The notes beneath the pieces were generated by a model, which was given only the letters and a program-made list of their open reading frames with translations, was not told the DNA's origin and searched no databases. Source: Betaproteobacteria bacterium SCGC AG-212-J23 (GTDB lineage Bacteria; Pseudomonadota; Gammaproteobacteria; Burkholderiales; SG8-39). Taken from it: a stretch of 64,000 bases of DNA. Positions within the stretch are counted from its first letter, which is position 1, and every line of letters starts with the position of its first letter. Location: positions 21,099 through 85,098 of the forward strand of contig LSTF01000001.1 of assembly GCA_001644455.1 (NCBI GenBank), given 5' to 3'. The position numbers and the translations under genes were made by a program. Positions 1 to 64,000 of this stretch are shown here, piece by piece.

Positions 1-2
1 GC

Positions 3-2366
3 CTCTACGAGGACGGGCTCTATTCCGATCTCTCCGCCGAGCTGCCGATGCTCCTCACGCCGGCGCAGGAAGAGGAGATCTGGAAGCAGGTCGTCGCCGG
101 CAGCGGCCTGCTGGCCGTGGACGGAACCGCGGCGAAGTGCCGCGACGCCTGGAACCTCGCCAACCTGTGGCGCGTTCGCCCGGGCGAGAGCAACGAGGAC
201 ACCAGCGCTTTTTCCCAATGGTTGAATCACTACAAGAGAAAAATCGGCAGCGACGTCGATAGCGCGCAGCTTCCCGACCTGCTGCACAAGTTCCTGCCCG
301 AGCTGAAGCGGCCGAAGACTGTCGTCGCCTACGCCTTCGACATCCTGCCGCCGCAGACGAAGGAATTCCTGGACGCGCTGGGAATCGAAGTTCTCTTTTC
401 GAAGCCGACCCCTCGCGCCGGCGGCGCTTCGCGAGCGGCCTTCGACTCGCCGAAGAAGGAGCTCGAGGCCGCGGCGCAGTGGGCGAGGGCGCGGCTCGAG
501 GCGGGCGCGACGCGGATTGGCGTTGTTTTTCCTTCTTTGCAGGAAAGGAGAAAAGAAGTCGCGCGGGTTTTCTCGCGCGTCATGGGCGATGTGAAGCCGT
601 TCAATATCTCGATCGGCATTCCCCTGGATCGGTACCCGGTCGTCGCGCTTGCCTTGCTGGTGCTTCGCTTTTCGGAAGAGCAACTCTCCTTCGACGAGGT
701 GAGCAGGCTGGTGCGCTCGCCCTTCATCGGCGGCGCCGAGAGCGAGCTCGGCGCGCGCATGAAGCTCGACCTGCGCCTGCGCGACAAGCTCGGCGCGACG
801 GTGGCGCTGCCGAAGCTGATCGCTTTCCTGGACAAGAGCCTGGTCCTGAGGCAGAAGCTCGAAAAAGCCTTTGCCTTGCGCGAGACCGGGCTCTTCGCGC
901 AGAAGACGCCGGCCGAGTGGGCGCGGCATTTCTCGGCGGTTCTCGAAGCCGCCGGCTTCCCCGGCGAGCGCCCGCTCGATTCGGACGAATTCCAGGCGCG
1001 GGCCAAGTGGCACGAGGCGCTCGGCGAGCTCTCGAAGCTGGACCGAATTTCTTCGCCGTTGCCTTTCAATGAAGTCTTCTCGATCTTGAGAAAGATTTGT
1101 GCCGACACGCTTTTCCAGCCCGAGACCCCCGACACGCCGATCCAGGTGCTGGGCCTCCTCGAGTCGGTCGGCGCGGAGTTCGACCATCTCTGGGTGACCG
1201 GCCTCACCGACGAGGCCTGGCCGCTGAAGAGCGCGCCGAATCCCTTCCTGCCGCTCGCGCCGCAGAGGAAGGCCGGCATCCCCGAGGCGAGCGCGGAGAC
1301 TTCGCTCGCGCTCGACCGGCGCATCACCGACGGCTGGAAGCAGGCCGCGGGCGAAGTGGTGTTCTCGTTCTTCACCAAGGAGCAGGACCGCGACGTGCTG
1401 GCAAGCCCGCTGATCGCCGACGTCCCCGAGAAGAAGGTCGAGGTTCCCGCTTTCCCGAGACTGCGCGACTTGATCTTTGCTTCTCGAAAAGTTCAGATCA
1501 TCGAAGATCGCGTCGCGCCCGCCGTTAGGGCAAAACAGATCCGCAGCGGTACCAAGGTCCTCTCCGACCAGGCGGCGTGCCCGTTCCGCGCCTTCGCGCG
1601 CCATCGCCTCTCCGCCGAGGAGATGGAGGAGCCCGCCGACGGCCTCGACGCCTCGGAGCGCGGCAAGCTGGTGCACGAGCTGATGAGGCACCTGTGGGAA
1701 CAAATAAAAAATTCAGAAGGGTTGAAAGGCGATGTTTCATCGGCCATCGAGCAAGCCGCGGCAGCCGCGGTGAAGGAACTCAAGCTCGAAGGCCGCATCG
1801 CCGAGCTCGAGCGCGCGCGCCTGGCGCGCCTCGCGCGCGAATGGCTGGAGGTCGAGAAGGCGCGTCCCGCCTTCAGTATTTTTTCCCTGGAAGAAAAACG
1901 AACCCTCGAGTTCGCCGGCCTGGAGTTCGGCGCGCGCATCGACCGCATGGACAAGCTCGAGAGCGGCGGCCACGCGATCATCGACTACAAGACCGGCGGC
2001 AGCATCACGCCGCGGCGCTGGGACCCGCCGCGCCCCGACGAGCCGCAGCTCGCGCTCTACGCGGTGGCGGCGAAGGAGGAGATCTCCGCCGTCGCCTTCG
2101 CCAAGGTGCGTCCCGGCGAGATGCGCTTCATGGGCTACTCGCGCGACGACAAGGCGATCCCCAAGGTGCAGAAGGCGAAGGCGTGGCAGCCGCTGCTGCG
2201 CGCCTGGAAGGACGAGGCCGAGTCGCTCGGCACTTCGTTCGCGCGCGGCGACGCGGGCGTCGACCCCAAGAAGGACCTCATGACCTGCCGCTACTGCGGC
2301 CTGGAGACGCTCTGCCGCGTCTACGAGAAGATCAACGTGCTGGCGGAAGAGGAATTCGAAGAGTGA
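3..2366 (+). CDS. addB: PD-(D/E)xK nuclease family protein, AddB-like double-strand break repair protein (5' partial)
   Basis: Open frame continues to the window edge (LYEDGLYSDLSAELP before the first ATG at 48). C-terminal GARIDRMDKLESGGHAIIDYKTG nuclease core and a Cys cluster (CRYCGLETLCRV). Directly followed by a UvrD/AddA helicase. Confidence 0.85.
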   Translation, partial: LYEDGLYSDLSAELPMLLTPAQEEEIWKQVVAGSGLLAVDGTAAKCRDAWNLANLWRVRPGESNEDTSAFSQWLNHYKRKIGSDVDSAQLPDLLHKFLPELKRPKTVVAYAFDILPPQTKEFLDALGIEVLFSKPTPRAGGASRAAFDSPKKELEAAAQWARARLEAGATRIGVVFPSLQERRKEVARVFSRVMGDVKPFNISIGIPLDRYPVVALALLVLRFSEEQLSFDEVSRLVRSPFIGGAESELGARMKLDLRLRDKLGATVALPKLIAFLDKSLVLRQKLEKAFALRETGLFAQKTPAEWARHFSAVLEAAGFPGERPLDSDEFQARAKWHEALGELSKLDRISSPLPFNEVFSILRKICADTLFQPETPDTPIQVLGLLESVGAEFDHLWVTGLTDEAWPLKSAPNPFLPLAPQRKAGIPEASAETSLALDRRITDGWKQAAGEVVFSFFTKEQDRDVLASPLIADVPEKKVEVPAFPRLRDLIFASRKVQIIEDRVAPAVRAKQIRSGTKVLSDQAACPFRAFARHRLSAEEMEEPADGLDASERGKLVHELMRHLWEQIKNSEGLKGDVSSAIEQAAAAAVKELKLEGRIAELERARLARLAREWLEVEKARPAFSIFSLEEKRTLEFAGLEFGARIDRMDKLESGGHAIIDYKTGGSITPRRWDPPRPDEPQLALYAVAAKEEISAVAFAKVRPGEMRFMGYSRDDKAIPKVQKAKAWQPLLRAWKDEAESLGTSFARGDAGVDPKKDLMTCRYCGLETLCRVYEKINVLAEEEFEE

Positions 2367-2371
2367 GCGAG

Positions 2372-5300
2372 ATGAAGGACGCCGCCCAGCGGGAACGCGC
2401 GCTCGACGTGCGCCACTCGTTCATCGTCCAGGCGCCCGCCGGCTCCGGGAAGACGGATTTGCTGGTGCGTCGCTTTCTGAAGCTGCTGGCCACGGCAAAA
2501 AAGCCGGAAGAAATCCTCGCCATCACGTTTACGAAGAAAGCCGCGGCGGAGATGCGCAAGCGCATCCTCAAAGAGCTTCCGAACTCCGCCGAGGTCGCCC
2601 ACCGCCTTCGCATCCAGACCATCGACGCTTTCTGTGCAGCCTTGACTCGTCAAGTCCCGGTGCTCGCCCGCTTCGGCGCGCAGCCCGAGATCATCGAGGA
2701 CGCGCGGCCACTCTACAAGGAAGCCGCGGGGCGCGTCTTCGAGGAATTCAATCCCGCGACCGAGCGGCTGCTCGCGCACCTCGACAACAACATCCCGCTC
2801 GCCACCGACCAGCTCGCGAAGATGCTCGAGAGCCGCGACCGCTGGCTGCGCAAGACCGGCGCGGTGCCGACGCGGCAGGAGCTGGAAGCGACCCTGGTCT
2901 CCGAAAGGAATCGCCTTCTCCACAAAGCCAAGGCCCTTTACCCGAAAGCCTCGGAAGCTCTCGCGCGCGGCTTCCTGACGCAGAAGGGCGAGTGGACCAA
3001 GCGCTCCCCGCCGCCGCCCGAGTTCGTCCAGATCGCCGGCCTGCGCGAAGCGCTCTGGGCGCTCTACAACATGCCGCCGGAGAAGTACGAGGACCGGCAA
3101 TGGGAGGCGCTGGAAGCGATCCTCGCGCTGCTCAAGCCCGCCGTCGCGCAGCTGAAGGTGCTGTTCGGCGAGCGCGGCCAGGCCGACTTCACCGAGTTCG
3201 CGCACGGCGCGCTCGCCGCGCTCGGCTCGGTCGACGACCCGAGCGATCTCCTGCTCTCGCTCGACCAGAAGATCTCGCACATCCTGGTCGATGAGTTCCA
3301 GGACACTTCGCTTTCCCAATATGAATTACTTGTGAAGTTGACCTCGGGGTGGTCCGCCGACGACGGCCGCACGCTCTTCCTCGTCGGCGACCCGATGCAG
3401 TCGATCTACCGCTTCCGCGAAGCCGAGGTGTCTTTGTTTTTGCGCGCCAAGCACTCCGGCGTCGGTTCCGTTTCCCTCGAGCCGATCGAGCTCAGCACCA
3501 ACCGCCGCTCGCAGGAAGGCCTCGTCGAGTGGTTCAACGCCGCCTTCCCGCGGGTTTTACCTTCACAAGAGGATCAAACCTCCGGGGCTGTCCCGTACCT
3601 CCCCGCCACGCCCTTCGAGCCGAAGCTCGATGGCACCGCCGTGAGCTGGCACTGCGGCTATGACCGCGAAGCCGAAGCAGCCCAAGTTGTTTCAATCGTT
3701 AAATCTTCCCCCGGGAAAAAAGCAATTCTGGTCCGCAACCGCGCCCACCTCGACGAGATCGTCCCCGCGCTCAAGGAGGCGGGCGTGCGCTTCAAGGCGC
3801 TCGACATCGAGCAGCTCGGCGAGAAGCAGGTGGTGCAGGACCTCTATGCCCTGACGCGCGCGCTCCTGCACCTCGGCGACCGCATCGCCTGGCTCGCCCT
3901 CCTCAGGGCGCCTTGGTGCGGCCTGACGCTCGCCGACCTGCTGGCCTTGTCGGTTGGCCCCCCTGACAAGGGGGGAAGCGAGTTTACGAGCGGGGGGTTT
4001 TTGGTTTTCGATCTTTTGAACGATTCCGTCCATTTGTCCCCCGACGGCTACGCCCGCGTCTCCCGCCTTCGCGATGTGCTCAAGCCGCTGATCGACAACC
4101 GCCTGCGCGGCTCCTTGCGCGAGCGCGTCGAGGGCGCGTGGCTCGCGCTCGGCGGCCCCGCGTGCGTCGAGAGCGCCACCGACCTCGAGGACGCCGAGAT
4201 CTTCCTCGACGAGCTCGAGCGCCTGGAAGAGGCGGGCGAGGTCGACCTCGCCGCCCTCGAAGACCGGATCAAGGGCCGCCTCTACGCGCTCCCCGATGTC
4301 GAGGCCCCCGACGACGCGGTCGAGATCATGACCATCCACCGCGCCAAGGGTCTCGAGTTCGACCACGTGATCGTCCCCGGCCTCGACCGCCTCCCTCGTT
4401 CGGGCCCCAAACCACTTCTTGTTTGGAAGTCTTTGGTTTCTTCGGTTTTGCGCCCTGACTCGGGGGTTCGCTCGCCTCGGCCCCCTGACAAGGGGGCAGC
4501 GAACGAAGTGAGCGGGGGTTCTCTTCTCCTCGCGCCCATCGACGAGACCGGCGCCGGCGAAGACCCGACATATAAGTATGTGCGCGAGCTCGACAAGGAC
4601 GCCGACGACATCGAGTCCGGCCGCCTCTTCTACGTCGCCGCCACCCGCGCCAAGCAGCGCCTGCACCTCCTCGCCTGCGCGAAGGCAACCGAAGACCTCG
4701 CCGCCCGCGATCCCTCGAAGCGCTCCCTCCTCAGCAAGATCTGGTGGCAAGCACGCGCGCACTTCGGCCCCGCGCCCGCCGATGCGATCGCCGAACCCGA
4801 GCGCATGCCGATTCGAGATGTGTTGCAGCGGCTTCCTGCCGGCTTCGCTGTGCCAGGTGCGCCGACGTCGGTGAAGTGGAGCGCGCCGGAGGATGGACGT
4901 CAGGAAGAAGAGATCGAATTCTCATGGGCGGGCGAGACAGCGCGGCACGTCGGAACGGTGGTGCATCGGTGGCTGCAGCGAATTGCAGACGATGAGTTGC
5001 GCGAGTGGGACGTGAAGCGCGTCGATGCCCTTAGGAAGAAATTCCGTACGGAGCTCGAACGGCGTGGTGTGCCACTACGCGATATCAAAGCCTCGCTCGA
5101 GGCGGTTGGAGGTGGGCTGAAGAATGCGATTTCAGATGAGCGCGGCCGTTGGATTCTTGGTCCGCATCTAGAGGCGCGCAGCGAGCATCGCCTGCGCGTG
5201 TCGGGCAAGAACGGCGCGCGGAACTATGTCATTGATCGTCTATTCCGCGACACCTCTGGCGAACGGTGGATCGTGGACTTCAAGATCAGCAGTCACGAGG

Positions 5301-5440
5301 GCGGGGGGGTCGAGGCCTTTCTCGATGAGCAGCAAAAACGGTATGAGCCTCAACTCAACGCCTATGCGGCCTTGTTCGACCGGGCTCGCTTAGGGCTCTA
5401 CTTCCCGCTTCTTCGAGGTTGGCGGCGCTGGGGCGCGTAG
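2372..5440 (+). CDS. addA: UvrD-family helicase/nuclease, AddA-like
   Basis: Walker A APAGSGKTDLLVRRFL; AITFTKKAAAEM; DEFQDTS; EIMTIHRAKGLEFDHVIVPGLDR; C-terminal WIVDFKISSHEG nuclease motif. Alternative GTG start at 2363 overlaps the addB stop. Confidence 0.9.
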   Translation: MKDAAQRERALDVRHSFIVQAPAGSGKTDLLVRRFLKLLATAKKPEEILAITFTKKAAAEMRKRILKELPNSAEVAHRLRIQTIDAFCAALTRQVPVLARFGAQPEIIEDARPLYKEAAGRVFEEFNPATERLLAHLDNNIPLATDQLAKMLESRDRWLRKTGAVPTRQELEATLVSERNRLLHKAKALYPKASEALARGFLTQKGEWTKRSPPPPEFVQIAGLREALWALYNMPPEKYEDRQWEALEAILALLKPAVAQLKVLFGERGQADFTEFAHGALAALGSVDDPSDLLLSLDQKISHILVDEFQDTSLSQYELLVKLTSGWSADDGRTLFLVGDPMQSIYRFREAEVSLFLRAKHSGVGSVSLEPIELSTNRRSQEGLVEWFNAAFPRVLPSQEDQTSGAVPYLPATPFEPKLDGTAVSWHCGYDREAEAAQVVSIVKSSPGKKAILVRNRAHLDEIVPALKEAGVRFKALDIEQLGEKQVVQDLYALTRALLHLGDRIAWLALLRAPWCGLTLADLLALSVGPPDKGGSEFTSGGFLVFDLLNDSVHLSPDGYARVSRLRDVLKPLIDNRLRGSLRERVEGAWLALGGPACVESATDLEDAEIFLDELERLEEAGEVDLAALEDRIKGRLYALPDVEAPDDAVEIMTIHRAKGLEFDHVIVPGLDRLPRSGPKPLLVWKSLVSSVLRPDSGVRSPRPPDKGAANEVSGGSLLLAPIDETGAGEDPTYKYVRELDKDADDIESGRLFYVAATRAKQRLHLLACAKATEDLAARDPSKRSLLSKIWWQARAHFGPAPADAIAEPERMPIRDVLQRLPAGFAVPGAPTSVKWSAPEDGRQEEEIEFSWAGETARHVGTVVHRWLQRIADDELREWDVKRVDALRKKFRTELERRGVPLRDIKASLEAVGGGLKNAISDERGRWILGPHLEARSEHRLRVSGKNGARNYVIDRLFRDTSGERWIVDFKISSHEGGGVEAFLDEQQKRYEPQLNAYAALFDRARLGLYFPLLRGWRRWGA
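3956..4000. repeat. GC-rich palindromic repeat copy A inside addA (CCCCCTGACAAGGGGG...GAGCGGGGGG)
   Basis: Read directly: GGCCCCCCTGACAAGGGGGGAAGCGAGTTTACGAGCGGGGGGTTT, encodes GPPDKGGSEFTSGGF in frame. Confidence 0.8.
4479..4520. repeat. GC-rich palindromic repeat copy B inside addA
   Basis: Read directly: GGCCCCCTGACAAGGGGGCAGCGAACGAAGTGAGCGGGGGTT, encodes RPPDKGAANEVSGG in the same frame as copy A. An upstream TTCGCT at 4467-4472 can pair with AGCGAA at 4498-4503. Confidence 0.8.
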
Positions 5441-5865
5441 TCCCAACGATTGGTCGTGGTGCGTGCGGAAACAATCGTGAGCACAGTGCTGCACGCTTTG
5501 GCCAGGTTTCGATCGATCTCGTGTTCCCAAATGCGGATGACACCCCATCCATTCGATCGTAGCCACCGAGATACCTTCCGGTCTCTTTTCTTATTGGCTA
5601 GAAGTTTTGTCTTCCAAAACGCCCTACGCAACTTCGGCATGACGTAATGCTGCGGGCACCCGTGCCAAAAGCATCCGTCCACGAAGATCGCGACTCGGGC
5701 ACCCGGAATGACAAGGTCCGGCCTGCCCAGAATGGAATTCTTGATCCGATAGCGCACTCCACACGCCCACAAGGCTTTTCGGAACACAACCTCTAGTCTG
5801 GTGTCACGCCCGCGATTCCGCGACATGCAGTAGGCACGTTGCGCGGGTGAAAGAACATCAGCCAC
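5398..5865 (-). CDS. vsr: Very short patch repair endonuclease (Vsr)
   Basis: MADVLSPAQRAYCMSRNRGRDTRLEVVFRKALWACGVRYR...GRPDLVIPGARVAIFVDGCFWHGCPQH is the canonical Vsr signature. Tail-to-tail overlap with addA (5398-5440). Confidence 0.95.
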   Translation of the reverse strand: MADVLSPAQRAYCMSRNRGRDTRLEVVFRKALWACGVRYRIKNSILGRPDLVIPGARVAIFVDGCFWHGCPQHYVMPKLRRAFWKTKLLANKKRDRKVSRWLRSNGWGVIRIWEHEIDRNLAKACSTVLTIVSARTTTNRWDYAPQRRQPRRSGK

Positions 5866-5880
5866 CGCACATCCTTGCGC

Positions 5881-6987
5881 TTATTCGGTCTCGACAACTA
5901 CCTCGAGAGGCGTTTCGGCTGCAAAGGTTAAAGTCCGCGGGTCTACGGATATGGCATCCGCCTCAACACCTTTTGGTAGATTCGTGAGGACCTTAAGCAC
6001 GCCTTCGGCAAAAGCCTTCATGGGACCAGAGACGCGGAGTTTCGCTTGGCGCTCCACGATTCCGTAGACGCGAAAGATGCGATAGTCCGTCGAGTCGCGC
6101 ATCTCCAGCAGTTCAGCGATGGAGATGTGAAGAGGGTTTTCGAAAGGTCCTCTGGTCGTCTTCACGTCAACTAACTGGTTGGCAGCCTTCTCGCGGATTT
6201 CAAAGTCAAAGGGCATGATCGCGTTGTCCCGCGACGCCCATGTGAACGCCTCGATCCTGCCGGCCCCTAATTCGCGGGTGAGGTGGTCATTCACGAATTC
6301 CTCTCCAAGCGCTCCAATCTCCTCCGCCTTCTGTCGCGCCTGTTGTAGCTCTTCCTTGGAAATGCGCCTCAACCCAGACCGTCGCTTGAGCTCGCGCATT
6401 CCTTTCGCGCCACCGACTGCAGCGTCCTCGAGGGACGACTCCAACGAAGCTCCGGCGATTGGGAACGAGGCGAGAAGTCCCTGGTGATTGAGGAGGATGT
6501 CCAAGTCAACCGGACTAATTTCGGACATCCGCCGCGACCCGAGGTGGCGATCGAACGCGGCGTGGAGCTTTGCGTCCAGCGCTTGGGACACGAGCGCTAT
6601 GCGCATTGAATCTGGAAAGTGCTGTCCCGTGAATTCAAGAAGAGCAATGTCGCCCTCTCTAAGGGTGTTGAACCTATCGGGCGATTCAGGGGGGTTAAAA
6701 ATGAACTCGCCGTTCAAGCGCCAGTTCTTGTATTCACCTAGCTTGATGATCTTGCGCTGCAGGTTTAGACGTGGCGCGGGTCCCGGACCGTAAATGTCCA
6801 AGTCGACTGCAAACTTGCCTGCTCGGCTTTTCGCTTCGTCTGGCATGGCAGGAAACAGCAGTTCGACGAGCACATCAGCGTTCAGATTGATCGCCTTTTG
6901 GTTCCCTGCGTTCACATGTCGGAACTGCCATTCAAACAACGTTAGGTCTGAGCGGGTCAGTCGCTTGAGCGCCAGCTTCTTGTGCAT
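5881..6987 (-). CDS. Putative restriction endonuclease with C-terminal DUF3883/Mrr-like PD-(D/E)xK domain
   Basis: C-terminal GALGEEFV...PFDFEI...LVDVKTTRGPFENPLHIS pattern. Sits between dcm-like and vsr genes. Start ATG overlaps the methyltransferase stop (TAATG). Confidence 0.7.
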   Translation of the reverse strand: MHKKLALKRLTRSDLTLFEWQFRHVNAGNQKAINLNADVLVELLFPAMPDEAKSRAGKFAVDLDIYGPGPAPRLNLQRKIIKLGEYKNWRLNGEFIFNPPESPDRFNTLREGDIALLEFTGQHFPDSMRIALVSQALDAKLHAAFDRHLGSRRMSEISPVDLDILLNHQGLLASFPIAGASLESSLEDAAVGGAKGMRELKRRSGLRRISKEELQQARQKAEEIGALGEEFVNDHLTRELGAGRIEAFTWASRDNAIMPFDFEIREKAANQLVDVKTTRGPFENPLHISIAELLEMRDSTDYRIFRVYGIVERQAKLRVSGPMKAFAEGVLKVLTNLPKGVEADAISVDPRTLTFAAETPLEVVVETE

Positions 6988-8453
6988 TAGTGGAGGCCCA
7001 GACCGGTCTTGAAAGTCATTGCTATCCGATAGGCGAGCAGCGGGGGGACTGCATTGCCGATCTGGCGGAACGCTGGATTCATGGTCCCGGCAAAAGCGAA
7101 GCCATCAGGGAAGGACTGCAACCTAGCCGCCTCACGAACGGAGATGGTGCGGGCTTGGCTGCTGTCGTAGTGGATATGGGAATAACTGTCCTTGCCCAAG
7201 TGAGCCATGAGTGTTCGAGCAGGCTTGTTCCGCTCCATCTTTCGCCACTTGTTCGGAAACTTCCCCGGATCATAGGGCGGGACGATCGAACGCTTGACCC
7301 GCTCATACTCGGCGCTTCCCTCGCGTATACGCTTTCCGTTTCTTCGCATCGCCTTCAACTTTGCTTCAAAAAGGTCCAATGCGTGGCGGTGAGCAGCCGG
7401 ATACTCGTCACCCGCATTCATCTTGCTGAAGATTTGGTAGTCGCGTGGGAGCGATCTGATCACGTGGTCTAACACACCGCCATTCGCTTCAAATCCCGGC
7501 CACTCTCGCATCTGGCGAGCGAAATCGGACAGTGGCTTCTTCTTCGGGTATGGAACTAGCTGAGTAAAGCGGCGAGCGCCCCTCTTGAGACCGCCATTCA
7601 AGTGCTCTGTAATGGAGGGCAAGTCAGAGATTGCGTCATACGCGGTTACCGCCGGAAGCAACGAGTCCTTCTCGGGCTCAGGAGGCGGAGTGTAGAACTG
7701 GTCCTGGTCGAACAAATCGTTGCGGAGCGTCTGAAGAGCTACTTGCCGCGAGCTCACATAGCCCCGCGGTAGTTCGATGTAGTTGAGTGGATTGGGAAAT
7801 GCTGGTTCGGCTTTGAGTGATTCGTGATAGGCGATGAGGAACATGCGCTCCCGCATTTCTGGAACGCCATAGAAGACTGAATTTAGTAGCGTGTACCGAC
7901 ACTCATATCCAAGATCCGCAAGCGTCTCGCATATCTCCTCAGCGATGTTGTGCCCTCCGTAGTTGAGTACATCAGGCACGTTTTCCATGAGAAGTGCCAA
8001 AGGCTGGAGTTCACGCACATAGTGCAGATAGCGTAGGTAGAGGTTGCTTCGCGGGTCCAACTTGAACGCCCGCGGATGCTCCAACACTTCACGAAGCTTT
8101 GCGCGGCCAACCCTCGCAAACGCTTGGCAAGGAGGGCCGCCAACAATTACGTCAACGACGCGTTCAGGTGGTTCCTGATGGCCGTGTTCCCTAAGGAAGT
8201 CCGCCGGCTCAGTCGATGTTATGTCTCGAGCTCTGGCGTGGATGTCCCTGATGTGCTTTGGCGCTTCCCGACTGAAATTCAGAGCGTGAGACTGCGCGGC
8301 ATGTGGATCAAACTCCACTGCGCCGACTAGCTCAAAGCCGGCCCGATGAAATCCAAGCGAAATGCCGCCGCAACCGGCGAAAAGGTCTACGAGTCTCGGT
8401 CTGCCGCCAGCTTCTAGTCGAGCGATCTTTTGTCTGATCGTCTTGTTCAGCAC
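6987..8453 (-). CDS. DNA (cytosine-5-)-methyltransferase (Dcm/M.HpaII-like)
   Basis: LVDLFAGCGGISLGFHRAGFE, VDVIVGGPPCQAFARVGR, LLMENVPDVLN, ISVREAARLQSFPDGF and QIGNAVPPLLA motifs. Confidence 0.95.
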   Translation of the reverse strand: MLNKTIRQKIARLEAGGRPRLVDLFAGCGGISLGFHRAGFELVGAVEFDPHAAQSHALNFSREAPKHIRDIHARARDITSTEPADFLREHGHQEPPERVVDVIVGGPPCQAFARVGRAKLREVLEHPRAFKLDPRSNLYLRYLHYVRELQPLALLMENVPDVLNYGGHNIAEEICETLADLGYECRYTLLNSVFYGVPEMRERMFLIAYHESLKAEPAFPNPLNYIELPRGYVSSRQVALQTLRNDLFDQDQFYTPPPEPEKDSLLPAVTAYDAISDLPSITEHLNGGLKRGARRFTQLVPYPKKKPLSDFARQMREWPGFEANGGVLDHVIRSLPRDYQIFSKMNAGDEYPAAHRHALDLFEAKLKAMRRNGKRIREGSAEYERVKRSIVPPYDPGKFPNKWRKMERNKPARTLMAHLGKDSYSHIHYDSSQARTISVREAARLQSFPDGFAFAGTMNPAFRQIGNAVPPLLAYRIAMTFKTGLGLH

Positions 8454-8604
8454 TATCTAAATCCCTTGGCCCTCTTCTTGTTGACCCTACTACCGTGCCC
8501 AGACGAGATGCATGAATAAATATACACCAGGACGCTGTCGCCGGAGCGGTGCTTTGGCAGCCGAAACCTACTGACTTAAGCTATCCGCCAACAAAGGGGG
8601 GCGT

Positions 8605-9843
8605 ATGGCTCGGCTCGTGGACTTTGGGAGCATTCTGGACAAGAAGAAGGAGGGGAATAGCACCTGTTATCTGGTTCGATCAAGCCTCAAGCGCTACCTC
8701 GCGGCTTTGCCGGAGGAGTTCGGTGACTACCAGATTCAGCGGGAGGTGGTTACCAATGTATATCTTGATGAGCTGGTCAAGACAGTCCTGAAGTGCGGAC
8801 ACATTCCGCCGTTGGTATTGATCGGGGAGGGAGCTCTAGCGAACAACGGCGAATTAAGACTTGCGCGGTTCCGAATCCTTGACGGACTGCAGAGGACCGT
8901 TCGGCTGAAAGCGATACACGACGCCGCGGACCTACTAAGCGAGCACGATAACGATGTCAATCATGCGCGAAAGATTGCACGGGAGAGGCTCGCTAAGACA
9001 GGCTCAGAACGTCTCGTTGAAATCGGCGCCTCTCAGGGTCTCTTTACTGCACTTGCGGAATTTGTGAAGAAACACAGCGAGGCGGACCTTAACGCTGTGT
9101 TTGAAAGCAGTCAGTGGTTTGAGATCTGGACCGATTTGGGCACGGAAGAGCAGATCCGAAAAATGCTGGTGCTCAACGCGGGCCATAAGCCAGTAAGGAC
9201 ACGTCATCAATTAGAGCTTCTCTTCTTGAACGTCCTACCAAAGTTGAAAGGGGCGTCTAAACGAGAGATTTCGGTGGTGAGGGAAAAAGAGCGCAGTGCT
9301 ATCTTTTTTGCGAAATCCCGGAAGAAAGGCCAATTTCATTTCGCTGAGTTGATAGCAGCGCTAATCGCGATGTCGGAAGGCGAGCCGGTCACCACCAATC
9401 CTGCGCTCATCACTGATATTCAGAACGGCGAACTCAAGGACGGCCTTGCTTCGTGCCTCAGGGAAGAGGTCCTCGCATCGTTTGTCGACACACTGGTGGC
9501 GCTTGAGGATGCCGCGCTAAAGGACTCAGAGAAATACGGAGTGCAGTGGGTGGGGCGCGAAGTCGTGTTGGTTGGCCTATTTGCTGCCGTTGGACACTAC
9601 GCTAATCGCAAGGGTGTCAGTTTTGAGAAAGGGATGGAGCGGTTGCAGAAGCGGCTCGCAAGGACGGGATGGCTAAAGCTCTCGGAGTTTGAGAAAGAGC
9701 GCAACTCTCAGGACTTGGCAAAGGTCAACATTGGCACCGTGAACAAGCGCGCTGTATTTCGGGCGTTTAGCAATGCGTTAGATGCCGAAGCAGAAGCTCC
9801 GGAGGCAGTCAAATGGGGCAGACTGTTTAGGGAGCCTGCCTAA
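8605..9843 (+). CDS. DGQHR/DndB/DUF262-like protein (ParB/Srx-fold type), putative defence component
   Basis: RILDGLQRTVRLKAIHDAADLL resembles DGQHR/DGQQR motifs; NAGHKPVRTRHQLELLF. AAAGGGGGG Shine-Dalgarno-like stretch upstream of ATG. Confidence 0.6.
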   Translation: MARLVDFGSILDKKKEGNSTCYLVRSSLKRYLAALPEEFGDYQIQREVVTNVYLDELVKTVLKCGHIPPLVLIGEGALANNGELRLARFRILDGLQRTVRLKAIHDAADLLSEHDNDVNHARKIARERLAKTGSERLVEIGASQGLFTALAEFVKKHSEADLNAVFESSQWFEIWTDLGTEEQIRKMLVLNAGHKPVRTRHQLELLFLNVLPKLKGASKREISVVREKERSAIFFAKSRKKGQFHFAELIAALIAMSEGEPVTTNPALITDIQNGELKDGLASCLREEVLASFVDTLVALEDAALKDSEKYGVQWVGREVVLVGLFAAVGHYANRKGVSFEKGMERLQKRLARTGWLKLSEFEKERNSQDLAKVNIGTVNKRAVFRAFSNALDAEAEAPEAVKWGRLFREPA

Positions 9844-11220
9844 ATGGCCAACCCCAGTGTCAATTCACTCCTCAAGCGGCGAATAAAGGAGTTGTCGTCC
9901 CTCGCGGTAACACCGCCGAAGGGCCTGCCCACATATTGGGGCCGCAAAGGTATGTCAGTTGAAGCGAAAGCAGCTGTCGGCTCTCTGCAAGCCGCGCTGC
10001 AGGACCTGTCAGTTGGATCTTCCATGGAACTCGTGGAATTGGTAGTCAAGCTGCTGGATGACTGCGAGCGGGTTGGGCGGCCAATTCCACATGGCTATCA
10101 CGCTGCGGCGTTGCTCGCGGCGCGACTCGTCAAGAAAGTCGGACAGTCTGTCAAAGACGGGTCGCTTCCAGGGACCACATCCGTTGCGAAGGGCAAGGTC
10201 ATTGCCTTCAAGCAAGCAATCTTGAACGAGTCATTTGTGTTTGTTGATCCCTCCAGCGCGGCGAGGAATCTCTCCTACTTGGACCTGCAGTATTCGGTAG
10301 ACAAACGGAAATCGTTGGACGTAGCGATCGACTCAACTCCCGAAGTATTACTGTTGATTGCGCTAGCGGGAGTGAAGCCGCTCGAGCGTATTGAAGCACC
10401 TTTTCTGGCGTTGGTGGGTGATGCAATTACTGGCGATGCCGCTCATGTAGCTGCGCTGGCGCGCTTCTACCGACTGGCTCGCGGCCAGATATTTCACGCA
10501 ACCAACGAATACAAGCGCAAGAGTGATCCAGTCGCGGCGACAAACCTCGATATTGCGGTTGACTACTCGCAATTCGAAGATGTGGCCTATGTGATGAGTG
10601 AGGCAAACGAGAAGCAAGACGTTCTTGATAGGTTCCTGCGTCTCTACCAAGTGCTCGAAAACTTCATGATACGAAGGGTAGTCGCGAAGTTAGCTAACGC
10701 CACACCCGGGCGGGTGTTCTCCCTCCGGGATTTTCGGGGGCTCTATAAGAGCTTTATCGACGGCGAAATCAAAACCCTATCGAACCTATTTGGGGAGGCA
10801 CTGAAGATTGCCGTTCCAGCGAGTGCGCCGGGCGGTCCGCATGCCGACCTTGAAGCTTACATTCGATACCTCTGGCACTCGGGTCTGCCGCATGCATCCA
10901 TGCATGCGGACCTTGAGGTCCTTCTGGACCGTATCGATCCTGGTGGAGGATACAAGCCCATAAATAGTTTCCACTCGCAGCTAGATGGGCGGAAGTTCGC
11001 GAGACTGATTTATGCGGTCAGGAACTCCATCGTTCATAACAAGGAGACGGAGTTTCATCTGACACACAAGACGTTGACGCCCGCGCTTGTCATATTGATG
11101 AACGAGGTTCTCTTTCCCGCACTCGAAGAGATGATCTTTTCATGTGTGTGTGCGCCGACACCGGGGAACTTCGTTCGCTATGACCACCGTCAAATGGCTC
11201 TCTACGAAAGGATCGCCTAG
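9844..11220 (+). CDS. Uncharacterised 458-aa protein with C-terminal HEPN-like motif
   Basis: ATG immediately follows the TAA of the upstream gene. C-terminal FARLIYAVRNSIVHNKETEFHLTH contains an Rx4H HEPN-type motif (RNSIVH). Confidence 0.6.
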   Translation: MANPSVNSLLKRRIKELSSLAVTPPKGLPTYWGRKGMSVEAKAAVGSLQAALQDLSVGSSMELVELVVKLLDDCERVGRPIPHGYHAAALLAARLVKKVGQSVKDGSLPGTTSVAKGKVIAFKQAILNESFVFVDPSSAARNLSYLDLQYSVDKRKSLDVAIDSTPEVLLLIALAGVKPLERIEAPFLALVGDAITGDAAHVAALARFYRLARGQIFHATNEYKRKSDPVAATNLDIAVDYSQFEDVAYVMSEANEKQDVLDRFLRLYQVLENFMIRRVVAKLANATPGRVFSLRDFRGLYKSFIDGEIKTLSNLFGEALKIAVPASAPGGPHADLEAYIRYLWHSGLPHASMHADLEVLLDRIDPGGGYKPINSFHSQLDGRKFARLIYAVRNSIVHNKETEFHLTHKTLTPALVILMNEVLFPALEEMIFSCVCAPTPGNFVRYDHRQMALYERIA

Positions 11221-11295
11221 GGCAGGTCGCCGTTCTCGAGCGTGGTTGTGGGCGCAATTGGATGCGAGGCGTCTGTTGCGCAACCGCAGCTCTAA

Positions 11296-12246
11296 CTACA
11301 ACTGCAACCCGAACTCCCGGCTGATCCGTGCCGTCTGCTCGTAGGTTTCAGCAAGGATCTTCGCCAGCTCCTCCGGCGTGCTCGAGAGCGCGATCGTGCC
11401 CGCCTTTTCCGCCATCTCGCGATATGCCGCCGACTGCACCACCGCGACGACATGGCGGTTGAGGAGCGAGACGATCGGCTGCGGGGTGCCTGAGCCGACG
11501 CAGATGCCGAGCCAGCCGAAGCGCACGAACGGCAGGCCCTTCTCGACGAGCGTCGGGATCTCCGGCGCGGCGGCGAGGCGCTCGGGGCTCGAGACGGCGA
11601 GGAGGCGCACGCGCCCGGCCTTGTAGGGCGGAAGCACGGCGAGCGTCGGCGAGACGTAGAGCTGCACGCGGCCGGCGAGGACATCGTTCAGCGCGTCGGC
11701 GCCGCCCTTGTAAGGCACGCCGACCATCTCGGTGCCGGTGAGCTTGCCGAGCTCGAGCGCGAGGATGTGCTGCGCCGAGCCCTTGCCGAGCATGCCGTAG
11801 TTCAGCTTGCCGGGATTCGCCCTGGCGTAGGCGACGAACTCTTCCCAGTCGCGCGCGGGGACGTCGTTCGCGGCGACGACGCCGTAGTAGTAGCGCGAGA
11901 CCTGGCTCACCGGCGCGAGGTCGTCGAGCTTGTAGGGCGCGTTCTTGTAGACCGCGGCGTTGATCGCCTCGAAGTGCGTGCAGAGCAGCAGGCTGTAGCC
12001 GTCGCGCGGCTTCGCGAGCACGTCCTGCGTCGCGATCTGGCCGGCGGCGCCGGGGCGGTTCTCGACGACCACGCGCTGGCCGAGCGCGGCGCCGAGCCGG
12101 TCGGCGATGAAGCGAGCGGGCAGGTCGGTCGGCCCGCCGGCGGAGAAGCCGACCACGAGACGGATCGGCTTGTCGGGATATGGAGCCGAATTTTGCCCGT
12201 GGGCCGTGGCCCACAAGAGCGAAAGGAGGAGGGCACCGAGCCGCAT
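11296..12246 (-). CDS. Tripartite tricarboxylate transporter (Bug-type) substrate-binding protein
   Basis: Signal peptide; YPDKPIRLVVGFSAGGPTDLPARFIADRLG...VVENRPGAAGQIATQDVLAKPRDGYSLLL. Confidence 0.92.
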   Translation of the reverse strand: MRLGALLLSLLWATAHGQNSAPYPDKPIRLVVGFSAGGPTDLPARFIADRLGAALGQRVVVENRPGAAGQIATQDVLAKPRDGYSLLLCTHFEAINAAVYKNAPYKLDDLAPVSQVSRYYYGVVAANDVPARDWEEFVAYARANPGKLNYGMLGKGSAQHILALELGKLTGTEMVGVPYKGGADALNDVLAGRVQLYVSPTLAVLPPYKAGRVRLLAVSSPERLAAAPEIPTLVEKGLPFVRFGWLGICVGSGTPQPIVSLLNRHVVAVVQSAAYREMAEKAGTIALSSTPEELAKILAETYEQTARISREFGLQL

Positions 12247-12266
12247 TGAAGTTCTACTATAGAGCG

Positions 12267-13415
12267 ATGTCGAAGATCCGTACTACCCACACCGGCAGCC
12301 TGCCCCGGCCGAAGCAGATCCTCGAGGCGGTGCGCGAGCACTTCGCGACCGGGAAGGCGATGGACGAGGCGATGCTCGCGCGCACGGTCGGCGACGTGGT
12401 GCGCAAGCAGGTCGAGGCCGGCATCGACATCGTCACCGACGGGGAGATGAGCAAGCCGAGCTTTTTCCACTATCTGTCGGAAAGGCTCGAGGGGTTCGCG
12501 CCGCGCGAGCCCAAAGTGAAGGGGCGCGTCGTCGGGCCGATGGACCTCGACGGCCGCGACGCGATCCAGTTCCCCGACTACTACGCCGGCTTCGAGAAGC
12601 ACAGCCCGTTCGAGAACACGATCCGCGTCGCGCCGCGCGCTTGCGTCGCGCCGATCAAATACATGGGGCGCAAGTTCCTGGAGCGGGACATCACGAACCT
12701 CAAGCAGGCGATGGCGAAGGTCGGCGTGAGGGACGGCTTCATGCCGGCCGCCTCGCCGCTGCCGTTCATGGCGAACGAGCACTACAAGAGCGACGAGGAG
12801 TACTTCGAGGCGTACGGCGAGGCGATGCGCGAGGAGTACAAGGCGATCCTCGACGCCGGCTTCACCCTGCAGGTCGACGACCCGCGCATGGTGAGCGCGT
12901 GGGACTCGTTCAAGGACATGACCCTCGCGCAGTACCGCAAGTGGATGCAGGGCCGCATCGCGCACATCAACCACGCGCTGCGCGGGCTGCCGGCCGAGCG
13001 CATCCGCTATCACACCTGCTACGGCGTGAACTTCGGGCCGCGCGTCTCCGACCTGCAGCTCGACGACGTGCTGGATCTGCTCTTCACCATCAACGCCGGC
13101 TTCTACTCCTTCGAGGCGGCCAATCCGCGCCACGACCACGAGTGGCGCGTGCTCGCGAAGATCAAGCTGCCCAACGGCAAAAAGCTCATCCCGGGAGCGG
13201 TGACGCATTCCAACGTGACGATCGAGCACCCCGAGGTCGTCGCCGACCGCATGCAGCGCTGGATCGAGGCCGCGGGCGCGCAGAACGTGTTGTTCGGCAA
13301 CGACTGCGGCTTCTCGTCGACCGCGGGGAACACGGAGATTCCCGAGACGGTAGCTTTCGCGAAGCTGAAGTCACTCGCAGAGGGGGCGCGGCTCGCCGCT
13401 TCACGCGTACGATAG
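12267..13415 (+). CDS. Cobalamin-independent methionine synthase (MetE C-terminal-like) family protein
   Basis: RTTHTGSLPRPKQILEAV...VEAGIDIVTDGEMSKPSFFHYL...AAGAQNVLFGNDCGFSS. Confidence 0.8.
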   Translation: MSKIRTTHTGSLPRPKQILEAVREHFATGKAMDEAMLARTVGDVVRKQVEAGIDIVTDGEMSKPSFFHYLSERLEGFAPREPKVKGRVVGPMDLDGRDAIQFPDYYAGFEKHSPFENTIRVAPRACVAPIKYMGRKFLERDITNLKQAMAKVGVRDGFMPAASPLPFMANEHYKSDEEYFEAYGEAMREEYKAILDAGFTLQVDDPRMVSAWDSFKDMTLAQYRKWMQGRIAHINHALRGLPAERIRYHTCYGVNFGPRVSDLQLDDVLDLLFTINAGFYSFEAANPRHDHEWRVLAKIKLPNGKKLIPGAVTHSNVTIEHPEVVADRMQRWIEAAGAQNVLFGNDCGFSSTAGNTEIPETVAFAKLKSLAEGARLAASRVR

Positions 13416-13445
13416 AGGGGTTTCCTTCTCGTCAGGCCCCTCCCA

Positions 13446-14228
13446 ATGCTCAAAGGTAAAACCGCGCTGGTGACCGGATCGACGTCCGGCATCGGCCTCG
13501 GAATCGCAACACGCTTCGCCGCCGAAGGCGCAAATCTGGTGCTGAACGGCTTCGGCGACGCCGCCGAGATCGAAGCGCTGCGCGCGAAGCTCGCGGCGCA
13601 GTACAAGGTGACGGTGACCTACGACGGCGCCGACATGCTGAAGCCCGAGACGATCGCGGCGATGGTGCGCAAGGCGATCGAGCGCTTCGGCGCGATCGAC
13701 GTGCTGGTCAACAACGCCGGCATCCAGCACGTCGCGCCGGTCGACGAGTTCCCGATCGACAAGTGGGACGCGATCATCGCCATCAACCTCTCCTCCGCCT
13801 TCCACGCCACGCGCGCCGCGCTGCCGGCGATGAAGAAGAAGAAATGGGGACGCATCGTCAACATCGCCTCGGCGCACGCGCTGGTGGCGAGCCCGTTCAA
13901 GTCGGCGTACGTGGCGGCGAAGCACGGCCTCGCCGGCTTCACCAAGACCGTGGCGCTGGAGGTCGCGCAGCAGGGCATCACCGCGAACGCGATCTGCCCG
14001 GGCTACGTGCGCACCCCCTTGGTCGAGAAGCAGATCCCCGACCAGGCGAAGGCGCGCGGCATCAGCGAGGAAGCGGTGGTGCGCGACGTGATCCTCGCCG
14101 CGCAGCCGACCAAGCAGTTCGTCAAGGTCGAGGAGATCGCCGACCTCGCGGTGTTCCTCTGCTCGGAGGGCGCGGCGTCGATCACCGGCGCCATCCTCTC
14201 GATCGACGGCGGCTGGACCGCGGGGTGA
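13446..14228 (+). CDS. bdhA: 3-hydroxybutyrate dehydrogenase (SDR family)
   Basis: GKTALVTGSTSGIGLGIA, VLVNNAGIQHVAPVDEFP, SAYVAAKHGLAGFTKTVALE, ANAICPGYVRTPLVEKQIPDQAK, SIDGGWTAG. Confidence 0.92.
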   Translation: MLKGKTALVTGSTSGIGLGIATRFAAEGANLVLNGFGDAAEIEALRAKLAAQYKVTVTYDGADMLKPETIAAMVRKAIERFGAIDVLVNNAGIQHVAPVDEFPIDKWDAIIAINLSSAFHATRAALPAMKKKKWGRIVNIASAHALVASPFKSAYVAAKHGLAGFTKTVALEVAQQGITANAICPGYVRTPLVEKQIPDQAKARGISEEAVVRDVILAAQPTKQFVKVEEIADLAVFLCSEGAASITGAILSIDGGWTAG

Positions 14229-15328
14229 GCCCGCACGGCCAGACCGTGCTGGTGCTGCAGGGCGGCGGCGCGCTCGGCGCCTACCAGGGCGGCGTCTACG
14301 AGGCGCTGCACGAGGCCGGCCTCGAGCCCGACTGGGTGATCGGCACCTCGATCGGCGCGATCAACGGCGCGCTCGTCGCCGCCAACGCGCCGCAGGCGCG
14401 CCTCGAGCGGCTGCGCGAATTCTGGGCGCGCATCGTGCAGGACACGCCGCTCTACGGGCCGGTCTTGTGGCCGGGCCTGGGTGAGCTGACCGCGCACTTC
14501 TCGACGCTGACGCGCGGCGTGCCGGGGTTCTTCGAGCCGCGGCTGCCGACGTGGGGCGGGGTGACCGCGCCGGTGGGCGTCGACCTCGCGTCCTACTACA
14601 GCACCGCGCCGCTGCGCGAGACGCTGTCCGAGCTGCTCGACCTGGAGATCCTCGCGAAGAAGAAGCCGCGCCTGACGGTCGGCGCGGTCAACGTGCCCAA
14701 GGGCGAGATGCACTACTTCGACAACCGCGAAATGGAGCTCGGCCTCGACCACGTGATGGCCTCGGGGGCGCTGCCGCCGTGGTTTCCGGCGATCCGCCTC
14801 GGCGGCGAGGCGTACTGGGACGGCGGCGTGTACTCCAACACGCCAGTCGAGGTGGTGTTCGACGACAACCCGCGGCGCGACGCGCTGATCTTCGCCGTCA
14901 ACGTCTGGCAGCCGACCGGCCTCGAGCCCGAGTCGATCTGGCAGGTGATGGGACGGCAGAAGGACATCCAGTTCGCGAGCCGCGCCGACAGCCAGATCGC
15001 GCGCCAGAAGCAGATCCACCACCTGCGCCGCATCATTCGCGAACTTTCGAAAAATCTTTCTCTTGAAAAGAAAAATGCCGCGCATCTGCAGAAACTCGAC
15101 ACCTGGGGCTGCGATACCACCATGCACGTGGTGCGCCTGCTCGCGCCGGCGCTCGCGAGCGAGGACTACTGGAAGGACATCGATTTCAGCTCGGCCGGCA
15201 TCGCCGCGCGCTGGCAGGCGGGGCTGGAGGATGCGCGGCGGATGATCGCTGACGCACCGTGGAAAGCGCCGGTCGACCCGATGGAGGGCGTCGTGGTGCA
15301 CGAGCTCTCCGCCCGCACGAATGCATGA
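14225..15328 (+). CDS. Patatin-like phospholipase family protein
   Basis: GTG start overlaps the bdhA stop (GTGA). LVLQGGGALGAYQGGVYEAL, GTSIGAINGALVAAN, WDGGVYSNTPVEVV. Confidence 0.9.
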   Translation: MSPHGQTVLVLQGGGALGAYQGGVYEALHEAGLEPDWVIGTSIGAINGALVAANAPQARLERLREFWARIVQDTPLYGPVLWPGLGELTAHFSTLTRGVPGFFEPRLPTWGGVTAPVGVDLASYYSTAPLRETLSELLDLEILAKKKPRLTVGAVNVPKGEMHYFDNREMELGLDHVMASGALPPWFPAIRLGGEAYWDGGVYSNTPVEVVFDDNPRRDALIFAVNVWQPTGLEPESIWQVMGRQKDIQFASRADSQIARQKQIHHLRRIIRELSKNLSLEKKNAAHLQKLDTWGCDTTMHVVRLLAPALASEDYWKDIDFSSAGIAARWQAGLEDARRMIADAPWKAPVDPMEGVVVHELSARTNA

Positions 15329-15368
15329 AATAGGGGAATAAAAGCGTCCGCCGGGCGGTCATTGGCGG

Positions 15369-15641
15369 ATGGACCCCAAAATGCTCGCCGAAGTCTTCGC
15401 CGCCGTCTTCATCGCCGAGCTGGGCGACAAGACCCAGCTCGCCACCATGCTCTTCGCCGCCGACAAGGCGGTGAGCAAGTGGACGGTCTTCACCGGCGCC
15501 TCGCTCGCGCTGGTCGTCGCCTCCGGCATCGGCGTCCTGGCGGGGACCGCGCTCTCGCAATACGTCAGCCCCAAGGCGATGCACTACGCCGCCGGGGTCG
15601 GCTTCATCGGCATCGGGATCTGGACGCTGGTCCGGGCGTGA
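15369..15641 (+). CDS. UPF0016/GDT1 (TMEM165)-family membrane protein, single-module form
   Basis: AAVFIAELGDKTQLATMLFAA signature; about 90 aa, hydrophobic. Confidence 0.85.
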   Translation: MDPKMLAEVFAAVFIAELGDKTQLATMLFAADKAVSKWTVFTGASLALVVASGIGVLAGTALSQYVSPKAMHYAAGVGFIGIGIWTLVRA

Positions 15642-15710
15642 CAGTCTGCTTGATGACGGTCTACGATCAAGCGCGAGGTGCAGAACTTCCTCGAGGAGCC
15701 CGCCGAGTAG

Positions 15711-16127
15711 CTAGGTTTCCTGCCCGAGCCGGCGCAGCTGGCAGCCGTTGGTGCGCCAGACGCCGTCCGCGCCGCGCTGCATCGGGTAGAGCGCGATCCA
15801 GGCGCGGCCGTCGGCATCGGTGAGGCGCACGGGCTGCACGAGCGCGTCGTCATCGAGGGGAATCGGTGCGTCGAAGGCGACGCTGCGCGGCCGGTAGACC
15901 GCCGCGTACTGGGTGCGCACCATCTCCATGAAGTTCTCCGCCGTGCCGAAGGTCGTGCGGATACCGGCGGTCGCGTAGGAGAAGGCGCGCGCCGCGTCGT
16001 CCTTGCGGAAGGCGTCGATCTGAGCCTCGATGACTTGGCGTACCGCGGCCGCGTCCGCCGCCGGGACCTGCGCAGTGGTGGTGAAAGACAGTAAGGCAAG
16101 GAGTAATCCGCAGACGGCACGGCGCAT
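15711..16127 (-). CDS. Exported DUF4864-like protein
   Basis: MRRAVCGLLLALLSFTTTAQVPAADAAAVRQVIEAQIDAFRKDDAARAFSYATAGIRTTFGTAENFMEMVRTQYAAVYRP. Confidence 0.75.
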   Translation of the reverse strand: MRRAVCGLLLALLSFTTTAQVPAADAAAVRQVIEAQIDAFRKDDAARAFSYATAGIRTTFGTAENFMEMVRTQYAAVYRPRSVAFDAPIPLDDDALVQPVRLTDADGRAWIALYPMQRGADGVWRTNGCQLRRLGQET

Positions 16128-16148
16128 GGCGCTAGCATAGCGGCAAGC

Positions 16149-17246
16149 ATGGCCGCCACCCCGCAGGAACCGCAGGCCCACGTCTCGACGATCGAGCTGT
16201 TCTTCGACCTCGTCTTCGTCTACACGGTCACGCAGCTCACGCACCTCGTCGACCATGCGCACGGCGCGTCCGACTTCGTCCACGCGTTCGTGGTGCTGGT
16301 GCTGATCTGGTGGATCTACGCCGGCTACGCCTGGCTGACCAACGGCGTCGGCGCGGCGCGGAAGATGCGCCTCGTGCTCATCGCCGCCGCGACCGGCTTC
16401 CTGGTCATGTCGCAGGCGATCCCGGGCAGCTTCGGCGAGCACACGCGCGCCTTCGCGTTCTCGTACCTCTTCGTCATCGCGCTGCACCTCGGCGCCTTCG
16501 CCTGGCAGGGCGGGGCGGGCCTCGGCCGCGCCATCGCGCGCCTCGCGCCGTTCAACCTCGGCGCGGCGGGCCTGGTGCTCGCCGCGGCGTTCGCGCCGGA
16601 AGCCTGGAAGCTCGCGCTCTTCGGCGCGGCGGCGCTCATCTACCTCGTCGCCACGCTGGCGCGACGCGAGGTGGGCTTCTCGATCAACGCCAGCCACTTT
16701 GTCGAGCGCCACGGCCTCGTCATCCTCATCGTGCTCGGCGAGTCGGTGGTGGCGATCGCCACCGGCAGCTCGCCGCGCGGCTTCGGCTCGGAGACGGTGG
16801 CGGAGATCGCGCTCTCCTTCGTGCTGCTGGCGACGCTCTGGTGGTGCTACTTCGACCGCGATGACGAGCGCGCCGAGCACGCGATGCGCATCGCCGGCCC
16901 GAGGGCGCGCGGCCGCATGGCGATCGTCGGCTACTGGTACGGCCACCTGGCGATGATCTGCGGCGTGGTGCTGGTCGCGGCGGGCATCCGCCAGATCCTC
17001 GGCGACGATCCGGCGCGCGGCGCGGTCTGGCTGGTGTCGTGCGGCGTTTCGGTCTATCTCGCGGGCGACGTGCTGTTCCGCACCGCGCTGCACCTCGCGC
17101 CGCTCGCCTTCCGCGCCTTCGGCGCCGCGGCGGCGCCGGCGATCGGCCTGGTCGGCATCTGGCTGGGCGCGGCGGTGGAGCTCGCCGCGCTCGCGGTGCT
17201 GGTCGCGGCGGTGCTCGCGGTCGAGCGCCAGTACAACCTGGTGTGA
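16149..17246 (+). CDS. Low temperature requirement protein A (LtrA) family membrane protein
   Basis: HVSTIELFFDLVFVYTVTQLTHLV...WWIYAGYAWLTN...HFVERHGLVILIVLGESVVAI. Confidence 0.88.
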   Translation: MAATPQEPQAHVSTIELFFDLVFVYTVTQLTHLVDHAHGASDFVHAFVVLVLIWWIYAGYAWLTNGVGAARKMRLVLIAAATGFLVMSQAIPGSFGEHTRAFAFSYLFVIALHLGAFAWQGGAGLGRAIARLAPFNLGAAGLVLAAAFAPEAWKLALFGAAALIYLVATLARREVGFSINASHFVERHGLVILIVLGESVVAIATGSSPRGFGSETVAEIALSFVLLATLWWCYFDRDDERAEHAMRIAGPRARGRMAIVGYWYGHLAMICGVVLVAAGIRQILGDDPARGAVWLVSCGVSVYLAGDVLFRTALHLAPLAFRAFGAAAAPAIGLVGIWLGAAVELAALAVLVAAVLAVERQYNLV

Positions 17247-18322
17247 CCGTGGCCGCAAGGAAATCCACCCTGCAGACCCTCGAGCTGCAGTTGCACGAGG
17301 CGCAGGCGCTCGCGCACTTCGGCAGCTGGGAATGGGACCTGCTCGAGGATCGGGTCACCTGGTCGGACGCGATGTACGCGATGATGGGCGCCGATCCCGC
17401 CACCTTCCGGCCGTCGGCGGACGCGTTCATGCGCTGCGTCCATCCCGAGGACCGGGAGCGGGTCGCGCAAGCCGCCGCCGAGAATCGCGCGAAGGGCACC
17501 CCGTATGCGGCGCCGTTCCGCATCCTGCGGCAGGACGGCAGCGTGCGTACCCTGCGCGGCGCCTCGCACGCGGTGACCGACGCCGCAGGGCGGCCGCGGC
17601 GCGTGGTCGGCGTCCTGCAGGACATCTCCGACGAAGTCGCGGCGCAGGAAGCGCTGCGCAGCTACGCGGCGCAGGTCGTGGTCCTCTCGCGCCGCCTGGT
17701 CGAGGTGCAGGAAAGCCATGACCAGGCGCTGGCGCGCGAGCTGCACGACAACCTCGGGCCGAGCCTGACCGCGCTTAGCATCAACCTGCGGCTGATCGAG
17801 GACGCGCTACCCGCGCCCCTGCGCGAGCAGCTCGCCGCCACCCTCGCCGACTCGCGCGAGCAGGTGCGCCAGGCGACCTCGGCGATGCGCGACGTGATGG
17901 GCGAGCTGCACCCGCACTCGCTCGACGACCACGGCCTGCCGGCGGCCCTGCGCGTGCTCGCCGGCGCGTTCGAGAAGCGCACCGGCATCCGCGTCGCCGT
18001 GACGGTGAGCGGGCCCGAGCGAGCCGCCGACCGCGTCGCCCTGCCGCTCTATCGCATCGCGCAGGAGGCGCTCAACAACGTCGCCAAGCACTCGCGCGCG
18101 CGCAACGTGCAGATCCGCTACACCGCGAGCGCCATGGGCATCCTGCTCGAGATCGAGGACGACGGCGTCGGCTTTGCCGCGCCGCGGCTCGACGACGCCG
18201 AAGTGTCGGGGTGGGGACTGGCGACGATGCGCGAGCGCGCCGCCGCGGCCGGCGCGTCATGCGAAGTGCTGTCGCGGAGCGGGGGCGGCGCGCTGGTGCG
18301 GGTGGCGATCGGCTCGGCTTGA
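17243..18322 (+). CDS. PAS-domain sensor histidine kinase, NarX/HisKA_3 type
   Basis: GTG start overlaps the ltrA-like stop (GTGA). PAS: FGSWEWDLLEDRVTWSDAMYAMMG; RELHDNLGPSLTALSINLRLIEDAL; YRIAQEALNNVAKHSRA; DDGVGF. Confidence 0.88.
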   Translation: MTVAARKSTLQTLELQLHEAQALAHFGSWEWDLLEDRVTWSDAMYAMMGADPATFRPSADAFMRCVHPEDRERVAQAAAENRAKGTPYAAPFRILRQDGSVRTLRGASHAVTDAAGRPRRVVGVLQDISDEVAAQEALRSYAAQVVVLSRRLVEVQESHDQALARELHDNLGPSLTALSINLRLIEDALPAPLREQLAATLADSREQVRQATSAMRDVMGELHPHSLDDHGLPAALRVLAGAFEKRTGIRVAVTVSGPERAADRVALPLYRIAQEALNNVAKHSRARNVQIRYTASAMGILLEIEDDGVGFAAPRLDDAEVSGWGLATMRERAAAAGASCEVLSRSGGGALVRVAIGSA

Positions 18323-18338
18323 TGCCGCCTCGCGGCGG

Positions 18339-18752
18339 CTAGGGCTCCTTGGGAATATCGACGGCGATCCACACCGCCGCGACGCCCTGGCGGTTCTCGG
18401 CCCAGTGCGTGGTGTCCTTGCCTTCGGCGATGCCTTCGCCGGCTTTGACCACGCGCGGCGGCTTGCCTTCCTCGTGGTAGATCACCTCGCCCTGCAGGAA
18501 GTAGCTCACCGTCGGCCGGTCCTTGTGGCTGTGCAGGCCGATCACGCCGCCGGGCAGCAGCATGATCTTGCGCATGCGCAGCGGCCGGCCCTTCACCGAG
18601 TCGATCTCCTCGCTCAAGTCGAGCGAGCGCAGCTTGTCGGCGCTGAGGCCCTTGTTCTCCGTGGGCGCCTTCATCTGGCCGACGGCGATGCCGGCGGCGA
18701 AGCCGAGCGCGAGCGCGGATGCAACGGCGAGTATTGCTTTGCTGCGGGTCAT
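18339..18752 (-). CDS. Cupin-domain protein with N-terminal export/anchor sequence
   Basis: LPGGVIGLHSHKDRPTVSYFLQGEVIYHEEGKPPRVVKAGEGIAEGKDTTHWAENR; Shine-Dalgarno GGAGG upstream of ATG 18752. Confidence 0.85.
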   Translation of the reverse strand: MTRSKAILAVASALALGFAAGIAVGQMKAPTENKGLSADKLRSLDLSEEIDSVKGRPLRMRKIMLLPGGVIGLHSHKDRPTVSYFLQGEVIYHEEGKPPRVVKAGEGIAEGKDTTHWAENRQGVAAVWIAVDIPKEP

Positions 18753-18819
18753 GGTGGTTCCTCCGTCCACCATTTTCCCAGCGCGCGGCGCGCTTGGGCG
18801 ACGATTTCGCGGCCCCGGA

Positions 18820-19647
18820 CTATTTCCTCACGCCGATCGTCACCAAGTACTCGCGCGGCATCGCCACGCCGAGCTCGGTGCGAAAGCCATCGTGGAAGGC
18901 GGCGAAGTCGCGCTGCAGCTCCTTGCGCCGCGCGGCGTCGAGCGAAGCGGCGAGCATCTTGGTCGGCCCGTAGGACTCGACGAAGAGGTCCCACACCGCC
19001 TGGCCGCTCGGCTCGCGCAGCGTGCTGATGCCGGTCTCGAAGTGCAGGTCGAAGGCACCGCCGAGCAGTTCGTGCACGCGCTGCGTGCTGCCCCAGGCGA
19101 AGGGCGAGGGCGGAGGCGTGCCCGCGGGCGCGGCCATGTAGGGTTTCATCGTCTTGAAGACGCCGGCGAGGGTGCCCTCCACCGCCCAGGTGGCGAGTGC
19201 GAGGCGACCGCCCTTTTTCGTGACACGCGCGAGTTCCGCTGCGGCGGCCTCGGGTTTCGAACAGAACATCACGCCGAAGGTCGAGATTGTGGCGTCGAAG
19301 CTCGCGTCGCCGAAGGGCAGCGCCTCCGCGTCGCCGACGTGAAAGCCGATGCGTAGCCGCGCCTCGGCGGCGAGCGCTTTGGCGGCGTCGATCAGATCGG
19401 CGTGCAGGTCGAGCCCGTCGACCGTGGCGCCGCGCGCAGCGGCGAGGCGCGCCGCCCAGCCGGTGCCGGTGGCAACGTCGAGCACGCGCTCGCCGGCTTT
19501 CGGCGCGAGGCGCGCGACGGCGTGCTCGATAGCGTCGGCGATGGTGTGGCTGATGCGGTCGTAGTGGCGGCCGCCCGAGCCCCAGGTGGCGGCGGCCTTG
19601 GCGTTGTGCGGCAGGACGGCTTGCTTCTCGAGCGTGGCGGTGTTCAT
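18820..19647 (-). CDS. Class I SAM-dependent methyltransferase
   Basis: AGERVLDVATGTGWAARLAAARGATVDGLDLHADLIDAAKALA; FDATISTFGVMFCSKPEAAAAELARVTKKGGRLALATW. Confidence 0.88.
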   Translation of the reverse strand: MNTATLEKQAVLPHNAKAAATWGSGGRHYDRISHTIADAIEHAVARLAPKAGERVLDVATGTGWAARLAAARGATVDGLDLHADLIDAAKALAAEARLRIGFHVGDAEALPFGDASFDATISTFGVMFCSKPEAAAAELARVTKKGGRLALATWAVEGTLAGVFKTMKPYMAAPAGTPPPSPFAWGSTQRVHELLGGAFDLHFETGISTLREPSGQAVWDLFVESYGPTKMLAASLDAARRKELQRDFAAFHDGFRTELGVAMPREYLVTIGVRK

Positions 19648-19747
19648 GGCGTTTCCTTGTGTGGGTGACGCCAGCAGTGTCCGCGCGGACTGTGCTGCGG
19701 ACCATGGGAGCGCGGTCCCGCCATCCCGCCGCGGTAGGACCGGAGTC

Positions 19748-20809
19748 CTATTTCCCCAGGGCGAGGACGATCAGCTGCGCCCGGGTCTCGACCTCGAGCT
19801 TGGCGAAGATGCTGGTGATGTGGTTGCGCACCGTCTTCTCGGAGAGCTCGAGGCGCGCGGCGATCTGCGCGTTGTCGAGGCCCTGCGCGATGAGCTGCGC
19901 CAGCTCGCGCTCGCGCGGCGTGAGGCCGGCAAGCCCCGCGCCCTCGGCACGCGCCGGCGCCGCATCGCCGAGGAAGCCGAGCACCTCGCCGAACCAGCGC
20001 TCGTAGCCCGGCTCGGTCTCGAGCAGCAGGTGGTTGCGGCTGTCGATGGACACGAAATGCGCGCCCGGGACGAGGCTTGCCACCAGGCGGCCTTCCTCGA
20101 ACGGCACGCGCGCGTCGTGCTGGGAATGCAGCACCAGGGTCGGGCAGGCGATGCGCGGCGCGAGCGTGGAAACGTCGATCTCGAGCAGCACGGAGAAGAA
20201 GCGCGCGGCGATGTGCGGCGCGGTGCACACCCGCGCCAGCTCGTTGAACCACTGGTGCTGCTCCGGCGTGCCGCCGGGGATGAACTGGGTGGTGAAGAAC
20301 TGGCGGAACGCCGGGTTCTCCTTGCCCCAGCCGATCTCGATCAGCTTGCGCATGGTCTCGGCCTCCTCACGCTGCTGCGGCGGGGAATCGCGCTTGAGGA
20401 AGCCGCGTGCGTAGGCCCCGCCGAGGACGAGGCGGCTGACGCGCTCGGGATGGCGCACCGCGTAGGCGATGGCGACCGGCGCGCCCTGCGACATGCCGAG
20501 CAGCGGAAAGCGCTCGAGCCCCGCCGCGTTGACCACCGTTTCCAGGTCCTCCACCCAGGCGTCGAAGGAGAGCGCCGCGTCCCAGTCCGACAGGCCGCAG
20601 CCGCGCGAGTCGTAGCGCACCAGCGTGTGGCTGCGCGTCATGCGCTCCAGCCAGCCGCGCCAGACCGGACTTTGCCACTGGTACTCGAGGTGCGTCAGCC
20701 AGCTCGCCGCCATAACGAGCGGCGGGCCTTTGCCCGCGGTCGCATACGCCAGCCGCACGCCATCGGCGGCAGTGCAGAAGCTGATCTGCTGGGCTACCAC
20801 TTTCCCCAC
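19748..20809 (-). CDS. Alpha/beta hydrolase fused to LuxR-type HTH transcriptional regulator
   Basis: N-terminal hydrolase (LVRYDSRGCGLSDWD, LLGMSQGAPVAIAYA, LVLHSQHDARVPFEEG) and C-terminal LTPRERELAQLIAQGLDNAQIAARLELSEKTVRNHITSIFAKLEVETRAQLI. Confidence 0.92.
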   Translation of the reverse strand: MGKVVAQQISFCTAADGVRLAYATAGKGPPLVMAASWLTHLEYQWQSPVWRGWLERMTRSHTLVRYDSRGCGLSDWDAALSFDAWVEDLETVVNAAGLERFPLLGMSQGAPVAIAYAVRHPERVSRLVLGGAYARGFLKRDSPPQQREEAETMRKLIEIGWGKENPAFRQFFTTQFIPGGTPEQHQWFNELARVCTAPHIAARFFSVLLEIDVSTLAPRIACPTLVLHSQHDARVPFEEGRLVASLVPGAHFVSIDSRNHLLLETEPGYERWFGEVLGFLGDAAPARAEGAGLAGLTPRERELAQLIAQGLDNAQIAARLELSEKTVRNHITSIFAKLEVETRAQLIVLALGK

Positions 20810-21186
20810 GCGCCGTACGGTTTGGTGATGATCTCGAGCAGGTGGCCGCTCAGGTCCTGGAAATAGACGCCGCGACCGCCGTAGTGGCGGTTGATTTCAC
20901 CTTCCTGCTTCATTCCGGGGTCGGCCCAGTACTTGAGCTTGCGCTTCTGGATGCGGGCGAAGATGGCGTCGAACTCCTCCTCGCTCACCAGGAACGCATA
21001 GTGCTGCATCTGCACGTCCATGCCTTCCGCGGCGAGGAAGGCGAGCGTCACCTCGTTGCCGAGCTCGACATCGAGAAACGGGCCGAAGGACTTCGGCGCG
21101 GGCAGGCCGAACAGGCCGGCGAAGAACTGGGCGGCCGCGTCGGGGTCGGTCGAATGAACGATGGTGTGGTTCAGCTTGATGGCCAT
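20794..21186 (-). CDS. VOC (glyoxalase/bleomycin resistance) family protein
   Basis: IKLNHTIVHSTDPDAAAQFFAGLFGLPAP...GGRGVYFQDLSGHLLEIITKPYG; overlaps the start of the downstream hydrolase-LuxR gene. Confidence 0.9.
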   Translation of the reverse strand: MAIKLNHTIVHSTDPDAAAQFFAGLFGLPAPKSFGPFLDVELGNEVTLAFLAAEGMDVQMQHYAFLVSEEEFDAIFARIQKRKLKYWADPGMKQEGEINRHYGGRGVYFQDLSGHLLEIITKPYGAWGKW

Positions 21187-21216
21187 GGCGCTATCGTAAA
21201 ACTACTATGATGGGCG

Positions 21217-21468
21217 ATGAAGAATTCCGACGTGCCGATGATGACGCTGCGCCGCGCGGTGCAGCTGTGCAACGGGGTGGATGCGCTGAGCGACGCGCTC
21301 AACGTGTCGACCGACCGGCTGGAGAAGATGCTGGCGGGCGAGGAGGAGGTGCCGCTCGCCACGTTCACCCAGGCGGTGGGGCTGCTGCTGGAGGCGACGA
21401 CGACGCGCTCGCCGAAGCGCGGCAAGCCGGACTCGAACGAGGGCGGGCGCAAGGGCCCGCGGCACTGA
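21217..21468 (+). CDS. Small protein, possibly Cro/YdaS-like HTH
   Basis: MMTLRRAVQLCNGVDALSDALNVSTDRLEKMLAGEEEVPLATFTQAVGLLLE resembles a short HTH; basic C-terminal tail. Confidence 0.45.
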   Translation: MKNSDVPMMTLRRAVQLCNGVDALSDALNVSTDRLEKMLAGEEEVPLATFTQAVGLLLEATTTRSPKRGKPDSNEGGRKGPRH

Positions 21469-21488
21469 GCTAGACTGAAAACGATCCG

Positions 21489-22910
21489 ATGAACAAGCTC
21501 GCCACCCTTTTTTCACTCGCGCGCCGGACGGCGGCGCCGAAAGCGCCCGCTTCGGACCTGCCGCCGCTGCAGATGCTGGACCATCGCCAGGTGCCCGTGA
21601 TCATCAACAGTTTCAACCGGCTCGGCTCGCTGCGCCGGTTGGTGGGTTGGCTCCTGCGGGCCGGGCAGGAGAAGCTCGTCATCATCGACAATGCCTCGCG
21701 CTACCAGCCGCTGCTCGATTACCTCACCGCCCTCGAAGCGGCGCGCCAGGCCACGATCGTCCGACTCGATGGGAATTACGGGCACAAGGCCCTGTGGGAA
21801 CGCGGGCTGCTGTCGCAGCTCGGCATCGAGACGGAATACGTCTACACCGATCCCGACGTGGTGCCCTGCGATTTCTGCCCGACGGGCGCGATCAGGTTCC
21901 TGCAGGCGGTGCTCGCCAGCGAGCCCAGGATTGCCCGCGTCGGGCTGGGCCTGCGCCTCGACGACCTGCCCGACACCTATCGGCACAAGCGCGAGGCGAT
22001 CGATTGGGAGCGCCATTTCTGGCTGAAGCCGGCGGCGCGCGGCCTCTTCTTCGCCAAGGTCGACACGACCTTCGCCCTCTACCGCCCGCGCCGCGGCTTC
22101 GACTTCGAGCTCCCGGCGCTGCGCACCGGCTGGCCCTATCTCGCCGCCCACGAAGGCTGGTACCTCGACAGCGGGCGCCCGAGCGACGAGGACCTCGTCT
22201 ATAGCCGGGAGGCGTCGCCCAAAGTGACGTGCTGGTCGGCCGCGGAGCTGCCGTCCGGGCTCGGCGAGGCCTCGCGGAGGGAAGCGGCCCGGCATCCGCG
22301 CGTTCTTCACCTCGGCTCGGGCCGCGATCTCCTGCCCGGCTATATCAATATCGATGACGCGGCCGTCGGCGCCGATATCCGCTTCGACCTCGATCGCTGC
22401 CGGGCGGAGCGATTGCCGCTCGCGGACGATTCGGTCGACGGCATGTACGGTTGCCACGTCTTCGAGCACGTGAGGGACACGCTGGCGCTCATGGCCGAGC
22501 TGCACCGGGTCGCGAAGCCGGACGCGCGGCTGATCCTGCGCCTGCCCTATGGGTCGAGCGACGACGCCGTCGAGGACCCGACGCATGCGCGGCCCTATTT
22601 CGAAGGCAGCTTCGTCTATTTCGGCCAGCCCGCCTATTCGCGCGCCGACTACGGCTACCGCGGCGACTGGGCGATCGAGAGCGTGAAACTGGTGCTGCCG
22701 CGCGAGCTCGCGGAGCGGGGCGCAGGCGAGCTGCGCCAGATGATCAGGGAGCGGCGCAACGTGGTGCAGGAGATGATCGTCCATCTGCGCGCCGTGAAGC
22801 CGCCGCGGCCCGCGCGCCTCGATCTGCTGCAATGGCCGGCACCCGAAATCGTCTTCAGCCGGCTCGACTGGGATGGCGGGTTTCTACCCGGCGAGAGCGC
22901 GTCGGCCTGA
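21489..22910 (+). CDS. Bifunctional glycosyltransferase-like plus SAM methyltransferase-like fusion protein
   Basis: N-terminal VPVIINSFNRLGSLRRLVGWL...VIIDNAS...YVYTDPDVVPCDFCP; C-terminal RVLHLGSGRDLLPGYINIDDAAVGADIRFDLDRCR..LPLADDSVDGMYGCHVFEHV. Confidence 0.8.
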   Translation: MNKLATLFSLARRTAAPKAPASDLPPLQMLDHRQVPVIINSFNRLGSLRRLVGWLLRAGQEKLVIIDNASRYQPLLDYLTALEAARQATIVRLDGNYGHKALWERGLLSQLGIETEYVYTDPDVVPCDFCPTGAIRFLQAVLASEPRIARVGLGLRLDDLPDTYRHKREAIDWERHFWLKPAARGLFFAKVDTTFALYRPRRGFDFELPALRTGWPYLAAHEGWYLDSGRPSDEDLVYSREASPKVTCWSAAELPSGLGEASRREAARHPRVLHLGSGRDLLPGYINIDDAAVGADIRFDLDRCRAERLPLADDSVDGMYGCHVFEHVRDTLALMAELHRVAKPDARLILRLPYGSSDDAVEDPTHARPYFEGSFVYFGQPAYSRADYGYRGDWAIESVKLVLPRELAERGAGELRQMIRERRNVVQEMIVHLRAVKPPRPARLDLLQWPAPEIVFSRLDWDGGFLPGESASA

Positions 22911-22916
22911 TAGACT
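22911..22916 (+). promoter_or_regulatory. Putative -10 element (TAGACT) upstream of TTT receptor
   Basis: TAGACTTTCTCCGAGGAGAG immediately upstream of ATG 22941; near-identical leader at 24963. Confidence 0.3.
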
Positions 22917-22940
22917 TTCTCCGAGGAGAGTGAATCACCC

Positions 22941-23897
22941 ATGACGTACCGTCCGTTCGTCGCCGTGATGGTGCTGGCGCTGTTCGCCGTTTCGGCCGAG
23001 GCGCAATACCCGAACCGCCCCATCCGCCTGATCGTCCCGGCCGCTCCCGGCGGCGGCACCGACATCACCACGCGCGGCTTCGCGCCTGCCCTGCAGGAGC
23101 AGCTCGGCCAGCCGGTGGTGATCGAGAACCGCGGCGGCGCGGGCGGCGTGGTCGGCAGCGACGTGGTGGCGAAGGCCGCGCCCGACGGCTACACGCTGCT
23201 CATGGTCTACATCAGCCACGCCACCAACCCGACGCTGGTCGACAAGCTGCCCTATGACACGCTGCGCGACTTCACGCCGATCACGCTGGTCTCGCAAGAG
23301 CCGACCGTGCTGGTGACGAATCCCTCGGTGCCGGCCAGCTCGCTCGCCGAGTTCACCGCCTGGGCAAAGCCGCAGGGCGACAAGCTCTCCTACGCCACCG
23401 ACCCGGGCAGCGCGGGCTTCCTCGCCGCCGAGCTCTACAAGCAGCTCGCCGGCGTGAAGGCGACCTACATCCCCTACAAGGGCTCGGGTCCCGCCGCCGC
23501 CGACGTGCTCGCCGGGCACGTGCCCTACATGTGGTCGGTGATCTCGATCATCACGCCGCACGTCAAGTCCGGACGGATGAAAGGGCTCGCCATCGCCGCC
23601 GAGAAGCGCGCGCCGGGGCTGCCCGACGTGCCGACCACCGCCGAAGCCGGGATGAAGGATTTCGCGGTGGGCGGCTGGTACGGCCTGGTCGGGCCGGCGA
23701 AGCTGCCGAAGGAGATCGTCGACAAGGTCAACGCCGCGGCGCTGAAAGCGCTGAAGGACGAGAAGGTCATCGAGCGCCTCGCGGCCGGGGGCTCGCAGCC
23801 GATCGGCGCCGGCCCGGCCGAGTTCGACGCGCACATCCGGCGCGAGATCGAGCGCTGGAACAAGGTGCTCAAGACCGCGGGGATCCAGCTGAAGTGA
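22941..23897 (+). CDS. Tripartite tricarboxylate transporter (Bug-type) substrate-binding protein
   Basis: YPNRPIRLIVPAAPGGGTDITTRGFAPALQEQLGQPVVIENRGGAGGVVGSDVVAKAAPDGYTLLM. Confidence 0.93.
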   Translation: MTYRPFVAVMVLALFAVSAEAQYPNRPIRLIVPAAPGGGTDITTRGFAPALQEQLGQPVVIENRGGAGGVVGSDVVAKAAPDGYTLLMVYISHATNPTLVDKLPYDTLRDFTPITLVSQEPTVLVTNPSVPASSLAEFTAWAKPQGDKLSYATDPGSAGFLAAELYKQLAGVKATYIPYKGSGPAAADVLAGHVPYMWSVISIITPHVKSGRMKGLAIAAEKRAPGLPDVPTTAEAGMKDFAVGGWYGLVGPAKLPKEIVDKVNAAALKALKDEKVIERLAAGGSQPIGAGPAEFDAHIRREIERWNKVLKTAGIQLK

Positions 23898-24949
23898 GCG
23901 AGGCGACGCCGGCGCATCACAGTTACGAGGAAGGCCGGCGCTTCGTGCGGCGCCTGTACGGGCCGCGGATCATCGGCTTCCTGCTCGGCACACTCTGCAT
24001 CGGCGGCGGGCTGTGGGAGGTCGGCGCGCCGCAGTGGGTCTGGGCCCTGCTCGCGTTGCACGGGTTCGGCTGGCCGCACCTCGCTTACGCGATCGCGGTG
24101 CGCAGCCGCGATCCCGGCCGCGCCGAGCTGCGCAACCTGCTGCTCGACTCCTTCGGCGGCGGCGTGTGGATCGCGGCGATGAATTTCAACCTCGCGCCGA
24201 GCGTGATCATCGTCGCGATGCAGGCGATGGACAAGGCGGCGATCGGCGGCCCCCGGCTCCTGGGGCGCTGCGTGCTGGCCCAGCTCGCCGCCGCCGTCGC
24301 GGTGGCGGTCCTTTTCCAGATCGAGCCGCAGGTCATCCTCTCCGGGCCGGTGGCGCGGCTCGCGAGCGCGCCGCTGCTGTTCATCTTTCCCATCATGGTC
24401 GGCCTGACCGCCTACCAGCTGTCGCGACGCGTGCGCCAGCAGAACCGCGAGCTCGCGGCGCTGTCGCGCACCGACGGCCTGACGCGCCTGCCCAACCACA
24501 CCGCGTGGCTCGAGGCGGTGGAGCGTGAATTCGCGCGCGCCAAGCGCGAGGGGTCGTCGATGTCGGTGCTGATGATCGACCTCGACCACTTCAAGGCGAC
24601 CAACGACAAGCACGGCCACCCGGCCGGGGACGAGGTGCTGCGCGGCGTGGCCGAGGTGCTGCAGGAGGCCCTGCGGCTGCACGACGTGCCCGGCCGCTAC
24701 GGCGGCGAGGAGTTCGGGGTGCTGCTGCCCGGCAGCGACCTGTCCGCCGCCGAGGCGATCGCCGAGCGCGTGCGCCGGAAAATCGAGTGGGCGTCGTTCG
24801 CCGGGGACGTCAAGGCCACGGCGAGCATCGGCTGCGCGACGCTCGACGAGAAGGACCTGTTTGCCGCCTCGCTGGTCGCCCGCGCCGACCGCGCCCTGTA
24901 CGCCGCCAAGGCGGCGGGGCGCAACCGCGCCATGCGCGAAGCAGCCTGA
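23894..24949 (+). CDS. Diguanylate cyclase with N-terminal MASE2-like membrane sensor
   Basis: GTG start overlaps the receptor stop (GTGA). GGDEF-domain RTDGLTRLPNHTAWL; active site GGEEF; RLHD five residues upstream fits an I-site (RxxD). Confidence 0.9.
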   Translation: MSEATPAHHSYEEGRRFVRRLYGPRIIGFLLGTLCIGGGLWEVGAPQWVWALLALHGFGWPHLAYAIAVRSRDPGRAELRNLLLDSFGGGVWIAAMNFNLAPSVIIVAMQAMDKAAIGGPRLLGRCVLAQLAAAVAVAVLFQIEPQVILSGPVARLASAPLLFIFPIMVGLTAYQLSRRVRQQNRELAALSRTDGLTRLPNHTAWLEAVEREFARAKREGSSMSVLMIDLDHFKATNDKHGHPAGDEVLRGVAEVLQEALRLHDVPGRYGGEEFGVLLPGSDLSAAEAIAERVRRKIEWASFAGDVKATASIGCATLDEKDLFAASLVARADRALYAAKAAGRNRAMREAA

Positions 24950-24962
24950 GGGCCGCCTGAGG

Positions 24963-24968
24963 TAGACT
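24963..24968 (+). promoter_or_regulatory. Putative -10 element (TAGACT) upstream of Liv-type SBP
   Basis: TAGACTTCCTCGCAGAGGAGG directly upstream of ATG 24988. Confidence 0.3.
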
Positions 24969-24987
24969 TCCTCGCAGAGGAGGAATC

Positions 24988-26271
24988 ATGACTTTCATTC
25001 GACCGTTGGCCGCCATGGCCGCGCTGGCGCTCGCCGTCGCCGCGCAGGCGCAGCAGAAGGAAATCAAGATCGGCTTCATCTACGACGTGAGCGGCCCGTT
25101 CGCGGGCGGGGGCTCCGAGCCGGCGCAGATCGGCACCAAGGCGATCGTCGACTACGTCAACGAGCACGGCGGCGTCGCCGGCTACAAGATCGTGCCGATC
25201 TTCGCCGACGCGCAGTCCAAGGTCGACGTGGCGATCAACGAGATGACCCGCCTCATCGACCAGGAGAAGGTCGACATCATCAGCGGCGTGTACTCGAGCG
25301 CGCAGTGCGTGCCGATGGTGCAGCAGGCCGACGCGCGCAAGAAGTTCACCTGGCTCAACGTCTGCGTCGCCACCGCGGTGTTCAAGGACAAGAAGCTGCA
25401 GTACGTGTTCCGCCCGCAGGCGCACTCCGACCAGTTCGGCGCCTGGTCGTGCGACTACATCACTCACTATGCCAAGTCGAAGTTCGGCACCGATCCCAAG
25501 AACCTGCGGGTGGCGATCATCCACGAGGACGGCCCGTACGGCGTCGGCGTCGCCGCGGGCAACGAGGCGCAGTGCAAGAAGGACGGCCTCAACATCGTGC
25601 TGAAGGAAGGCTACTCGGCGACCGCGCCGGACCTCTCCAGCCTGGTCACCAAGCTGAAGCGCGCGCGGCCCGACGTGCTGCTGCACACCGGGTACAACCC
25701 GGACATCACGCTTTTCCTGCGCCAGGCGAAGGAGCAGGGCCTGAAGTTCAAGGCGGTGATCGGCCATGGCGCCGGCCACAGCCAGTTCGACAAGCTCTCG
25801 CAGACCTTCGGCAAGGACGTGAACTACTTCCACACCATCGACCCGGCGGCGGCGCAGCTGCTCGACCCGAAGACGCTCAAGCCCGGCGTATGGGCGATGA
25901 CGCAGGAGATGGTGAAGCGCTACCAGGCGGTGAAGGGCCCGGGCGAGCTGCCGCCGCACGTGTCGATGGGCTTCAACAACACCTGGATCCTGCTGAACGA
26001 CGTGCTGCCGCGCGCGATCAAGAAGTACGGCGGCTTCGACTCCGAGTCGCTGCGCAAGGCCGCGCTCGAGACCGACATCCCGGTGGGCGGCACGATGCAG
26101 GGCTACGGCGTCAAGTTCTACCCGCCCGGGCATCCGCTCGCCGGGCAGAACGAGCGCGCCTTCCCGGTGGTGATGCAGTTCGTCGACGGCAAGGCGCGCA
26201 TCGTCTGGCCGATGGCGATCGCCTCCGAGCCGGTGCTGCCCTTCCCGAAGGGCCACGCCTACGCCCCATAG
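24988..26271 (+). CDS. Branched-chain amino acid-type ABC transporter substrate-binding protein
   Basis: Signal peptide, EIKIGFIYDVSGPFAGGGSEPAQIGTKAIVDYVNEHGGVAGYKIVPIFADAQSK. Confidence 0.92.
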   Translation: MTFIRPLAAMAALALAVAAQAQQKEIKIGFIYDVSGPFAGGGSEPAQIGTKAIVDYVNEHGGVAGYKIVPIFADAQSKVDVAINEMTRLIDQEKVDIISGVYSSAQCVPMVQQADARKKFTWLNVCVATAVFKDKKLQYVFRPQAHSDQFGAWSCDYITHYAKSKFGTDPKNLRVAIIHEDGPYGVGVAAGNEAQCKKDGLNIVLKEGYSATAPDLSSLVTKLKRARPDVLLHTGYNPDITLFLRQAKEQGLKFKAVIGHGAGHSQFDKLSQTFGKDVNYFHTIDPAAAQLLDPKTLKPGVWAMTQEMVKRYQAVKGPGELPPHVSMGFNNTWILLNDVLPRAIKKYGGFDSESLRKAALETDIPVGGTMQGYGVKFYPPGHPLAGQNERAFPVVMQFVDGKARIVWPMAIASEPVLPFPKGHAYAP

Positions 26272-26994
26272 GTGTTCCTACAAGTCTCAAAACTCACCAA
26301 GAGATTTGGCGGGTTTACTGCGGTAAGCGACGTTTCGTTCGAGGTGGCCGAGGGCGAGATCCTCGGCCTCATCGGCCCGAACGGCTCGGGGAAGAGCACC
26401 ACCTTCAACCTCATCGCCGGCGCGCTGAAGCCCGACGCGGGCTCGGTGCGCTTTCGCGGCGACGAGGTCGGCGGGCTGCCGGCGTACCGCGTCGCGCACG
26501 CCGGCATCGGCCGCACCTACCAGATCCCGCGGCCGTTCAAGAAGCTCTCGCTCCTCGAGAACGTCGCGCTCGCCGCGTTCTACGGCGCGAACTCCCGCCT
26601 TTCCCGTGAGAAGGCATTCGAGCTCGCGAAGGATTCCCTGAAACTAGTTGGGTTACAGGAAACGAAAGTGGAAGGCTTGGGCGCGTCGGCGCTGAAGAAG
26701 CTCGAGCTCGCCCGCGCGCTCGCCACGCAGCCCAAGCTGCTGCTCGCCGACGAGTCGCTCGGCGGCCTCGACCACGCGGAGATGGACGGCGCGGCCGACA
26801 TGCTGGCGCGGATCCGCGCCGAGCGCGGCGTCACCATCGTCTGGGTCGAGCACATCATGGGCGTGCTGATGCGCGTCGTCGATCGCTGCGTGGTGCTCGA
26901 CCACGGCGTGGTGATCGCCCAGGGCAAGCCGGCCGACGTCGCGAAGGACGCGAAGGTCATCGAGGTGTACCTGGGGACCGATGCTTTCGCTTAG
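26272..26994 (+). CDS. ABC transporter ATP-binding protein, LivG type
   Basis: GPNGSGKSTTFNLIAG; VAHAGIGRTYQIPRPFKKLSLLENV; LLADESLGGL. GTG start abuts the upstream stop. Confidence 0.92.
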   Translation: MFLQVSKLTKRFGGFTAVSDVSFEVAEGEILGLIGPNGSGKSTTFNLIAGALKPDAGSVRFRGDEVGGLPAYRVAHAGIGRTYQIPRPFKKLSLLENVALAAFYGANSRLSREKAFELAKDSLKLVGLQETKVEGLGASALKKLELARALATQPKLLLADESLGGLDHAEMDGAADMLARIRAERGVTIVWVEHIMGVLMRVVDRCVVLDHGVVIAQGKPADVAKDAKVIEVYLGTDAFA

Positions 26995-27679
26995 CGACAT
27001 TTCCGCCGCGTACGGCGGCTTCCAGGCGCTGTTCGGCGTCAGCCTCGAGGTGCGCGCCGGCGAATCGGTGGCGGTGATCGGCCCCAACGGTGCGGGCAAG
27101 ACGACGCTGCTCCGCCTGATTTCCAAGCTGATCGAACCCACGCAGGGAACGATCTCATTTCAAGACAATTCCCTTGTGCATGTCCCTCCTCATCAGGTGG
27201 TGGGACGCGGCATTGCCCACGTGCCGGAGAACCGGCGGCTCTTCCCGCGCCTCACCGTCGAAGAGAACCTGCGCATGGGGGCATTCACCGCGCGCGAAAA
27301 ATACCAGGAACGACTTTCGCTGGTTTATGAATTGTTTCCCCGCATGAAAGAACGTCGCGCCCAGCCCGCGGGCACGCTCTCGGGCGGGGAGCAGCAGATG
27401 TGCGCCATCGGCCGCGCGCTCATGTCGGGGCCGAAGCTGCTCCTGCTCGACGAGCCCTCGGCCGGGCTCGCGCCGGTGGTGGTGCAGTCGATCTTCGAGC
27501 TGGTGAGGAAGATCTGCCGCGAGGGCTACACGGTGCTGATCGTCGAGCAGAACATCCGCCAGGTGCTGAAGGTCGTCGAGCGCGCGTACCTGCTCGAGGC
27601 GGGGAAGATCAAGATGCAGGGACCGTCGCAGGACTTCCTCCGGTCCGAAGAAATTCGCAAGGCCTACCTGGGGCTCTGA
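26981..27679 (+). CDS. ABC transporter ATP-binding protein, LivF type
   Basis: GPNGAGKTTLLRLISKLI; LSGGEQQMCAIGRALMSGPKLLLLDEPSAGLAP. Confidence 0.93.
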   Translation: MLSLSDISAAYGGFQALFGVSLEVRAGESVAVIGPNGAGKTTLLRLISKLIEPTQGTISFQDNSLVHVPPHQVVGRGIAHVPENRRLFPRLTVEENLRMGAFTAREKYQERLSLVYELFPRMKERRAQPAGTLSGGEQQMCAIGRALMSGPKLLLLDEPSAGLAPVVVQSIFELVRKICREGYTVLIVEQNIRQVLKVVERAYLLEAGKIKMQGPSQDFLRSEEIRKAYLGL

Positions 27680-28542
27680 TGGAAATCTTCGACATCTATC
27701 TCCTCGAAGCCGTCCTCAACGGGCTATTGCTCGGCGGGCTGCTCGCGCTGCTCTCGCTCGGCCTGAACCTGATCTTCGGCGTGATCGACGTGGTGTGGAT
27801 CTGCTACGCGGAATTGATCATGTGCGGCATGTACGCGGTCTACTACCTGCACGTGCAGTACCACTGGCCGCTCTACGCGGCGATGCCGGCGGCGATCGTC
27901 ATCGTGGCGATGCTCGGCGTGCTGCTGCACCAGCTGGTGATCAAGCCGGTGCTCGCCGCCGAGCCGATCAACCAGCTGCTCGTCACCGGCGGCGTGCTCT
28001 TCTTCCTGCAGGCGGCGGCGACGCTCGCCTTCGGCATCGACTTCAAGAACCTCGGCGTGAGCCTGCCGGCGGTGCGCATCGGCGAGATGTCGTTCTCCGC
28101 GGCGCGCCTGATCGCGTTCGGCGCGGCAGTCTTGGGAGTCCTCGGTTTATTTGTTTTTTTAAGAAAAACTTATTTAGGTACGGCGATCCGCGCAATCAGT
28201 CAGGACCGGGCGATCATGCCGCTGATGGGCGTGAGCCCGGGGCGCATCTACACGCTCACCTCCGCGCTCGGCGGCGCGCTCGCCGGCCTCGGCTCCTGCC
28301 TGCTGGTGCTGCAGTACGACGTGCACCCGGCGATCGGCCTGTCCTTCGGCCCGATCACCTTCCTCATCTGCGTGATGGGCGGCCTGGGGAGCATGGCGGG
28401 CGGCCTGATCGCGGCGTTCGTCTTCGCCCAGTTCATCTCGGTCGGCGGCTTCTTCTTCGCCGTCGAGTGGGGCTACGTCATCGCCTTCGCCTTCTTCATC
28501 GGGATGATGTTTGTGAGACCCCAGGGCTTGTTTCGAAGATGA
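27679..28542 (+). CDS. Branched-chain amino acid ABC transporter permease, LivH type
   Basis: MEIFDIYLLEAVLNGLLLGGLLALLSLGLNLIFGVIDVVW; TYLGTAIRAISQDRAIMPLMGVSPGRIYTLTSALGGALAGL; ATG overlaps the upstream stop. Confidence 0.92.
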   Translation: MEIFDIYLLEAVLNGLLLGGLLALLSLGLNLIFGVIDVVWICYAELIMCGMYAVYYLHVQYHWPLYAAMPAAIVIVAMLGVLLHQLVIKPVLAAEPINQLLVTGGVLFFLQAAATLAFGIDFKNLGVSLPAVRIGEMSFSAARLIAFGAAVLGVLGLFVFLRKTYLGTAIRAISQDRAIMPLMGVSPGRIYTLTSALGGALAGLGSCLLVLQYDVHPAIGLSFGPITFLICVMGGLGSMAGGLIAAFVFAQFISVGGFFFAVEWGYVIAFAFFIGMMFVRPQGLFRR

Positions 28543-28549
28543 GCAAGCG

Positions 28550-29467
28550 ATGATCGGCAACTACCCGCTGCACCTCATGATCCTGGTGCTGCTCTGGGGC
28601 TACATCTATACGGGCTGGTCGCTGATGGGGCGCCTGGGCATGGTGAGCTTCGGCCACGGCGCGTTCATGGGCATCGGCGCGTACACGGTGGTGATGCTGT
28701 GGAACCACTTCGGCCTCTCGCCGTGGCTCGGCGCGCCGGCCGCGCTGGCGCTGACCGCGGCGGTCGCGCTGGTCATCGCCTACCCGTGCTTTCGCTTCAA
28801 GATCGTCGGCCACTACTTCGCGCTGGTGACGCTCGCGCTCTCGGAAGTGACGCGGCTGGTGATCACCGCGATGCGCGATGTGACCGGCGGCTCGCTCGGC
28901 GCGACACCGAACGGCGCGCTCACCGAAGGCCGGAGCGTGGCGATCGGCGCGCTGCAGTTCTCCGACAAGTGGGTCTGGCTCGCCATCATCTTCGCTTTTT
29001 GGTTGCTGGGCCTGTGGGTGTGGCGCCTCGTCGACCGCGGCATGGGACGGCTCGCGCTGCAGGCGATCAGCGAGGACGAGGAGGCGGCGGCCTCGATCGG
29101 CATCCACGTCACGCGCGCCAAGCTGCAGGTGACGCTCGTCTCGGCGCTCATGACCTGCACCGGCGGCATCCTCTACGCGCAGTACCAGCTCTACGTGAAC
29201 CCGGACACCGTCTCGGGCATCGCCATCAGCCTGCAGATGGTGTTCGGCGTCATCGCCGGCGGCATGTTCGTCATGCTCGGGCCGACGGTCGGCGCCGCGT
29301 TCACGCTGCTGCTCGCCGAGGGCCTGCGGCTCGCCTTCGGCAACAAGTACCCGGCGCTCGACACCACGATCTACGGCGCGATGCTGGTCCTGTTCATCAT
29401 CTTCATGCCCAAGGGGATCCTGGGCGCGCTGCTTGATCTAGTGCGCCGCCCGCGGCGCGCTTCCTAG
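28550..29467 (+). CDS. Branched-chain amino acid ABC transporter permease, LivM type
   Basis: WSLMGRLGMVSFGHGAFMGIGAYTV; GMGRLALQAISEDEEAAASIGIHVTRAKLQVTL. Confidence 0.92.
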   Translation: MIGNYPLHLMILVLLWGYIYTGWSLMGRLGMVSFGHGAFMGIGAYTVVMLWNHFGLSPWLGAPAALALTAAVALVIAYPCFRFKIVGHYFALVTLALSEVTRLVITAMRDVTGGSLGATPNGALTEGRSVAIGALQFSDKWVWLAIIFAFWLLGLWVWRLVDRGMGRLALQAISEDEEAAASIGIHVTRAKLQVTLVSALMTCTGGILYAQYQLYVNPDTVSGIAISLQMVFGVIAGGMFVMLGPTVGAAFTLLLAEGLRLAFGNKYPALDTTIYGAMLVLFIIFMPKGILGALLDLVRRPRRAS

Positions 29468-30451
29468 CAGCTCTTCCAGCTCTTTCTTCCACCACTTGGC
29501 GCTGCCGGTCGTGCCGTGCCCTGCGGTGTCGGGGCTACCCGGAATCAGCAGCACGCGGCCGTTCTTCACCCGCTTGATCTCGCGATCGAGCACGCCCGTC
29601 TCGGGCGGGTTGCGCTCGTCGTCGGCGGAGTTGATCGCGAGCAGCGTCGCGGTGATCTTCTCGAGGCCGGGCGAAGGGTTGTAGTCGCGCGACGAATCCC
29701 ACTGGTAGAGGGTGTCGTCTGGGTCGGCGGTGAAGGGCGCCTTGAGGCGCGCATCGAGGAGCGCGTCGGCCTTCTCGCGCGTCGGCGCGGCCTTGTAGAG
29801 CGCCTGGCTGCCGCCGCTGGTCGCGAAGCCGAAGAACACCGACGCGAACTGGGCGTTCTTCGGGTCGCGGCGGATCGAGTCGATGATCAGGCGCCGCAGG
29901 ATCCAGTTGCGGCTCGCCATCTCGGTCGGCAGCGAGGCCATCGGCACGGCGATGTCCATGAAGCCGGGGTGCTTCTCCGCCCAGATCCAGGTCTGCATGC
30001 CGCCCATCGAGTTGCCGATGACGAGGCGCGCGTGGTGCACCTTCAGCCCCTCGGTCGCGAGGCGGTGCGCGGCGTCGACCATGTCGTCGTAGTTGTAGCG
30101 CGGGAACTTCGCGTGCATCCCGTCGGAAGGCTTGCTCGACTGGCCGTGGCCGAGCGAGTCGGGGAGGATGATGAAGTAGCGCTTCGCGTCGAGCGGCTGG
30201 CCGGGGCCGAACAGCTCGCCCGCAAACGCGGGCGTGAGCATGCTCGCGCCGGAGCCGGTCGTGCCGTGCAGCACCAGCACCGGCTCGCCGGTCGGCGCGC
30301 CCAGCGTGCGGTAGTGCATGCGCAGCTCGGGCAGCGTCTCGCCGGTGTGGAATTTGAAATCGCGCGCGACCCAGCTCCCTTCCTGCGGCGCCGGGTAATC
30401 GGCGTGGGCGGAAAAGGCGATCACCAACAGAAACAGTTTCAAGAGCTTCAT
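29438..30451 (-). CDS. Exported alpha/beta hydrolase, homoserine O-acetyltransferase (MetX)-like
   Basis: Signal peptide; PVLVLHGTTGSGASMLTPAFAGELFGPGQPLDAKRYFIILPDSLGHGQSSKPSDG; LVIGNSMGGMQTWIWAEKHPGFMD. Confidence 0.88.
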   Translation of the reverse strand: MKLLKLFLLVIAFSAHADYPAPQEGSWVARDFKFHTGETLPELRMHYRTLGAPTGEPVLVLHGTTGSGASMLTPAFAGELFGPGQPLDAKRYFIILPDSLGHGQSSKPSDGMHAKFPRYNYDDMVDAAHRLATEGLKVHHARLVIGNSMGGMQTWIWAEKHPGFMDIAVPMASLPTEMASRNWILRRLIIDSIRRDPKNAQFASVFFGFATSGGSQALYKAAPTREKADALLDARLKAPFTADPDDTLYQWDSSRDYNPSPGLEKITATLLAINSADDERNPPETGVLDREIKRVKNGRVLLIPGSPDTAGHGTTGSAKWWKKELEELLGSAPRAAH

Positions 30452-30484
30452 GTCTCCTCCTTGCGGGAATCCTACAATGGTCCC

Positions 30485-31432
30485 ATGCGGATATTGGCGG
30501 CGGTCCTGCTTTTTGCGTTCGGCGCGGCGCACGCTGCCTGGCCGGAAAAGCCGATCCGCTTCGTCGTTCCCTCGGCGCCGGGCGGCTCGCCCGACGTCCT
30601 GATGCGCATCCTCGCGCAGCAACTCTCGGTGCAGTTGGGCGTTCCCTTCGTCATCGACAACAAGCCGGGCGCGTCGTACGTGCCGGGGACCATGGACATC
30701 GTCCGCGCGCCGCCCGACGGCTACACGCTCGGCTACGGCAACATTGTCTCGCTCGCCATCAACTACTCGCTGCTGCAGAAGGTGCCGTACCTCGTCGAGC
30801 GCGACCTGACGCTGGTCTCGAACTGCGTGAACGTCTTCAACATGCTCGCGGTGAGCAACGACCTGCCGGTGCGCACGGTGCCGGAGCTGATCGAGTACGC
30901 GAGGAAGAATCCGGGCAAGCTCACCAACGGCTCGTCGGGCAACGGCACCACCGGGCACCTCGGCGGAGAGCTCTTCAAGATGATGACCGGCATTTCCATG
31001 GTGCACGCGCCGTACAAGGGCAGCCCGCAGGCGATCAACGACCTGATGGCCGGGCGAATCCAGGTGATGTTCGACAACGTGCCCTCGATCGGGCCGCATG
31101 TGAAGGCTGGCAAGGTGCGCGGCCTCGGCGTCTCCTCGCTCGTGCGCGCGGCGCAGTTCCCGCAGATTCCGGCGATCGCCGAGAGCGTGCCGGGCTACCA
31201 GACCAACGCCTGGGGCGGCGTCATCGGCCCCGCCGGGCTGCCGCCCGAAATCGTCAAGAGGCTTTCCCTGGAAATCAGGAAAGCATTGGCGGCGCCCGAA
31301 GTCGCGGAGCGCTATCGCGTCCTCGACACCGAGCCCGACGGCAGCGGCCCCGAGGCGTTCGCCGAGCTGGTGCGCAGGGAAACCCGCAAGTGGGGAGACG
31401 TGGTCTCCCGTTCCGGCGCGAAGGTGGACTGA
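30485..31432 (+). CDS. Tripartite tricarboxylate transporter (Bug-type) substrate-binding protein
   Basis: WPEKPIRFVVPSAPGGSPDVLMRILAQQLSVQLGVPFVIDNKPGASYVPGTMDIVRAPPDGYTLGY. Confidence 0.92.
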   Translation: MRILAAVLLFAFGAAHAAWPEKPIRFVVPSAPGGSPDVLMRILAQQLSVQLGVPFVIDNKPGASYVPGTMDIVRAPPDGYTLGYGNIVSLAINYSLLQKVPYLVERDLTLVSNCVNVFNMLAVSNDLPVRTVPELIEYARKNPGKLTNGSSGNGTTGHLGGELFKMMTGISMVHAPYKGSPQAINDLMAGRIQVMFDNVPSIGPHVKAGKVRGLGVSSLVRAAQFPQIPAIAESVPGYQTNAWGGVIGPAGLPPEIVKRLSLEIRKALAAPEVAERYRVLDTEPDGSGPEAFAELVRRETRKWGDVVSRSGAKVD

Positions 31433-32859
31433 TGGACCTGGTGATTCGCAACGCGACCGTCATCGACGGTACCCGCGCTCCCCGCTTTCAGGCCGATATC
31501 GGCATCGCTGGCGGGCGGATCGCAGCGATTGGAAAAGCACCGAAGGGCAATAAGGAGATCGATGGCGGAGGAAAGATCCTGGCGCCGGGATTCATCGACG
31601 CGCACACCCACGACGACCGCCTGATGCTTTCCGCCCCGGAGATGGCGCCCAAGGTGAGCCAGGGCGTGACCACGGTGGTCGCCGGCAACTGCGGCATTTC
31701 GCTCGCTCCCGCGCCGAAGGGCATGCGAGCACCGGTGACGCCGCCGATCGACCTCATGGACGACGAAGGGAAATGGTTTCGCTTCAAGGAATTCAAGGAT
31801 TACGTAAAGACCCTGAGAGAAAATCCGCCTGCAACCAACTGTGCTCTGCTCGTCGGCCACACGATGCTGCGCGTGCAGACGATGGATGATGTCGAAAGAG
31901 CCGCTTCAGAAAAAGAGATTTCTTCCATGCAACGCCTGGTGGAGGAAGCCCTTGAAGCCGGCGCGATCGGCGTCTCGACCGGCCTCTACTACGAGCCCGC
32001 CAGCGCCGCGCCGACCGAGGAAGTGATCGAGGTCTGCCGCCCGCTCTCGAGGCGCAACGCGCTCTACTGCACGCACATGCGCGACGAGGGCGACCGCATC
32101 GTCGACTCGCTGGAGGAAACCTTCCGCATCGGCCGCGAGCTCGGCGTGCCGGTGGTGATCTCGCACCACAAGCTCGCCGGCACGCCCAACCACGGCCGCT
32201 CCGCCGAGACGCTGCCGCTCATCGAGAAGGCGATGCGCTCGCAGAAGATCGGCCTCGACTGCTACCCCTACTGCGCGTCCTCGACGATCCTTTCCTTTGG
32301 CCGGACCCAGGTGGCTTCGAAGACGCTGGTGACCTGGTCGAAGCCGCACCCCGAATTCCAGGGGATGGATCTGCGCGACATTGCTACGAAAATGAGACGT
32401 TCGATCGAAGAGACCGTAGGGCAGCTGGTCCCCGCGGGGGCAATCTATTTCTCGATGGACGAGAAAGACGTGCAGCGCATCCTCGCCTTCGAGCACACCA
32501 TGATCGGCTCCGACGGCCTGCCGCACGACGCGGCGCCGCACCCGCGGCTGTGGGGGACCTTTCCGCGCGTGCTCGGGCACTATGCAAATGGCCTGAACCT
32601 GTTTCCGCTCGAGACGGCGGTCTACAAGATGACCGGCCTCACGGCGAAGACCTTCGGCCTCGCGGATCGCGGCGTGTTGAAGGAGGGCTATGCCGCCGAC
32701 ATCGTGCTCTTTGATGAAGGCATCCACGAGAGCGCGACCTTCGAGAAGCCCATCCAGGCGGCGAAAGGCATCGACACCGTGATCGTCAACGGCCAGGCGG
32801 TGTGGCGCGGCGGCAAGCCGACCGGCGCGCGGCCGGGGAAGGTCCTGAGACGGGAATAG
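31432..32859 (+). CDS. N-acyl-D-amino-acid deacylase / D-aminoacylase family amidohydrolase
   Basis: MDLVIRNATVIDGTRAPRFQADIGIAGGRIAAIG...GFIDAHTHDDRL...VVAGNCGISLAP; MIGSDGLPHDAAPHPRLWGTFPRVLGHY. Starts in a TGATG overlap with the receptor gene. Confidence 0.9.
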   Translation: MDLVIRNATVIDGTRAPRFQADIGIAGGRIAAIGKAPKGNKEIDGGGKILAPGFIDAHTHDDRLMLSAPEMAPKVSQGVTTVVAGNCGISLAPAPKGMRAPVTPPIDLMDDEGKWFRFKEFKDYVKTLRENPPATNCALLVGHTMLRVQTMDDVERAASEKEISSMQRLVEEALEAGAIGVSTGLYYEPASAAPTEEVIEVCRPLSRRNALYCTHMRDEGDRIVDSLEETFRIGRELGVPVVISHHKLAGTPNHGRSAETLPLIEKAMRSQKIGLDCYPYCASSTILSFGRTQVASKTLVTWSKPHPEFQGMDLRDIATKMRRSIEETVGQLVPAGAIYFSMDEKDVQRILAFEHTMIGSDGLPHDAAPHPRLWGTFPRVLGHYANGLNLFPLETAVYKMTGLTAKTFGLADRGVLKEGYAADIVLFDEGIHESATFEKPIQAAKGIDTVIVNGQAVWRGGKPTGARPGKVLRRE

Positions 32860-32909
32860 CAGGCGGTCCGTACTGTTAGTCAACGAACGTTCACCACGGA
32901 GGAGGTCCA

Positions 32910-33563
32910 GTGAAAATCACCATCATCACGGCAGCGTTGCTGCTGGCATTCGGAGCGCAGGCGCAGGACAAGAAGCCCGCAGGCAAGATGTCGTTCTTCG
33001 TCACCAGCGCCGGCAAGGGCAACGGCGCGGACCTGGGCGGCCTGGAAGGCGCCGACGCGCATTGCAACGCACTCGCCAAGGCCGCGGGCTCGAAACAGAG
33101 TAACTGGAAGGCCTACCTCAGCACCTCGCTGCCGGGCGGCGACGCCGGCGTCAATGCGCGCGATCGCATCGGCAAGGGCCCCTGGTACAACGCCAAGGGC
33201 GTCATGGTGGCGAAGAACGTCAACGACCTGCACTCGAGCAAGAACAACATCAACAAGCAGACCGCGCTCGACGAGAAGGGCAACCCGATCAAGGGCCGCG
33301 GCGACACGCCGAACGAGCACGACATCCTCACCGGCTCCGATCCGATGGGCATGTACTCCACCGCCGGCGGCGACACGACCTGCGGCAACTGGACGAAGAG
33401 CGGCGAGGGTTCGGCGATCGTCGGCCACCACGACCTGCAGGGCCTGAAGGACACGCGGCACATGAAGTCGTGGAATTCCTCGCACGGCTCGCGCGGCTGC
33501 AGCCAGGACAACCTGAAGGCCTCCGGCGGCGCGGGACTGCTTTACTGCTTCGCAGCGAAGTAG
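32910..33563 (+). CDS. Exported lectin-like protein (NC10/endostatin-like fold suspected)
   Basis: Signal peptide MKITIITAALLLAFGAQAQ; MSFFVTSAGKGNGADLGGLEGADAHCNALAKAAG...WKAYLST; paired Cys residues. Confidence 0.6.
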   Translation: MKITIITAALLLAFGAQAQDKKPAGKMSFFVTSAGKGNGADLGGLEGADAHCNALAKAAGSKQSNWKAYLSTSLPGGDAGVNARDRIGKGPWYNAKGVMVAKNVNDLHSSKNNINKQTALDEKGNPIKGRGDTPNEHDILTGSDPMGMYSTAGGDTTCGNWTKSGEGSAIVGHHDLQGLKDTRHMKSWNSSHGSRGCSQDNLKASGGAGLLYCFAAK

Positions 33564-33567
33564 CTTT

Positions 33568-33897
33568 TCATTTCTTCTTGAGGAGGTCCTGGAGCGCGGT
33601 GCCGGTCACCCGCTCCACGCGACCGTCGTTGGTGAGCTCGACTGCCTCGCCGGCGAAGAAGGTGTTGTCTTCGACGTCCACGGTCTGGAAGCCGCCGACG
33701 TCCATGCGGATCTGCAGGCGATAGAGATGCGGCTCCTTCTCCTTCTTCGTGCCCTGGTTCGGCACCACCGCGATCGAGTCGATCACGCCCGAGCCGGCGC
33801 GGAAATTCCCGGGCCGGACGATCTGGCTCTCGTTCTGCGCCGGGTCGGAGGTGTAGGTACATCCCGCGAGGACGAGAAGCAGCAAGGCGAGGCGCAT
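33568..33897 (-). CDS. Small lipoprotein of unknown function
   Basis: MRLALLLLVLAGCTYTSDP lipobox; Shine-Dalgarno not assessed. Confidence 0.7.
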   Translation of the reverse strand: MRLALLLLVLAGCTYTSDPAQNESQIVRPGNFRAGSGVIDSIAVVPNQGTKKEKEPHLYRLQIRMDVGGFQTVDVEDNTFFAGEAVELTNDGRVERVTGTALQDLLKKK

Positions 33898-34002
33898 CCC
33901 CTGATTCTGCCATTCTTGACCGGCGAATCTCCCTGATCCGGGCAGCGCAGTGCCTCGCTTCCCCAGTGCAATGGCGGAATCCTCTCCACGAAAGGAAACG
34001 CC

Positions 34003-34494
34003 ATGCTGAAGCAGTCACTGATCCTCGCCGCGCTCGTCGCCATGAGCGGCTGCGATCCTCGGTCTCCGACCAAGGAGGCGCCAAAGGTCTCCGCCCTGCC
34101 GCAACCGGACACCTTCCGCGCCGAAGTGCTGTTCGACTTCGAGCGTGCCGAGCTGGGCGGCGAGGGCCGCAAGCTGCTCGACGAGCTGGCGCGCGAGCTG
34201 GTCGCCTCGGACATCGAGCGGCTGACCGCCACGGCGCACACCGATCGCATCGGCGGTGCGGCGTACAACGAGGAGCTGGCGGCGCGCCGTGCCGAAGCGA
34301 TCCGCGACTACCTGGTCGGCAAGGGCGTGCCCGTGGACTTGCTGCAGGTCGAGGGCAAGGGCGCGCGCGAGCCGGTCACCGCCGGGCGCTGCGACGGCCT
34401 GGGTCCCGAGAACAAGCAGAACGCGAAGCTGATCGCCTGCCTGCGGCCCGATCGCCGCGCGGTGATCGAAGTCAGGCAGCGAGCGGCGCGCTGA
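34003..34494 (+). CDS. OmpA-family lipoprotein
   Basis: LVAMSGCDPRSP lipobox; EVLFDFERAELGGEGRKLLDELA...TATAHTDRIGGAAYNEELAARRAEAIRDYLVGKGV. Confidence 0.9.
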   Translation: MLKQSLILAALVAMSGCDPRSPTKEAPKVSALPQPDTFRAEVLFDFERAELGGEGRKLLDELARELVASDIERLTATAHTDRIGGAAYNEELAARRAEAIRDYLVGKGVPVDLLQVEGKGAREPVTAGRCDGLGPENKQNAKLIACLRPDRRAVIEVRQRAAR

Positions 34495-35965
34495 CCCTGA
34501 CCACCACGCCCGAGCCGTCCTCGCGGTCCATCGCCTGCGCTGTCCCGCCGTGGAATTCGGCGATGAGGCGCACGATGTACAGGCCGAGGCCGAGGTGCGG
34601 CTCGGTGCCGTCGCTCTTGCGGATCGAGATCATCGACTCGAACAGCTTGCCCGCCATCGCCGCCGGCAGGCGCGGCCCGCGGTTGCTGACCGTGAGCACC
34701 GCCTGGCCGTCCTTCACCGATAGCCGCACCCGGATCGGCTCGTCGCCGGTGGAAAAATCCATCGCGTTGGCGATGAGCTTGTCGAGCATTTGCGCGTACA
34801 GATCCGGCGCGCCCGACACCCAGACGGGTTGTTCGGGAACCTCGATCTCGAGTTTTTTCTCGGGGTAGCTCTGCAGGCACTTGCGCGCGTCGAAGCGCTC
34901 GCGCTCGCCGCTGCGCACCACCTGCTCGAGGCGCGTAGCCTCGCTCATGCGGGTGAGGATCGTGGTGAGGCGCTGCAGCCCGTCGTCGGCGCGGGCGACG
35001 TAGACGTTGGCGTCCGGCGGCAGCGGCTGCAGCTTCAGGTTGTCGAGCGAGGAGCGCACCACCGCGATCGGCGTACGCAGCTCGTGCGACAGCCGCCCGG
35101 CCATGTTCTCCAGGTAGCTCGTGTACTGCCCGAGGCGCTCGAGCACCGTCGAGAAGCTGCGCGACAGGTCGCCGATCTCGTCGCGCGCCTGCGAGCCGGC
35201 GAGCAGCTTGCCGACGCGGCCGCGGGCATCGATCGCCGCTTCCGCCTCGTCGCGCAGGCGGCGCAGGCGGATCGAGAGGCGCGAGGCGAAGGCGAGCAGC
35301 GCCAGCGCGCCGGCGAGGAAGGCGATCAGCGTCACCGCCACCACCTGCTCGAGCGCGCGGTTGGCGATCGAGCGGATGGCGTTGGTGGTCTCCTCCGCCA
35401 CCACCGCCGCCACCACGCGGTCTTCCGCCCAGACAGGGTAGGACGCCGAGAGGATCACGGCGCGCGAGTCGGGCGAGTTGCGCCAGCGCCGCGCCGCGAC
35501 GCCTTGCAGCGCGCTCGCCGCCACCGGGTTGACGATCTCGGATTCGGGCAGCGCGTCGTCGAAGTCGTTGGTCGGCCGCTCGAGCATGCGGTTCGTCACC
35601 GGCCGGATGAGGCGCATGGTGTAGTCGAGCGGCGCGGGCGGCGGCGCGAGCGTTTCCTCGTCCTCGCCGGATTTCAGGCTGCCGGCGAGCGCGATCAGGC
35701 GGTGGCGCTGGTCGACGATCCAGATGCGCGACTCGGCGCGCGCCAGGAGCTTCAGCGTGAGGTCCATCTCGCTCGGTCGCAGGCCGAGCGGATCGGGCCG
35801 GCTGCTCAGCGCCGTCGCCACCGAGCGCGCGGTGGCGAGCAGCGCCTGCTCCTGGTTCTGGCGCAGCAGCGCTTCCATCTGCTGCACGTGCAGCCAGCCG
35901 ACGAACGGAATGACGGCCAGCACCAGCGCCACCAGGACGACCTTGCTGCGCAGCCCGAGTCTCAA
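34472..35965 (-). CDS. Sensor histidine kinase resembling PdsS (proteobacterial dedicated sortase system kinase)
   Basis: HVQQMEALLRQNQEQALLATARSVATALSSRPD; GRLSHELRTPIAVVRSSLDNL; HLGLGLYIVRLIAEFHGG. PdsS resemblance is from memory. Confidence 0.8.
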   Translation of the reverse strand: MRLGLRSKVVLVALVLAVIPFVGWLHVQQMEALLRQNQEQALLATARSVATALSSRPDPLGLRPSEMDLTLKLLARAESRIWIVDQRHRLIALAGSLKSGEDEETLAPPPAPLDYTMRLIRPVTNRMLERPTNDFDDALPESEIVNPVAASALQGVAARRWRNSPDSRAVILSASYPVWAEDRVVAAVVAEETTNAIRSIANRALEQVVAVTLIAFLAGALALLAFASRLSIRLRRLRDEAEAAIDARGRVGKLLAGSQARDEIGDLSRSFSTVLERLGQYTSYLENMAGRLSHELRTPIAVVRSSLDNLKLQPLPPDANVYVARADDGLQRLTTILTRMSEATRLEQVVRSGERERFDARKCLQSYPEKKLEIEVPEQPVWVSGAPDLYAQMLDKLIANAMDFSTGDEPIRVRLSVKDGQAVLTVSNRGPRLPAAMAGKLFESMISIRKSDGTEPHLGLGLYIVRLIAEFHGGTAQAMDREDGSGVVVRVSAPLAA

Positions 35966-36660
35966 GCGTTCCAGCGGTACCCTAGACCGTACACGGCGTC
36001 GATCGCAACAAACTGCTCATCCAGCGCCAGGAATTTGCGGCGGATGCGCTTGATGTGCGAGGTGATGGTCGAATCGTCGACGACGATGTGCGCGTCGCGC
36101 ATCAGCTGCTCGCGATCCTTGACGTGCCCCGGAAAGCGCGCGAGCGAGTGCACCAGCCAGAACTCGGTGAGGGTGAGATCGACCGTGCGCTCCTGCCACG
36201 TGGCGAGGAAGCGCTTCATGTCGAGGCGGAGCAGGCCGCGATCGAGCACCTCCTCGACCGCGCGCGGCTGCGTCAGCAGGTCGGCGCGGCGGAAGAGGGC
36301 GCTGATGCGCGCGAGAAGCTGCGGCAGCGCCACGTCCTTAGTGAGGTAATCGTCGGCGCCCATGCGCAGACCCGACACAGTGTCGAAGTCGCTGTCGCGC
36401 GCGGTGAGGAAGATGATCGGCAGCGCCGCCGACATCGCGCGCAGCTCGCGGCACAGCGTGAAGCCGCCGTCGGGCTCGTCGCCGAGGCCGATGTCGAGCA
36501 GCGCGAGGTCCGGAAGCTGCGTGCGGAAAGCGTCGGCCGCGGACTTGCGGTCGGGATAGGCGCGCACCTGGTAGCCGTGCTTCTTCAGCATGTCGGCATA
36601 GTTGGCGCGGATGGCGGCGTCGTCTTCGACGATCGCCACGGTTTTCGGCATGGCGCGCAA
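35962..36660 (-). CDS. OmpR-family response regulator resembling PdsR
   Basis: AIVEDDAAIRANYADMLKKHGYQVRAYPDR...LALLDIGLGDEPDGGFTLCRELRAMSAALPIIFLTARDSDFDTVSGLRMGADDYLTKDV; C-terminal winged HTH. Confidence 0.85.
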   Translation of the reverse strand: MRAMPKTVAIVEDDAAIRANYADMLKKHGYQVRAYPDRKSAADAFRTQLPDLALLDIGLGDEPDGGFTLCRELRAMSAALPIIFLTARDSDFDTVSGLRMGADDYLTKDVALPQLLARISALFRRADLLTQPRAVEEVLDRGLLRLDMKRFLATWQERTVDLTLTEFWLVHSLARFPGHVKDREQLMRDAHIVVDDSTITSHIKRIRRKFLALDEQFVAIDAVYGLGYRWNA

Positions 36661-36775
36661 ATATACCCGCCGCGGAGGCGCCCGGAACGCCTTGCCTTCG
36701 GTTCGCCACTATTGATCTTCAGCCTGCCAGCGGGTCCCCCCGCGCCGGACCGCAATCGGCTGCTGGAATGGCGCC

Positions 36776-36898
36776 ATGAACATCACGACCAAACAGTTCC
36801 TGCGGGACTTCGCGTTTACGTGCGGGGCGGCGATCGCCACCGGCGGCATCGTCAGCGCGGTCGCCGCGACCGTCATCCTGATCTTCGCCGCGGCCTGA
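36776..36898 (+). CDS. Possible 40-aa single-pass membrane microprotein
   Basis: ATG-to-TGA ORF encoding MNITTKQFLRDFAFTCGAAIATGGIVSAVAATVILIFAAA; below the ORF-track cutoff. Confidence 0.35.
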   Translation: MNITTKQFLRDFAFTCGAAIATGGIVSAVAATVILIFAAA

Positions 36899-37073
36899 TC
36901 CGGCGCTGCGGGCTGGTGGCTGGGGCTTTGCCTGACTCCCGCCTAGGACGTGCCGCGTGCCTCCCTCACGCGGCGGTCCCCACGCCACTAGCCCCCAGCG
37001 CCGGAGCGGTGCGTTGGTTCGGGCCAAAGCACCGCAAGCGTGCAGGAATCGCCGGCTTTCCGGGCAAAACACC

Positions 37074-37089
37074 TGGCATGGTTGGTGCA
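37074..37089 (+). promoter_or_regulatory. Possible sigma-54 -24/-12 element upstream of cynS
   Basis: TGGCATGGTTGGTGCA with GG-N10-GC spacing; consensus core TGGCAC-N5-TTGC only partly matched. Confidence 0.25.
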
Positions 37090-37100
37090 AAGAGGCGCGC

Positions 37101-37544
37101 ATGAAGCGCGAAGACGTGACCGACCTGATCGCATTGCGCAAGGTCAAGAAGGGAATCAAGTGGGCCGACGTCGCCACCAAGGTCGGCCAGTCGAAGGAAT
37201 GGACCACCGCCGCGTGCCTCGGCCAGATGCAGATGACCAAGAAGCAGGCCGAGACGGTCGGCAAGATCTTCGACCTGCCGGAAGAAGCGGTCCTCATCCT
37301 GCAGACGGTGCCCTACAAGGGCTCGCTGCCCACCGCGGTGCCGACCGATCCGCTGATCTACCGCCTCTACGAGCTGGTCAACGTCTACGGCACCACGTTC
37401 AAGGCGCTGATCCACGAGGAGTTCGGCGACGGGATCATGAGCGCCATCGACTTCAACATGGACATCGCGCGCGAGGCGAACGAGAAGGGCGACCGCGTGC
37501 GCATCGAGATGTCCGGCAAATTCCTGCCGTACAAGACGTATTGA
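37101..37544 (+). CDS. cynS: Cyanate hydratase (cyanase)
   Basis: Full-length cyanase: ...ETVGKIFDLPEEAVLILQTVPYKGSLPTAVPTDPLIYRLYELVNVYGTTFKALIHEEFGDGIMSAIDFNMDI...GKFLPYKTY. Confidence 0.95.
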   Translation: MKREDVTDLIALRKVKKGIKWADVATKVGQSKEWTTAACLGQMQMTKKQAETVGKIFDLPEEAVLILQTVPYKGSLPTAVPTDPLIYRLYELVNVYGTTFKALIHEEFGDGIMSAIDFNMDIAREANEKGDRVRIEMSGKFLPYKTY

Positions 37545-37580
37545 AAGGCTGCTGAAAGTCTGGTCTGCAATAGTGGCGGC

Positions 37581-38120
37581 ATGAAGAACCTGCTCGCCGT
37601 CCTCGCTTTCCTCCTTTCTTCGGCAGCGGCGGCGCAGGACCTCGACCGCGCCATGATGCTGGTCGCCACGCCCGACCTCGAGGGCGCCTACCGCCATACC
37701 GCGCTGGTCGTCATGCCGGTGGGCGAGAACCGCCACCTCGGCTTCATCGTCAACCGCGCCTCGGAGATGCAGCTCGCCGCCTCGACGCTCTACTACGGCG
37801 GCCCGGAGATGGTCGGCGCGGTGTTCGCCCTGGTGCGCAAGGACCCCGGCCAGCCGTCGATGCACATGTTCGGCGAGGTCTACGTGACCGGCGACCGCGA
37901 GGTCATCGACCACGTCCTCGGCGAGACGCCGGGAAGCGCGCGGCTCTTCGCGGGGTTCGTCGGCTGGGAGTCGGGCGAGCTCGCCGACGAAATCGCCGCC
38001 GGCTACTGGTACGTGGCCGAGCCGGAGGTGGCGCAGGTGTTCAGCCAGGAACCGGGCGAGAACGTGTGGAGCGACCTGGTGAAGCGCGTCGGCCGGAGGC
38101 TGCAGACCCGCCTATACTGA
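37581..38120 (+). CDS. YqgE/AlgH-family protein with N-terminal signal peptide
   Basis: MKNLLAVLAFLLSSAAAAQDLDRAMMLVATPDLEGAYRHTALVVMPVGENRHLGFIVNRASEM...YYGGPEM. Confidence 0.8.
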   Translation: MKNLLAVLAFLLSSAAAAQDLDRAMMLVATPDLEGAYRHTALVVMPVGENRHLGFIVNRASEMQLAASTLYYGGPEMVGAVFALVRKDPGQPSMHMFGEVYVTGDREVIDHVLGETPGSARLFAGFVGWESGELADEIAAGYWYVAEPEVAQVFSQEPGENVWSDLVKRVGRRLQTRLY

Positions 38121-38124
38121 GGCG

Positions 38125-38901
38125 ATGAGAGCATCCATCGCCGCGGTCCTCGTTCTCGCCGGTTGCGCGGCAGCCGGGCCTTCGCAGGAAGCAAAAACCC
38201 AACTCGCGCCGACCGGCGCGCTCCGCGTCGCGGTGCTGACTTCCAATCCGATCATCGGCACCAAGGCCGGCAACGAGGTCGGCGGCACGACGGTGACTCT
38301 CGGCCGCGAGCTCGCCGCGAGCGCGGGCGTGGCGGCGCAGATCCTCGACTACGCCGCGATCAATCGCCTGATGGAGGACGCGGGCAAGAACGTCTGGGAC
38401 GTCGCCGTGGTGGCGATCGATCCGGCGCGCACCAGCATCGTCGATTTCGCGCCGGCGCACCTCTCCGCCGACGGCTTTCTCACCGTGCTCGTGCCGCCGG
38501 GCTCGGCGGCGCGCACCATGGCCGACCTCGACCAGCCCGGGAAGAAGATCGCCGCGGTGCGCGGCGCGGCGCCGCTCATGGTCCTGCAGCGCACGCTGAA
38601 GAGCGCCACGGTCCTGCCCGCCGAGAACGAGAACGCCGCCTTCGCCTCGATGCAGGAAGGCCAGGCCGACGGCTATGCGCAGAACCGCTTCATGCTGCGC
38701 GCCCGCGCCGCGACGCTGCCCGGCTCGCGGCTGCTCGACGATTCCTTCGCCGGGCTGCAGCTCGCGTTCGCGGTGCCGAAGGGACGGCCGGCGGCGGCAG
38801 GCTACGTCGCGAAATGGGTGGAGGACGCGAAGGCTTCCGGCACGGTGCAACGCGCGATCGAGCGGGCGAAGCTCGTCGGCGAGGTCAGTGTTGCGAAGTG
38901 A
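38125..38901 (+). CDS. Amino acid ABC transporter-type substrate-binding lipoprotein (SBP family 3)
   Basis: LVLAGCAAAGPSQ lipobox; GALRVAVLTSNPIIGTKAGNEVGGTTVTLGRELAASAGVAAQILDYAAINRLMED. Confidence 0.75.
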   Translation: MRASIAAVLVLAGCAAAGPSQEAKTQLAPTGALRVAVLTSNPIIGTKAGNEVGGTTVTLGRELAASAGVAAQILDYAAINRLMEDAGKNVWDVAVVAIDPARTSIVDFAPAHLSADGFLTVLVPPGSAARTMADLDQPGKKIAAVRGAAPLMVLQRTLKSATVLPAENENAAFASMQEGQADGYAQNRFMLRARAATLPGSRLLDDSFAGLQLAFAVPKGRPAAAGYVAKWVEDAKASGTVQRAIERAKLVGEVSVAK

Positions 38902-39769
38902 CGTGCTTGCGCACGGCCTCGATGATGGCCGTGTGATACGCCTCGCCCAGTCCGAGCGAAACCGCTTCCGCCAGTAGCTTCTGCACCGTGCCCGCGGACT
39001 GCAGCGCGAGCCCCGCGTCGCGCGCGAGCTGCAGCGCGTAGCTCACGTCCTTCAGCATGTAGCTCACGGGAAAGGCGCGCTCCGGGTGCGACTCGGGGAG
39101 CAGCGATTTCATGCCGTGGTTGCGCAGCGCGAAGCTGTCGGCCGAGCCCTTGGCGAACGCGTCGAAGAGGAGCTTCGGCTCCACCAGGCCGCTCGCCTTC
39201 GCCACCGCCAGCGCTTCGGCGAGCGCGGTCACGGTCGCCGACAGCACCATGTTGTTGAGCAGCTTCACCGCCTGGCCGGCGCCCGGCGGCCCGCAATGCG
39301 TGACGTCGCTGCCCATCGCGCGCAGCAGCGGTTCGATGCGATGGAAGAGGAAGGCATCGGCGCCGACCATGAAGGCGAGGGTGCCGTCGATCGCCGCCTG
39401 GCGCGTGCGCGCCACCGGCGCATCCGCGAAATGCGCGCCGCGCGCCGTGAAGGCGGCGGCGAGCTCGCGGGCGAGGGCGACCGGGGCGGTGCTGCAGTCG
39501 ACGATCGCCTGCCCGGCGCGCGCCGCGAGCGAGAGCTCGAGGCCCACCGAGCGCACCTGCGGCTCGCCCGGCAAGGAGAGAAAGATGACGTCCGCCTGCG
39601 AGGCAAGCTCGGCGATGGAATGCGTCGCGGCGACGCCGTCGACCGAGAGCCGCTTCAGCGGCTCGGGTCGCAGGTCGTGGGCGAGGACCTTGCCGCGCTG
39701 CTTGCGCGCGAGGTTGCGGCACATGGGCTCGCCCATCACGCCCAGGCCGATGAAACCCAGCTTGTCCAT
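38885..39769 (-). CDS. NAD(P)-dependent 3-hydroxyisobutyrate dehydrogenase-family oxidoreductase
   Basis: LGFIGLGVMGEPMCRNLARK; DVIFLSLPGEPQVRSV; MVGADAFLFHRIEPLLRAMGSDVTHCGPPGAGQAVKLLNNMVL. Confidence 0.9.
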   Translation of the reverse strand: MDKLGFIGLGVMGEPMCRNLARKQRGKVLAHDLRPEPLKRLSVDGVAATHSIAELASQADVIFLSLPGEPQVRSVGLELSLAARAGQAIVDCSTAPVALARELAAAFTARGAHFADAPVARTRQAAIDGTLAFMVGADAFLFHRIEPLLRAMGSDVTHCGPPGAGQAVKLLNNMVLSATVTALAEALAVAKASGLVEPKLLFDAFAKGSADSFALRNHGMKSLLPESHPERAFPVSYMLKDVSYALQLARDAGLALQSAGTVQKLLAEAVSLGLGEAYHTAIIEAVRKHVTSQH

Positions 39770-39770
39770 C

Positions 39771-39792
39771 GCTCCCTCCGGAAGGAGGGAGC
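39771..39792 (-). promoter_or_regulatory. Perfect 9-bp stem hairpin enclosing the Shine-Dalgarno of the 38885-39769 gene
   Basis: Minus strand GCTCCCTCC-TTCC-GGAGGGAGC, then CG/ATG; GGAGG lies in the 3' stem arm. Confidence 0.6.
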
Positions 39793-39806
39793 TTATTTCA
39801 TAACGG

Positions 39807-39998
39807 CTAGACCAGGGGTCCCGGTCCGGGCCCGCGGCCGCGGCCGCGCAGGTGCATCACCAGCGAAACGACGAACGCGATCAGGAACAGGAAGAACAGC
39901 ACCTTGGCGATTTCGACCGCGCCGGCGGCGAGGCCGCCGAAGCCGAACACCGCGGCGATGATGGCGACGATGAAGAACGTGATGGCCCAGCTCAGCAT
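39807..39998 (-). CDS. DUF1328 small membrane protein
   Basis: [58 protein letters not shown] Shine-Dalgarno. Confidence 0.92.
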
Positions 39999-40046
39999 GA
40001 GACCTCCTGGCGTAAGTGACGGCCAGGGATGCTGCAATTTGCGCTC

Positions 40047-42248
40047 CTAGGCGAAGCGCAGGTCCTGAGCCGAAAGAGGCAGGGAGCGTACCGGCTTGCC
40101 CGCGAGGGCGAGGATCGCGTTGGCGAGCGCCGGCGCGATCACGGGCGTCGAGGGCTCGCCGACGCCCGTTGGGTTGTCTTTTGAAACGACGATGGCGGTT
40201 TCTATTTTCGGCATCTGGCTCATGCGCAACACTTGGTAGTCGTGGAAGTTCGACTGGTCCACCATGCCATCGGTCAGGGTGATCGCGCCGCTGAGCGCGG
40301 CCGAGAGGCCGTAGGCGATGCCCGATTCCATCTGCGCGGCGACGACGTCCGGATTCACCGCTACGCCGCAGTCGACCGCGCAAATCACTTTCTCGATTTT
40401 CAGTCCGGCCTTTCGTTGCGACAGCTCGACGACTTGCGCGACGACCGTGTTGAAGGACTCGTGCACCGCGATGCCGCGCGCTATGCCCTTGCGCGGCCGG
40501 CCGGCGCGCCGCGCGGCGAGGTTCAACGCGGCGAGATGGCGCGGTTGCTTCGCCAGCAATGCCCGGCGCAGCGCGAGCGGATCCTTGCCCGCCGCCCGAG
40601 CGCATTCGTCGAGGAAGCATTCGGTGGCGAACGCGGTGTGCGTCGAGCCGACCGAGCGCCACCATTGCACCGGCACGCCGACCTTGGGCGAATGCAGGGT
40701 CACCGAGAGGTTGGGAATGGCGTAGGGCAGGTTGGCCGCGCCCTCGACGGAGGTCGCGTCGATGCCGTCCTTCACCATCATCGGCTCGAAGGCGGTGCCG
40801 GCGAGGATCGACTGGCCGACGATGGTGTGCTGCCAGGCGACGAGGTTGCCCTGCGCGTCCAGCCCGGCCTTGAGCGCGTGCACGTAGAGCGGCCGGTAGT
40901 AGCCGGCGCGCATGTCGTCCTCGCGGCCCCACACCAATTTGATGGGATTGGGTTTGGAAAAACTCTTGGCAATTGCGGCAGCTTCGAGGAGGTAGTCCGA
41001 CTGCGGATTGGCGCGCCGGCCGAAACTGCCGCCGGCGTAGAGCTGGTTCAGCTTCACCTGTTGAGGCTTCAGGCCGAGGAACTGCGCCAGCGCCGCCTGG
41101 TCGACGGTCTGGAACTGCTCGCCGTTCCAGACTTCGCAGCCGTCGGCCGAGAGGCTGACCACGCAGTTCATCGGCTCCATGGAGGCGTGCGCGAGGTAGG
41201 GGAACTCGTACATCGCCTCGAGGGTTTTCGCCGCGCCGGCGAGCGCGGCGGCGACGTCGCCTTCCTTGCGCGCCGCGCGTCCCGGGCCGGCGGCGAGCTT
41301 TCGATAGTCGGCAAGAAGTTCTTTCGATGAACCCTTGAAGGCGGCAGAGTCATCCCACTCCGCCTTCAACGCGTCGCGCCCCTTCCGCGCGGTGAAGTAG
41401 TCGCGCGCCAGCACCGCGACGCCGTTCGTCGCCGGCGTCGAGAACGCGACGGCGTCGACCACGCCGGGAATCGCTTTCGCTTCCGCCGCATCGAAGCGCT
41501 TCAGCTTCGCGCCGAAGCGCGGCGGATGCAGGACGACGGCGGTCAGCATGTCGGGCAGCCTCATGTCCTGCGTGAACACGGCCTTGCCGGTCGATTTCGC
41601 ACGCGCGTCGAGTCGCGGCGCGCTCTTGCCGATGTAGAGGAAGCGGCCCGGATCCTTGAGCTTCACCTCGGCCGGGACTTTCTGCTTCGCGGCGTCAGGG
41701 GCGAGCTGACCGAAGGTCGCTTTTTTCTCTTTCCACGAAACCACGCCCCTGGACACGCGGATTTCAGCAACCGGCGCCTTCCATTTCTCCGCCGCGGCGG
41801 CGACGAGCATGGCGCGCGCGGTCGCGCCGGCCTTGCGCATCTGTTCCCAGGAGTTCGCGAGCGCGGTGCTGCCGCCGGTGCCCTGCGCCGGGCCCCACAG
41901 CAGGTTGTTGTACTTCGCGGCGTCGGCGGGCGCGCCCTCGACGCGAACCTGCGACCAGTCGGCGTCGAGCTCCTCGGCGACGAGCGTCGGCAGGCCGGTG
42001 TACGTGCCCTGGCCCATCTCCAGGTGCTTGACGATCACCGTGACCGTGTTGTCGCTCGCGATGCGCACGAAAGCGTTGGGCGAGAAGCCGCGGTGCAGGA
42101 ACAGGCTGTCTTCCTGGGCGCGCGCGGGAAAGCCGACCGCGAGGAGCAGCCCGCCGGATGCCTGCAGGAAGCGGCGGCGGCTGACGTTGCGCACGCCGGG
42201 TATGGCGTTTGCTCCCTTCCGGTCAAACTTTTCGAAAAGGAATCCCAT
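40047..42248 (-). CDS. Xanthine dehydrogenase-family molybdopterin-binding subunit, isoquinoline 1-oxidoreductase beta (IorB)-like, Tat signal
   Basis: SRRRFLQASGGLLLAVGFPARA twin-arginine signal; TVIVKHLEMGQGTYTGLPTLVAEELDADWSQVRVEGAPA; PVQWWRSVGSTHTAFATECFLDE. Confidence 0.9.
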   Translation of the reverse strand: MGFLFEKFDRKGANAIPGVRNVSRRRFLQASGGLLLAVGFPARAQEDSLFLHRGFSPNAFVRIASDNTVTVIVKHLEMGQGTYTGLPTLVAEELDADWSQVRVEGAPADAAKYNNLLWGPAQGTGGSTALANSWEQMRKAGATARAMLVAAAAEKWKAPVAEIRVSRGVVSWKEKKATFGQLAPDAAKQKVPAEVKLKDPGRFLYIGKSAPRLDARAKSTGKAVFTQDMRLPDMLTAVVLHPPRFGAKLKRFDAAEAKAIPGVVDAVAFSTPATNGVAVLARDYFTARKGRDALKAEWDDSAAFKGSSKELLADYRKLAAGPGRAARKEGDVAAALAGAAKTLEAMYEFPYLAHASMEPMNCVVSLSADGCEVWNGEQFQTVDQAALAQFLGLKPQQVKLNQLYAGGSFGRRANPQSDYLLEAAAIAKSFSKPNPIKLVWGREDDMRAGYYRPLYVHALKAGLDAQGNLVAWQHTIVGQSILAGTAFEPMMVKDGIDATSVEGAANLPYAIPNLSVTLHSPKVGVPVQWWRSVGSTHTAFATECFLDECARAAGKDPLALRRALLAKQPRHLAALNLAARRAGRPRKGIARGIAVHESFNTVVAQVVELSQRKAGLKIEKVICAVDCGVAVNPDVVAAQMESGIAYGLSAALSGAITLTDGMVDQSNFHDYQVLRMSQMPKIETAIVVSKDNPTGVGEPSTPVIAPALANAILALAGKPVRSLPLSAQDLRFA

Positions 42249-42468
42249 GGAATACGCTCAGCTTAATCCGACCGATACCAACATCCACCGCACGTCGGAA
42301 GAAATCAAGGACGAGGCGCGCGCAACCTTCGAGGAGGCCACACGCTATGCGAAGCGCAGCGTTCGGGAAAACCCCTGGACGGCTGTGGGAATCAGCTTCG
42401 GCGCCGGGGTCGTTTTCGGCGCCTTGATCACCCTCGCCCTGGTCACCCTATCGGCGAGCAGGGCTTAG
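42247..42468 (+). CDS. DUF883 (ElaB/YqjD-like) membrane-anchored protein
   Basis: TDTNIHRTSEEIKDEARATFEEATRYAKRSVRENPWTAVGISFGAGVVFGALITLAL. Confidence 0.85.
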   Translation: MEYAQLNPTDTNIHRTSEEIKDEARATFEEATRYAKRSVRENPWTAVGISFGAGVVFGALITLALVTLSASRA

Positions 42469-42788
42469 TAGCGCTGCTGGCCCTTGATCGCCCACGGAAT
42501 CGTGGGTCCGGAGGATTCCCCGTCCTTGTTCTCGCCGCCGTTGTTCGCGTTCTTCTTCGGGCGGCCGGGACGATAGGTGACCTGGAAGATCTTCAGGGGC
42601 GGCACCACCGGGGGGCTTTCGAGGAATTTGCAATCCGACTCGGTCGGCATGCTGAGGAAGGCGCCGAGGCGCTTGCCGTTCAGCATCACCGTGTAGCGCA
42701 GCATGTGCATGGAGCCGAGCGCCGGTTGAGCGAGGATGTCGTACTTGCCGATCTTGAACTGCCTGCGTTGCTGGGGCGAAGGTGCCAT
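42465..42788 (-). CDS. Hypothetical protein
   Basis: MAPSPQQRRQFKIGKYDILAQPALGSMHMLRYTVMLNGKRLGAFLSMPTESDCKF; longer ORF start at 42866 possible. Confidence 0.55.
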   Translation of the reverse strand: MAPSPQQRRQFKIGKYDILAQPALGSMHMLRYTVMLNGKRLGAFLSMPTESDCKFLESPPVVPPLKIFQVTYRPGRPKKNANNGGENKDGESSGPTIPWAIKGQQRY

Positions 42789-42838
42789 GGGCTCCTGAAT
42801 AGCCTGTAGGGGTCGACCGGGGAAACGACCATTATAAG

Positions 42839-43390
42839 TCACGGGAGCACATAGAGAAAGACGCATGATCGGCGGTCAAAACCGGCCTTTTCCCCGCCAT
42901 CTCCCGCGATCCCGCGCGCCATCATCCGCGCACCCCGGCTGGCATTGCGGATCTCCGGCATCTGCTCCGCGCTCGCGCCGCGCAGCGAAAGATCGTCGAC
43001 CAGGAGGGTGGTATTTCCGTCGTCCCTGCGCAGCGAGTAGCCGCCCCCGCCGTATTCGAGGCGTCCTTCGACCTGGAGCGTAGTGCCGCGCGTCCCGGCG
43101 TGCTCGGCGGGGGCGATCGTCCAGAGAAGCTGGGGCACCTCGGGCAGGTCGAGCCCGCTCGGCACGCTTTCCTGCAGCGCTTGCAGCGTCGCCAGGCGCT
43201 CGAGGCGCGAGCGGCTCGAGCAAGCGGCGTCCTTGCAAGCGTCGAGGCTTCTCTGCCAGGCCTGCTGGTCGCCTTCCAGGCACGCGGCGTTCTCGGCGAG
43301 AGCGACCTTGGCGCCGAGATAGAAGCGCTCCACCAAGGCCTCGAGATCGGGCTCGACCGCGAGCGCGAGGAGAAGCAGCAGGGCTTTCAT
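42839..43390 (-). CDS. Hypothetical exported protein with LprI/DUF1311-like Cys segment
   Basis: AACLEGDQQAWQRSLDACKDAACSSRSRLERLATLQ resembles DUF1311-type segments. Confidence 0.55.
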   Translation of the reverse strand: MKALLLLLALAVEPDLEALVERFYLGAKVALAENAACLEGDQQAWQRSLDACKDAACSSRSRLERLATLQALQESVPSGLDLPEVPQLLWTIAPAEHAGTRGTTLQVEGRLEYGGGGYSLRRDDGNTTLLVDDLSLRGASAEQMPEIRNASRGARMMARGIAGDGGEKAGFDRRSCVFLYVLP

Positions 43391-44433
43391 GGCTCCTGGG
43401 TCAGCCCGTGCGCGCCGACGCCGAGCAGGCGCACCGGCCGGCGGTCGGCCTCGGTGCGCTCGAGCAGCATCTGCGCGCGGTTGACGATCTCCGCCTTCGA
43501 GGCGGTGAACGCCTTCGCCGTATGGCTGCGCGTGACGGTGGTGAAGTCGGAATAGCGCACCTTGATGGTGATGGTGCGCGCGCGCAGGCTCTTCGCCGCC
43601 AGGTCCTGCGCCAGCTCGCGGGCGAGGCGGGCGATCTCCTCGTTCGCCTCCGAGAGGGTCTGCAGATCCTTGGCATAGGTGGTCTCGCACGACACCGATT
43701 TCGTCTCGCGGTGCGGCTCGACCGGGCGCGGGTCGTCGCCGTGCGAGAGCTGCACCAGCCATTCGGCGAGGCTGCCGACCGTCTTCGTCAGCAGCTGGAA
43801 GTCGGCGTTGCGCACGTCCACCAGCGTCTTGATGCCGGCGGCATGCAGCTTCTTCGCCGTCACCGGCCCGACGCCCCAGAGCGCCTCGACCGGCAGCTTG
43901 CGCAGGAAGCTCTCGACGCGCTCGGGCGCGATCACCGTCAGGCCGTCGGGCTTCTGCCAGCCCGAGGCGATCTTCGCCAGGAACTTGTTGGGCGCGACCC
44001 CCGCGGATGCGGTCAAGCCCGTTTCATCGAGGATGGTTTTTTTTATTCGCAGGGCGACATCGCGAGCGAGCGGCATTGCCCAGAGGTTCTCCGTGACGTC
44101 GAGATAAGCCTCGTCGAGCGAGAGCGGCTCGACCAGCGGCGTCGCCGAGTGCAGGATCTCCATCACCCGGTCGGACGCCTCGCGATACTTGCCGAAGTCG
44201 GGGCGGACGATGACGAGCTGCGGGCAGAGGCGCACCGCGCGCGACATCGGCATCGCCGAGCGCACGCCGAACTCGCGCGCCTCGTAGCTCGCCGCGGCGA
44301 CCACGCCGCGCGACTCGGGCGAGCCGCCCACCACCACCGGCTTGCCGCGCAGCGCCGGGTCATCGCGCATCTCCACCGACGCGTAGAACGCGTCCATGTC
44401 GATGTGGATGATGCGGCGCGACGGTTCGCTCAA
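43387..44433 (-). CDS. dinB: DNA polymerase IV (Y-family), TTG start
   Basis: RRIIHIDMDAFYASVEMRDDPALRGKPVVVGG; SLDEAYLDVTENL; ASAGVAPNKFLAKIASGWQKPDGL. TTG at 44433 overlaps the upstream gene's stop. Confidence 0.93.
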   Translation of the reverse strand: MSEPSRRIIHIDMDAFYASVEMRDDPALRGKPVVVGGSPESRGVVAAASYEAREFGVRSAMPMSRAVRLCPQLVIVRPDFGKYREASDRVMEILHSATPLVEPLSLDEAYLDVTENLWAMPLARDVALRIKKTILDETGLTASAGVAPNKFLAKIASGWQKPDGLTVIAPERVESFLRKLPVEALWGVGPVTAKKLHAAGIKTLVDVRNADFQLLTKTVGSLAEWLVQLSHGDDPRPVEPHRETKSVSCETTYAKDLQTLSEANEEIARLARELAQDLAAKSLRARTITIKVRYSDFTTVTRSHTAKAFTASKAEIVNRAQMLLERTEADRRPVRLLGVGAHGLTQEP

Positions 44434-45272
44434 TTCAAGTGGGTGGTCAGGAACCGGAGGCGCGCGGCGAGCGCGCTCAAGAGCGTGGACGCGAACTGCG
44501 GGCTGATCTTGACGAGCTGCAGGAACGCCGGCCGGCCGATGGCGAGCAGTTCGCAGTCGGTCTGCGCGGTGGCGCTCGCCAGCCGCGCCGACTCGGTGAC
44601 CAGCGCCGCTTCGCCGAACACCCCGCCCGGCCCGAGCAGCTCGACGATGCGGCCGTCGATCGACACCGCCACCTCGCCCTCGATCACCGCGTACATGCGG
44701 ATCCCGGTCTGGCCCTTGGCGATGATCTGCGCGCCCTGGCGGAAGAAGATCGGCGGGTCGTCGGCCAGGCCGGCGACGAGCTGCTCGAGCTGCTTCTTGT
44801 CGAAGACGATCGCCTCGTCGAAGTCCTCGTCGTGCGCGAGCGCGCCGGATACCGAGAGCTGGGCGATGGTCTCGCGCAGGCGCCGGATCAGCATGCTCAT
44901 CAGCATCAGCGCGAAGCCGGGCTTGTGCGCGAGCGCCGCCTCGAATTCCTCCGGGTCGAGGGCGATGACGCGGCACTCGCTCTTCGCCACCGCGCCGGCG
45001 CTGCGCGGCGCGTGCGCCATCACCGCGATCTCGCCGAAGACCTCGCCCGGCTTCACCGTGCCGATCGGCTGCTTCTTGGCGCGCAGCTCGACCTCGCCCT
45101 TGAGCAGCAGGTACATCTTGCTCTTGCGCAGCAGCGGGATGGCGCGCTCGCTCTCGCTGAAGATCTTCGCGCCCTCGGCGAAGGTCTCGGGCTTGCCCGC
45201 GGACTTGAAGAAATCGAGCGCGACCGCCGGGTCGTAGGCGACCTCGGCTTTTTGCGGGGTCTTCGTTGCCAT
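44430..45272 (-). CDS. Tandem cyclic nucleotide-binding domain protein
   Basis: Two cNBD-like modules: KPGEVFGEIAVMAHAPRSAGAVAKSECRVIAL and GPGGVFGEAALVTESARLASATAQTDCELLAI; no recognisable HTH. Confidence 0.85.
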   Translation of the reverse strand: MATKTPQKAEVAYDPAVALDFFKSAGKPETFAEGAKIFSESERAIPLLRKSKMYLLLKGEVELRAKKQPIGTVKPGEVFGEIAVMAHAPRSAGAVAKSECRVIALDPEEFEAALAHKPGFALMLMSMLIRRLRETIAQLSVSGALAHDEDFDEAIVFDKKQLEQLVAGLADDPPIFFRQGAQIIAKGQTGIRMYAVIEGEVAVSIDGRIVELLGPGGVFGEAALVTESARLASATAQTDCELLAIGRPAFLQLVKISPQFASTLLSALAARLRFLTTHLN

Positions 45273-45326
45273 TGCGTCTCCTCTGCGGGCGGCTAAGATG
45301 CCACGAAATTCTGCGCGGAGCCTGAC

Positions 45327-46301
45327 ATGGATCGCAAGATCGGCCTTGAGGAACATTTCGCCATCCCCGACACGCTGAACGACTCGAAGGGGTTCCTCGG
45401 CGACCATGTCTGGCCGGAGCTGGAGAAGCGCCTCCTCGACATGCAGGAGTACCGGCTGTCGCAGATGGACAAGCACGGCATGCAGATGATGATCCTGTCG
45501 CTGAATGCACCCGCGATCCAGGCGATCCCGGACGTGAAAAAGGCCACAGAAACGGCGCGAAAAGCGAACGACTTTCTCGCCGCGGAGGTGAAGAAGCGCC
45601 CGGATCGCTTCCAGGCCTTCGCCGCGCTCGCCATGCAGGACCCCGACGCCGCGACCCGCGAGCTGGTGCGTTGCGTGAAGGACCTGGGCTTCCGCGGCGC
45701 CCTCGTGAACGGATTCTCTTCGATCGAAAAGGAATCCATGGTCTATCTCGACGACCGCCGTTACCAGGGATTCTGGGCCGAGTGCGACAAGCTCGGCGTT
45801 CCCTTCTATCTCCACCCGCGCAACCCGCTGCCGAGCGCTTCGCAGATCTACGAAGGCCATCCCTGGCTGCTCGGCCCGACCTGGGCGTTCGGCCAGGAGA
45901 CCGCGGTGCATGCGCTGCGCCTGATGGCCTCGGGACTCTTCGACCGCCACCCGAAGCTGCAGATCGTCCTCGGCCACCTCGGCGAAGGCCTGCCCTACAG
46001 CATCTGGCGGGTCGACAACCGCAATGCCTGGACCAAGGCGCCGCCGCGCTACCCGGCGAAGAAGAAGCTCGGCGATTACTTCCGCGACAACTTCCACCTC
46101 ACCGTGTCGGGCAACTTCCGCACCCAGACGCTGATCGACGCGATCCTCGAGGTCGGCTCGGACCGCATCCTGTTTTCCACCGACTGGCCGTTCGAGAACG
46201 TCGACCATGCCGCCGACTGGTTCGACGCCTGCCCGATCAGCGAGGCCGACCGGCTGAAGATCGGCCGCACCAACGCCGAGCGGCTGTTCAAGCTACTCTA
46301 G
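45327..46301 (+). CDS. Amidohydrolase-family gamma-resorcylate (2,6-dihydroxybenzoate) decarboxylase-like protein
   Basis: IGLEEHFAIPDTLNDSKGF..LSLNAPAIQAIPD..FYLHPRNPLPSASQIYEGHPWLLGPTWAFGQETAVHALRLMASGLFD...VSGNFRTQTLIDAILEVGSDRILFSTDWPFENVDHAADWF. Confidence 0.88.
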   Translation: MDRKIGLEEHFAIPDTLNDSKGFLGDHVWPELEKRLLDMQEYRLSQMDKHGMQMMILSLNAPAIQAIPDVKKATETARKANDFLAAEVKKRPDRFQAFAALAMQDPDAATRELVRCVKDLGFRGALVNGFSSIEKESMVYLDDRRYQGFWAECDKLGVPFYLHPRNPLPSASQIYEGHPWLLGPTWAFGQETAVHALRLMASGLFDRHPKLQIVLGHLGEGLPYSIWRVDNRNAWTKAPPRYPAKKKLGDYFRDNFHLTVSGNFRTQTLIDAILEVGSDRILFSTDWPFENVDHAADWFDACPISEADRLKIGRTNAERLFKLL

Positions 46302-47516
46302 GAATTTCGCGGCAGGAACCTCGCGGCTGAACTGCGGGCCGCTGATGAACTGCTGCGGGTCGTAAGTCCAGAACTGCGACACCTCGGGGTAGGTGGCGAT
46401 GGTGGTGTTCACCAGCTGGCCATCCTTCTTCTCCACCTTGCGGATGTAGATGTTGAGGATCGGCTTGCCGTGCTCGCCAAGCCGGATCGGGCCCATCGGC
46501 CCGTGCTCGAGCTTCACTTCATGCAGCGCACGGATGAAGGCCGGCTTGTCCTCGAACTTTCCCTTGACGCGCTTCAGCGCTTCCTCGAGCCACAGGCCTG
46601 CGGTATAGGTGCCGGCGGTGTAGAACCCAGGCGTCGCCTTGTATTCGCGCTGGATCGACTCGACGAAGCGCTTGTTATCGGCGGTGTTGCGATCGACTGT
46701 GTACCAGCTTGCCGAGTAGACGCCGAGCGCCTCGTCGCCCATGTTCTTGAGGATCCCCTCGTCGACGAAGGTCGGGTTGCCGAAGAGCGGCAGCTTCAGC
46801 CCGTACTCCTTGTAGGCGCGCAGGAAGCGCAGCGGGTTCGAGCCGGCGAAGCCGGCGTAGACGCCGTCGACGTTGGTCTTCAGCTGGCCGATGAACGAGC
46901 CGTAGTCCGGCACGTTGAGCGGCGGCCAGAGCTTCTGGATCACGCGCCCGCCGGCGTCCTCGAACACCTTGTGGAAGCCGGCCGCGCCCTCGTGGCCGTA
47001 GGTGAAGTCGTCGGCGATCATCGCCACCCGCTTCATGCCGAGCTTCTTCGCCGCGTAGTCGCCCAGCGCGTACATCGGCTGCGCCGCGGTGCCGTAGACG
47101 TGGATCACGTATTCGCTCTTCTTCTGCTGCGCGAGGTCGTTCTGCGCCGCCGAGGTCGGCGTGATGAGCGGCGTCTTCGAGGTCAGCATGTACTCGTCGA
47201 TCGCCAGGGCCTCGAAGGTGGCGAGCGGGCCGATCACCACCGCCACCCGGTCGCGCTCGACCAGCTCCTGGGTCTTGGTCTTGGCCTGCGCGGGCTGGCC
47301 GGCGGTGTCGGCGAAGATGATCTCGACCTTGCGGCCGGCGAGGGTGTTGTTGCGCTCCTTGAGCAGCAGGTTGATGCCTTCTTCCATCTGCCGGCCGCCG
47401 GCGGCGAGCGGACCTGTCCGCACCGTCAGGAAGCCGATGCGCAGGGGCTCCTGCGCCTGGGTCTGTTGCACCGCGGAGAAGAACAAGGCAAGCGCAGCGA
47501 AAGCGAAGCGAACCAT
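46293..47516 (-). CDS. ABC transporter substrate-binding protein (branched-chain amino acid type)
   Basis: EPLRIGFLTVRTGPLAAGGRQMEEGINLLLKERNNTLAGRKVEIIFADTAGQPAQAKTKTQELVERDRV; signal peptide. Confidence 0.9.
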   Translation of the reverse strand: MVRFAFAALALFFSAVQQTQAQEPLRIGFLTVRTGPLAAGGRQMEEGINLLLKERNNTLAGRKVEIIFADTAGQPAQAKTKTQELVERDRVAVVIGPLATFEALAIDEYMLTSKTPLITPTSAAQNDLAQQKKSEYVIHVYGTAAQPMYALGDYAAKKLGMKRVAMIADDFTYGHEGAAGFHKVFEDAGGRVIQKLWPPLNVPDYGSFIGQLKTNVDGVYAGFAGSNPLRFLRAYKEYGLKLPLFGNPTFVDEGILKNMGDEALGVYSASWYTVDRNTADNKRFVESIQREYKATPGFYTAGTYTAGLWLEEALKRVKGKFEDKPAFIRALHEVKLEHGPMGPIRLGEHGKPILNIYIRKVEKKDGQLVNTTIATYPEVSQFWTYDPQQFISGPQFSREVPAAKFLE

Positions 47517-47568
47517 GGTTATTTACTCCCTCCTCTTGTGAGTACCATAGCAGAACAGAGGAGAAACC

Positions 47569-48264
47569 ATGAGATTCCATTGGCTCGCAGCTCTCGTTGG
47601 CCTGCATGCGTCCGGAGCGCTCGCCCAGGCTCCCGCAACCCCGCCGCCGCCGGTTCCCGCCGACGTGAGTCCGCTCTACGTCGTCACGTACGTCGAGCTC
47701 AAGCCCACGGCGCGTAGCGACGGCACCGCGGTCCTGAAGTCCTGGCGCGATGCGCAGCGCAAGGCCGAAGGCAACCTGCGCGCCGAAATCGTCCACCACA
47801 CGACCCGGCCCGGGCAGTTCGTCGTCATCGCCGCCTGGCAGAACAAGGCGGCGTTCGACGCTCACGCGGCCGCAGGGCAGTCGTTCCGCGACAAGCTCCA
47901 GGAACTGCGCAATGCGCCCGCCGATGACCGGTTCCACAACGCGCTCTCGGTCGGCAAGCTCGAGGCGGCACGCGGTGCGCTCGTGGTCGTCACGCACGTC
48001 GACGTGATCCCGCCCCGCCGCGAGGACGCGGTCGTGGCGCTCAAGGCGCTGGGCGAGGCGAACCGCGCTGCGGACGGAAACGTGCGCTACGAGGTGGTGC
48101 AGCAGACCAACCGGCCGAACCACTTCACCGTGGTCGAGACCTGGCGCTCGCGCCAGGCGTACGACGCGAACAGCATGTCCGCGCATCAGCGCGAGTTCCG
48201 CGACAAGCTGGCGCAGATGACCGGGGCACTGTACGACGAGCGCCTGTACGAAAGCATCGACTAG
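47569..48264 (+). CDS. Exported tandem antibiotic-biosynthesis-monooxygenase (ABM)-like domain protein
   Basis: Signal peptide; two related modules: YVVTYVELKPTARSDG...FVVIAAWQNKAAFDAH and LVVVTHVDVIPPRREDA...FTVVETWRSRQAYDAN. Confidence 0.75.
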   Translation: MRFHWLAALVGLHASGALAQAPATPPPPVPADVSPLYVVTYVELKPTARSDGTAVLKSWRDAQRKAEGNLRAEIVHHTTRPGQFVVIAAWQNKAAFDAHAAAGQSFRDKLQELRNAPADDRFHNALSVGKLEAARGALVVVTHVDVIPPRREDAVVALKALGEANRAADGNVRYEVVQQTNRPNHFTVVETWRSRQAYDANSMSAHQREFRDKLAQMTGALYDERLYESID

Positions 48265-48276
48265 CCGAGGCAAGCC

Positions 48277-50133
48277 ATGGACAACGAAGCCCGCCGTTCC
48301 TTCCTGAAGGGCGCGGCGGCGATCGGCAGCACGCTCGCCGCCAATAGCGTCGTCGCCCAGTCCTCCGGCGCTGAAAAAGAGAAGAAGAGCAAGGCGGCCG
48401 GCGTGGCCAAGACCATCGCCCGGCCGGGCTCGGACTTCATGGTCGACGTGATCCGCTCGCTCGGCATCGACTACATCGCTTCCAACCCGGCGTCGAGCTT
48501 CCGCTCGCTGCACGAGTCGATCGTCAACTACGGCGGCAACCGCAAGCCGGAGTTCATCACCTGCATGCACGAGGAATCGTCGGTGGCGATCGCCCACGGC
48601 TACTACAAGGCCGCGGGCAAGCCGATGGCGATGCTCGCCCACGGCTCGGTCGGCATCCAGCACGCGGCGATGGCGGTCTATAACGCCTGGTGCGATCGCG
48701 TGCCGGTGGTGCTGATGGGCGGCAATTTCATGGACGCGGCGCAGCGCCGGCCGGGCGTGGAATGGGCGCATTGCTCGCAGAACCCGGCCGCGCTCTTGCG
48801 CGACTACATCAAGTGGGACGACCAGCCGGCGTCGCTGCAGCATTTCGCCGAGTCGACGGTGCGCGCCTACAAGATGGCGATGACCCCGCCGATGGAGCCG
48901 GTGATGATCGTCGCCGACGGCATGCTGCAGGAGGAGCCGATCGAGGACGAGAAGGGCCTGTCGATCCCGAAGCTCGCCCTCTCCGCGCCGCCGCAGGGCG
49001 AGTCGGGGGCCGTGCGCGAGGCGGCAAAAATACTTTCATCTCATGAAAATGTCGTGATCATCTGCGAGCGGGTGGCGCGCAACCAGGAGGGCGTGAAGCT
49101 GATGGTCGAGCTCGCCGAGGCGCTGAACGCGCCGGTGGTGGATCTCCTCGGCCGCATGAACTTCCCCACCACGCACTACCTCTGCCGCTCGAGCGACGGG
49201 CGGGCGCTGGTGCGCGACGCCGACGCGATCCTGTTCCTCGAGGTCGCCGATCCCTGGGGCCAGCTGAACAGCATCAGCGACCCGCACCACGAATACCGGC
49301 GCGTCGCCAAGGCGGACGTGAAGACCGTCCACGTCACGCTCGCCGACCAGCTGATGAAGTCGAACTACCAGGACATGCAGCGCTTCTGCCCGGTCGACAT
49401 CTCGATCAGCGCCGACTGCCAGGCGACCCTTCCGTCTTTGATCGAAGCCATCCGGAAAATTGGCAACCCGAAATTCGGAAAGACCGAAGCGCTGCGCAAG
49501 GAATACCTGCAGATGAAGGCGCGCACGCGCGAGGCGGCGGCGCTCGCCTGGGACGCGAGCCCGGTCTCCACCGCGCGCCTGCACGCCGAGCTGTGGAACG
49601 TGCTGAAGAACGAGAACTGGTGCCTCGCCGAGTCGCGCAACGGCTCATGGGCCGCGCGCCTCTGGCCGGCGACGCAGCACCACAACTTCCTCGGCCAGTC
49701 GGGCGGCGCGGGCGTCGGCTACATCGCGCCGGCGGCGGTCGGCGCGGCGCTCGCCAACAAGGACAAGGGCATCGTCACCGCGGTGGTGCAGCCCGACGGC
49801 GACCTGATGTACGCCCCCGGCGTGCTCTGGACCGCGGCGCACCACCGGATTCCGCTCCTCTCGGTGATGCACAACAACCGCGCCTACCACCAGGAAGTGA
49901 TGCACCTGCAGAAGATGGCCGGCCTGCACAACCGGCGCATGGACACGGCGCGCATCGGCACCGCCATCGAGGACCCGAACATCGACTACGCCAAGCTCGC
50001 CCAGGCGCAGGGCGTCTGGGCCGAGGGACCGATCACCGATCCGGCGAAGATCGGCCCGGCGCTGCAGCGCGCGCTCGCGGTGGTGAAGAAAGGCGAGCCG
50101 GCGCTGGTCGACGTGGTGACACAGGGGCGCTGA
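48277..50133 (+). CDS. Thiamine diphosphate-dependent enzyme (acetolactate synthase/benzoylformate decarboxylase family) with Tat signal
   Basis: MDNEARRSFLKGAAAIGSTLAANSVVAQ Tat signal; catalytic-Glu segment CMHEESSVAIAHGYYKAAGKP; ThDP segment QPDGDLMYAPGVLWTAAHHRIPLLSVMHNN. Confidence 0.9.
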   Translation: MDNEARRSFLKGAAAIGSTLAANSVVAQSSGAEKEKKSKAAGVAKTIARPGSDFMVDVIRSLGIDYIASNPASSFRSLHESIVNYGGNRKPEFITCMHEESSVAIAHGYYKAAGKPMAMLAHGSVGIQHAAMAVYNAWCDRVPVVLMGGNFMDAAQRRPGVEWAHCSQNPAALLRDYIKWDDQPASLQHFAESTVRAYKMAMTPPMEPVMIVADGMLQEEPIEDEKGLSIPKLALSAPPQGESGAVREAAKILSSHENVVIICERVARNQEGVKLMVELAEALNAPVVDLLGRMNFPTTHYLCRSSDGRALVRDADAILFLEVADPWGQLNSISDPHHEYRRVAKADVKTVHVTLADQLMKSNYQDMQRFCPVDISISADCQATLPSLIEAIRKIGNPKFGKTEALRKEYLQMKARTREAAALAWDASPVSTARLHAELWNVLKNENWCLAESRNGSWAARLWPATQHHNFLGQSGGAGVGYIAPAAVGAALANKDKGIVTAVVQPDGDLMYAPGVLWTAAHHRIPLLSVMHNNRAYHQEVMHLQKMAGLHNRRMDTARIGTAIEDPNIDYAKLAQAQGVWAEGPITDPAKIGPALQRALAVVKKGEPALVDVVTQGR

Positions 50134-50134
50134 C

Positions 50135-50464
50135 ATGAAATGGGTTTTCGTCCTGTTCGTCGGCACTGCTTTTTCGCAAGACGGCGACGTGAAGCGCGGC
50201 CAGGCCGCATTCCTGAAATATCAGTGCTACACCTGCCATGGAACGGTCGGGCAGGGCGCTGAGCGCGGCGCGGGGCCGAAGCTCGCGCCCAACCCTTTTC
50301 CGTGGGCGGGATTCCAGTTCCAGGTGCGCACGCCGCGGCAGGACATGCCGGCGTACCGCCGGGAACATTTGCCCGACCAGGACCTTGCAGATATTTACGC
50401 TTACGTGCGCTCCATCAAGCCGTCGCCGTCGGCGAGCGCGATTCCCCTGTTGAAAATCGACTGA
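50135..50464 (+). CDS. Small c-type cytochrome, exported
   Basis: Signal-like N-terminus; CYTCHG haem-binding motif; single possible distal Met region RQDMPAYRREHLPDQDLADIYAYVRSI. Confidence 0.92.
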   Translation: MKWVFVLFVGTAFSQDGDVKRGQAAFLKYQCYTCHGTVGQGAERGAGPKLAPNPFPWAGFQFQVRTPRQDMPAYRREHLPDQDLADIYAYVRSIKPSPSASAIPLLKID

Positions 50465-50507
50465 TCTGACAGATCCTCACGGCGGCGCCCGCGGCTTTCG
50501 CTAGGGT

Positions 50508-50864
50508 GTGGCCGTGGGCTACCGGATCGAATACGCAGTGCGCGGCGGCACGATGCAGGCCCGGGTTTCGGGCAAATCCTCGCTCGGCCACGCGACGCGC
50601 ATCGCGCGCGACATCGCCGAGGAAGCGGCGCGCCGCGCCGTGCGCGACCTGCTCATCGACGTGCGCGGCCTGATGGATCGCGTCGGCACGCTCGGCACCC
50701 TCGCGCTGGGCGCCTGCAGCTCCGCGCCGCGCGTGGCGCTGGTCGACACCAGCGACAACCAGCGCTTCCACATCCTCTCCGAGGGCCTCGCCCGCAGCCG
50801 CGGCTACGCGCTGCGCTGCTTCCACGACCGCGCCTCCGCTATGGCGTGGTTGCTGGAGCGGTAA
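50508..50864 (+). CDS. Hypothetical STAS/SpoIIAA-like protein
   Basis: YRIEYAVRGGTMQARVSGKSSLGHATRIARDIAEEAARRAVRDLLIDVRGLMDRVGTLGTL; GTG start. Confidence 0.5.
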   Translation: MAVGYRIEYAVRGGTMQARVSGKSSLGHATRIARDIAEEAARRAVRDLLIDVRGLMDRVGTLGTLALGACSSAPRVALVDTSDNQRFHILSEGLARSRGYALRCFHDRASAMAWLLER

Positions 50865-51447
50865 GGTCCCGCATCCGCTTCGCGCCGGCGTAGTAGAGCA
50901 GCATCGCCGCGATCTGCACCACGTGGTACAGGTCGTTGTGGTTGAAGTATTCGTGCAGCGCCACCCGCCCGGCCTGAATGCCCGCCGCAATCAGCGACAC
51001 CGCCACGCCGCCGAGGATCCAGCGCGTCGCCGGGTTGTCGAGCCTGAAGAGATGTAGCGCCGCGACCGCGAGCATGGCCGACGCCGTGTCGGCGACGACG
51101 AAGATGAACGCGTCGTGGCCGAGCATCCACGCTTCGTAGGACACGAGCTTCAGCGCCGCGACGACGAGCAGCACGCGGCGCACGCTGCCGGAGGTCGTGG
51201 CGTACGCGCTGCCGGCGAGCATGCCGAAGCTCGCGACGCCGACCGACAGCACCGTCGGCTTCCAGAGCCACTCCCAGCGAAAGCCGTGATACGTGCCACC
51301 GAGCAATGCGCCGAGCGCGAGGGCGACGAACGCCAGCGTCCAGAAGCGGCAAGAAACCGTGGGATTTTTCCTGAGTCGAAAAGCCAGGCAGGCGGTTACG
51401 CCGGCCAGCGCGTAATCCGTGAGCAGTGTGACGGGCTCAGCTACCAA
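50839..51447 (-). CDS. Multi-spanning membrane protein of unknown function
   Basis: Several hydrophobic segments: FWTLAFVALALGALLGGTYHG, VLSVGVASFGMLAGSAYA, etc. Confidence 0.75.
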   Translation of the reverse strand: MVAEPVTLLTDYALAGVTACLAFRLRKNPTVSCRFWTLAFVALALGALLGGTYHGFRWEWLWKPTVLSVGVASFGMLAGSAYATTSGSVRRVLLVVAALKLVSYEAWMLGHDAFIFVVADTASAMLAVAALHLFRLDNPATRWILGGVAVSLIAAGIQAGRVALHEYFNHNDLYHVVQIAAMLLYYAGAKRMRDLTAPATTP

Positions 51448-52942
51448 AATACATTCGGCGGTAGTGGCGGTACCAGTCGCTCTGGAAGAGCTCTTCCTTG
51501 TCGTACTTGCGCTTGAGCTGCAGGAATTCGCGGAACTGCGGATAGCAGACGTCGATCTGCTGGCGCAGCGCGTGGCGGTGGTAGGTGAGGTAGTAGCTGC
51601 CGCCGTGCTTGATGCCGATGTTGATCAGGCGGCGGAAGGCGTCGCCGGCGCGGATCGAGCCGCGCGTCGAATGCTCGACGTGCAAATTGAAGATCACGCA
51701 GGCGTAGGGTTTCCTCGCCCACGGCAGGAAGCTCTCGAAGTCCTGCTCGATCAGGCGGATGGTGCCGTAGATGATCTCGACCTGGTCGCGCTTCACGTAC
51801 TCGCGCACGTCGGCCATGAACGGCTCGAGCGCGTCGCGGTCGCAGTAGATCTCGGCGATCACCTCGCTCGCGCGATTGGTCGCGGCGTAGCGCTTCTCGA
51901 GCTCGCGGTGGTAGTTGTCGGGGTAGACGCTCATCTGCGCCTCGTCGGACCAGTACACCTGGCCGTTGGTCGACTGGTAGAACGAGGCGTAGCGCTTGAA
52001 GGCGCCGGTCTTGTCGGTGTGCGCGAGGTAGAGCAGGTCCACCCAGTCGCGCTCGCTCATCGCTTTCTTCACCGGTGTGAGCGGCGTGTCGTCGGCGACC
52101 GGCCGGTAGCAGGAGAACACGCCCTTGCGCAGGAAGTCCTCGGAGCGGTCGTCGATCGCGTACTGGAAGTCGCCGAACGTGAAGCCGTCGCGCACGCGCT
52201 CGCCGAAGGCGCTGATCAGGCCGGCGATGTCGCGCACCTCGACCACGCGCTCCAGCTTGCGCCGCGGCACGAGGCGCAGCGTCACCGAGTAGACGAAGCC
52301 GAACAGCCCGTAGCCGCCGATCGCCAGCTTGAACAGCTCCGGGTTCTGCGCGCGGCTGCAGGTGAGCAGTTGCCCCTGCGCGTTGACCAGCTTGAAGGAC
52401 TCGATGTCGCCGATGAAGGGCGGCAGGGTCAGGCCGCGGCCGTGGATGTTGGACGAGAGCGAGCCGCCGATGGTGACGCGGTCGACGCCGGTCTGCTTCT
52501 GCGAGAAGGTCCAGTGCTGCGGCAGGCCGCGCTGCACCGTGCTGAGGTGCTCGAGCAGTTGCGGCCACATCATCCCGGACTCGACCTCGATCAGGCCGCG
52601 CTCGGTGTCGAAGGCGAGGACCTTGGAGAGCTTGCGCGTGTCGATCATCACGCCGTCCTGCGCGAACGGCTGCCCGCCCATCGAGTGGCGGCCGCCGGCG
52701 ATGCAGACGCCGCGCTCCTCCTCGCGCGCCTGCGCGAAGGCCTTGGCGACGTCGTCGAGGTTTTCCGGGCGGGCGATGGCGAAGACGCGCGCCGAGCTGA
52801 GCTGGCCGTGGACGTCGTTGACCAGGATCGTGCCCGGCGCCGCCTTGGTCGCCGCCTTGGGCGCCTGGGCGAGCTGCGCGAAGGAAGCGTTGGGCGCGGC
52901 GGCGGCGAGCCCCGCCGCCTTCAGGAACGTGCGTCTTCTCAG
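51437..52942 (-). CDS. FAD-binding (PCMH/FAD_binding_4) oxidoreductase with Tat signal; proposed CTG start
   Basis: From CTG 52942: LRRRTFLKAAGLAAAAPNASFAQ...GTILVNDVHGQLSSARVFAIARPENLDDVAKAFAQAREEERGVCIAGGRHSMGGQPFAQDG. In-frame TAG lies just upstream; first ATG is 52681, inside the FAD-binding domain. Confidence 0.8.
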   Translation of the reverse strand: MRRRTFLKAAGLAAAAPNASFAQLAQAPKAATKAAPGTILVNDVHGQLSSARVFAIARPENLDDVAKAFAQAREEERGVCIAGGRHSMGGQPFAQDGVMIDTRKLSKVLAFDTERGLIEVESGMMWPQLLEHLSTVQRGLPQHWTFSQKQTGVDRVTIGGSLSSNIHGRGLTLPPFIGDIESFKLVNAQGQLLTCSRAQNPELFKLAIGGYGLFGFVYSVTLRLVPRRKLERVVEVRDIAGLISAFGERVRDGFTFGDFQYAIDDRSEDFLRKGVFSCYRPVADDTPLTPVKKAMSERDWVDLLYLAHTDKTGAFKRYASFYQSTNGQVYWSDEAQMSVYPDNYHRELEKRYAATNRASEVIAEIYCDRDALEPFMADVREYVKRDQVEIIYGTIRLIEQDFESFLPWARKPYACVIFNLHVEHSTRGSIRAGDAFRRLINIGIKHGGSYYLTYHRHALRQQIDVCYPQFREFLQLKRKYDKEELFQSDWYRHYRRMYFGS

Positions 52943-52978
52943 ATTCTTCTCCTCGGACGGCTAAAGTAACATGCCGCC

Positions 52979-53776
52979 ATGCCCGCCGCCGAGATCCAGT
53001 ACACCGTCGACACGGGCGAGAAGCTGGTCAACGAGACCTTCGGTCCGAACAACATTCGCCGCCGCTCGAGCGGCGCGCAGGAAGCGAAGAAAGTCACGAT
53101 CGCCGACGGCCGCGCGCTCGCCGGCGAACTGTCGCTCGATCGTCAAGGCTTCGTGCTCGTGCGCCATGCCACCGCGATGCGCGACTTCTTCGACGCCGCC
53201 GAGCTCAAGAATGTGTACACCCCCGAGGTCGAGCGGCTGGTGCGCGAGCTTTCCGGCGCGACGCGAGCGGTGATGTTCGACCATACGCTGCGCTCGGGCG
53301 ACGAGGCCGAGCGCGAGGCGCGCCTGATCCGCGAGCCGGTGCTCAACGCCCACAACGACTACACCGAATGGTCGGGGCCGCAGCGCGTGCGGGATCTGCT
53401 TCCCGACGAAGCGGAAAGTCTCCTGAAAAAGCGCTTCGCGATCATCCAGGTCTGGCGGGCGATCAACCAGCCGATCCGCGCCAACCCGCTGGCGCTGGTC
53501 GACGCGCGCAGCGTCGCGGCGGAGGATCTGCTGATCTCGGAACGGCGCTACCCGAACCGGGTGGGGCAGACCTATCGCCTCAAATACAACCCGGCGCACC
53601 GCTGGTTCTACTTCCCGAAACTGGCGCGCGACGAGGCGATCGTCTTCAAGGTGTTCGACTCGGCGACCGACGGCCGGGCGCGCTTCACGCCGCACACCTC
53701 GTTCGCCGATCCGGCGACGCCGAGGGACGCGCCGCCGCGGCAGAGCATCGAGGCGCGGGCATTGGCGTTTTTCTAG
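52979..53776 (+). CDS. CmcJ/NvfI-family putative oxidoreductase
   Basis: RSGDEAEREARLIREPVLNAHNDYTEWSGPQRVRDLLP...AIIQVWRAINQPIRANPLALVDARS...HRWFYFPKLARDEAIVFKVFDSATDGRARFTPHTSFADP. Confidence 0.8.
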   Translation: MPAAEIQYTVDTGEKLVNETFGPNNIRRRSSGAQEAKKVTIADGRALAGELSLDRQGFVLVRHATAMRDFFDAAELKNVYTPEVERLVRELSGATRAVMFDHTLRSGDEAEREARLIREPVLNAHNDYTEWSGPQRVRDLLPDEAESLLKKRFAIIQVWRAINQPIRANPLALVDARSVAAEDLLISERRYPNRVGQTYRLKYNPAHRWFYFPKLARDEAIVFKVFDSATDGRARFTPHTSFADPATPRDAPPRQSIEARALAFF

Positions 53777-53777
53777 G

Positions 53778-54239
53778 ATGCAGCTGACGCCGCACTTCAC
53801 GCTGGAAGAGTTGTGCTTCAGCCAGGAAGCGGCTCGCGCAGGCATCGACAACACGCCTTCCGGCGAGGTGACCGCCAACCTGCTGCGCCTGGCGAAGATG
53901 CTGGAGAAGGTGCGCGCGCTGCTGAAGCATCCCCTCCACATCAGCAGCGGCTTTCGCTGCGCGGCGCTCAACGCCCGCGTCGGCGGCTCGAAGACCAGCG
54001 CGCACCTGGAGGGAAGGGCCGCCGACTTCATCTGCCCGGCGTTCGGCACGCCCTACGTGGTGGCGAGGAAGATCGCCGGCACGCGCCTGGGATACGACCA
54101 GATGATCCACGAGTACGGCCGCTGGGTGCACCTCGCCGTGCCGCGCGCGAACGAGCGCGCCGATCGCGAGCTGCTGACGATCTTTGAGCCGGGGAAATAC
54201 CTGGCGGGACTAACGCAGCTGAACGAAGGGCGCGCCTAG
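53778..54239 (+). CDS. Peptidase M15-family protein
   Basis: MQLTPHFTLEELCFSQEAARAGIDNTP...HISSGFRCAALNARVGGSKTSAHLEGRAADF...WVHLAV. Confidence 0.85.
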   Translation: MQLTPHFTLEELCFSQEAARAGIDNTPSGEVTANLLRLAKMLEKVRALLKHPLHISSGFRCAALNARVGGSKTSAHLEGRAADFICPAFGTPYVVARKIAGTRLGYDQMIHEYGRWVHLAVPRANERADRELLTIFEPGKYLAGLTQLNEGRA

Positions 54240-54638
54240 CTGCGCGCACTGCTCGCGCGCATAGCGCGTGCCGACGACGCCGCTGTCGTCCGGGCCGCCG
54301 TTCACGGCGACGATCTTCTCGTCGCGCAGCACGAAGCTCATCGGGTAGAAGCCCTCGAAGACGCCGCGGCGGTTCTTGTCGTTCACCCAGACGCACACGC
54401 CCCAGCCGTGCTGCTGCTCGCGCAGCGCGGTCTTGCGCTGGAAGAGCTGCTTCGGCTCGGTGCGGATGTCGACGATCGCGTCCTTCGGATCGGCCAGGCG
54501 GAGGCGCAGGTAGCTGAGGATTTCCTCCTTGTAGCGCGCCGGCGCCGGGCCGTACTCGACCGAGCTCATCTCCTGCTTGGAGACGGTGGTGTTGCAGCCC
54601 GCGAGCGCGAGCAGGAGGAAGGTCAGGATTCTTCGCAT
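54210..54638 (-). CDS. Small lipoprotein of unknown function
   Basis: MRRILTFLLLALAGCNTTVSKQEMSSVEYGPAPARYKEEILSYLRLRLADPKDA; lipobox LAGC. Confidence 0.75.
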   Translation of the reverse strand: MRRILTFLLLALAGCNTTVSKQEMSSVEYGPAPARYKEEILSYLRLRLADPKDAIVDIRTEPKQLFQRKTALREQQHGWGVCVWVNDKNRRGVFEGFYPMSFVLRDEKIVAVNGGPDDSGVVGTRYAREQCAQLGAPFVQLR

Positions 54639-54645
54639 CGCGAAA

Positions 54646-55887
54646 TTATGGCGCAGCCGCCGCCGGAAGCCGAGGACGTTTTGCCAGCACGAAAAACAGC
54701 GACCCCAGGCCGGCGAGCAGCGCGAGGATGGTGAACCCGGCGCGGTAATTGCCGGTGAGGTCGGCCATGATGCCGGCGATCATCGGCCCGCCGATCTGGC
54801 CGATGACGATGATCATGAACGACAGCCCGAGGATCATGCCGATCGCGCTGCGACCGAAGTAGTCGGCGCGCAGCGCCTGCATGAACGGCCCGCGCAGGCC
54901 CCAGGCGGCGCCGTGCAGCACGGCGAACGCGAGCACCATCGCCACGTTCGCCGCGTAGGTGAGGAGCAGCAGCGCCGTCATGTGGGTCAGCATGCACGCC
55001 GCCGAGATGAGGCGCTTGTCGTAGCGGTCGCCGATCAGCCAGCCGATGAACACCCCGCCGAGCTGCGACAGCGTGAGCACGGTGTAGACCAGCGACGCCT
55101 GCGCGAGGGAGTAGCCGAGCCCCTGGTTCATGTGGGTGATGGAGTGCACGCTCACCGCATGCACGACCAGCAGCGCGAAGCCGTGGCCGAGCGAGAGCAG
55201 CCAGAAGGCCGGCGTGCGCAGCGCCTCGCGCGCGGTGAAATCGCGAGTCGCGCCGGGTGTCGATGAGACCCCTTCTTTGGGCGGGGCCGGAGGGATGCCG
55301 TCCACGGTCTCGCCGTAGTCCTCGGGGCGGCGGCGCATGACGAACGCCAGCGGCAGGCCGACGACGATCATCACCACCCCGGAGCCGAACGCCGTGGCGC
55401 GCCAGCCGAAGGCGCCCATCGACCAGGCGAGCATGGGCAGCGAGATGCCGCCCAGGGCGAGGCCGATCGACATCGACGACAGGGCGCGCGCCCGCCAGCG
55501 CTCGAACCAGTTGATGAGCGCGACGTTGACCGGAAAGAAGCCGCACAGGCTCGAGCCGAGGGCGATGACGATGAAGGCGCCGTAGAACGTGAGCAGCGTG
55601 TCGGTGAAGCTGAGCAGCATCAGGCCGATGCCGAACACCACCACGCCGATGCGGATCCAGATCTGCGGCCCGAAGCGGTCGATCATCCAGCCGAGGATCG
55701 GGCCGAGGATCGCCACTTCCATCTGCTGCAGCGCCGCCGCGCCGGACAGCGCGGTCTTGCTCCAGCCGCGTTCCTCCTGCAGTACTGCCACGTAGGCGCC
55801 GAACGCCTGCGTCATCAATCCGGCCTGGAGAAACTGCAGGCCGGAGCCGGCGCCGACCATGTACCATCCGTGGAAGATTTTCTTCAA
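54646..55887 (-). CDS. MFS transporter
   Basis: Twelve-TM pattern; HGWYMVGAGSGLQFLQAGLMTQAFGAYVAVLQEERGWSKTALSGA...GPILGWMIDRFGPQ. Confidence 0.92.
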   Translation of the reverse strand: MKKIFHGWYMVGAGSGLQFLQAGLMTQAFGAYVAVLQEERGWSKTALSGAAALQQMEVAILGPILGWMIDRFGPQIWIRIGVVVFGIGLMLLSFTDTLLTFYGAFIVIALGSSLCGFFPVNVALINWFERWRARALSSMSIGLALGGISLPMLAWSMGAFGWRATAFGSGVVMIVVGLPLAFVMRRRPEDYGETVDGIPPAPPKEGVSSTPGATRDFTAREALRTPAFWLLSLGHGFALLVVHAVSVHSITHMNQGLGYSLAQASLVYTVLTLSQLGGVFIGWLIGDRYDKRLISAACMLTHMTALLLLTYAANVAMVLAFAVLHGAAWGLRGPFMQALRADYFGRSAIGMILGLSFMIIVIGQIGGPMIAGIMADLTGNYRAGFTILALLAGLGSLFFVLAKRPRLPAAAAP

Positions 55888-55905
55888 GGCTTATTAGGCT
55901 AATCC

Positions 55906-56412
55906 ATGACGATCTCGATGTATCAGGCGAGCGCGCCCCGTTTCGCGCGCATGCTGCGCAACCTCTCCGCGATCCTCGCGAAGGCGCAAGCCCACGTCGA
56001 AGCGAAGAAGCTCGACGCGGCGGCGCTCACCACCTACCGGCTGTTCCCCGACATGTTTCCGCTGACGCGCCAGGTGCAGATCGCCTGCGATACGGCGAAG
56101 GGCGCGACGGCGCGCCTCGCCGGCGTCGAGCCGCCGAAGCACGAGGACACCGAGCAGACGCTGCCGGAGCTGCAGGCGCGCATCGCCAAGACGCTCGACT
56201 TCGTCGAGTCGATGAAGGCGGCGCAGATCGACGGCTCGGAGACGCGTGACGTGACGCTCAAGATGCGCGCTGGCGAGGTGCACTTCAAGGGACTCGACTA
56301 CCTTTTCAACCACGCCTACCCGAACTTCTACTTCCACGTCACCACCGCATACAACATTCTGCGGCACAACGGCGTCGAGATCGGCAAGAAGGACTTCATC
56401 GGCCCCTTCTAG
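55906..56412 (+). CDS. DUF1993-family protein
   Basis: MTISMYQASAPRFARMLRNLSAILAKAQAHVEAKKLDAAALTTYRLFPDMFPLTRQVQIACDTAKGATARLAGVE...HVTTAYNILRHNGVEIGKKDFIG. Confidence 0.9.
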   Translation: MTISMYQASAPRFARMLRNLSAILAKAQAHVEAKKLDAAALTTYRLFPDMFPLTRQVQIACDTAKGATARLAGVEPPKHEDTEQTLPELQARIAKTLDFVESMKAAQIDGSETRDVTLKMRAGEVHFKGLDYLFNHAYPNFYFHVTTAYNILRHNGVEIGKKDFIGPF

Positions 56413-57086
56413 AGGGCCGTGAGGATTGCCGCCAGCTCGCGCGGCATCGAGATCTGCGGATAGTGGTGCGTCGGCAGCTCGTGGTATTGCCAGGCCTTGT
56501 CGGCTTTGGTCGCGGCGCCGAACGGCGCGAACGTCGTCGGTGAATAGCCGCTGCAGAAGATGTAGGCGCGCTTGCCCTTGTAGTTTCCCTTCAGCGAGAC
56601 CTTTTCCTTCAGGGTGGCGAGCGGCTGCGGGTTGCGGCGCGATTGCAGCCAGGCGAGCTCCTGCGGGTCGGTGATGCCCTGCGGCCCGGGCGGCGGCACT
56701 TGCCAGCCCTGCAGGGCCAGAAGCTTCTCGCGCATCTCCGGCCGGGCCAGGTCGAGGAGCGACTGGCCGTCCTTCGGCACGAACGCGTCGAGGTAGACGA
56801 GGCTGCGGATTTTTTCCGCCACGCGGTCGGCGACCGCGCTGACGACCATGCCGCCGTAGCTGTGTCCGACCAGCGCGAAGTCGGACAGCCGTTCGTACTC
56901 GATCGTGCCGAGAACATCGTTCACGTGCGTCGACAGGTCGACCGAGGGCGACGCGAGGTGCACGCGCTCGCCGATGCCGGTCATGGAGGGAGTGAAGACT
57001 TCGTGGCCTTGCGCGCGCAGCAGCTGGGCGAGCCGGGACCACATCCAGCTGCCGCCCCAGGCGCCGTGAACCAGGACGAACTTCAA
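56409..57086 (-). CDS. Alpha/beta-fold hydrolase, TTG start
   Basis: KFVLVHGAWGGSWMWSRLAQLLRAQGHEVFTPSMTGIGERVHL...FALVGHSYGGMVVSAVADR. TTG at 57086 near the stop of the upstream gene. Confidence 0.88.
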   Translation of the reverse strand: MKFVLVHGAWGGSWMWSRLAQLLRAQGHEVFTPSMTGIGERVHLASPSVDLSTHVNDVLGTIEYERLSDFALVGHSYGGMVVSAVADRVAEKIRSLVYLDAFVPKDGQSLLDLARPEMREKLLALQGWQVPPPGPQGITDPQELAWLQSRRNPQPLATLKEKVSLKGNYKGKRAYIFCSGYSPTTFAPFGAATKADKAWQYHELPTHHYPQISMPRELAAILTAL

Positions 57087-57088
57087 AA

Positions 57089-57403
57089 TTACTTCTTGTC
57101 GCCGCTGGTGATGAAGCTGGAAACGTCGACCTGGTCGAGCTTCACCGCGGCCTTGTTCTCGGCCTCGATCCTCGCCTTCATGCGATCGGTTTCCCGGGTC
57201 GCCTCCTCGAAGGCGTTGGCGAGCTTGAAACAGAAGGCGGCGAGCGCCTTCGGGTCGGGCTTCTTCTGCTCGGTGCCGGAGAGCGTGCCGTACACGCGGG
57301 CGGCGAGGTTGATGTAGATCTTCTCGGCGAGATCGATGTAGGCCTCGCGCGCGGCGCCGGCCTGGGCTTCTACCTTCGCGGGTGCTGATCCTGATCCACT
57401 CAT
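57089..57403 (-). CDS. Hypothetical protein
   Basis: MSGSGSAPAKVEAQAGAAREAYIDLAEKIYINLAARVYGTLSGTEQKKPDPKALAAFCFKLANAFEEAT. Confidence 0.6.
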   Translation of the reverse strand: MSGSGSAPAKVEAQAGAAREAYIDLAEKIYINLAARVYGTLSGTEQKKPDPKALAAFCFKLANAFEEATRETDRMKARIEAENKAAVKLDQVDVSSFITSGDKK

Positions 57404-59187
57404 CGTCTGGAGATGTTACTACGCTCATCCTCGCTGAGGGTGCGCGCCAGCTGATCGCGCAGCTCGTTCGACACCGTGATGCGCGCTTCGGACGTGTCCT
57501 TGTGCACCGCGTAGAGCTTCGCCTGCACTTCCTGGTCGTGCTCGGCGAACGCTTCGGCGGCGCGGCGGGCGCGCTCGGCGTCGCCGCCGATCATGGCGAG
57601 CGCGGTCTCGCCGAGCTTGAGCGCCGAGAGCCAGGTCTCGCGCTCGATCAGCTCGATGCCCAGGTCGCGCAGCTCGAAGCTGTGCCGCATGTCGTGCGCC
57701 CGGGCGATGATGCGCAGCCGCGGGAAATTCGCCTTGGCGATGCGCGCCAGGCGCGTAATGGCCGACGGGTCCTCGATGGCGATGATCAGGTAGCTCGCCT
57801 GGTCGGCGCCCGCGGCGTGCAGCAGGTCGAGGCGCGTCGCATCGCCGTAGAACACGCGGAAGCCGAACTTGCGGCTCTGCTCGACGTGGTCGGGATCGTC
57901 GTCGAGCACCGTCGGATGGATGCCGGCGGCGTTCAGCAGCCGCGCCACCACCTGGCCGACGCGGCCCAGACCGGCGACGATGACCTGCCCCGCCTCCGGC
58001 GTGTCGGCCGGCGGTTTCTCGTCGCTGCGCTTGAGGCGCGGCAGAAGCACGCGGTCGTGCAGCGTCAGCACCAATGGCGTGAACAGCATCGACAGCGCGA
58101 CCGCGAGCGTGATCGCCTGCGCCATGGTCGCGTCGATCGCGCCGCGCGCCGCGCCGACGCCGAGCAGGACGAAGGCGAATTCGCCGCCCTGCGCGACGAG
58201 CAGGATGAAGAGCGGCCGCTCGTCGCGCGGCAGCCCGGTGACCTGGGCGATCATCCACAGCACCACGCCCTTGAGGAGGAAGAGGCCGGCAATCAGTCCG
58301 ACGACGACCCACGGCCGCGCGAAGAGCACTGCGAAGTCGACGCTCATGCCCACGGAGATGAAGAACAGCCCCAGCAGCAAGCCCTTGAACGGCTCGATCG
58401 CCGCCTCGATCTCGTGGCGGTATTCCGACTCGGCGAGCAGCACGCCGGCGAGGAACGCGCCGAGCGCCATCGACAGCCCGGCGTGCTCGAAGACCAGCGC
58501 GATGCCGAGGACGAGGAGAAGGGCGAAGGCGGTGAAGATCTCGCGCAGCCGGGTGCGGGCGATGTGGCGGAACACCGGCCGCGCGAGGTAGTGGCCCAGG
58601 ACGAGCGTCGCGACGATCGCGCCGACCGCGAAGGCCAGCCCCTGCCAGGAGAACGCCGAGCTCTCGGCGGTGCCGCCGAGGAGCGGGACCACGGCGAGCA
58701 TCGGGATGACCGCCAGGTCCTGGAAGAGCAGGATGGCGAAGGTCGCCTGCCCGCCCTGCGTGCCGAGTGCGCCGCGCTCGGTGAGCGGCTGCAGCGCGAG
58801 CGCCGTCGAGGAGAGCGACAGCGCCATCGCCGCGACCAGCGCCGCCCTCGGGTCGACGCCGAGCGCCCAGGCGACGAGCACGATCACCGCGACCGAGCCG
58901 AGCACTTGCGAGGCGCCGAGGCCGAGCAGCTTGGCGCGCATGCTCCACAGCCGCCCCGGCTCGAGCTCCAGGCCGATGACGAAGAGCAGGAACACCACGC
59001 CGAGCTCGGCGAAGGCGCGCACGTCCTCGATCTGGCCGACCAGCTTGAAGCCCCACGGGCCGATGGCAATGCCGGCGAGCAGGTAGCCCGCCACCGAGCC
59101 GAGCCCGAGGCGGTGCGACAGCATCACGGCGATCACCGCGGCGGCGAAGTAGACCGCCGCTTGCAGCAGGAAGTGCGAGTGCTCCAC
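57400..59187 (-). CDS. Monovalent cation:proton antiporter-2 (CPA2/KefC-like) with RCK/TrkA-N domain, GTG start
   Basis: SHFLLQAAVYFAAAVIAVMLSHRLGLGSVAGYLLAGIAIGPWG; LLFQDLAVIPMLAVVPLL; VIVAGLGRVGQVVARLLNAAGIHPTVLDDDPDHV. Confidence 0.92.
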   Translation of the reverse strand: MEHSHFLLQAAVYFAAAVIAVMLSHRLGLGSVAGYLLAGIAIGPWGFKLVGQIEDVRAFAELGVVFLLFVIGLELEPGRLWSMRAKLLGLGASQVLGSVAVIVLVAWALGVDPRAALVAAMALSLSSTALALQPLTERGALGTQGGQATFAILLFQDLAVIPMLAVVPLLGGTAESSAFSWQGLAFAVGAIVATLVLGHYLARPVFRHIARTRLREIFTAFALLLVLGIALVFEHAGLSMALGAFLAGVLLAESEYRHEIEAAIEPFKGLLLGLFFISVGMSVDFAVLFARPWVVVGLIAGLFLLKGVVLWMIAQVTGLPRDERPLFILLVAQGGEFAFVLLGVGAARGAIDATMAQAITLAVALSMLFTPLVLTLHDRVLLPRLKRSDEKPPADTPEAGQVIVAGLGRVGQVVARLLNAAGIHPTVLDDDPDHVEQSRKFGFRVFYGDATRLDLLHAAGADQASYLIIAIEDPSAITRLARIAKANFPRLRIIARAHDMRHSFELRDLGIELIERETWLSALKLGETALAMIGGDAERARRAAEAFAEHDQEVQAKLYAVHKDTSEARITVSNELRDQLARTLSEDERSNISRR

Positions 59188-59280
59188 GGGAGCGAAGTAT
59201 AGAGGGAGGGTCGCCGCGTCCCGACAGCGCCGCCCGGCGGGATCGCAAAAAGCGGGTACGCCGCTTGCGGTAGCTGCGGC

Positions 59281-59616
59281 ATGAGCATGAAACCGGCGCA
59301 ACTGGGCAGCCTGAACGCCGAGCTGCCGCCCCTCGAGGAGGATCTCGCGGCGCGGATGGAAATCATCTTCGAGCGCTGCCCGACGCTGCACGGATTCACC
59401 GTGCAGGACTGCTCGGCGCTGCCCGAGGAGTTCCGCACGCTCGCGCTGGAGCGCGAGCTGGTGGTGACCGACATCGGCGTCTACCCGAACCTGAATACCC
59501 AGCAGTGCGAGCAGATCTACAACGAGATCGCCGTCGCGCTGCTCGACTTCCTGTTCGAGCGTCCCGCGGCGAAGGACGTGCTGCGCGGCCGCACGTTCGC
59601 CCGCACGCTACACTAA
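59281..59616 (+). CDS. Hypothetical protein
   Basis: MSMKPAQLGSLNAELPPLEEDLAARMEIIFERCPTLHGFTVQDCSALPEEFRTLALERELVVTDIGVYPNLNTQQCEQIYNEIAVALLDFLFERP. Confidence 0.65.
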   Translation: MSMKPAQLGSLNAELPPLEEDLAARMEIIFERCPTLHGFTVQDCSALPEEFRTLALERELVVTDIGVYPNLNTQQCEQIYNEIAVALLDFLFERPAAKDVLRGRTFARTLH

Positions 59617-59688
59617 GGCATCGATCCCTTTTCCAGCGCGTCCGAGCTCGCCCGGGGCATCCGCTCGCGCCGCTTCACGGCCGCCGAG

Positions 59689-61020
59689 GTGGTCGAGCTC
59701 TATCTCTCGCGGATCGGGAAGCACAACCCGGCGCTGAACGCGGTCTGTACGGTCGATGCGAAAGGCGCGCGGGAGCGCGCCGCGGAAGCCGACCGCGCGC
59801 TTGCGCGTGGCGAGGCCTGGGGTCCGCTGCACGGCGTGCCCATGACGATCAAGGACGCACTGGAGACCGCCGGGGTGCGCACCACGGCCGGACATCCGCC
59901 CCTCAAGGACTATGTGCCGAAGACCGACGCCGTGGCGGTGGCGAAGCTGCGTGCCGCGGGGGCGATATTGCTAGGCAAGAGCAACGTGCCGCCGCTTTCG
60001 GCCGACTACCGCGCCGACAACCCGATCTTCGGCCGCACCAACAACCCTTGGGACTTGGAGCGCACGCCGGGCGGCTCGAGCGGCGGCGCCGCCGCTGCAG
60101 TCGCGGCGGGCCTTTCCGCATTCGACGTCGGTAGCGACCTTGCCGGCTCGGTGCGCACGCCGGCGCATTTCTGCGGGCTGTTCGCGCTCAAGGCAACCGA
60201 AGGCCGGGTTTCCAACGCCGGCCACATCCCCGAGCTGCCCGGCCAGCCCCGTGCCGTACGGCATATGAATGTCCTGGGTCCTCTCACCCGATCGATCGAA
60301 GACCTTGAGCTGGTCACGAAGGCGATGTGCGAGCCGCCGGTTCCCTGGGTTTCTGAAAAAGAGATTTCCTCTCCCCGGATCGCGTGGAGCGTCGATTTCG
60401 CCGGCGTGCCGGTCACGCGCGAAACGAAGGACGCGATCGCCGCCCTCGCCGCGAAGCTCGGCGCCGAGCAGCGCAATCCGGACGGGTTCGACTTCGAGCA
60501 GGCATGGGAGCTCTGGGGCGAGATCGCGATCATCGAACGCGCCGCGACCGGTGGCGACCGCGCGCGCGAGCGCGTCGCGGCGTTGAACGCCACGCTCGGC
60601 GAGCGGTGGGCGGTGGCGCGCGGGTCGGCGAGAGGCGCGCGGGCGACCCTCGCGGACTATGCAGTTGCCTTGACCAGAAAAGACCAGTTGGCCGCGGTTC
60701 TCGAAAAATTCTTCGAGCACTGGGACGCGTTCATCTGCCCCGTGACGGTGAGTCCGGCGATCCCGCATGTGCCGTTCGGCACGCCGATCGACGTCGACGC
60801 CGCCAAGGTGCCGTATTTCATCGCCGGCACCGCCTACACCTGCCCGTTCAACCTCACCGGGCATCCGGTTGCGATACTGCCGTTGACCAAATCTTCCTCA
60901 GGCCTTCCAATCGGCGTGCAGGTCGTCGGACCGCTCTGGAGCGAGCCGGCGCTCCTGCAGATCGCGCGCAGAATCGCGCAAATCACCGGACCTTTCACGC
61001 CACCGCCGAATTTCGCTTGA
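59689..61020 (+). CDS. Amidase signature-family protein (true N-terminus probably upstream; see findings)
   Basis: HGVPMTIKDALETAGVRTTAGHPPLKDYVPKTDAVAVAKLRAAGAILLGKSNVPPLSADYRADNPIFGRTNNPWDLERTPGGSSGGAAAAVAAGLSAFDVGSDLAGSVRTPAHFCG. Confidence 0.93.
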   Translation: MVELYLSRIGKHNPALNAVCTVDAKGARERAAEADRALARGEAWGPLHGVPMTIKDALETAGVRTTAGHPPLKDYVPKTDAVAVAKLRAAGAILLGKSNVPPLSADYRADNPIFGRTNNPWDLERTPGGSSGGAAAAVAAGLSAFDVGSDLAGSVRTPAHFCGLFALKATEGRVSNAGHIPELPGQPRAVRHMNVLGPLTRSIEDLELVTKAMCEPPVPWVSEKEISSPRIAWSVDFAGVPVTRETKDAIAALAAKLGAEQRNPDGFDFEQAWELWGEIAIIERAATGGDRARERVAALNATLGERWAVARGSARGARATLADYAVALTRKDQLAAVLEKFFEHWDAFICPVTVSPAIPHVPFGTPIDVDAAKVPYFIAGTAYTCPFNLTGHPVAILPLTKSSSGLPIGVQVVGPLWSEPALLQIARRIAQITGPFTPPPNFA

Positions 61021-62714
61021 TGAAGATCGACTGGGACGTGCCCATCCGTATGGACGATGGGCTGGTGCTCCGCGCCGACGTGTTCAGGCCCGATGACGCC
61101 GGCAGGTACCCCGCGCTGCTGAGCTACGGCCCCTACGGCAAGGGGCTCGCCTTCCAGGAGGGCTACAAGACCGCTTGGGAGATCATGGAGCGCGAGAACC
61201 CGGACGCGGTGCGCGGAACATCGAACCGCTACCAGAACTGGGAAGTGGCCGACCCGGAGAAGTGGGTCCCCGACGGATACGTCTGCATTCGCGTCGACTC
61301 GCGCGGCGCCGGCCGCTCGCCGGGCTTTCTCTGCCACAACGGCGCGCGCGAGACGAAAGACATCCACGACTGCATCGAGTGGGCGGCCAGGCAGCCCTGG
61401 TGCAGCGGCAAGATCGGCATGAACGGCATCTCCTACTACGCCAGCAACCAGTGGCGCGCCGCGGCCGCGAAGCCGCCGCACCTCGCGGCGATCTGCGTCT
61501 GGGAGGGCTGGAACGACGCCTACCGCGAGAGCGCGCGCCACGGCGGCATCATCTGCAGCTTCCGCAAGAACTGGCAGGACATGCAGGTGAAGACCGTGCA
61601 GCACGGCTATCCCAGCGGCAAGAAGAACCCGAATACGGGCGAGCCGGTCTGCGGTCCGGAAACATTGAACGAAAAAGACTTGGAAAAAAATCGCGAGAAC
61701 ATGTGGCAAGCGTTCCTCTCGCGCGAGACCTGGGACGACTACTACGCCGAGCGCACCCCCGACCTTTCGCAGGTGACGATCCCGATGATGACCGCCGCCA
61801 ACTGGGGCGGCCAAGGGCTGCATACACGCGGCAACTTTGAAGGCTTCATGAGAAGCCAATCAAAAGACAAATGGCTGGAAGCGCATGGGGGATCGCACTG
61901 GGCGCCGTTCTACACGGACTATGGCCTGGATCTTCAGAAGCGGTTCTTCGGATATTTCCTGAAAAATGAAAAAAATGGATGGGACAGGCAGCCACGCGTT
62001 CTTCTGAACGTCCGCCACCCCGGCGAGAAGTTCGTGCAACGGCACGAGAACGAATGGCCGCTGGCGCGTACGAAGTGGACGAAGTTTTTCCTGCACAAGG
62101 ATCTTTCTCTCTCCGAGACCGAGCAGGGCGGGGAGGGCACCGTTTCGTATGACCCGATGGGGAATGGTTTGACGTTCTCCATGGTCGCGAAAAAGCCCAC
62201 GGAGATCACGGGACCTTCAGCCCTCAAGTTGTGGATTTCGTCGGCGACCGAAGACGCGGACCTTTTCGTGGTGCTGCGCATCTTCGACCCCGCCGGCAAG
62301 GAAGTGCTCTTCCAGGGCGCGCTCGATCCGAAGACGCCGGTCGCCCAGGGCTGGCTGCGTGCCTCGCACCGCAAGCTCGACCCGGAGAAGAGCCTGCCTT
62401 ACCGGCCGTGGCACAGCCACGATGAACTTCAGAAACTGAAGAAAAACGAAGTTGTGGAACTCGACATCGAGATATGGCCCACCTGCATCGTCGTGCCGGC
62501 CGGCTGGACAATCGCCTTGAGTATTCGCGGCCGCGACTACGAGCACGACGACGCGGCGGCGACGCTGTCCAACATGAAGCACCCGATGAAAGGCTGCGGC
62601 CCCTTCACGCACGACGACGAGACCGACCGGCCGGCCGCCGTTTTCGGCGGCAGGGTGACGCTGCACCTGGATCCGAAGCCTTACGTGTTGCTCCCCATCA
62701 TTCCGGAGAAATGA
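61020..62714 (+). CDS. CocE/NonD-family hydrolase (X-Pro dipeptidyl-peptidase-like)
   Basis: WDVPIRMDDGLVLRADVFRPDDAGRYPALLSYGPYGKG...CIRVDSRGAGRSPGFL...CIEWAARQPWCSGKIGMNGISYYASNQW. TGATG overlap with amidase. Confidence 0.92.
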   Translation: MKIDWDVPIRMDDGLVLRADVFRPDDAGRYPALLSYGPYGKGLAFQEGYKTAWEIMERENPDAVRGTSNRYQNWEVADPEKWVPDGYVCIRVDSRGAGRSPGFLCHNGARETKDIHDCIEWAARQPWCSGKIGMNGISYYASNQWRAAAAKPPHLAAICVWEGWNDAYRESARHGGIICSFRKNWQDMQVKTVQHGYPSGKKNPNTGEPVCGPETLNEKDLEKNRENMWQAFLSRETWDDYYAERTPDLSQVTIPMMTAANWGGQGLHTRGNFEGFMRSQSKDKWLEAHGGSHWAPFYTDYGLDLQKRFFGYFLKNEKNGWDRQPRVLLNVRHPGEKFVQRHENEWPLARTKWTKFFLHKDLSLSETEQGGEGTVSYDPMGNGLTFSMVAKKPTEITGPSALKLWISSATEDADLFVVLRIFDPAGKEVLFQGALDPKTPVAQGWLRASHRKLDPEKSLPYRPWHSHDELQKLKKNEVVELDIEIWPTCIVVPAGWTIALSIRGRDYEHDDAAATLSNMKHPMKGCGPFTHDDETDRPAAVFGGRVTLHLDPKPYVLLPIIPEK

Positions 62715-62715
62715 A

Positions 62716-63663
62716 ATGAAGAAGCTGCTCCTGCTGCTCCTCTTCAGCGCTTCAGCTTACGGCCAGACCTATCCAAACAAGCCGATCCGGATCGTCATCC
62801 CGTTCCCGCCGGGGAACACCACCGACATCATGTCGCGGCTGATCGCGCCGAGGATGAGCGAGCGCCTCGGCCAGCAGGTGATCGTCGAGAACCGGCCCGG
62901 CGCGAGCGGCATGCTCGGCCTGGATTACGTCGCCAAGGGCCCGGCGGACGGCTACACCATCGCCTGCGTGCAGGGCGGCAACATGGTGGTGCTGCCGCAC
63001 ACCAGCAAGAACATCCCGTACAACCCGCTGACGGACTTCGCGCCGATCTCGGTGACGACCTTCAACTACCTCGCGATCGTCGCCGACCCGAACGCGCCGT
63101 TCAAGACCATCGGCGAGATGGTGCGCTACGCGAAGGCGAATCCCGGCAAGCTCACGGTGGCGACGAACGGCGAGGGCGGCTTCCCGCATCTCGCGTTCGA
63201 GCACCTGCGCACCATGGGCGGCTTCACCTACACGCACATCCCCTACAAGGGCAGCTCGGCGATCGCCACCGACATCATGGGCGGGCAGGTGCAGGCGGGC
63301 ATCGACGGCATCACCGGCATGACGCCGCACATCAAGTCGGGAAGGCTGCGCCTCCTCGCCACCACCAACAAGACGCGCCCGGCGCTCTGGCCGGATACGC
63401 CGGTGGCGGCGGAAGACGTGCCGGGCTACGAGTCGGGCGGCTGGTTCGGCTACGCCGCGCCGGCGAAGACGCCGCGCGAGATCGTCCTGCGGCTGAACGA
63501 GGAGATCAACCGCGCCATGCGCACGCCGGACATCGTCGAGAAGCTGGAAGCGGCGGGCCTCATCATCGCGACCGAGTCGCCGGAGTTCTTTGCCAAGGTG
63601 CTGAAGGCGGACTACGAGAAATACGGGAAGCTCGTCAAGGACATCGGCTTCGTTCCGCAATGA
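62716..63663 (+). CDS. Tripartite tricarboxylate transporter (Bug-type) substrate-binding protein
   Basis: YPNKPIRIVIPFPPGNTTDIMSRLIAPRMSERLGQQVIVENRPGASGMLGLDYVAKGPADGYTIAC. Confidence 0.93.
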   Translation: MKKLLLLLLFSASAYGQTYPNKPIRIVIPFPPGNTTDIMSRLIAPRMSERLGQQVIVENRPGASGMLGLDYVAKGPADGYTIACVQGGNMVVLPHTSKNIPYNPLTDFAPISVTTFNYLAIVADPNAPFKTIGEMVRYAKANPGKLTVATNGEGGFPHLAFEHLRTMGGFTYTHIPYKGSSAIATDIMGGQVQAGIDGITGMTPHIKSGRLRLLATTNKTRPALWPDTPVAAEDVPGYESGGWFGYAAPAKTPREIVLRLNEEINRAMRTPDIVEKLEAAGLIIATESPEFFAKVLKADYEKYGKLVKDIGFVPQ

Positions 63664-64000
63664 AATACGAACCCTTTGGCTGGCACCACTGGCCGGATCA
63701 CTTCTTCCTTTCGTACCAGTTCCGCCGCGCGCTCGGCGAGACGCAGGAGGGCGGCGGCGCGGTGAGCGAATGCTTCCAGGCCGCGAGCCGCATGAAGCCC
63801 GACCTGGAAAGCTGGCATGTCGAGTGGCTGCGGGTCGCCGAAAGAAACGATCGCCGCGGCGATGAGGCGGAGAAGGCGGGCCACATCCGCACGGCGATGA
63901 ACTGCTGGTTGCGCGCCGCGGACTACTACCGTTCGGCGGAGTTCTGGCTGGCGGCCGACGATCCAAGGCGCCTCGCGACCTTCGACAAGTGCGAGCGTGC
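63660..64000 (+). CDS. Alpha/beta hydrolase-like protein N-terminus (3' partial)
   Basis: ATGA overlap with the receptor stop. MKYEPFGWHHWPDHFFLSYQFRRALGETQEGGGAVSECFQAASRMKPDLESWHVEWLRVAERNDRRGDEAEKAGHIRTAMNCWLRAADYYRSAEFWL; open to window end. Confidence 0.55.
   Translation, partial: MKYEPFGWHHWPDHFFLSYQFRRALGETQEGGGAVSECFQAASRMKPDLESWHVEWLRVAERNDRRGDEAEKAGHIRTAMNCWLRAADYYRSAEFWLAADDPRRLATFDKCER

Follow-up and report, generated by a model that had tools for sequence, protein, structure and literature searches.

A predicted Tat-exported thiamine diphosphate enzyme encoded beside a small cytochrome c: a candidate two-component system for 2-oxo-acid oxidation outside the cytoplasm

Thiamine diphosphate (ThDP) enzymes are textbook cytosolic catalysts. 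Characterised benzoylformate decarboxylases (BFDs) are cytosolic and non-redox and lack an export signal and a cytochrome. PoxB is cytosolic, membrane-associated, FAD-carrying and quinone-linked, and the flavoprotein p-cresol methylhydroxylase has a small cytochrome c subunit. In several ThDP enzymes, ferricyanide is known to oxidise the ThDP-bound intermediate. Among the open-access papers searched, none described a ThDP enzyme that is exported and paired with a cytochrome, although subscription journals may hold such a description. In the present study, we analysed a 64,000-nucleotide stretch of DNA from Betaproteobacteria bacterium SCGC AG-212-J23 (the window), in which a ThDP enzyme with a Tat signal is encoded next to a one-heme cytochrome c. 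The source assembly is fragmented, with 2.06 Mb spread over 123 contigs at a completeness of about 60%. If true, the existence of a conserved exported ThDP family that has a heme partner of its own would extend the respiratory metabolism of soil and aquatic bacteria to the periplasmic oxidation of 2-oxo acids.

Gene layout and the cofactor site of the ThDP enzyme

Positions 47569–50464 hold three co-directional plus-strand genes with export signals, separated by gaps of 12 bp and 1 bp. The first (47569–48264) encodes a 231-aa protein with a Sec-type leader and two stretches of the Pfam ABM domain (84.9 bits). The second (48277–50133), which we regard as the first core gene, encodes a 618-aa ThDP enzyme with the domains TPP_enzyme_N, _M and _C. 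The third (50135–50464), the second core gene, encodes a 109-aa one-heme class I cytochrome c with a short Sec leader, a CYTCHG motif and matches to Cytochrome_CBB3 and Cytochrom_C. All of these Pfam matches exceeded their cut-offs. Direct reading and Pfam agreed with an earlier note on this DNA regarding the three reading frames, their gaps and their motifs, including the Sec signal and two ABM modules of protein 1 and the CYTCHG of protein 3. Outside the core lie a divergent gene for a periplasmic ABC-type substrate-binding protein (Peripla_BP_6; 46293–47516, minus strand) and a gene for an Amidohydro_2 hydrolase/decarboxylase-like protein (45327–46301, plus strand).

The ThDP protein starts with MDNEARRSFLKGAAAIGSTLAANSVVAQ and contains CMHEESSVAIAHGYY and PDGD...HNN. 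On direct reading, its Tat signal region, RRSFLKGAAAIGSTLAANSVVAQS (48292–48363, plus strand), comprises a twin arginine, a hydrophobic stretch and a VVA-Q cleavage-like site. Both arginines of the RR pair, E99, H122, D507, N533 and N534 were invariant in 36 aligned homologues; therefore, the Tat motif and the ThDP ligands, which the earlier note had read from a single sequence, are not chance occurrences. Because the ThDP ligands were invariant, a pseudoenzyme was ruled out. The protein belongs to the ThDP superfamily by its three Pfam domains, catalytic Glu and D...NN metal/diphosphate motif. Its twin arginine, accompanied by a hydrophobic stretch, is conserved in orthologues and a TatC gene is present in the genome, so that Tat-dependent export is predicted.

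The AlphaFold2 model of the enzyme had a mean pLDDT of 83.6, and all of its Foldseek matches fell within the ThDP decarboxylase/lyase/synthase superfamily. The best PDB matches by sequence and by profile were BFDs, which are flavin-free, and H122 aligned to the BFD active-site His. This kinship appeared to be in line with the 2-oxo-acid chemistry proposed below. When the protein was compared by alignment with PoxB, Gcl and IlvI of E. coli, the D...NN ligands were found in place, as was the catalytic Glu, for which Gcl has Val. The central-domain G-x-G motif of the FAD site (GSGC in PoxB, GGGV in Gcl, GGGA in IlvI) read CERV in the window protein and was absent in the aligned members of both Tat-bearing clades described here; by this motif, the window protein is not assigned to the FAD-dependent ThDP enzymes (PoxB/AHAS/Gcl). 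The earlier note had not pointed out the missing motif, which suggests that the enzyme works without FAD.

These observations bear on the possibility that the enzyme is a pyruvate-oxidase-like redox enzyme with a bound flavin or quinone, the cytochrome being a secondary acceptor. PoxB is an established ThDP enzyme with respiratory electron output, and the FAD-carrying glyoxylate carboligase ranked among the better profile matches after the BFDs and also appeared among the Foldseek matches. However, with the G-x-G motif absent and flavin-free BFDs as the best profile matches, we consider this reading quite improbable.

Conservation and distribution of the ThDP–cytochrome pair

Initially, genome contigs were searched using only the ThDP protein as query, which yielded 37 loci. 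In this set, every homologue of at least 50% identity with an intact gene and downstream DNA had a Tat signal and an adjacent one-heme cytochrome of about 110–130 aa. Among those aligned, the Tat-bearing homologues were 51–76% identical to the window protein; their hosts were recorded as Beta-, Alpha- and Gammaproteobacteria, Rokubacteria and Acidobacteria. The set was then widened by genome searches, duplicate genes were removed, and both flanks were scanned in six frames with a cytochrome profile built from set members, the ThDP loci having been collected without reference to the cytochrome. Of 65 distinct Tat members, 62 had a gene for a family cytochrome c next to the ThDP gene, in 58 cases downstream in the same direction and in 4 convergent; none of the 44 non-Tat homologues had one. 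Tat status was assigned by reading for L049 and for copy 2 of L117, both missed by the automatic filter, and the L072 cytochrome was present in another frame, where the gene caller had missed it. L122, a candidate exception with a non-Tat gene beside a cytochrome, was explained by the second-clade Tat-ThDP gene that comes next. Fisher's exact test of Tat signal against cytochrome adjacency gave p = 2e-27, uncorrected for relatedness; since relatives are not independent, this value is descriptive only. The co-occurrence with the cytochrome that the earlier note had set as a check was borne out in this set.

Two results were counted against the mechanism proposed below. The three Tat members without an adjacent cytochrome all came from a single Bryobacterales genome (G518), which carries at least five Tat-ThDP paralogues, and one of the three lies where its contig ends. 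Fusion proteins of ThDP enzyme and cytochrome were looked for among the homologues and not found. At L117 (G524:C203) the pair occurs in two tandem copies.

Across 36 loci, pairwise distances of the ThDP enzyme and the cytochrome were correlated (r = 0.71; none of 5000 permutations was as high), as expected if both proteins were inherited together. The other flanking genes differed between most lineages, and in most loci the cytochrome was the sole conserved neighbour, which indicated that the pair was retained against a changing background. Since dozens of genomes carry the pair, as do finished plasmids from cultured isolates, a local accident or assembly artefact was ruled out. Among the clustered loci, the ABM gene occurred only in the window and in one close relative, L002/L021 (apparently one contig present in two collections); in L021 an extra Sec-exported cyclase-family gene sits between the ABM and ThDP genes. 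Because of this restriction the ABM protein was rejected as a core partner and is regarded as a local accessory. Thus, of the three-gene order proposed earlier, the ThDP–cytochrome pair held and the ABM gene did not, and the suggestion that ABM proteins bind substrate or product was not supported. The conserved core is a pair rather than a trio. With both the Tat signal and the gene pair conserved, the idea that the ThDP enzyme is exported and has a cytochrome c of its own is strongly supported.

The distribution was patchy. In the window's family, 21 of 98 genomes matched at E ≤ 1e-150, including some non-Tat relatives at 530–580 bits; across its phylum, 1 of 399 sampled genomes matched at this threshold. 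At E ≤ 1e-200, the phylum that includes the Bryobacterales genome gave matches in 6 of 199 genomes, and the phylum to which the L022-bearing genome belongs gave them in 1 of 198. The Tat members carried E80, E322, N363, Q539 and E540, positions at which the non-Tat relatives have D, D, W, N and D, respectively. These consistent differences suggest that the chemistry of the Tat members may be altered.

In the cytochrome family alignment, C31, C34 and H35 (CxxCH), R65 and M71 were invariant, and the model of the window cytochrome contained helices at residues 19–28, 32–35, 57–65 and 81–93. The CxxCH, distal Met and helical fold identify a class I cytochrome c, with modest structural matches (best E 4e-4). 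PDB profile matches included cytochrome c subunits of bc1 complexes, cbb3 oxidase subunits and the cytochrome subunits of fructose dehydrogenase and p-cresol methylhydroxylase (the latter at E 5e-8); SorB was absent from the NCBIfam matches of the window cytochrome. On plasmid p3 of Caballeronia zhejiangensis (L182), the two genes, whose products are WP_244808613.1 and WP_244808614.1, are 8 bp apart, and the cytochrome (7752–8372) is a two-heme protein, apparently because a further cytochrome domain has been fused to it. In Novosphingobium sp. KACC 22771, the ThDP enzyme, the family cytochrome and a second cytochrome are encoded in a row. A second heme domain or a second cytochrome gene is what would be expected of an electron chain, and these two cultured hosts make the pair testable.

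A FAD_binding_4 oxidase with a Tat motif is encoded near the pair (51437–52960, minus strand) and is not part of the core. The gene was called as 51437–52681, with the first ATG at 52681; homology and the Tat motif, the latter absent from the earlier note, reach upstream of this ATG, and the frame is readable from about 52942 with LRRRTFLKAAGLAAAAPNASFAQ. The product was 66% identical to a 501-aa protein of L021 with the N-terminus MVSRRKFLGF, on which the FAD_binding_4 domain was found. No ATG, GTG or TTG start was present between the stop and the RR motif; therefore, the gene probably has an unusual start or contains a sequence error. The protein is possibly an upstream 2-hydroxy-acid or alcohol oxidase.

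As in p-cresol methylhydroxylase, the cytochrome might belong to this FAD oxidase and lie beside the ThDP gene by chance. The Tat-motif oxidase occurs in both the window and L021, and the cytochrome family matches the p-cresol methylhydroxylase subunit, but among other cytochromes. The oxidase was clustered near the pair in these two loci only, while the cytochrome tracked the ThDP gene in 62 of 65 Tat members, which makes a chance placement extremely improbable.

A second Tat-ThDP clade

A second, distant clade of Tat-ThDP proteins, about 23–25% identical to the window protein, was found in the window's genome and several relatives (L155 on G000:C61, L156, L159–L162, L165 and L122). Here a different, SorB-like cytochrome c lies upstream, within 0.9 kb in six of seven loci. 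In L155 its gene is immediately upstream and overlaps the ThDP gene by 4 bp; in L156 it is also upstream, but separated from the ThDP gene by about 2 kb in which a further gene was called; and in L158, a more distant, 35%-related locus, it is downstream. These cytochromes gave no match with the profile of the first family. SorB was their best NCBIfam model at 27.4 bits (54.6 for L158), below its cut-off of 93. In L156 and L159, 2Fe-2S genes come next, and L156 also has a Tat-motif molybdenum oxidase-like gene.

In a maximum-likelihood tree of 71 ThDP cores, from which the signal region had been removed, the Tat members formed two separate clades with support of 100 and 99; the Tat signal changed two times and cytochrome adjacency, shifting along with it, three times. 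A sign test on independent pairs gave p 0.5 from two events only and has no power at that number, so that a parallel second origin of the Tat-ThDP and cytochrome arrangement is suggestive rather than statistically proven.

The two clades also bear on whether the cytochrome might be a regulatory or assembly partner instead of an electron acceptor. In the first family the layout is typical of class I, CxxCH and Met being conserved, and the recruitment of two cytochrome families in parallel to ThDP enzymes with export signals would fit electron transfer better; a regulatory or assembly role thus seems very unlikely.

Proposed mechanism and comparison with known systems

Taken together, the gene pair and its motifs point to a two-component extracytoplasmic oxidoreductase formed by genes 2 and 3. 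The ThDP enzyme would fold and take up ThDP and Mg in the cytoplasm and then be exported in the folded state by Tat. Outside, it would decarboxylate a 2-oxo acid, at best guess an aromatic or otherwise bulky one, by BFD-like chemistry. The ThDP-bound carbanion/enamine would be oxidised, and the electrons would pass to the neighbouring cytochrome c, with which the enzyme would make physical contact, and on to the respiratory chain. The first of these transfers is probably direct, because no flavin site is apparent. The products would be a carboxylic acid and CO2. It is very probable that both proteins work together outside the cytoplasm. For the whole mechanism, a Tat-exported, probably flavin-free ThDP 2-oxo-acid dehydrogenase passing electrons to its own cytochrome c, we estimate a probability of about 0.55.

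Clues to the substrate are hints only. They comprise the BFD kinship, UbiD and Mo-hydroxylase genes adjoining the pair in one betaproteobacterial subgroup, the location of one non-Tat relative within a cluster of phthalate genes, and the Tat-motif FAD_binding_4 oxidase of the window and L021, which could supply the 2-oxo acid from a 2-hydroxy acid.

Some of the same evidence could be read differently. A periplasmic non-redox ThDP decarboxylase or lyase might release an aldehyde, or make or break C–C bonds, with the cytochrome serving another periplasmic dehydrogenase, such as a molybdenum aldehyde oxidase, by which the product would be oxidised. The closest characterised relatives are indeed BFD and carboligases/lyases; to our knowledge, characterised BFDs are not oxidoreductases, which we counted against the redox mechanism. 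Mo-hydroxylase/aldehyde-oxidase genes lie near L026, L041 and L054 in the first clade and L156 and L159 in the second. However, in most loci no second dehydrogenase is conserved beside the cytochrome, and L055, a non-Tat relative near Mo-hydroxylase genes, has no cytochrome. We therefore regard a non-redox enzyme as rather unlikely and favour the ThDP dehydrogenase with its own cytochrome c.

More tentatively, at somewhat less than even odds, the two clades may represent a class of ThDP dehydrogenases that are exported by Tat, work without flavin and pass electrons from the ThDP intermediate directly to a dedicated cytochrome c, having arisen from cytosolic ThDP enzymes on at least two occasions. 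The occurrence of the two-gene unit in several phyla suggests an undescribed route by which 2-oxo acids would give up electrons beyond the inner membrane. Such a route would raise the question of how heme could receive electrons from a ThDP intermediate with neither flavin nor iron-sulphur relays in between, and such a compact enzyme–cytochrome pair might be of use in bioelectrocatalysis.

Among known systems, BFD (MdlC; PDB 4q9d, 1bfd) shares with the window enzyme the three-domain ThDP fold, the aligned catalytic Glu and active-site His and the apparent lack of FAD, but identity to 4q9d in the structural alignment is about 19%, and the window protein falls outside the NCBIfam family PRK07092 (benzoylformate decarboxylase) at 154.7 bits against a cut-off of 493. 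The best NCBIfam model for both Tat clades was PRK08327, "thiamine pyrophosphate-requiring protein", at 237.6 bits against a cut-off of 456. PoxB has the ThDP fold and couples 2-oxo-acid oxidation to respiratory electron output, as proposed here; the window protein lacks its G-x-G motif and is about 19% identical to it. SorAB sulfite dehydrogenase and p-cresol methylhydroxylase are built in the way proposed here, each pairing a catalytic subunit outside the cytoplasm with a small cytochrome c of its own, but their catalytic cofactor is molybdenum or FAD rather than ThDP, and the second-clade cytochromes score below the SorB cut-off.
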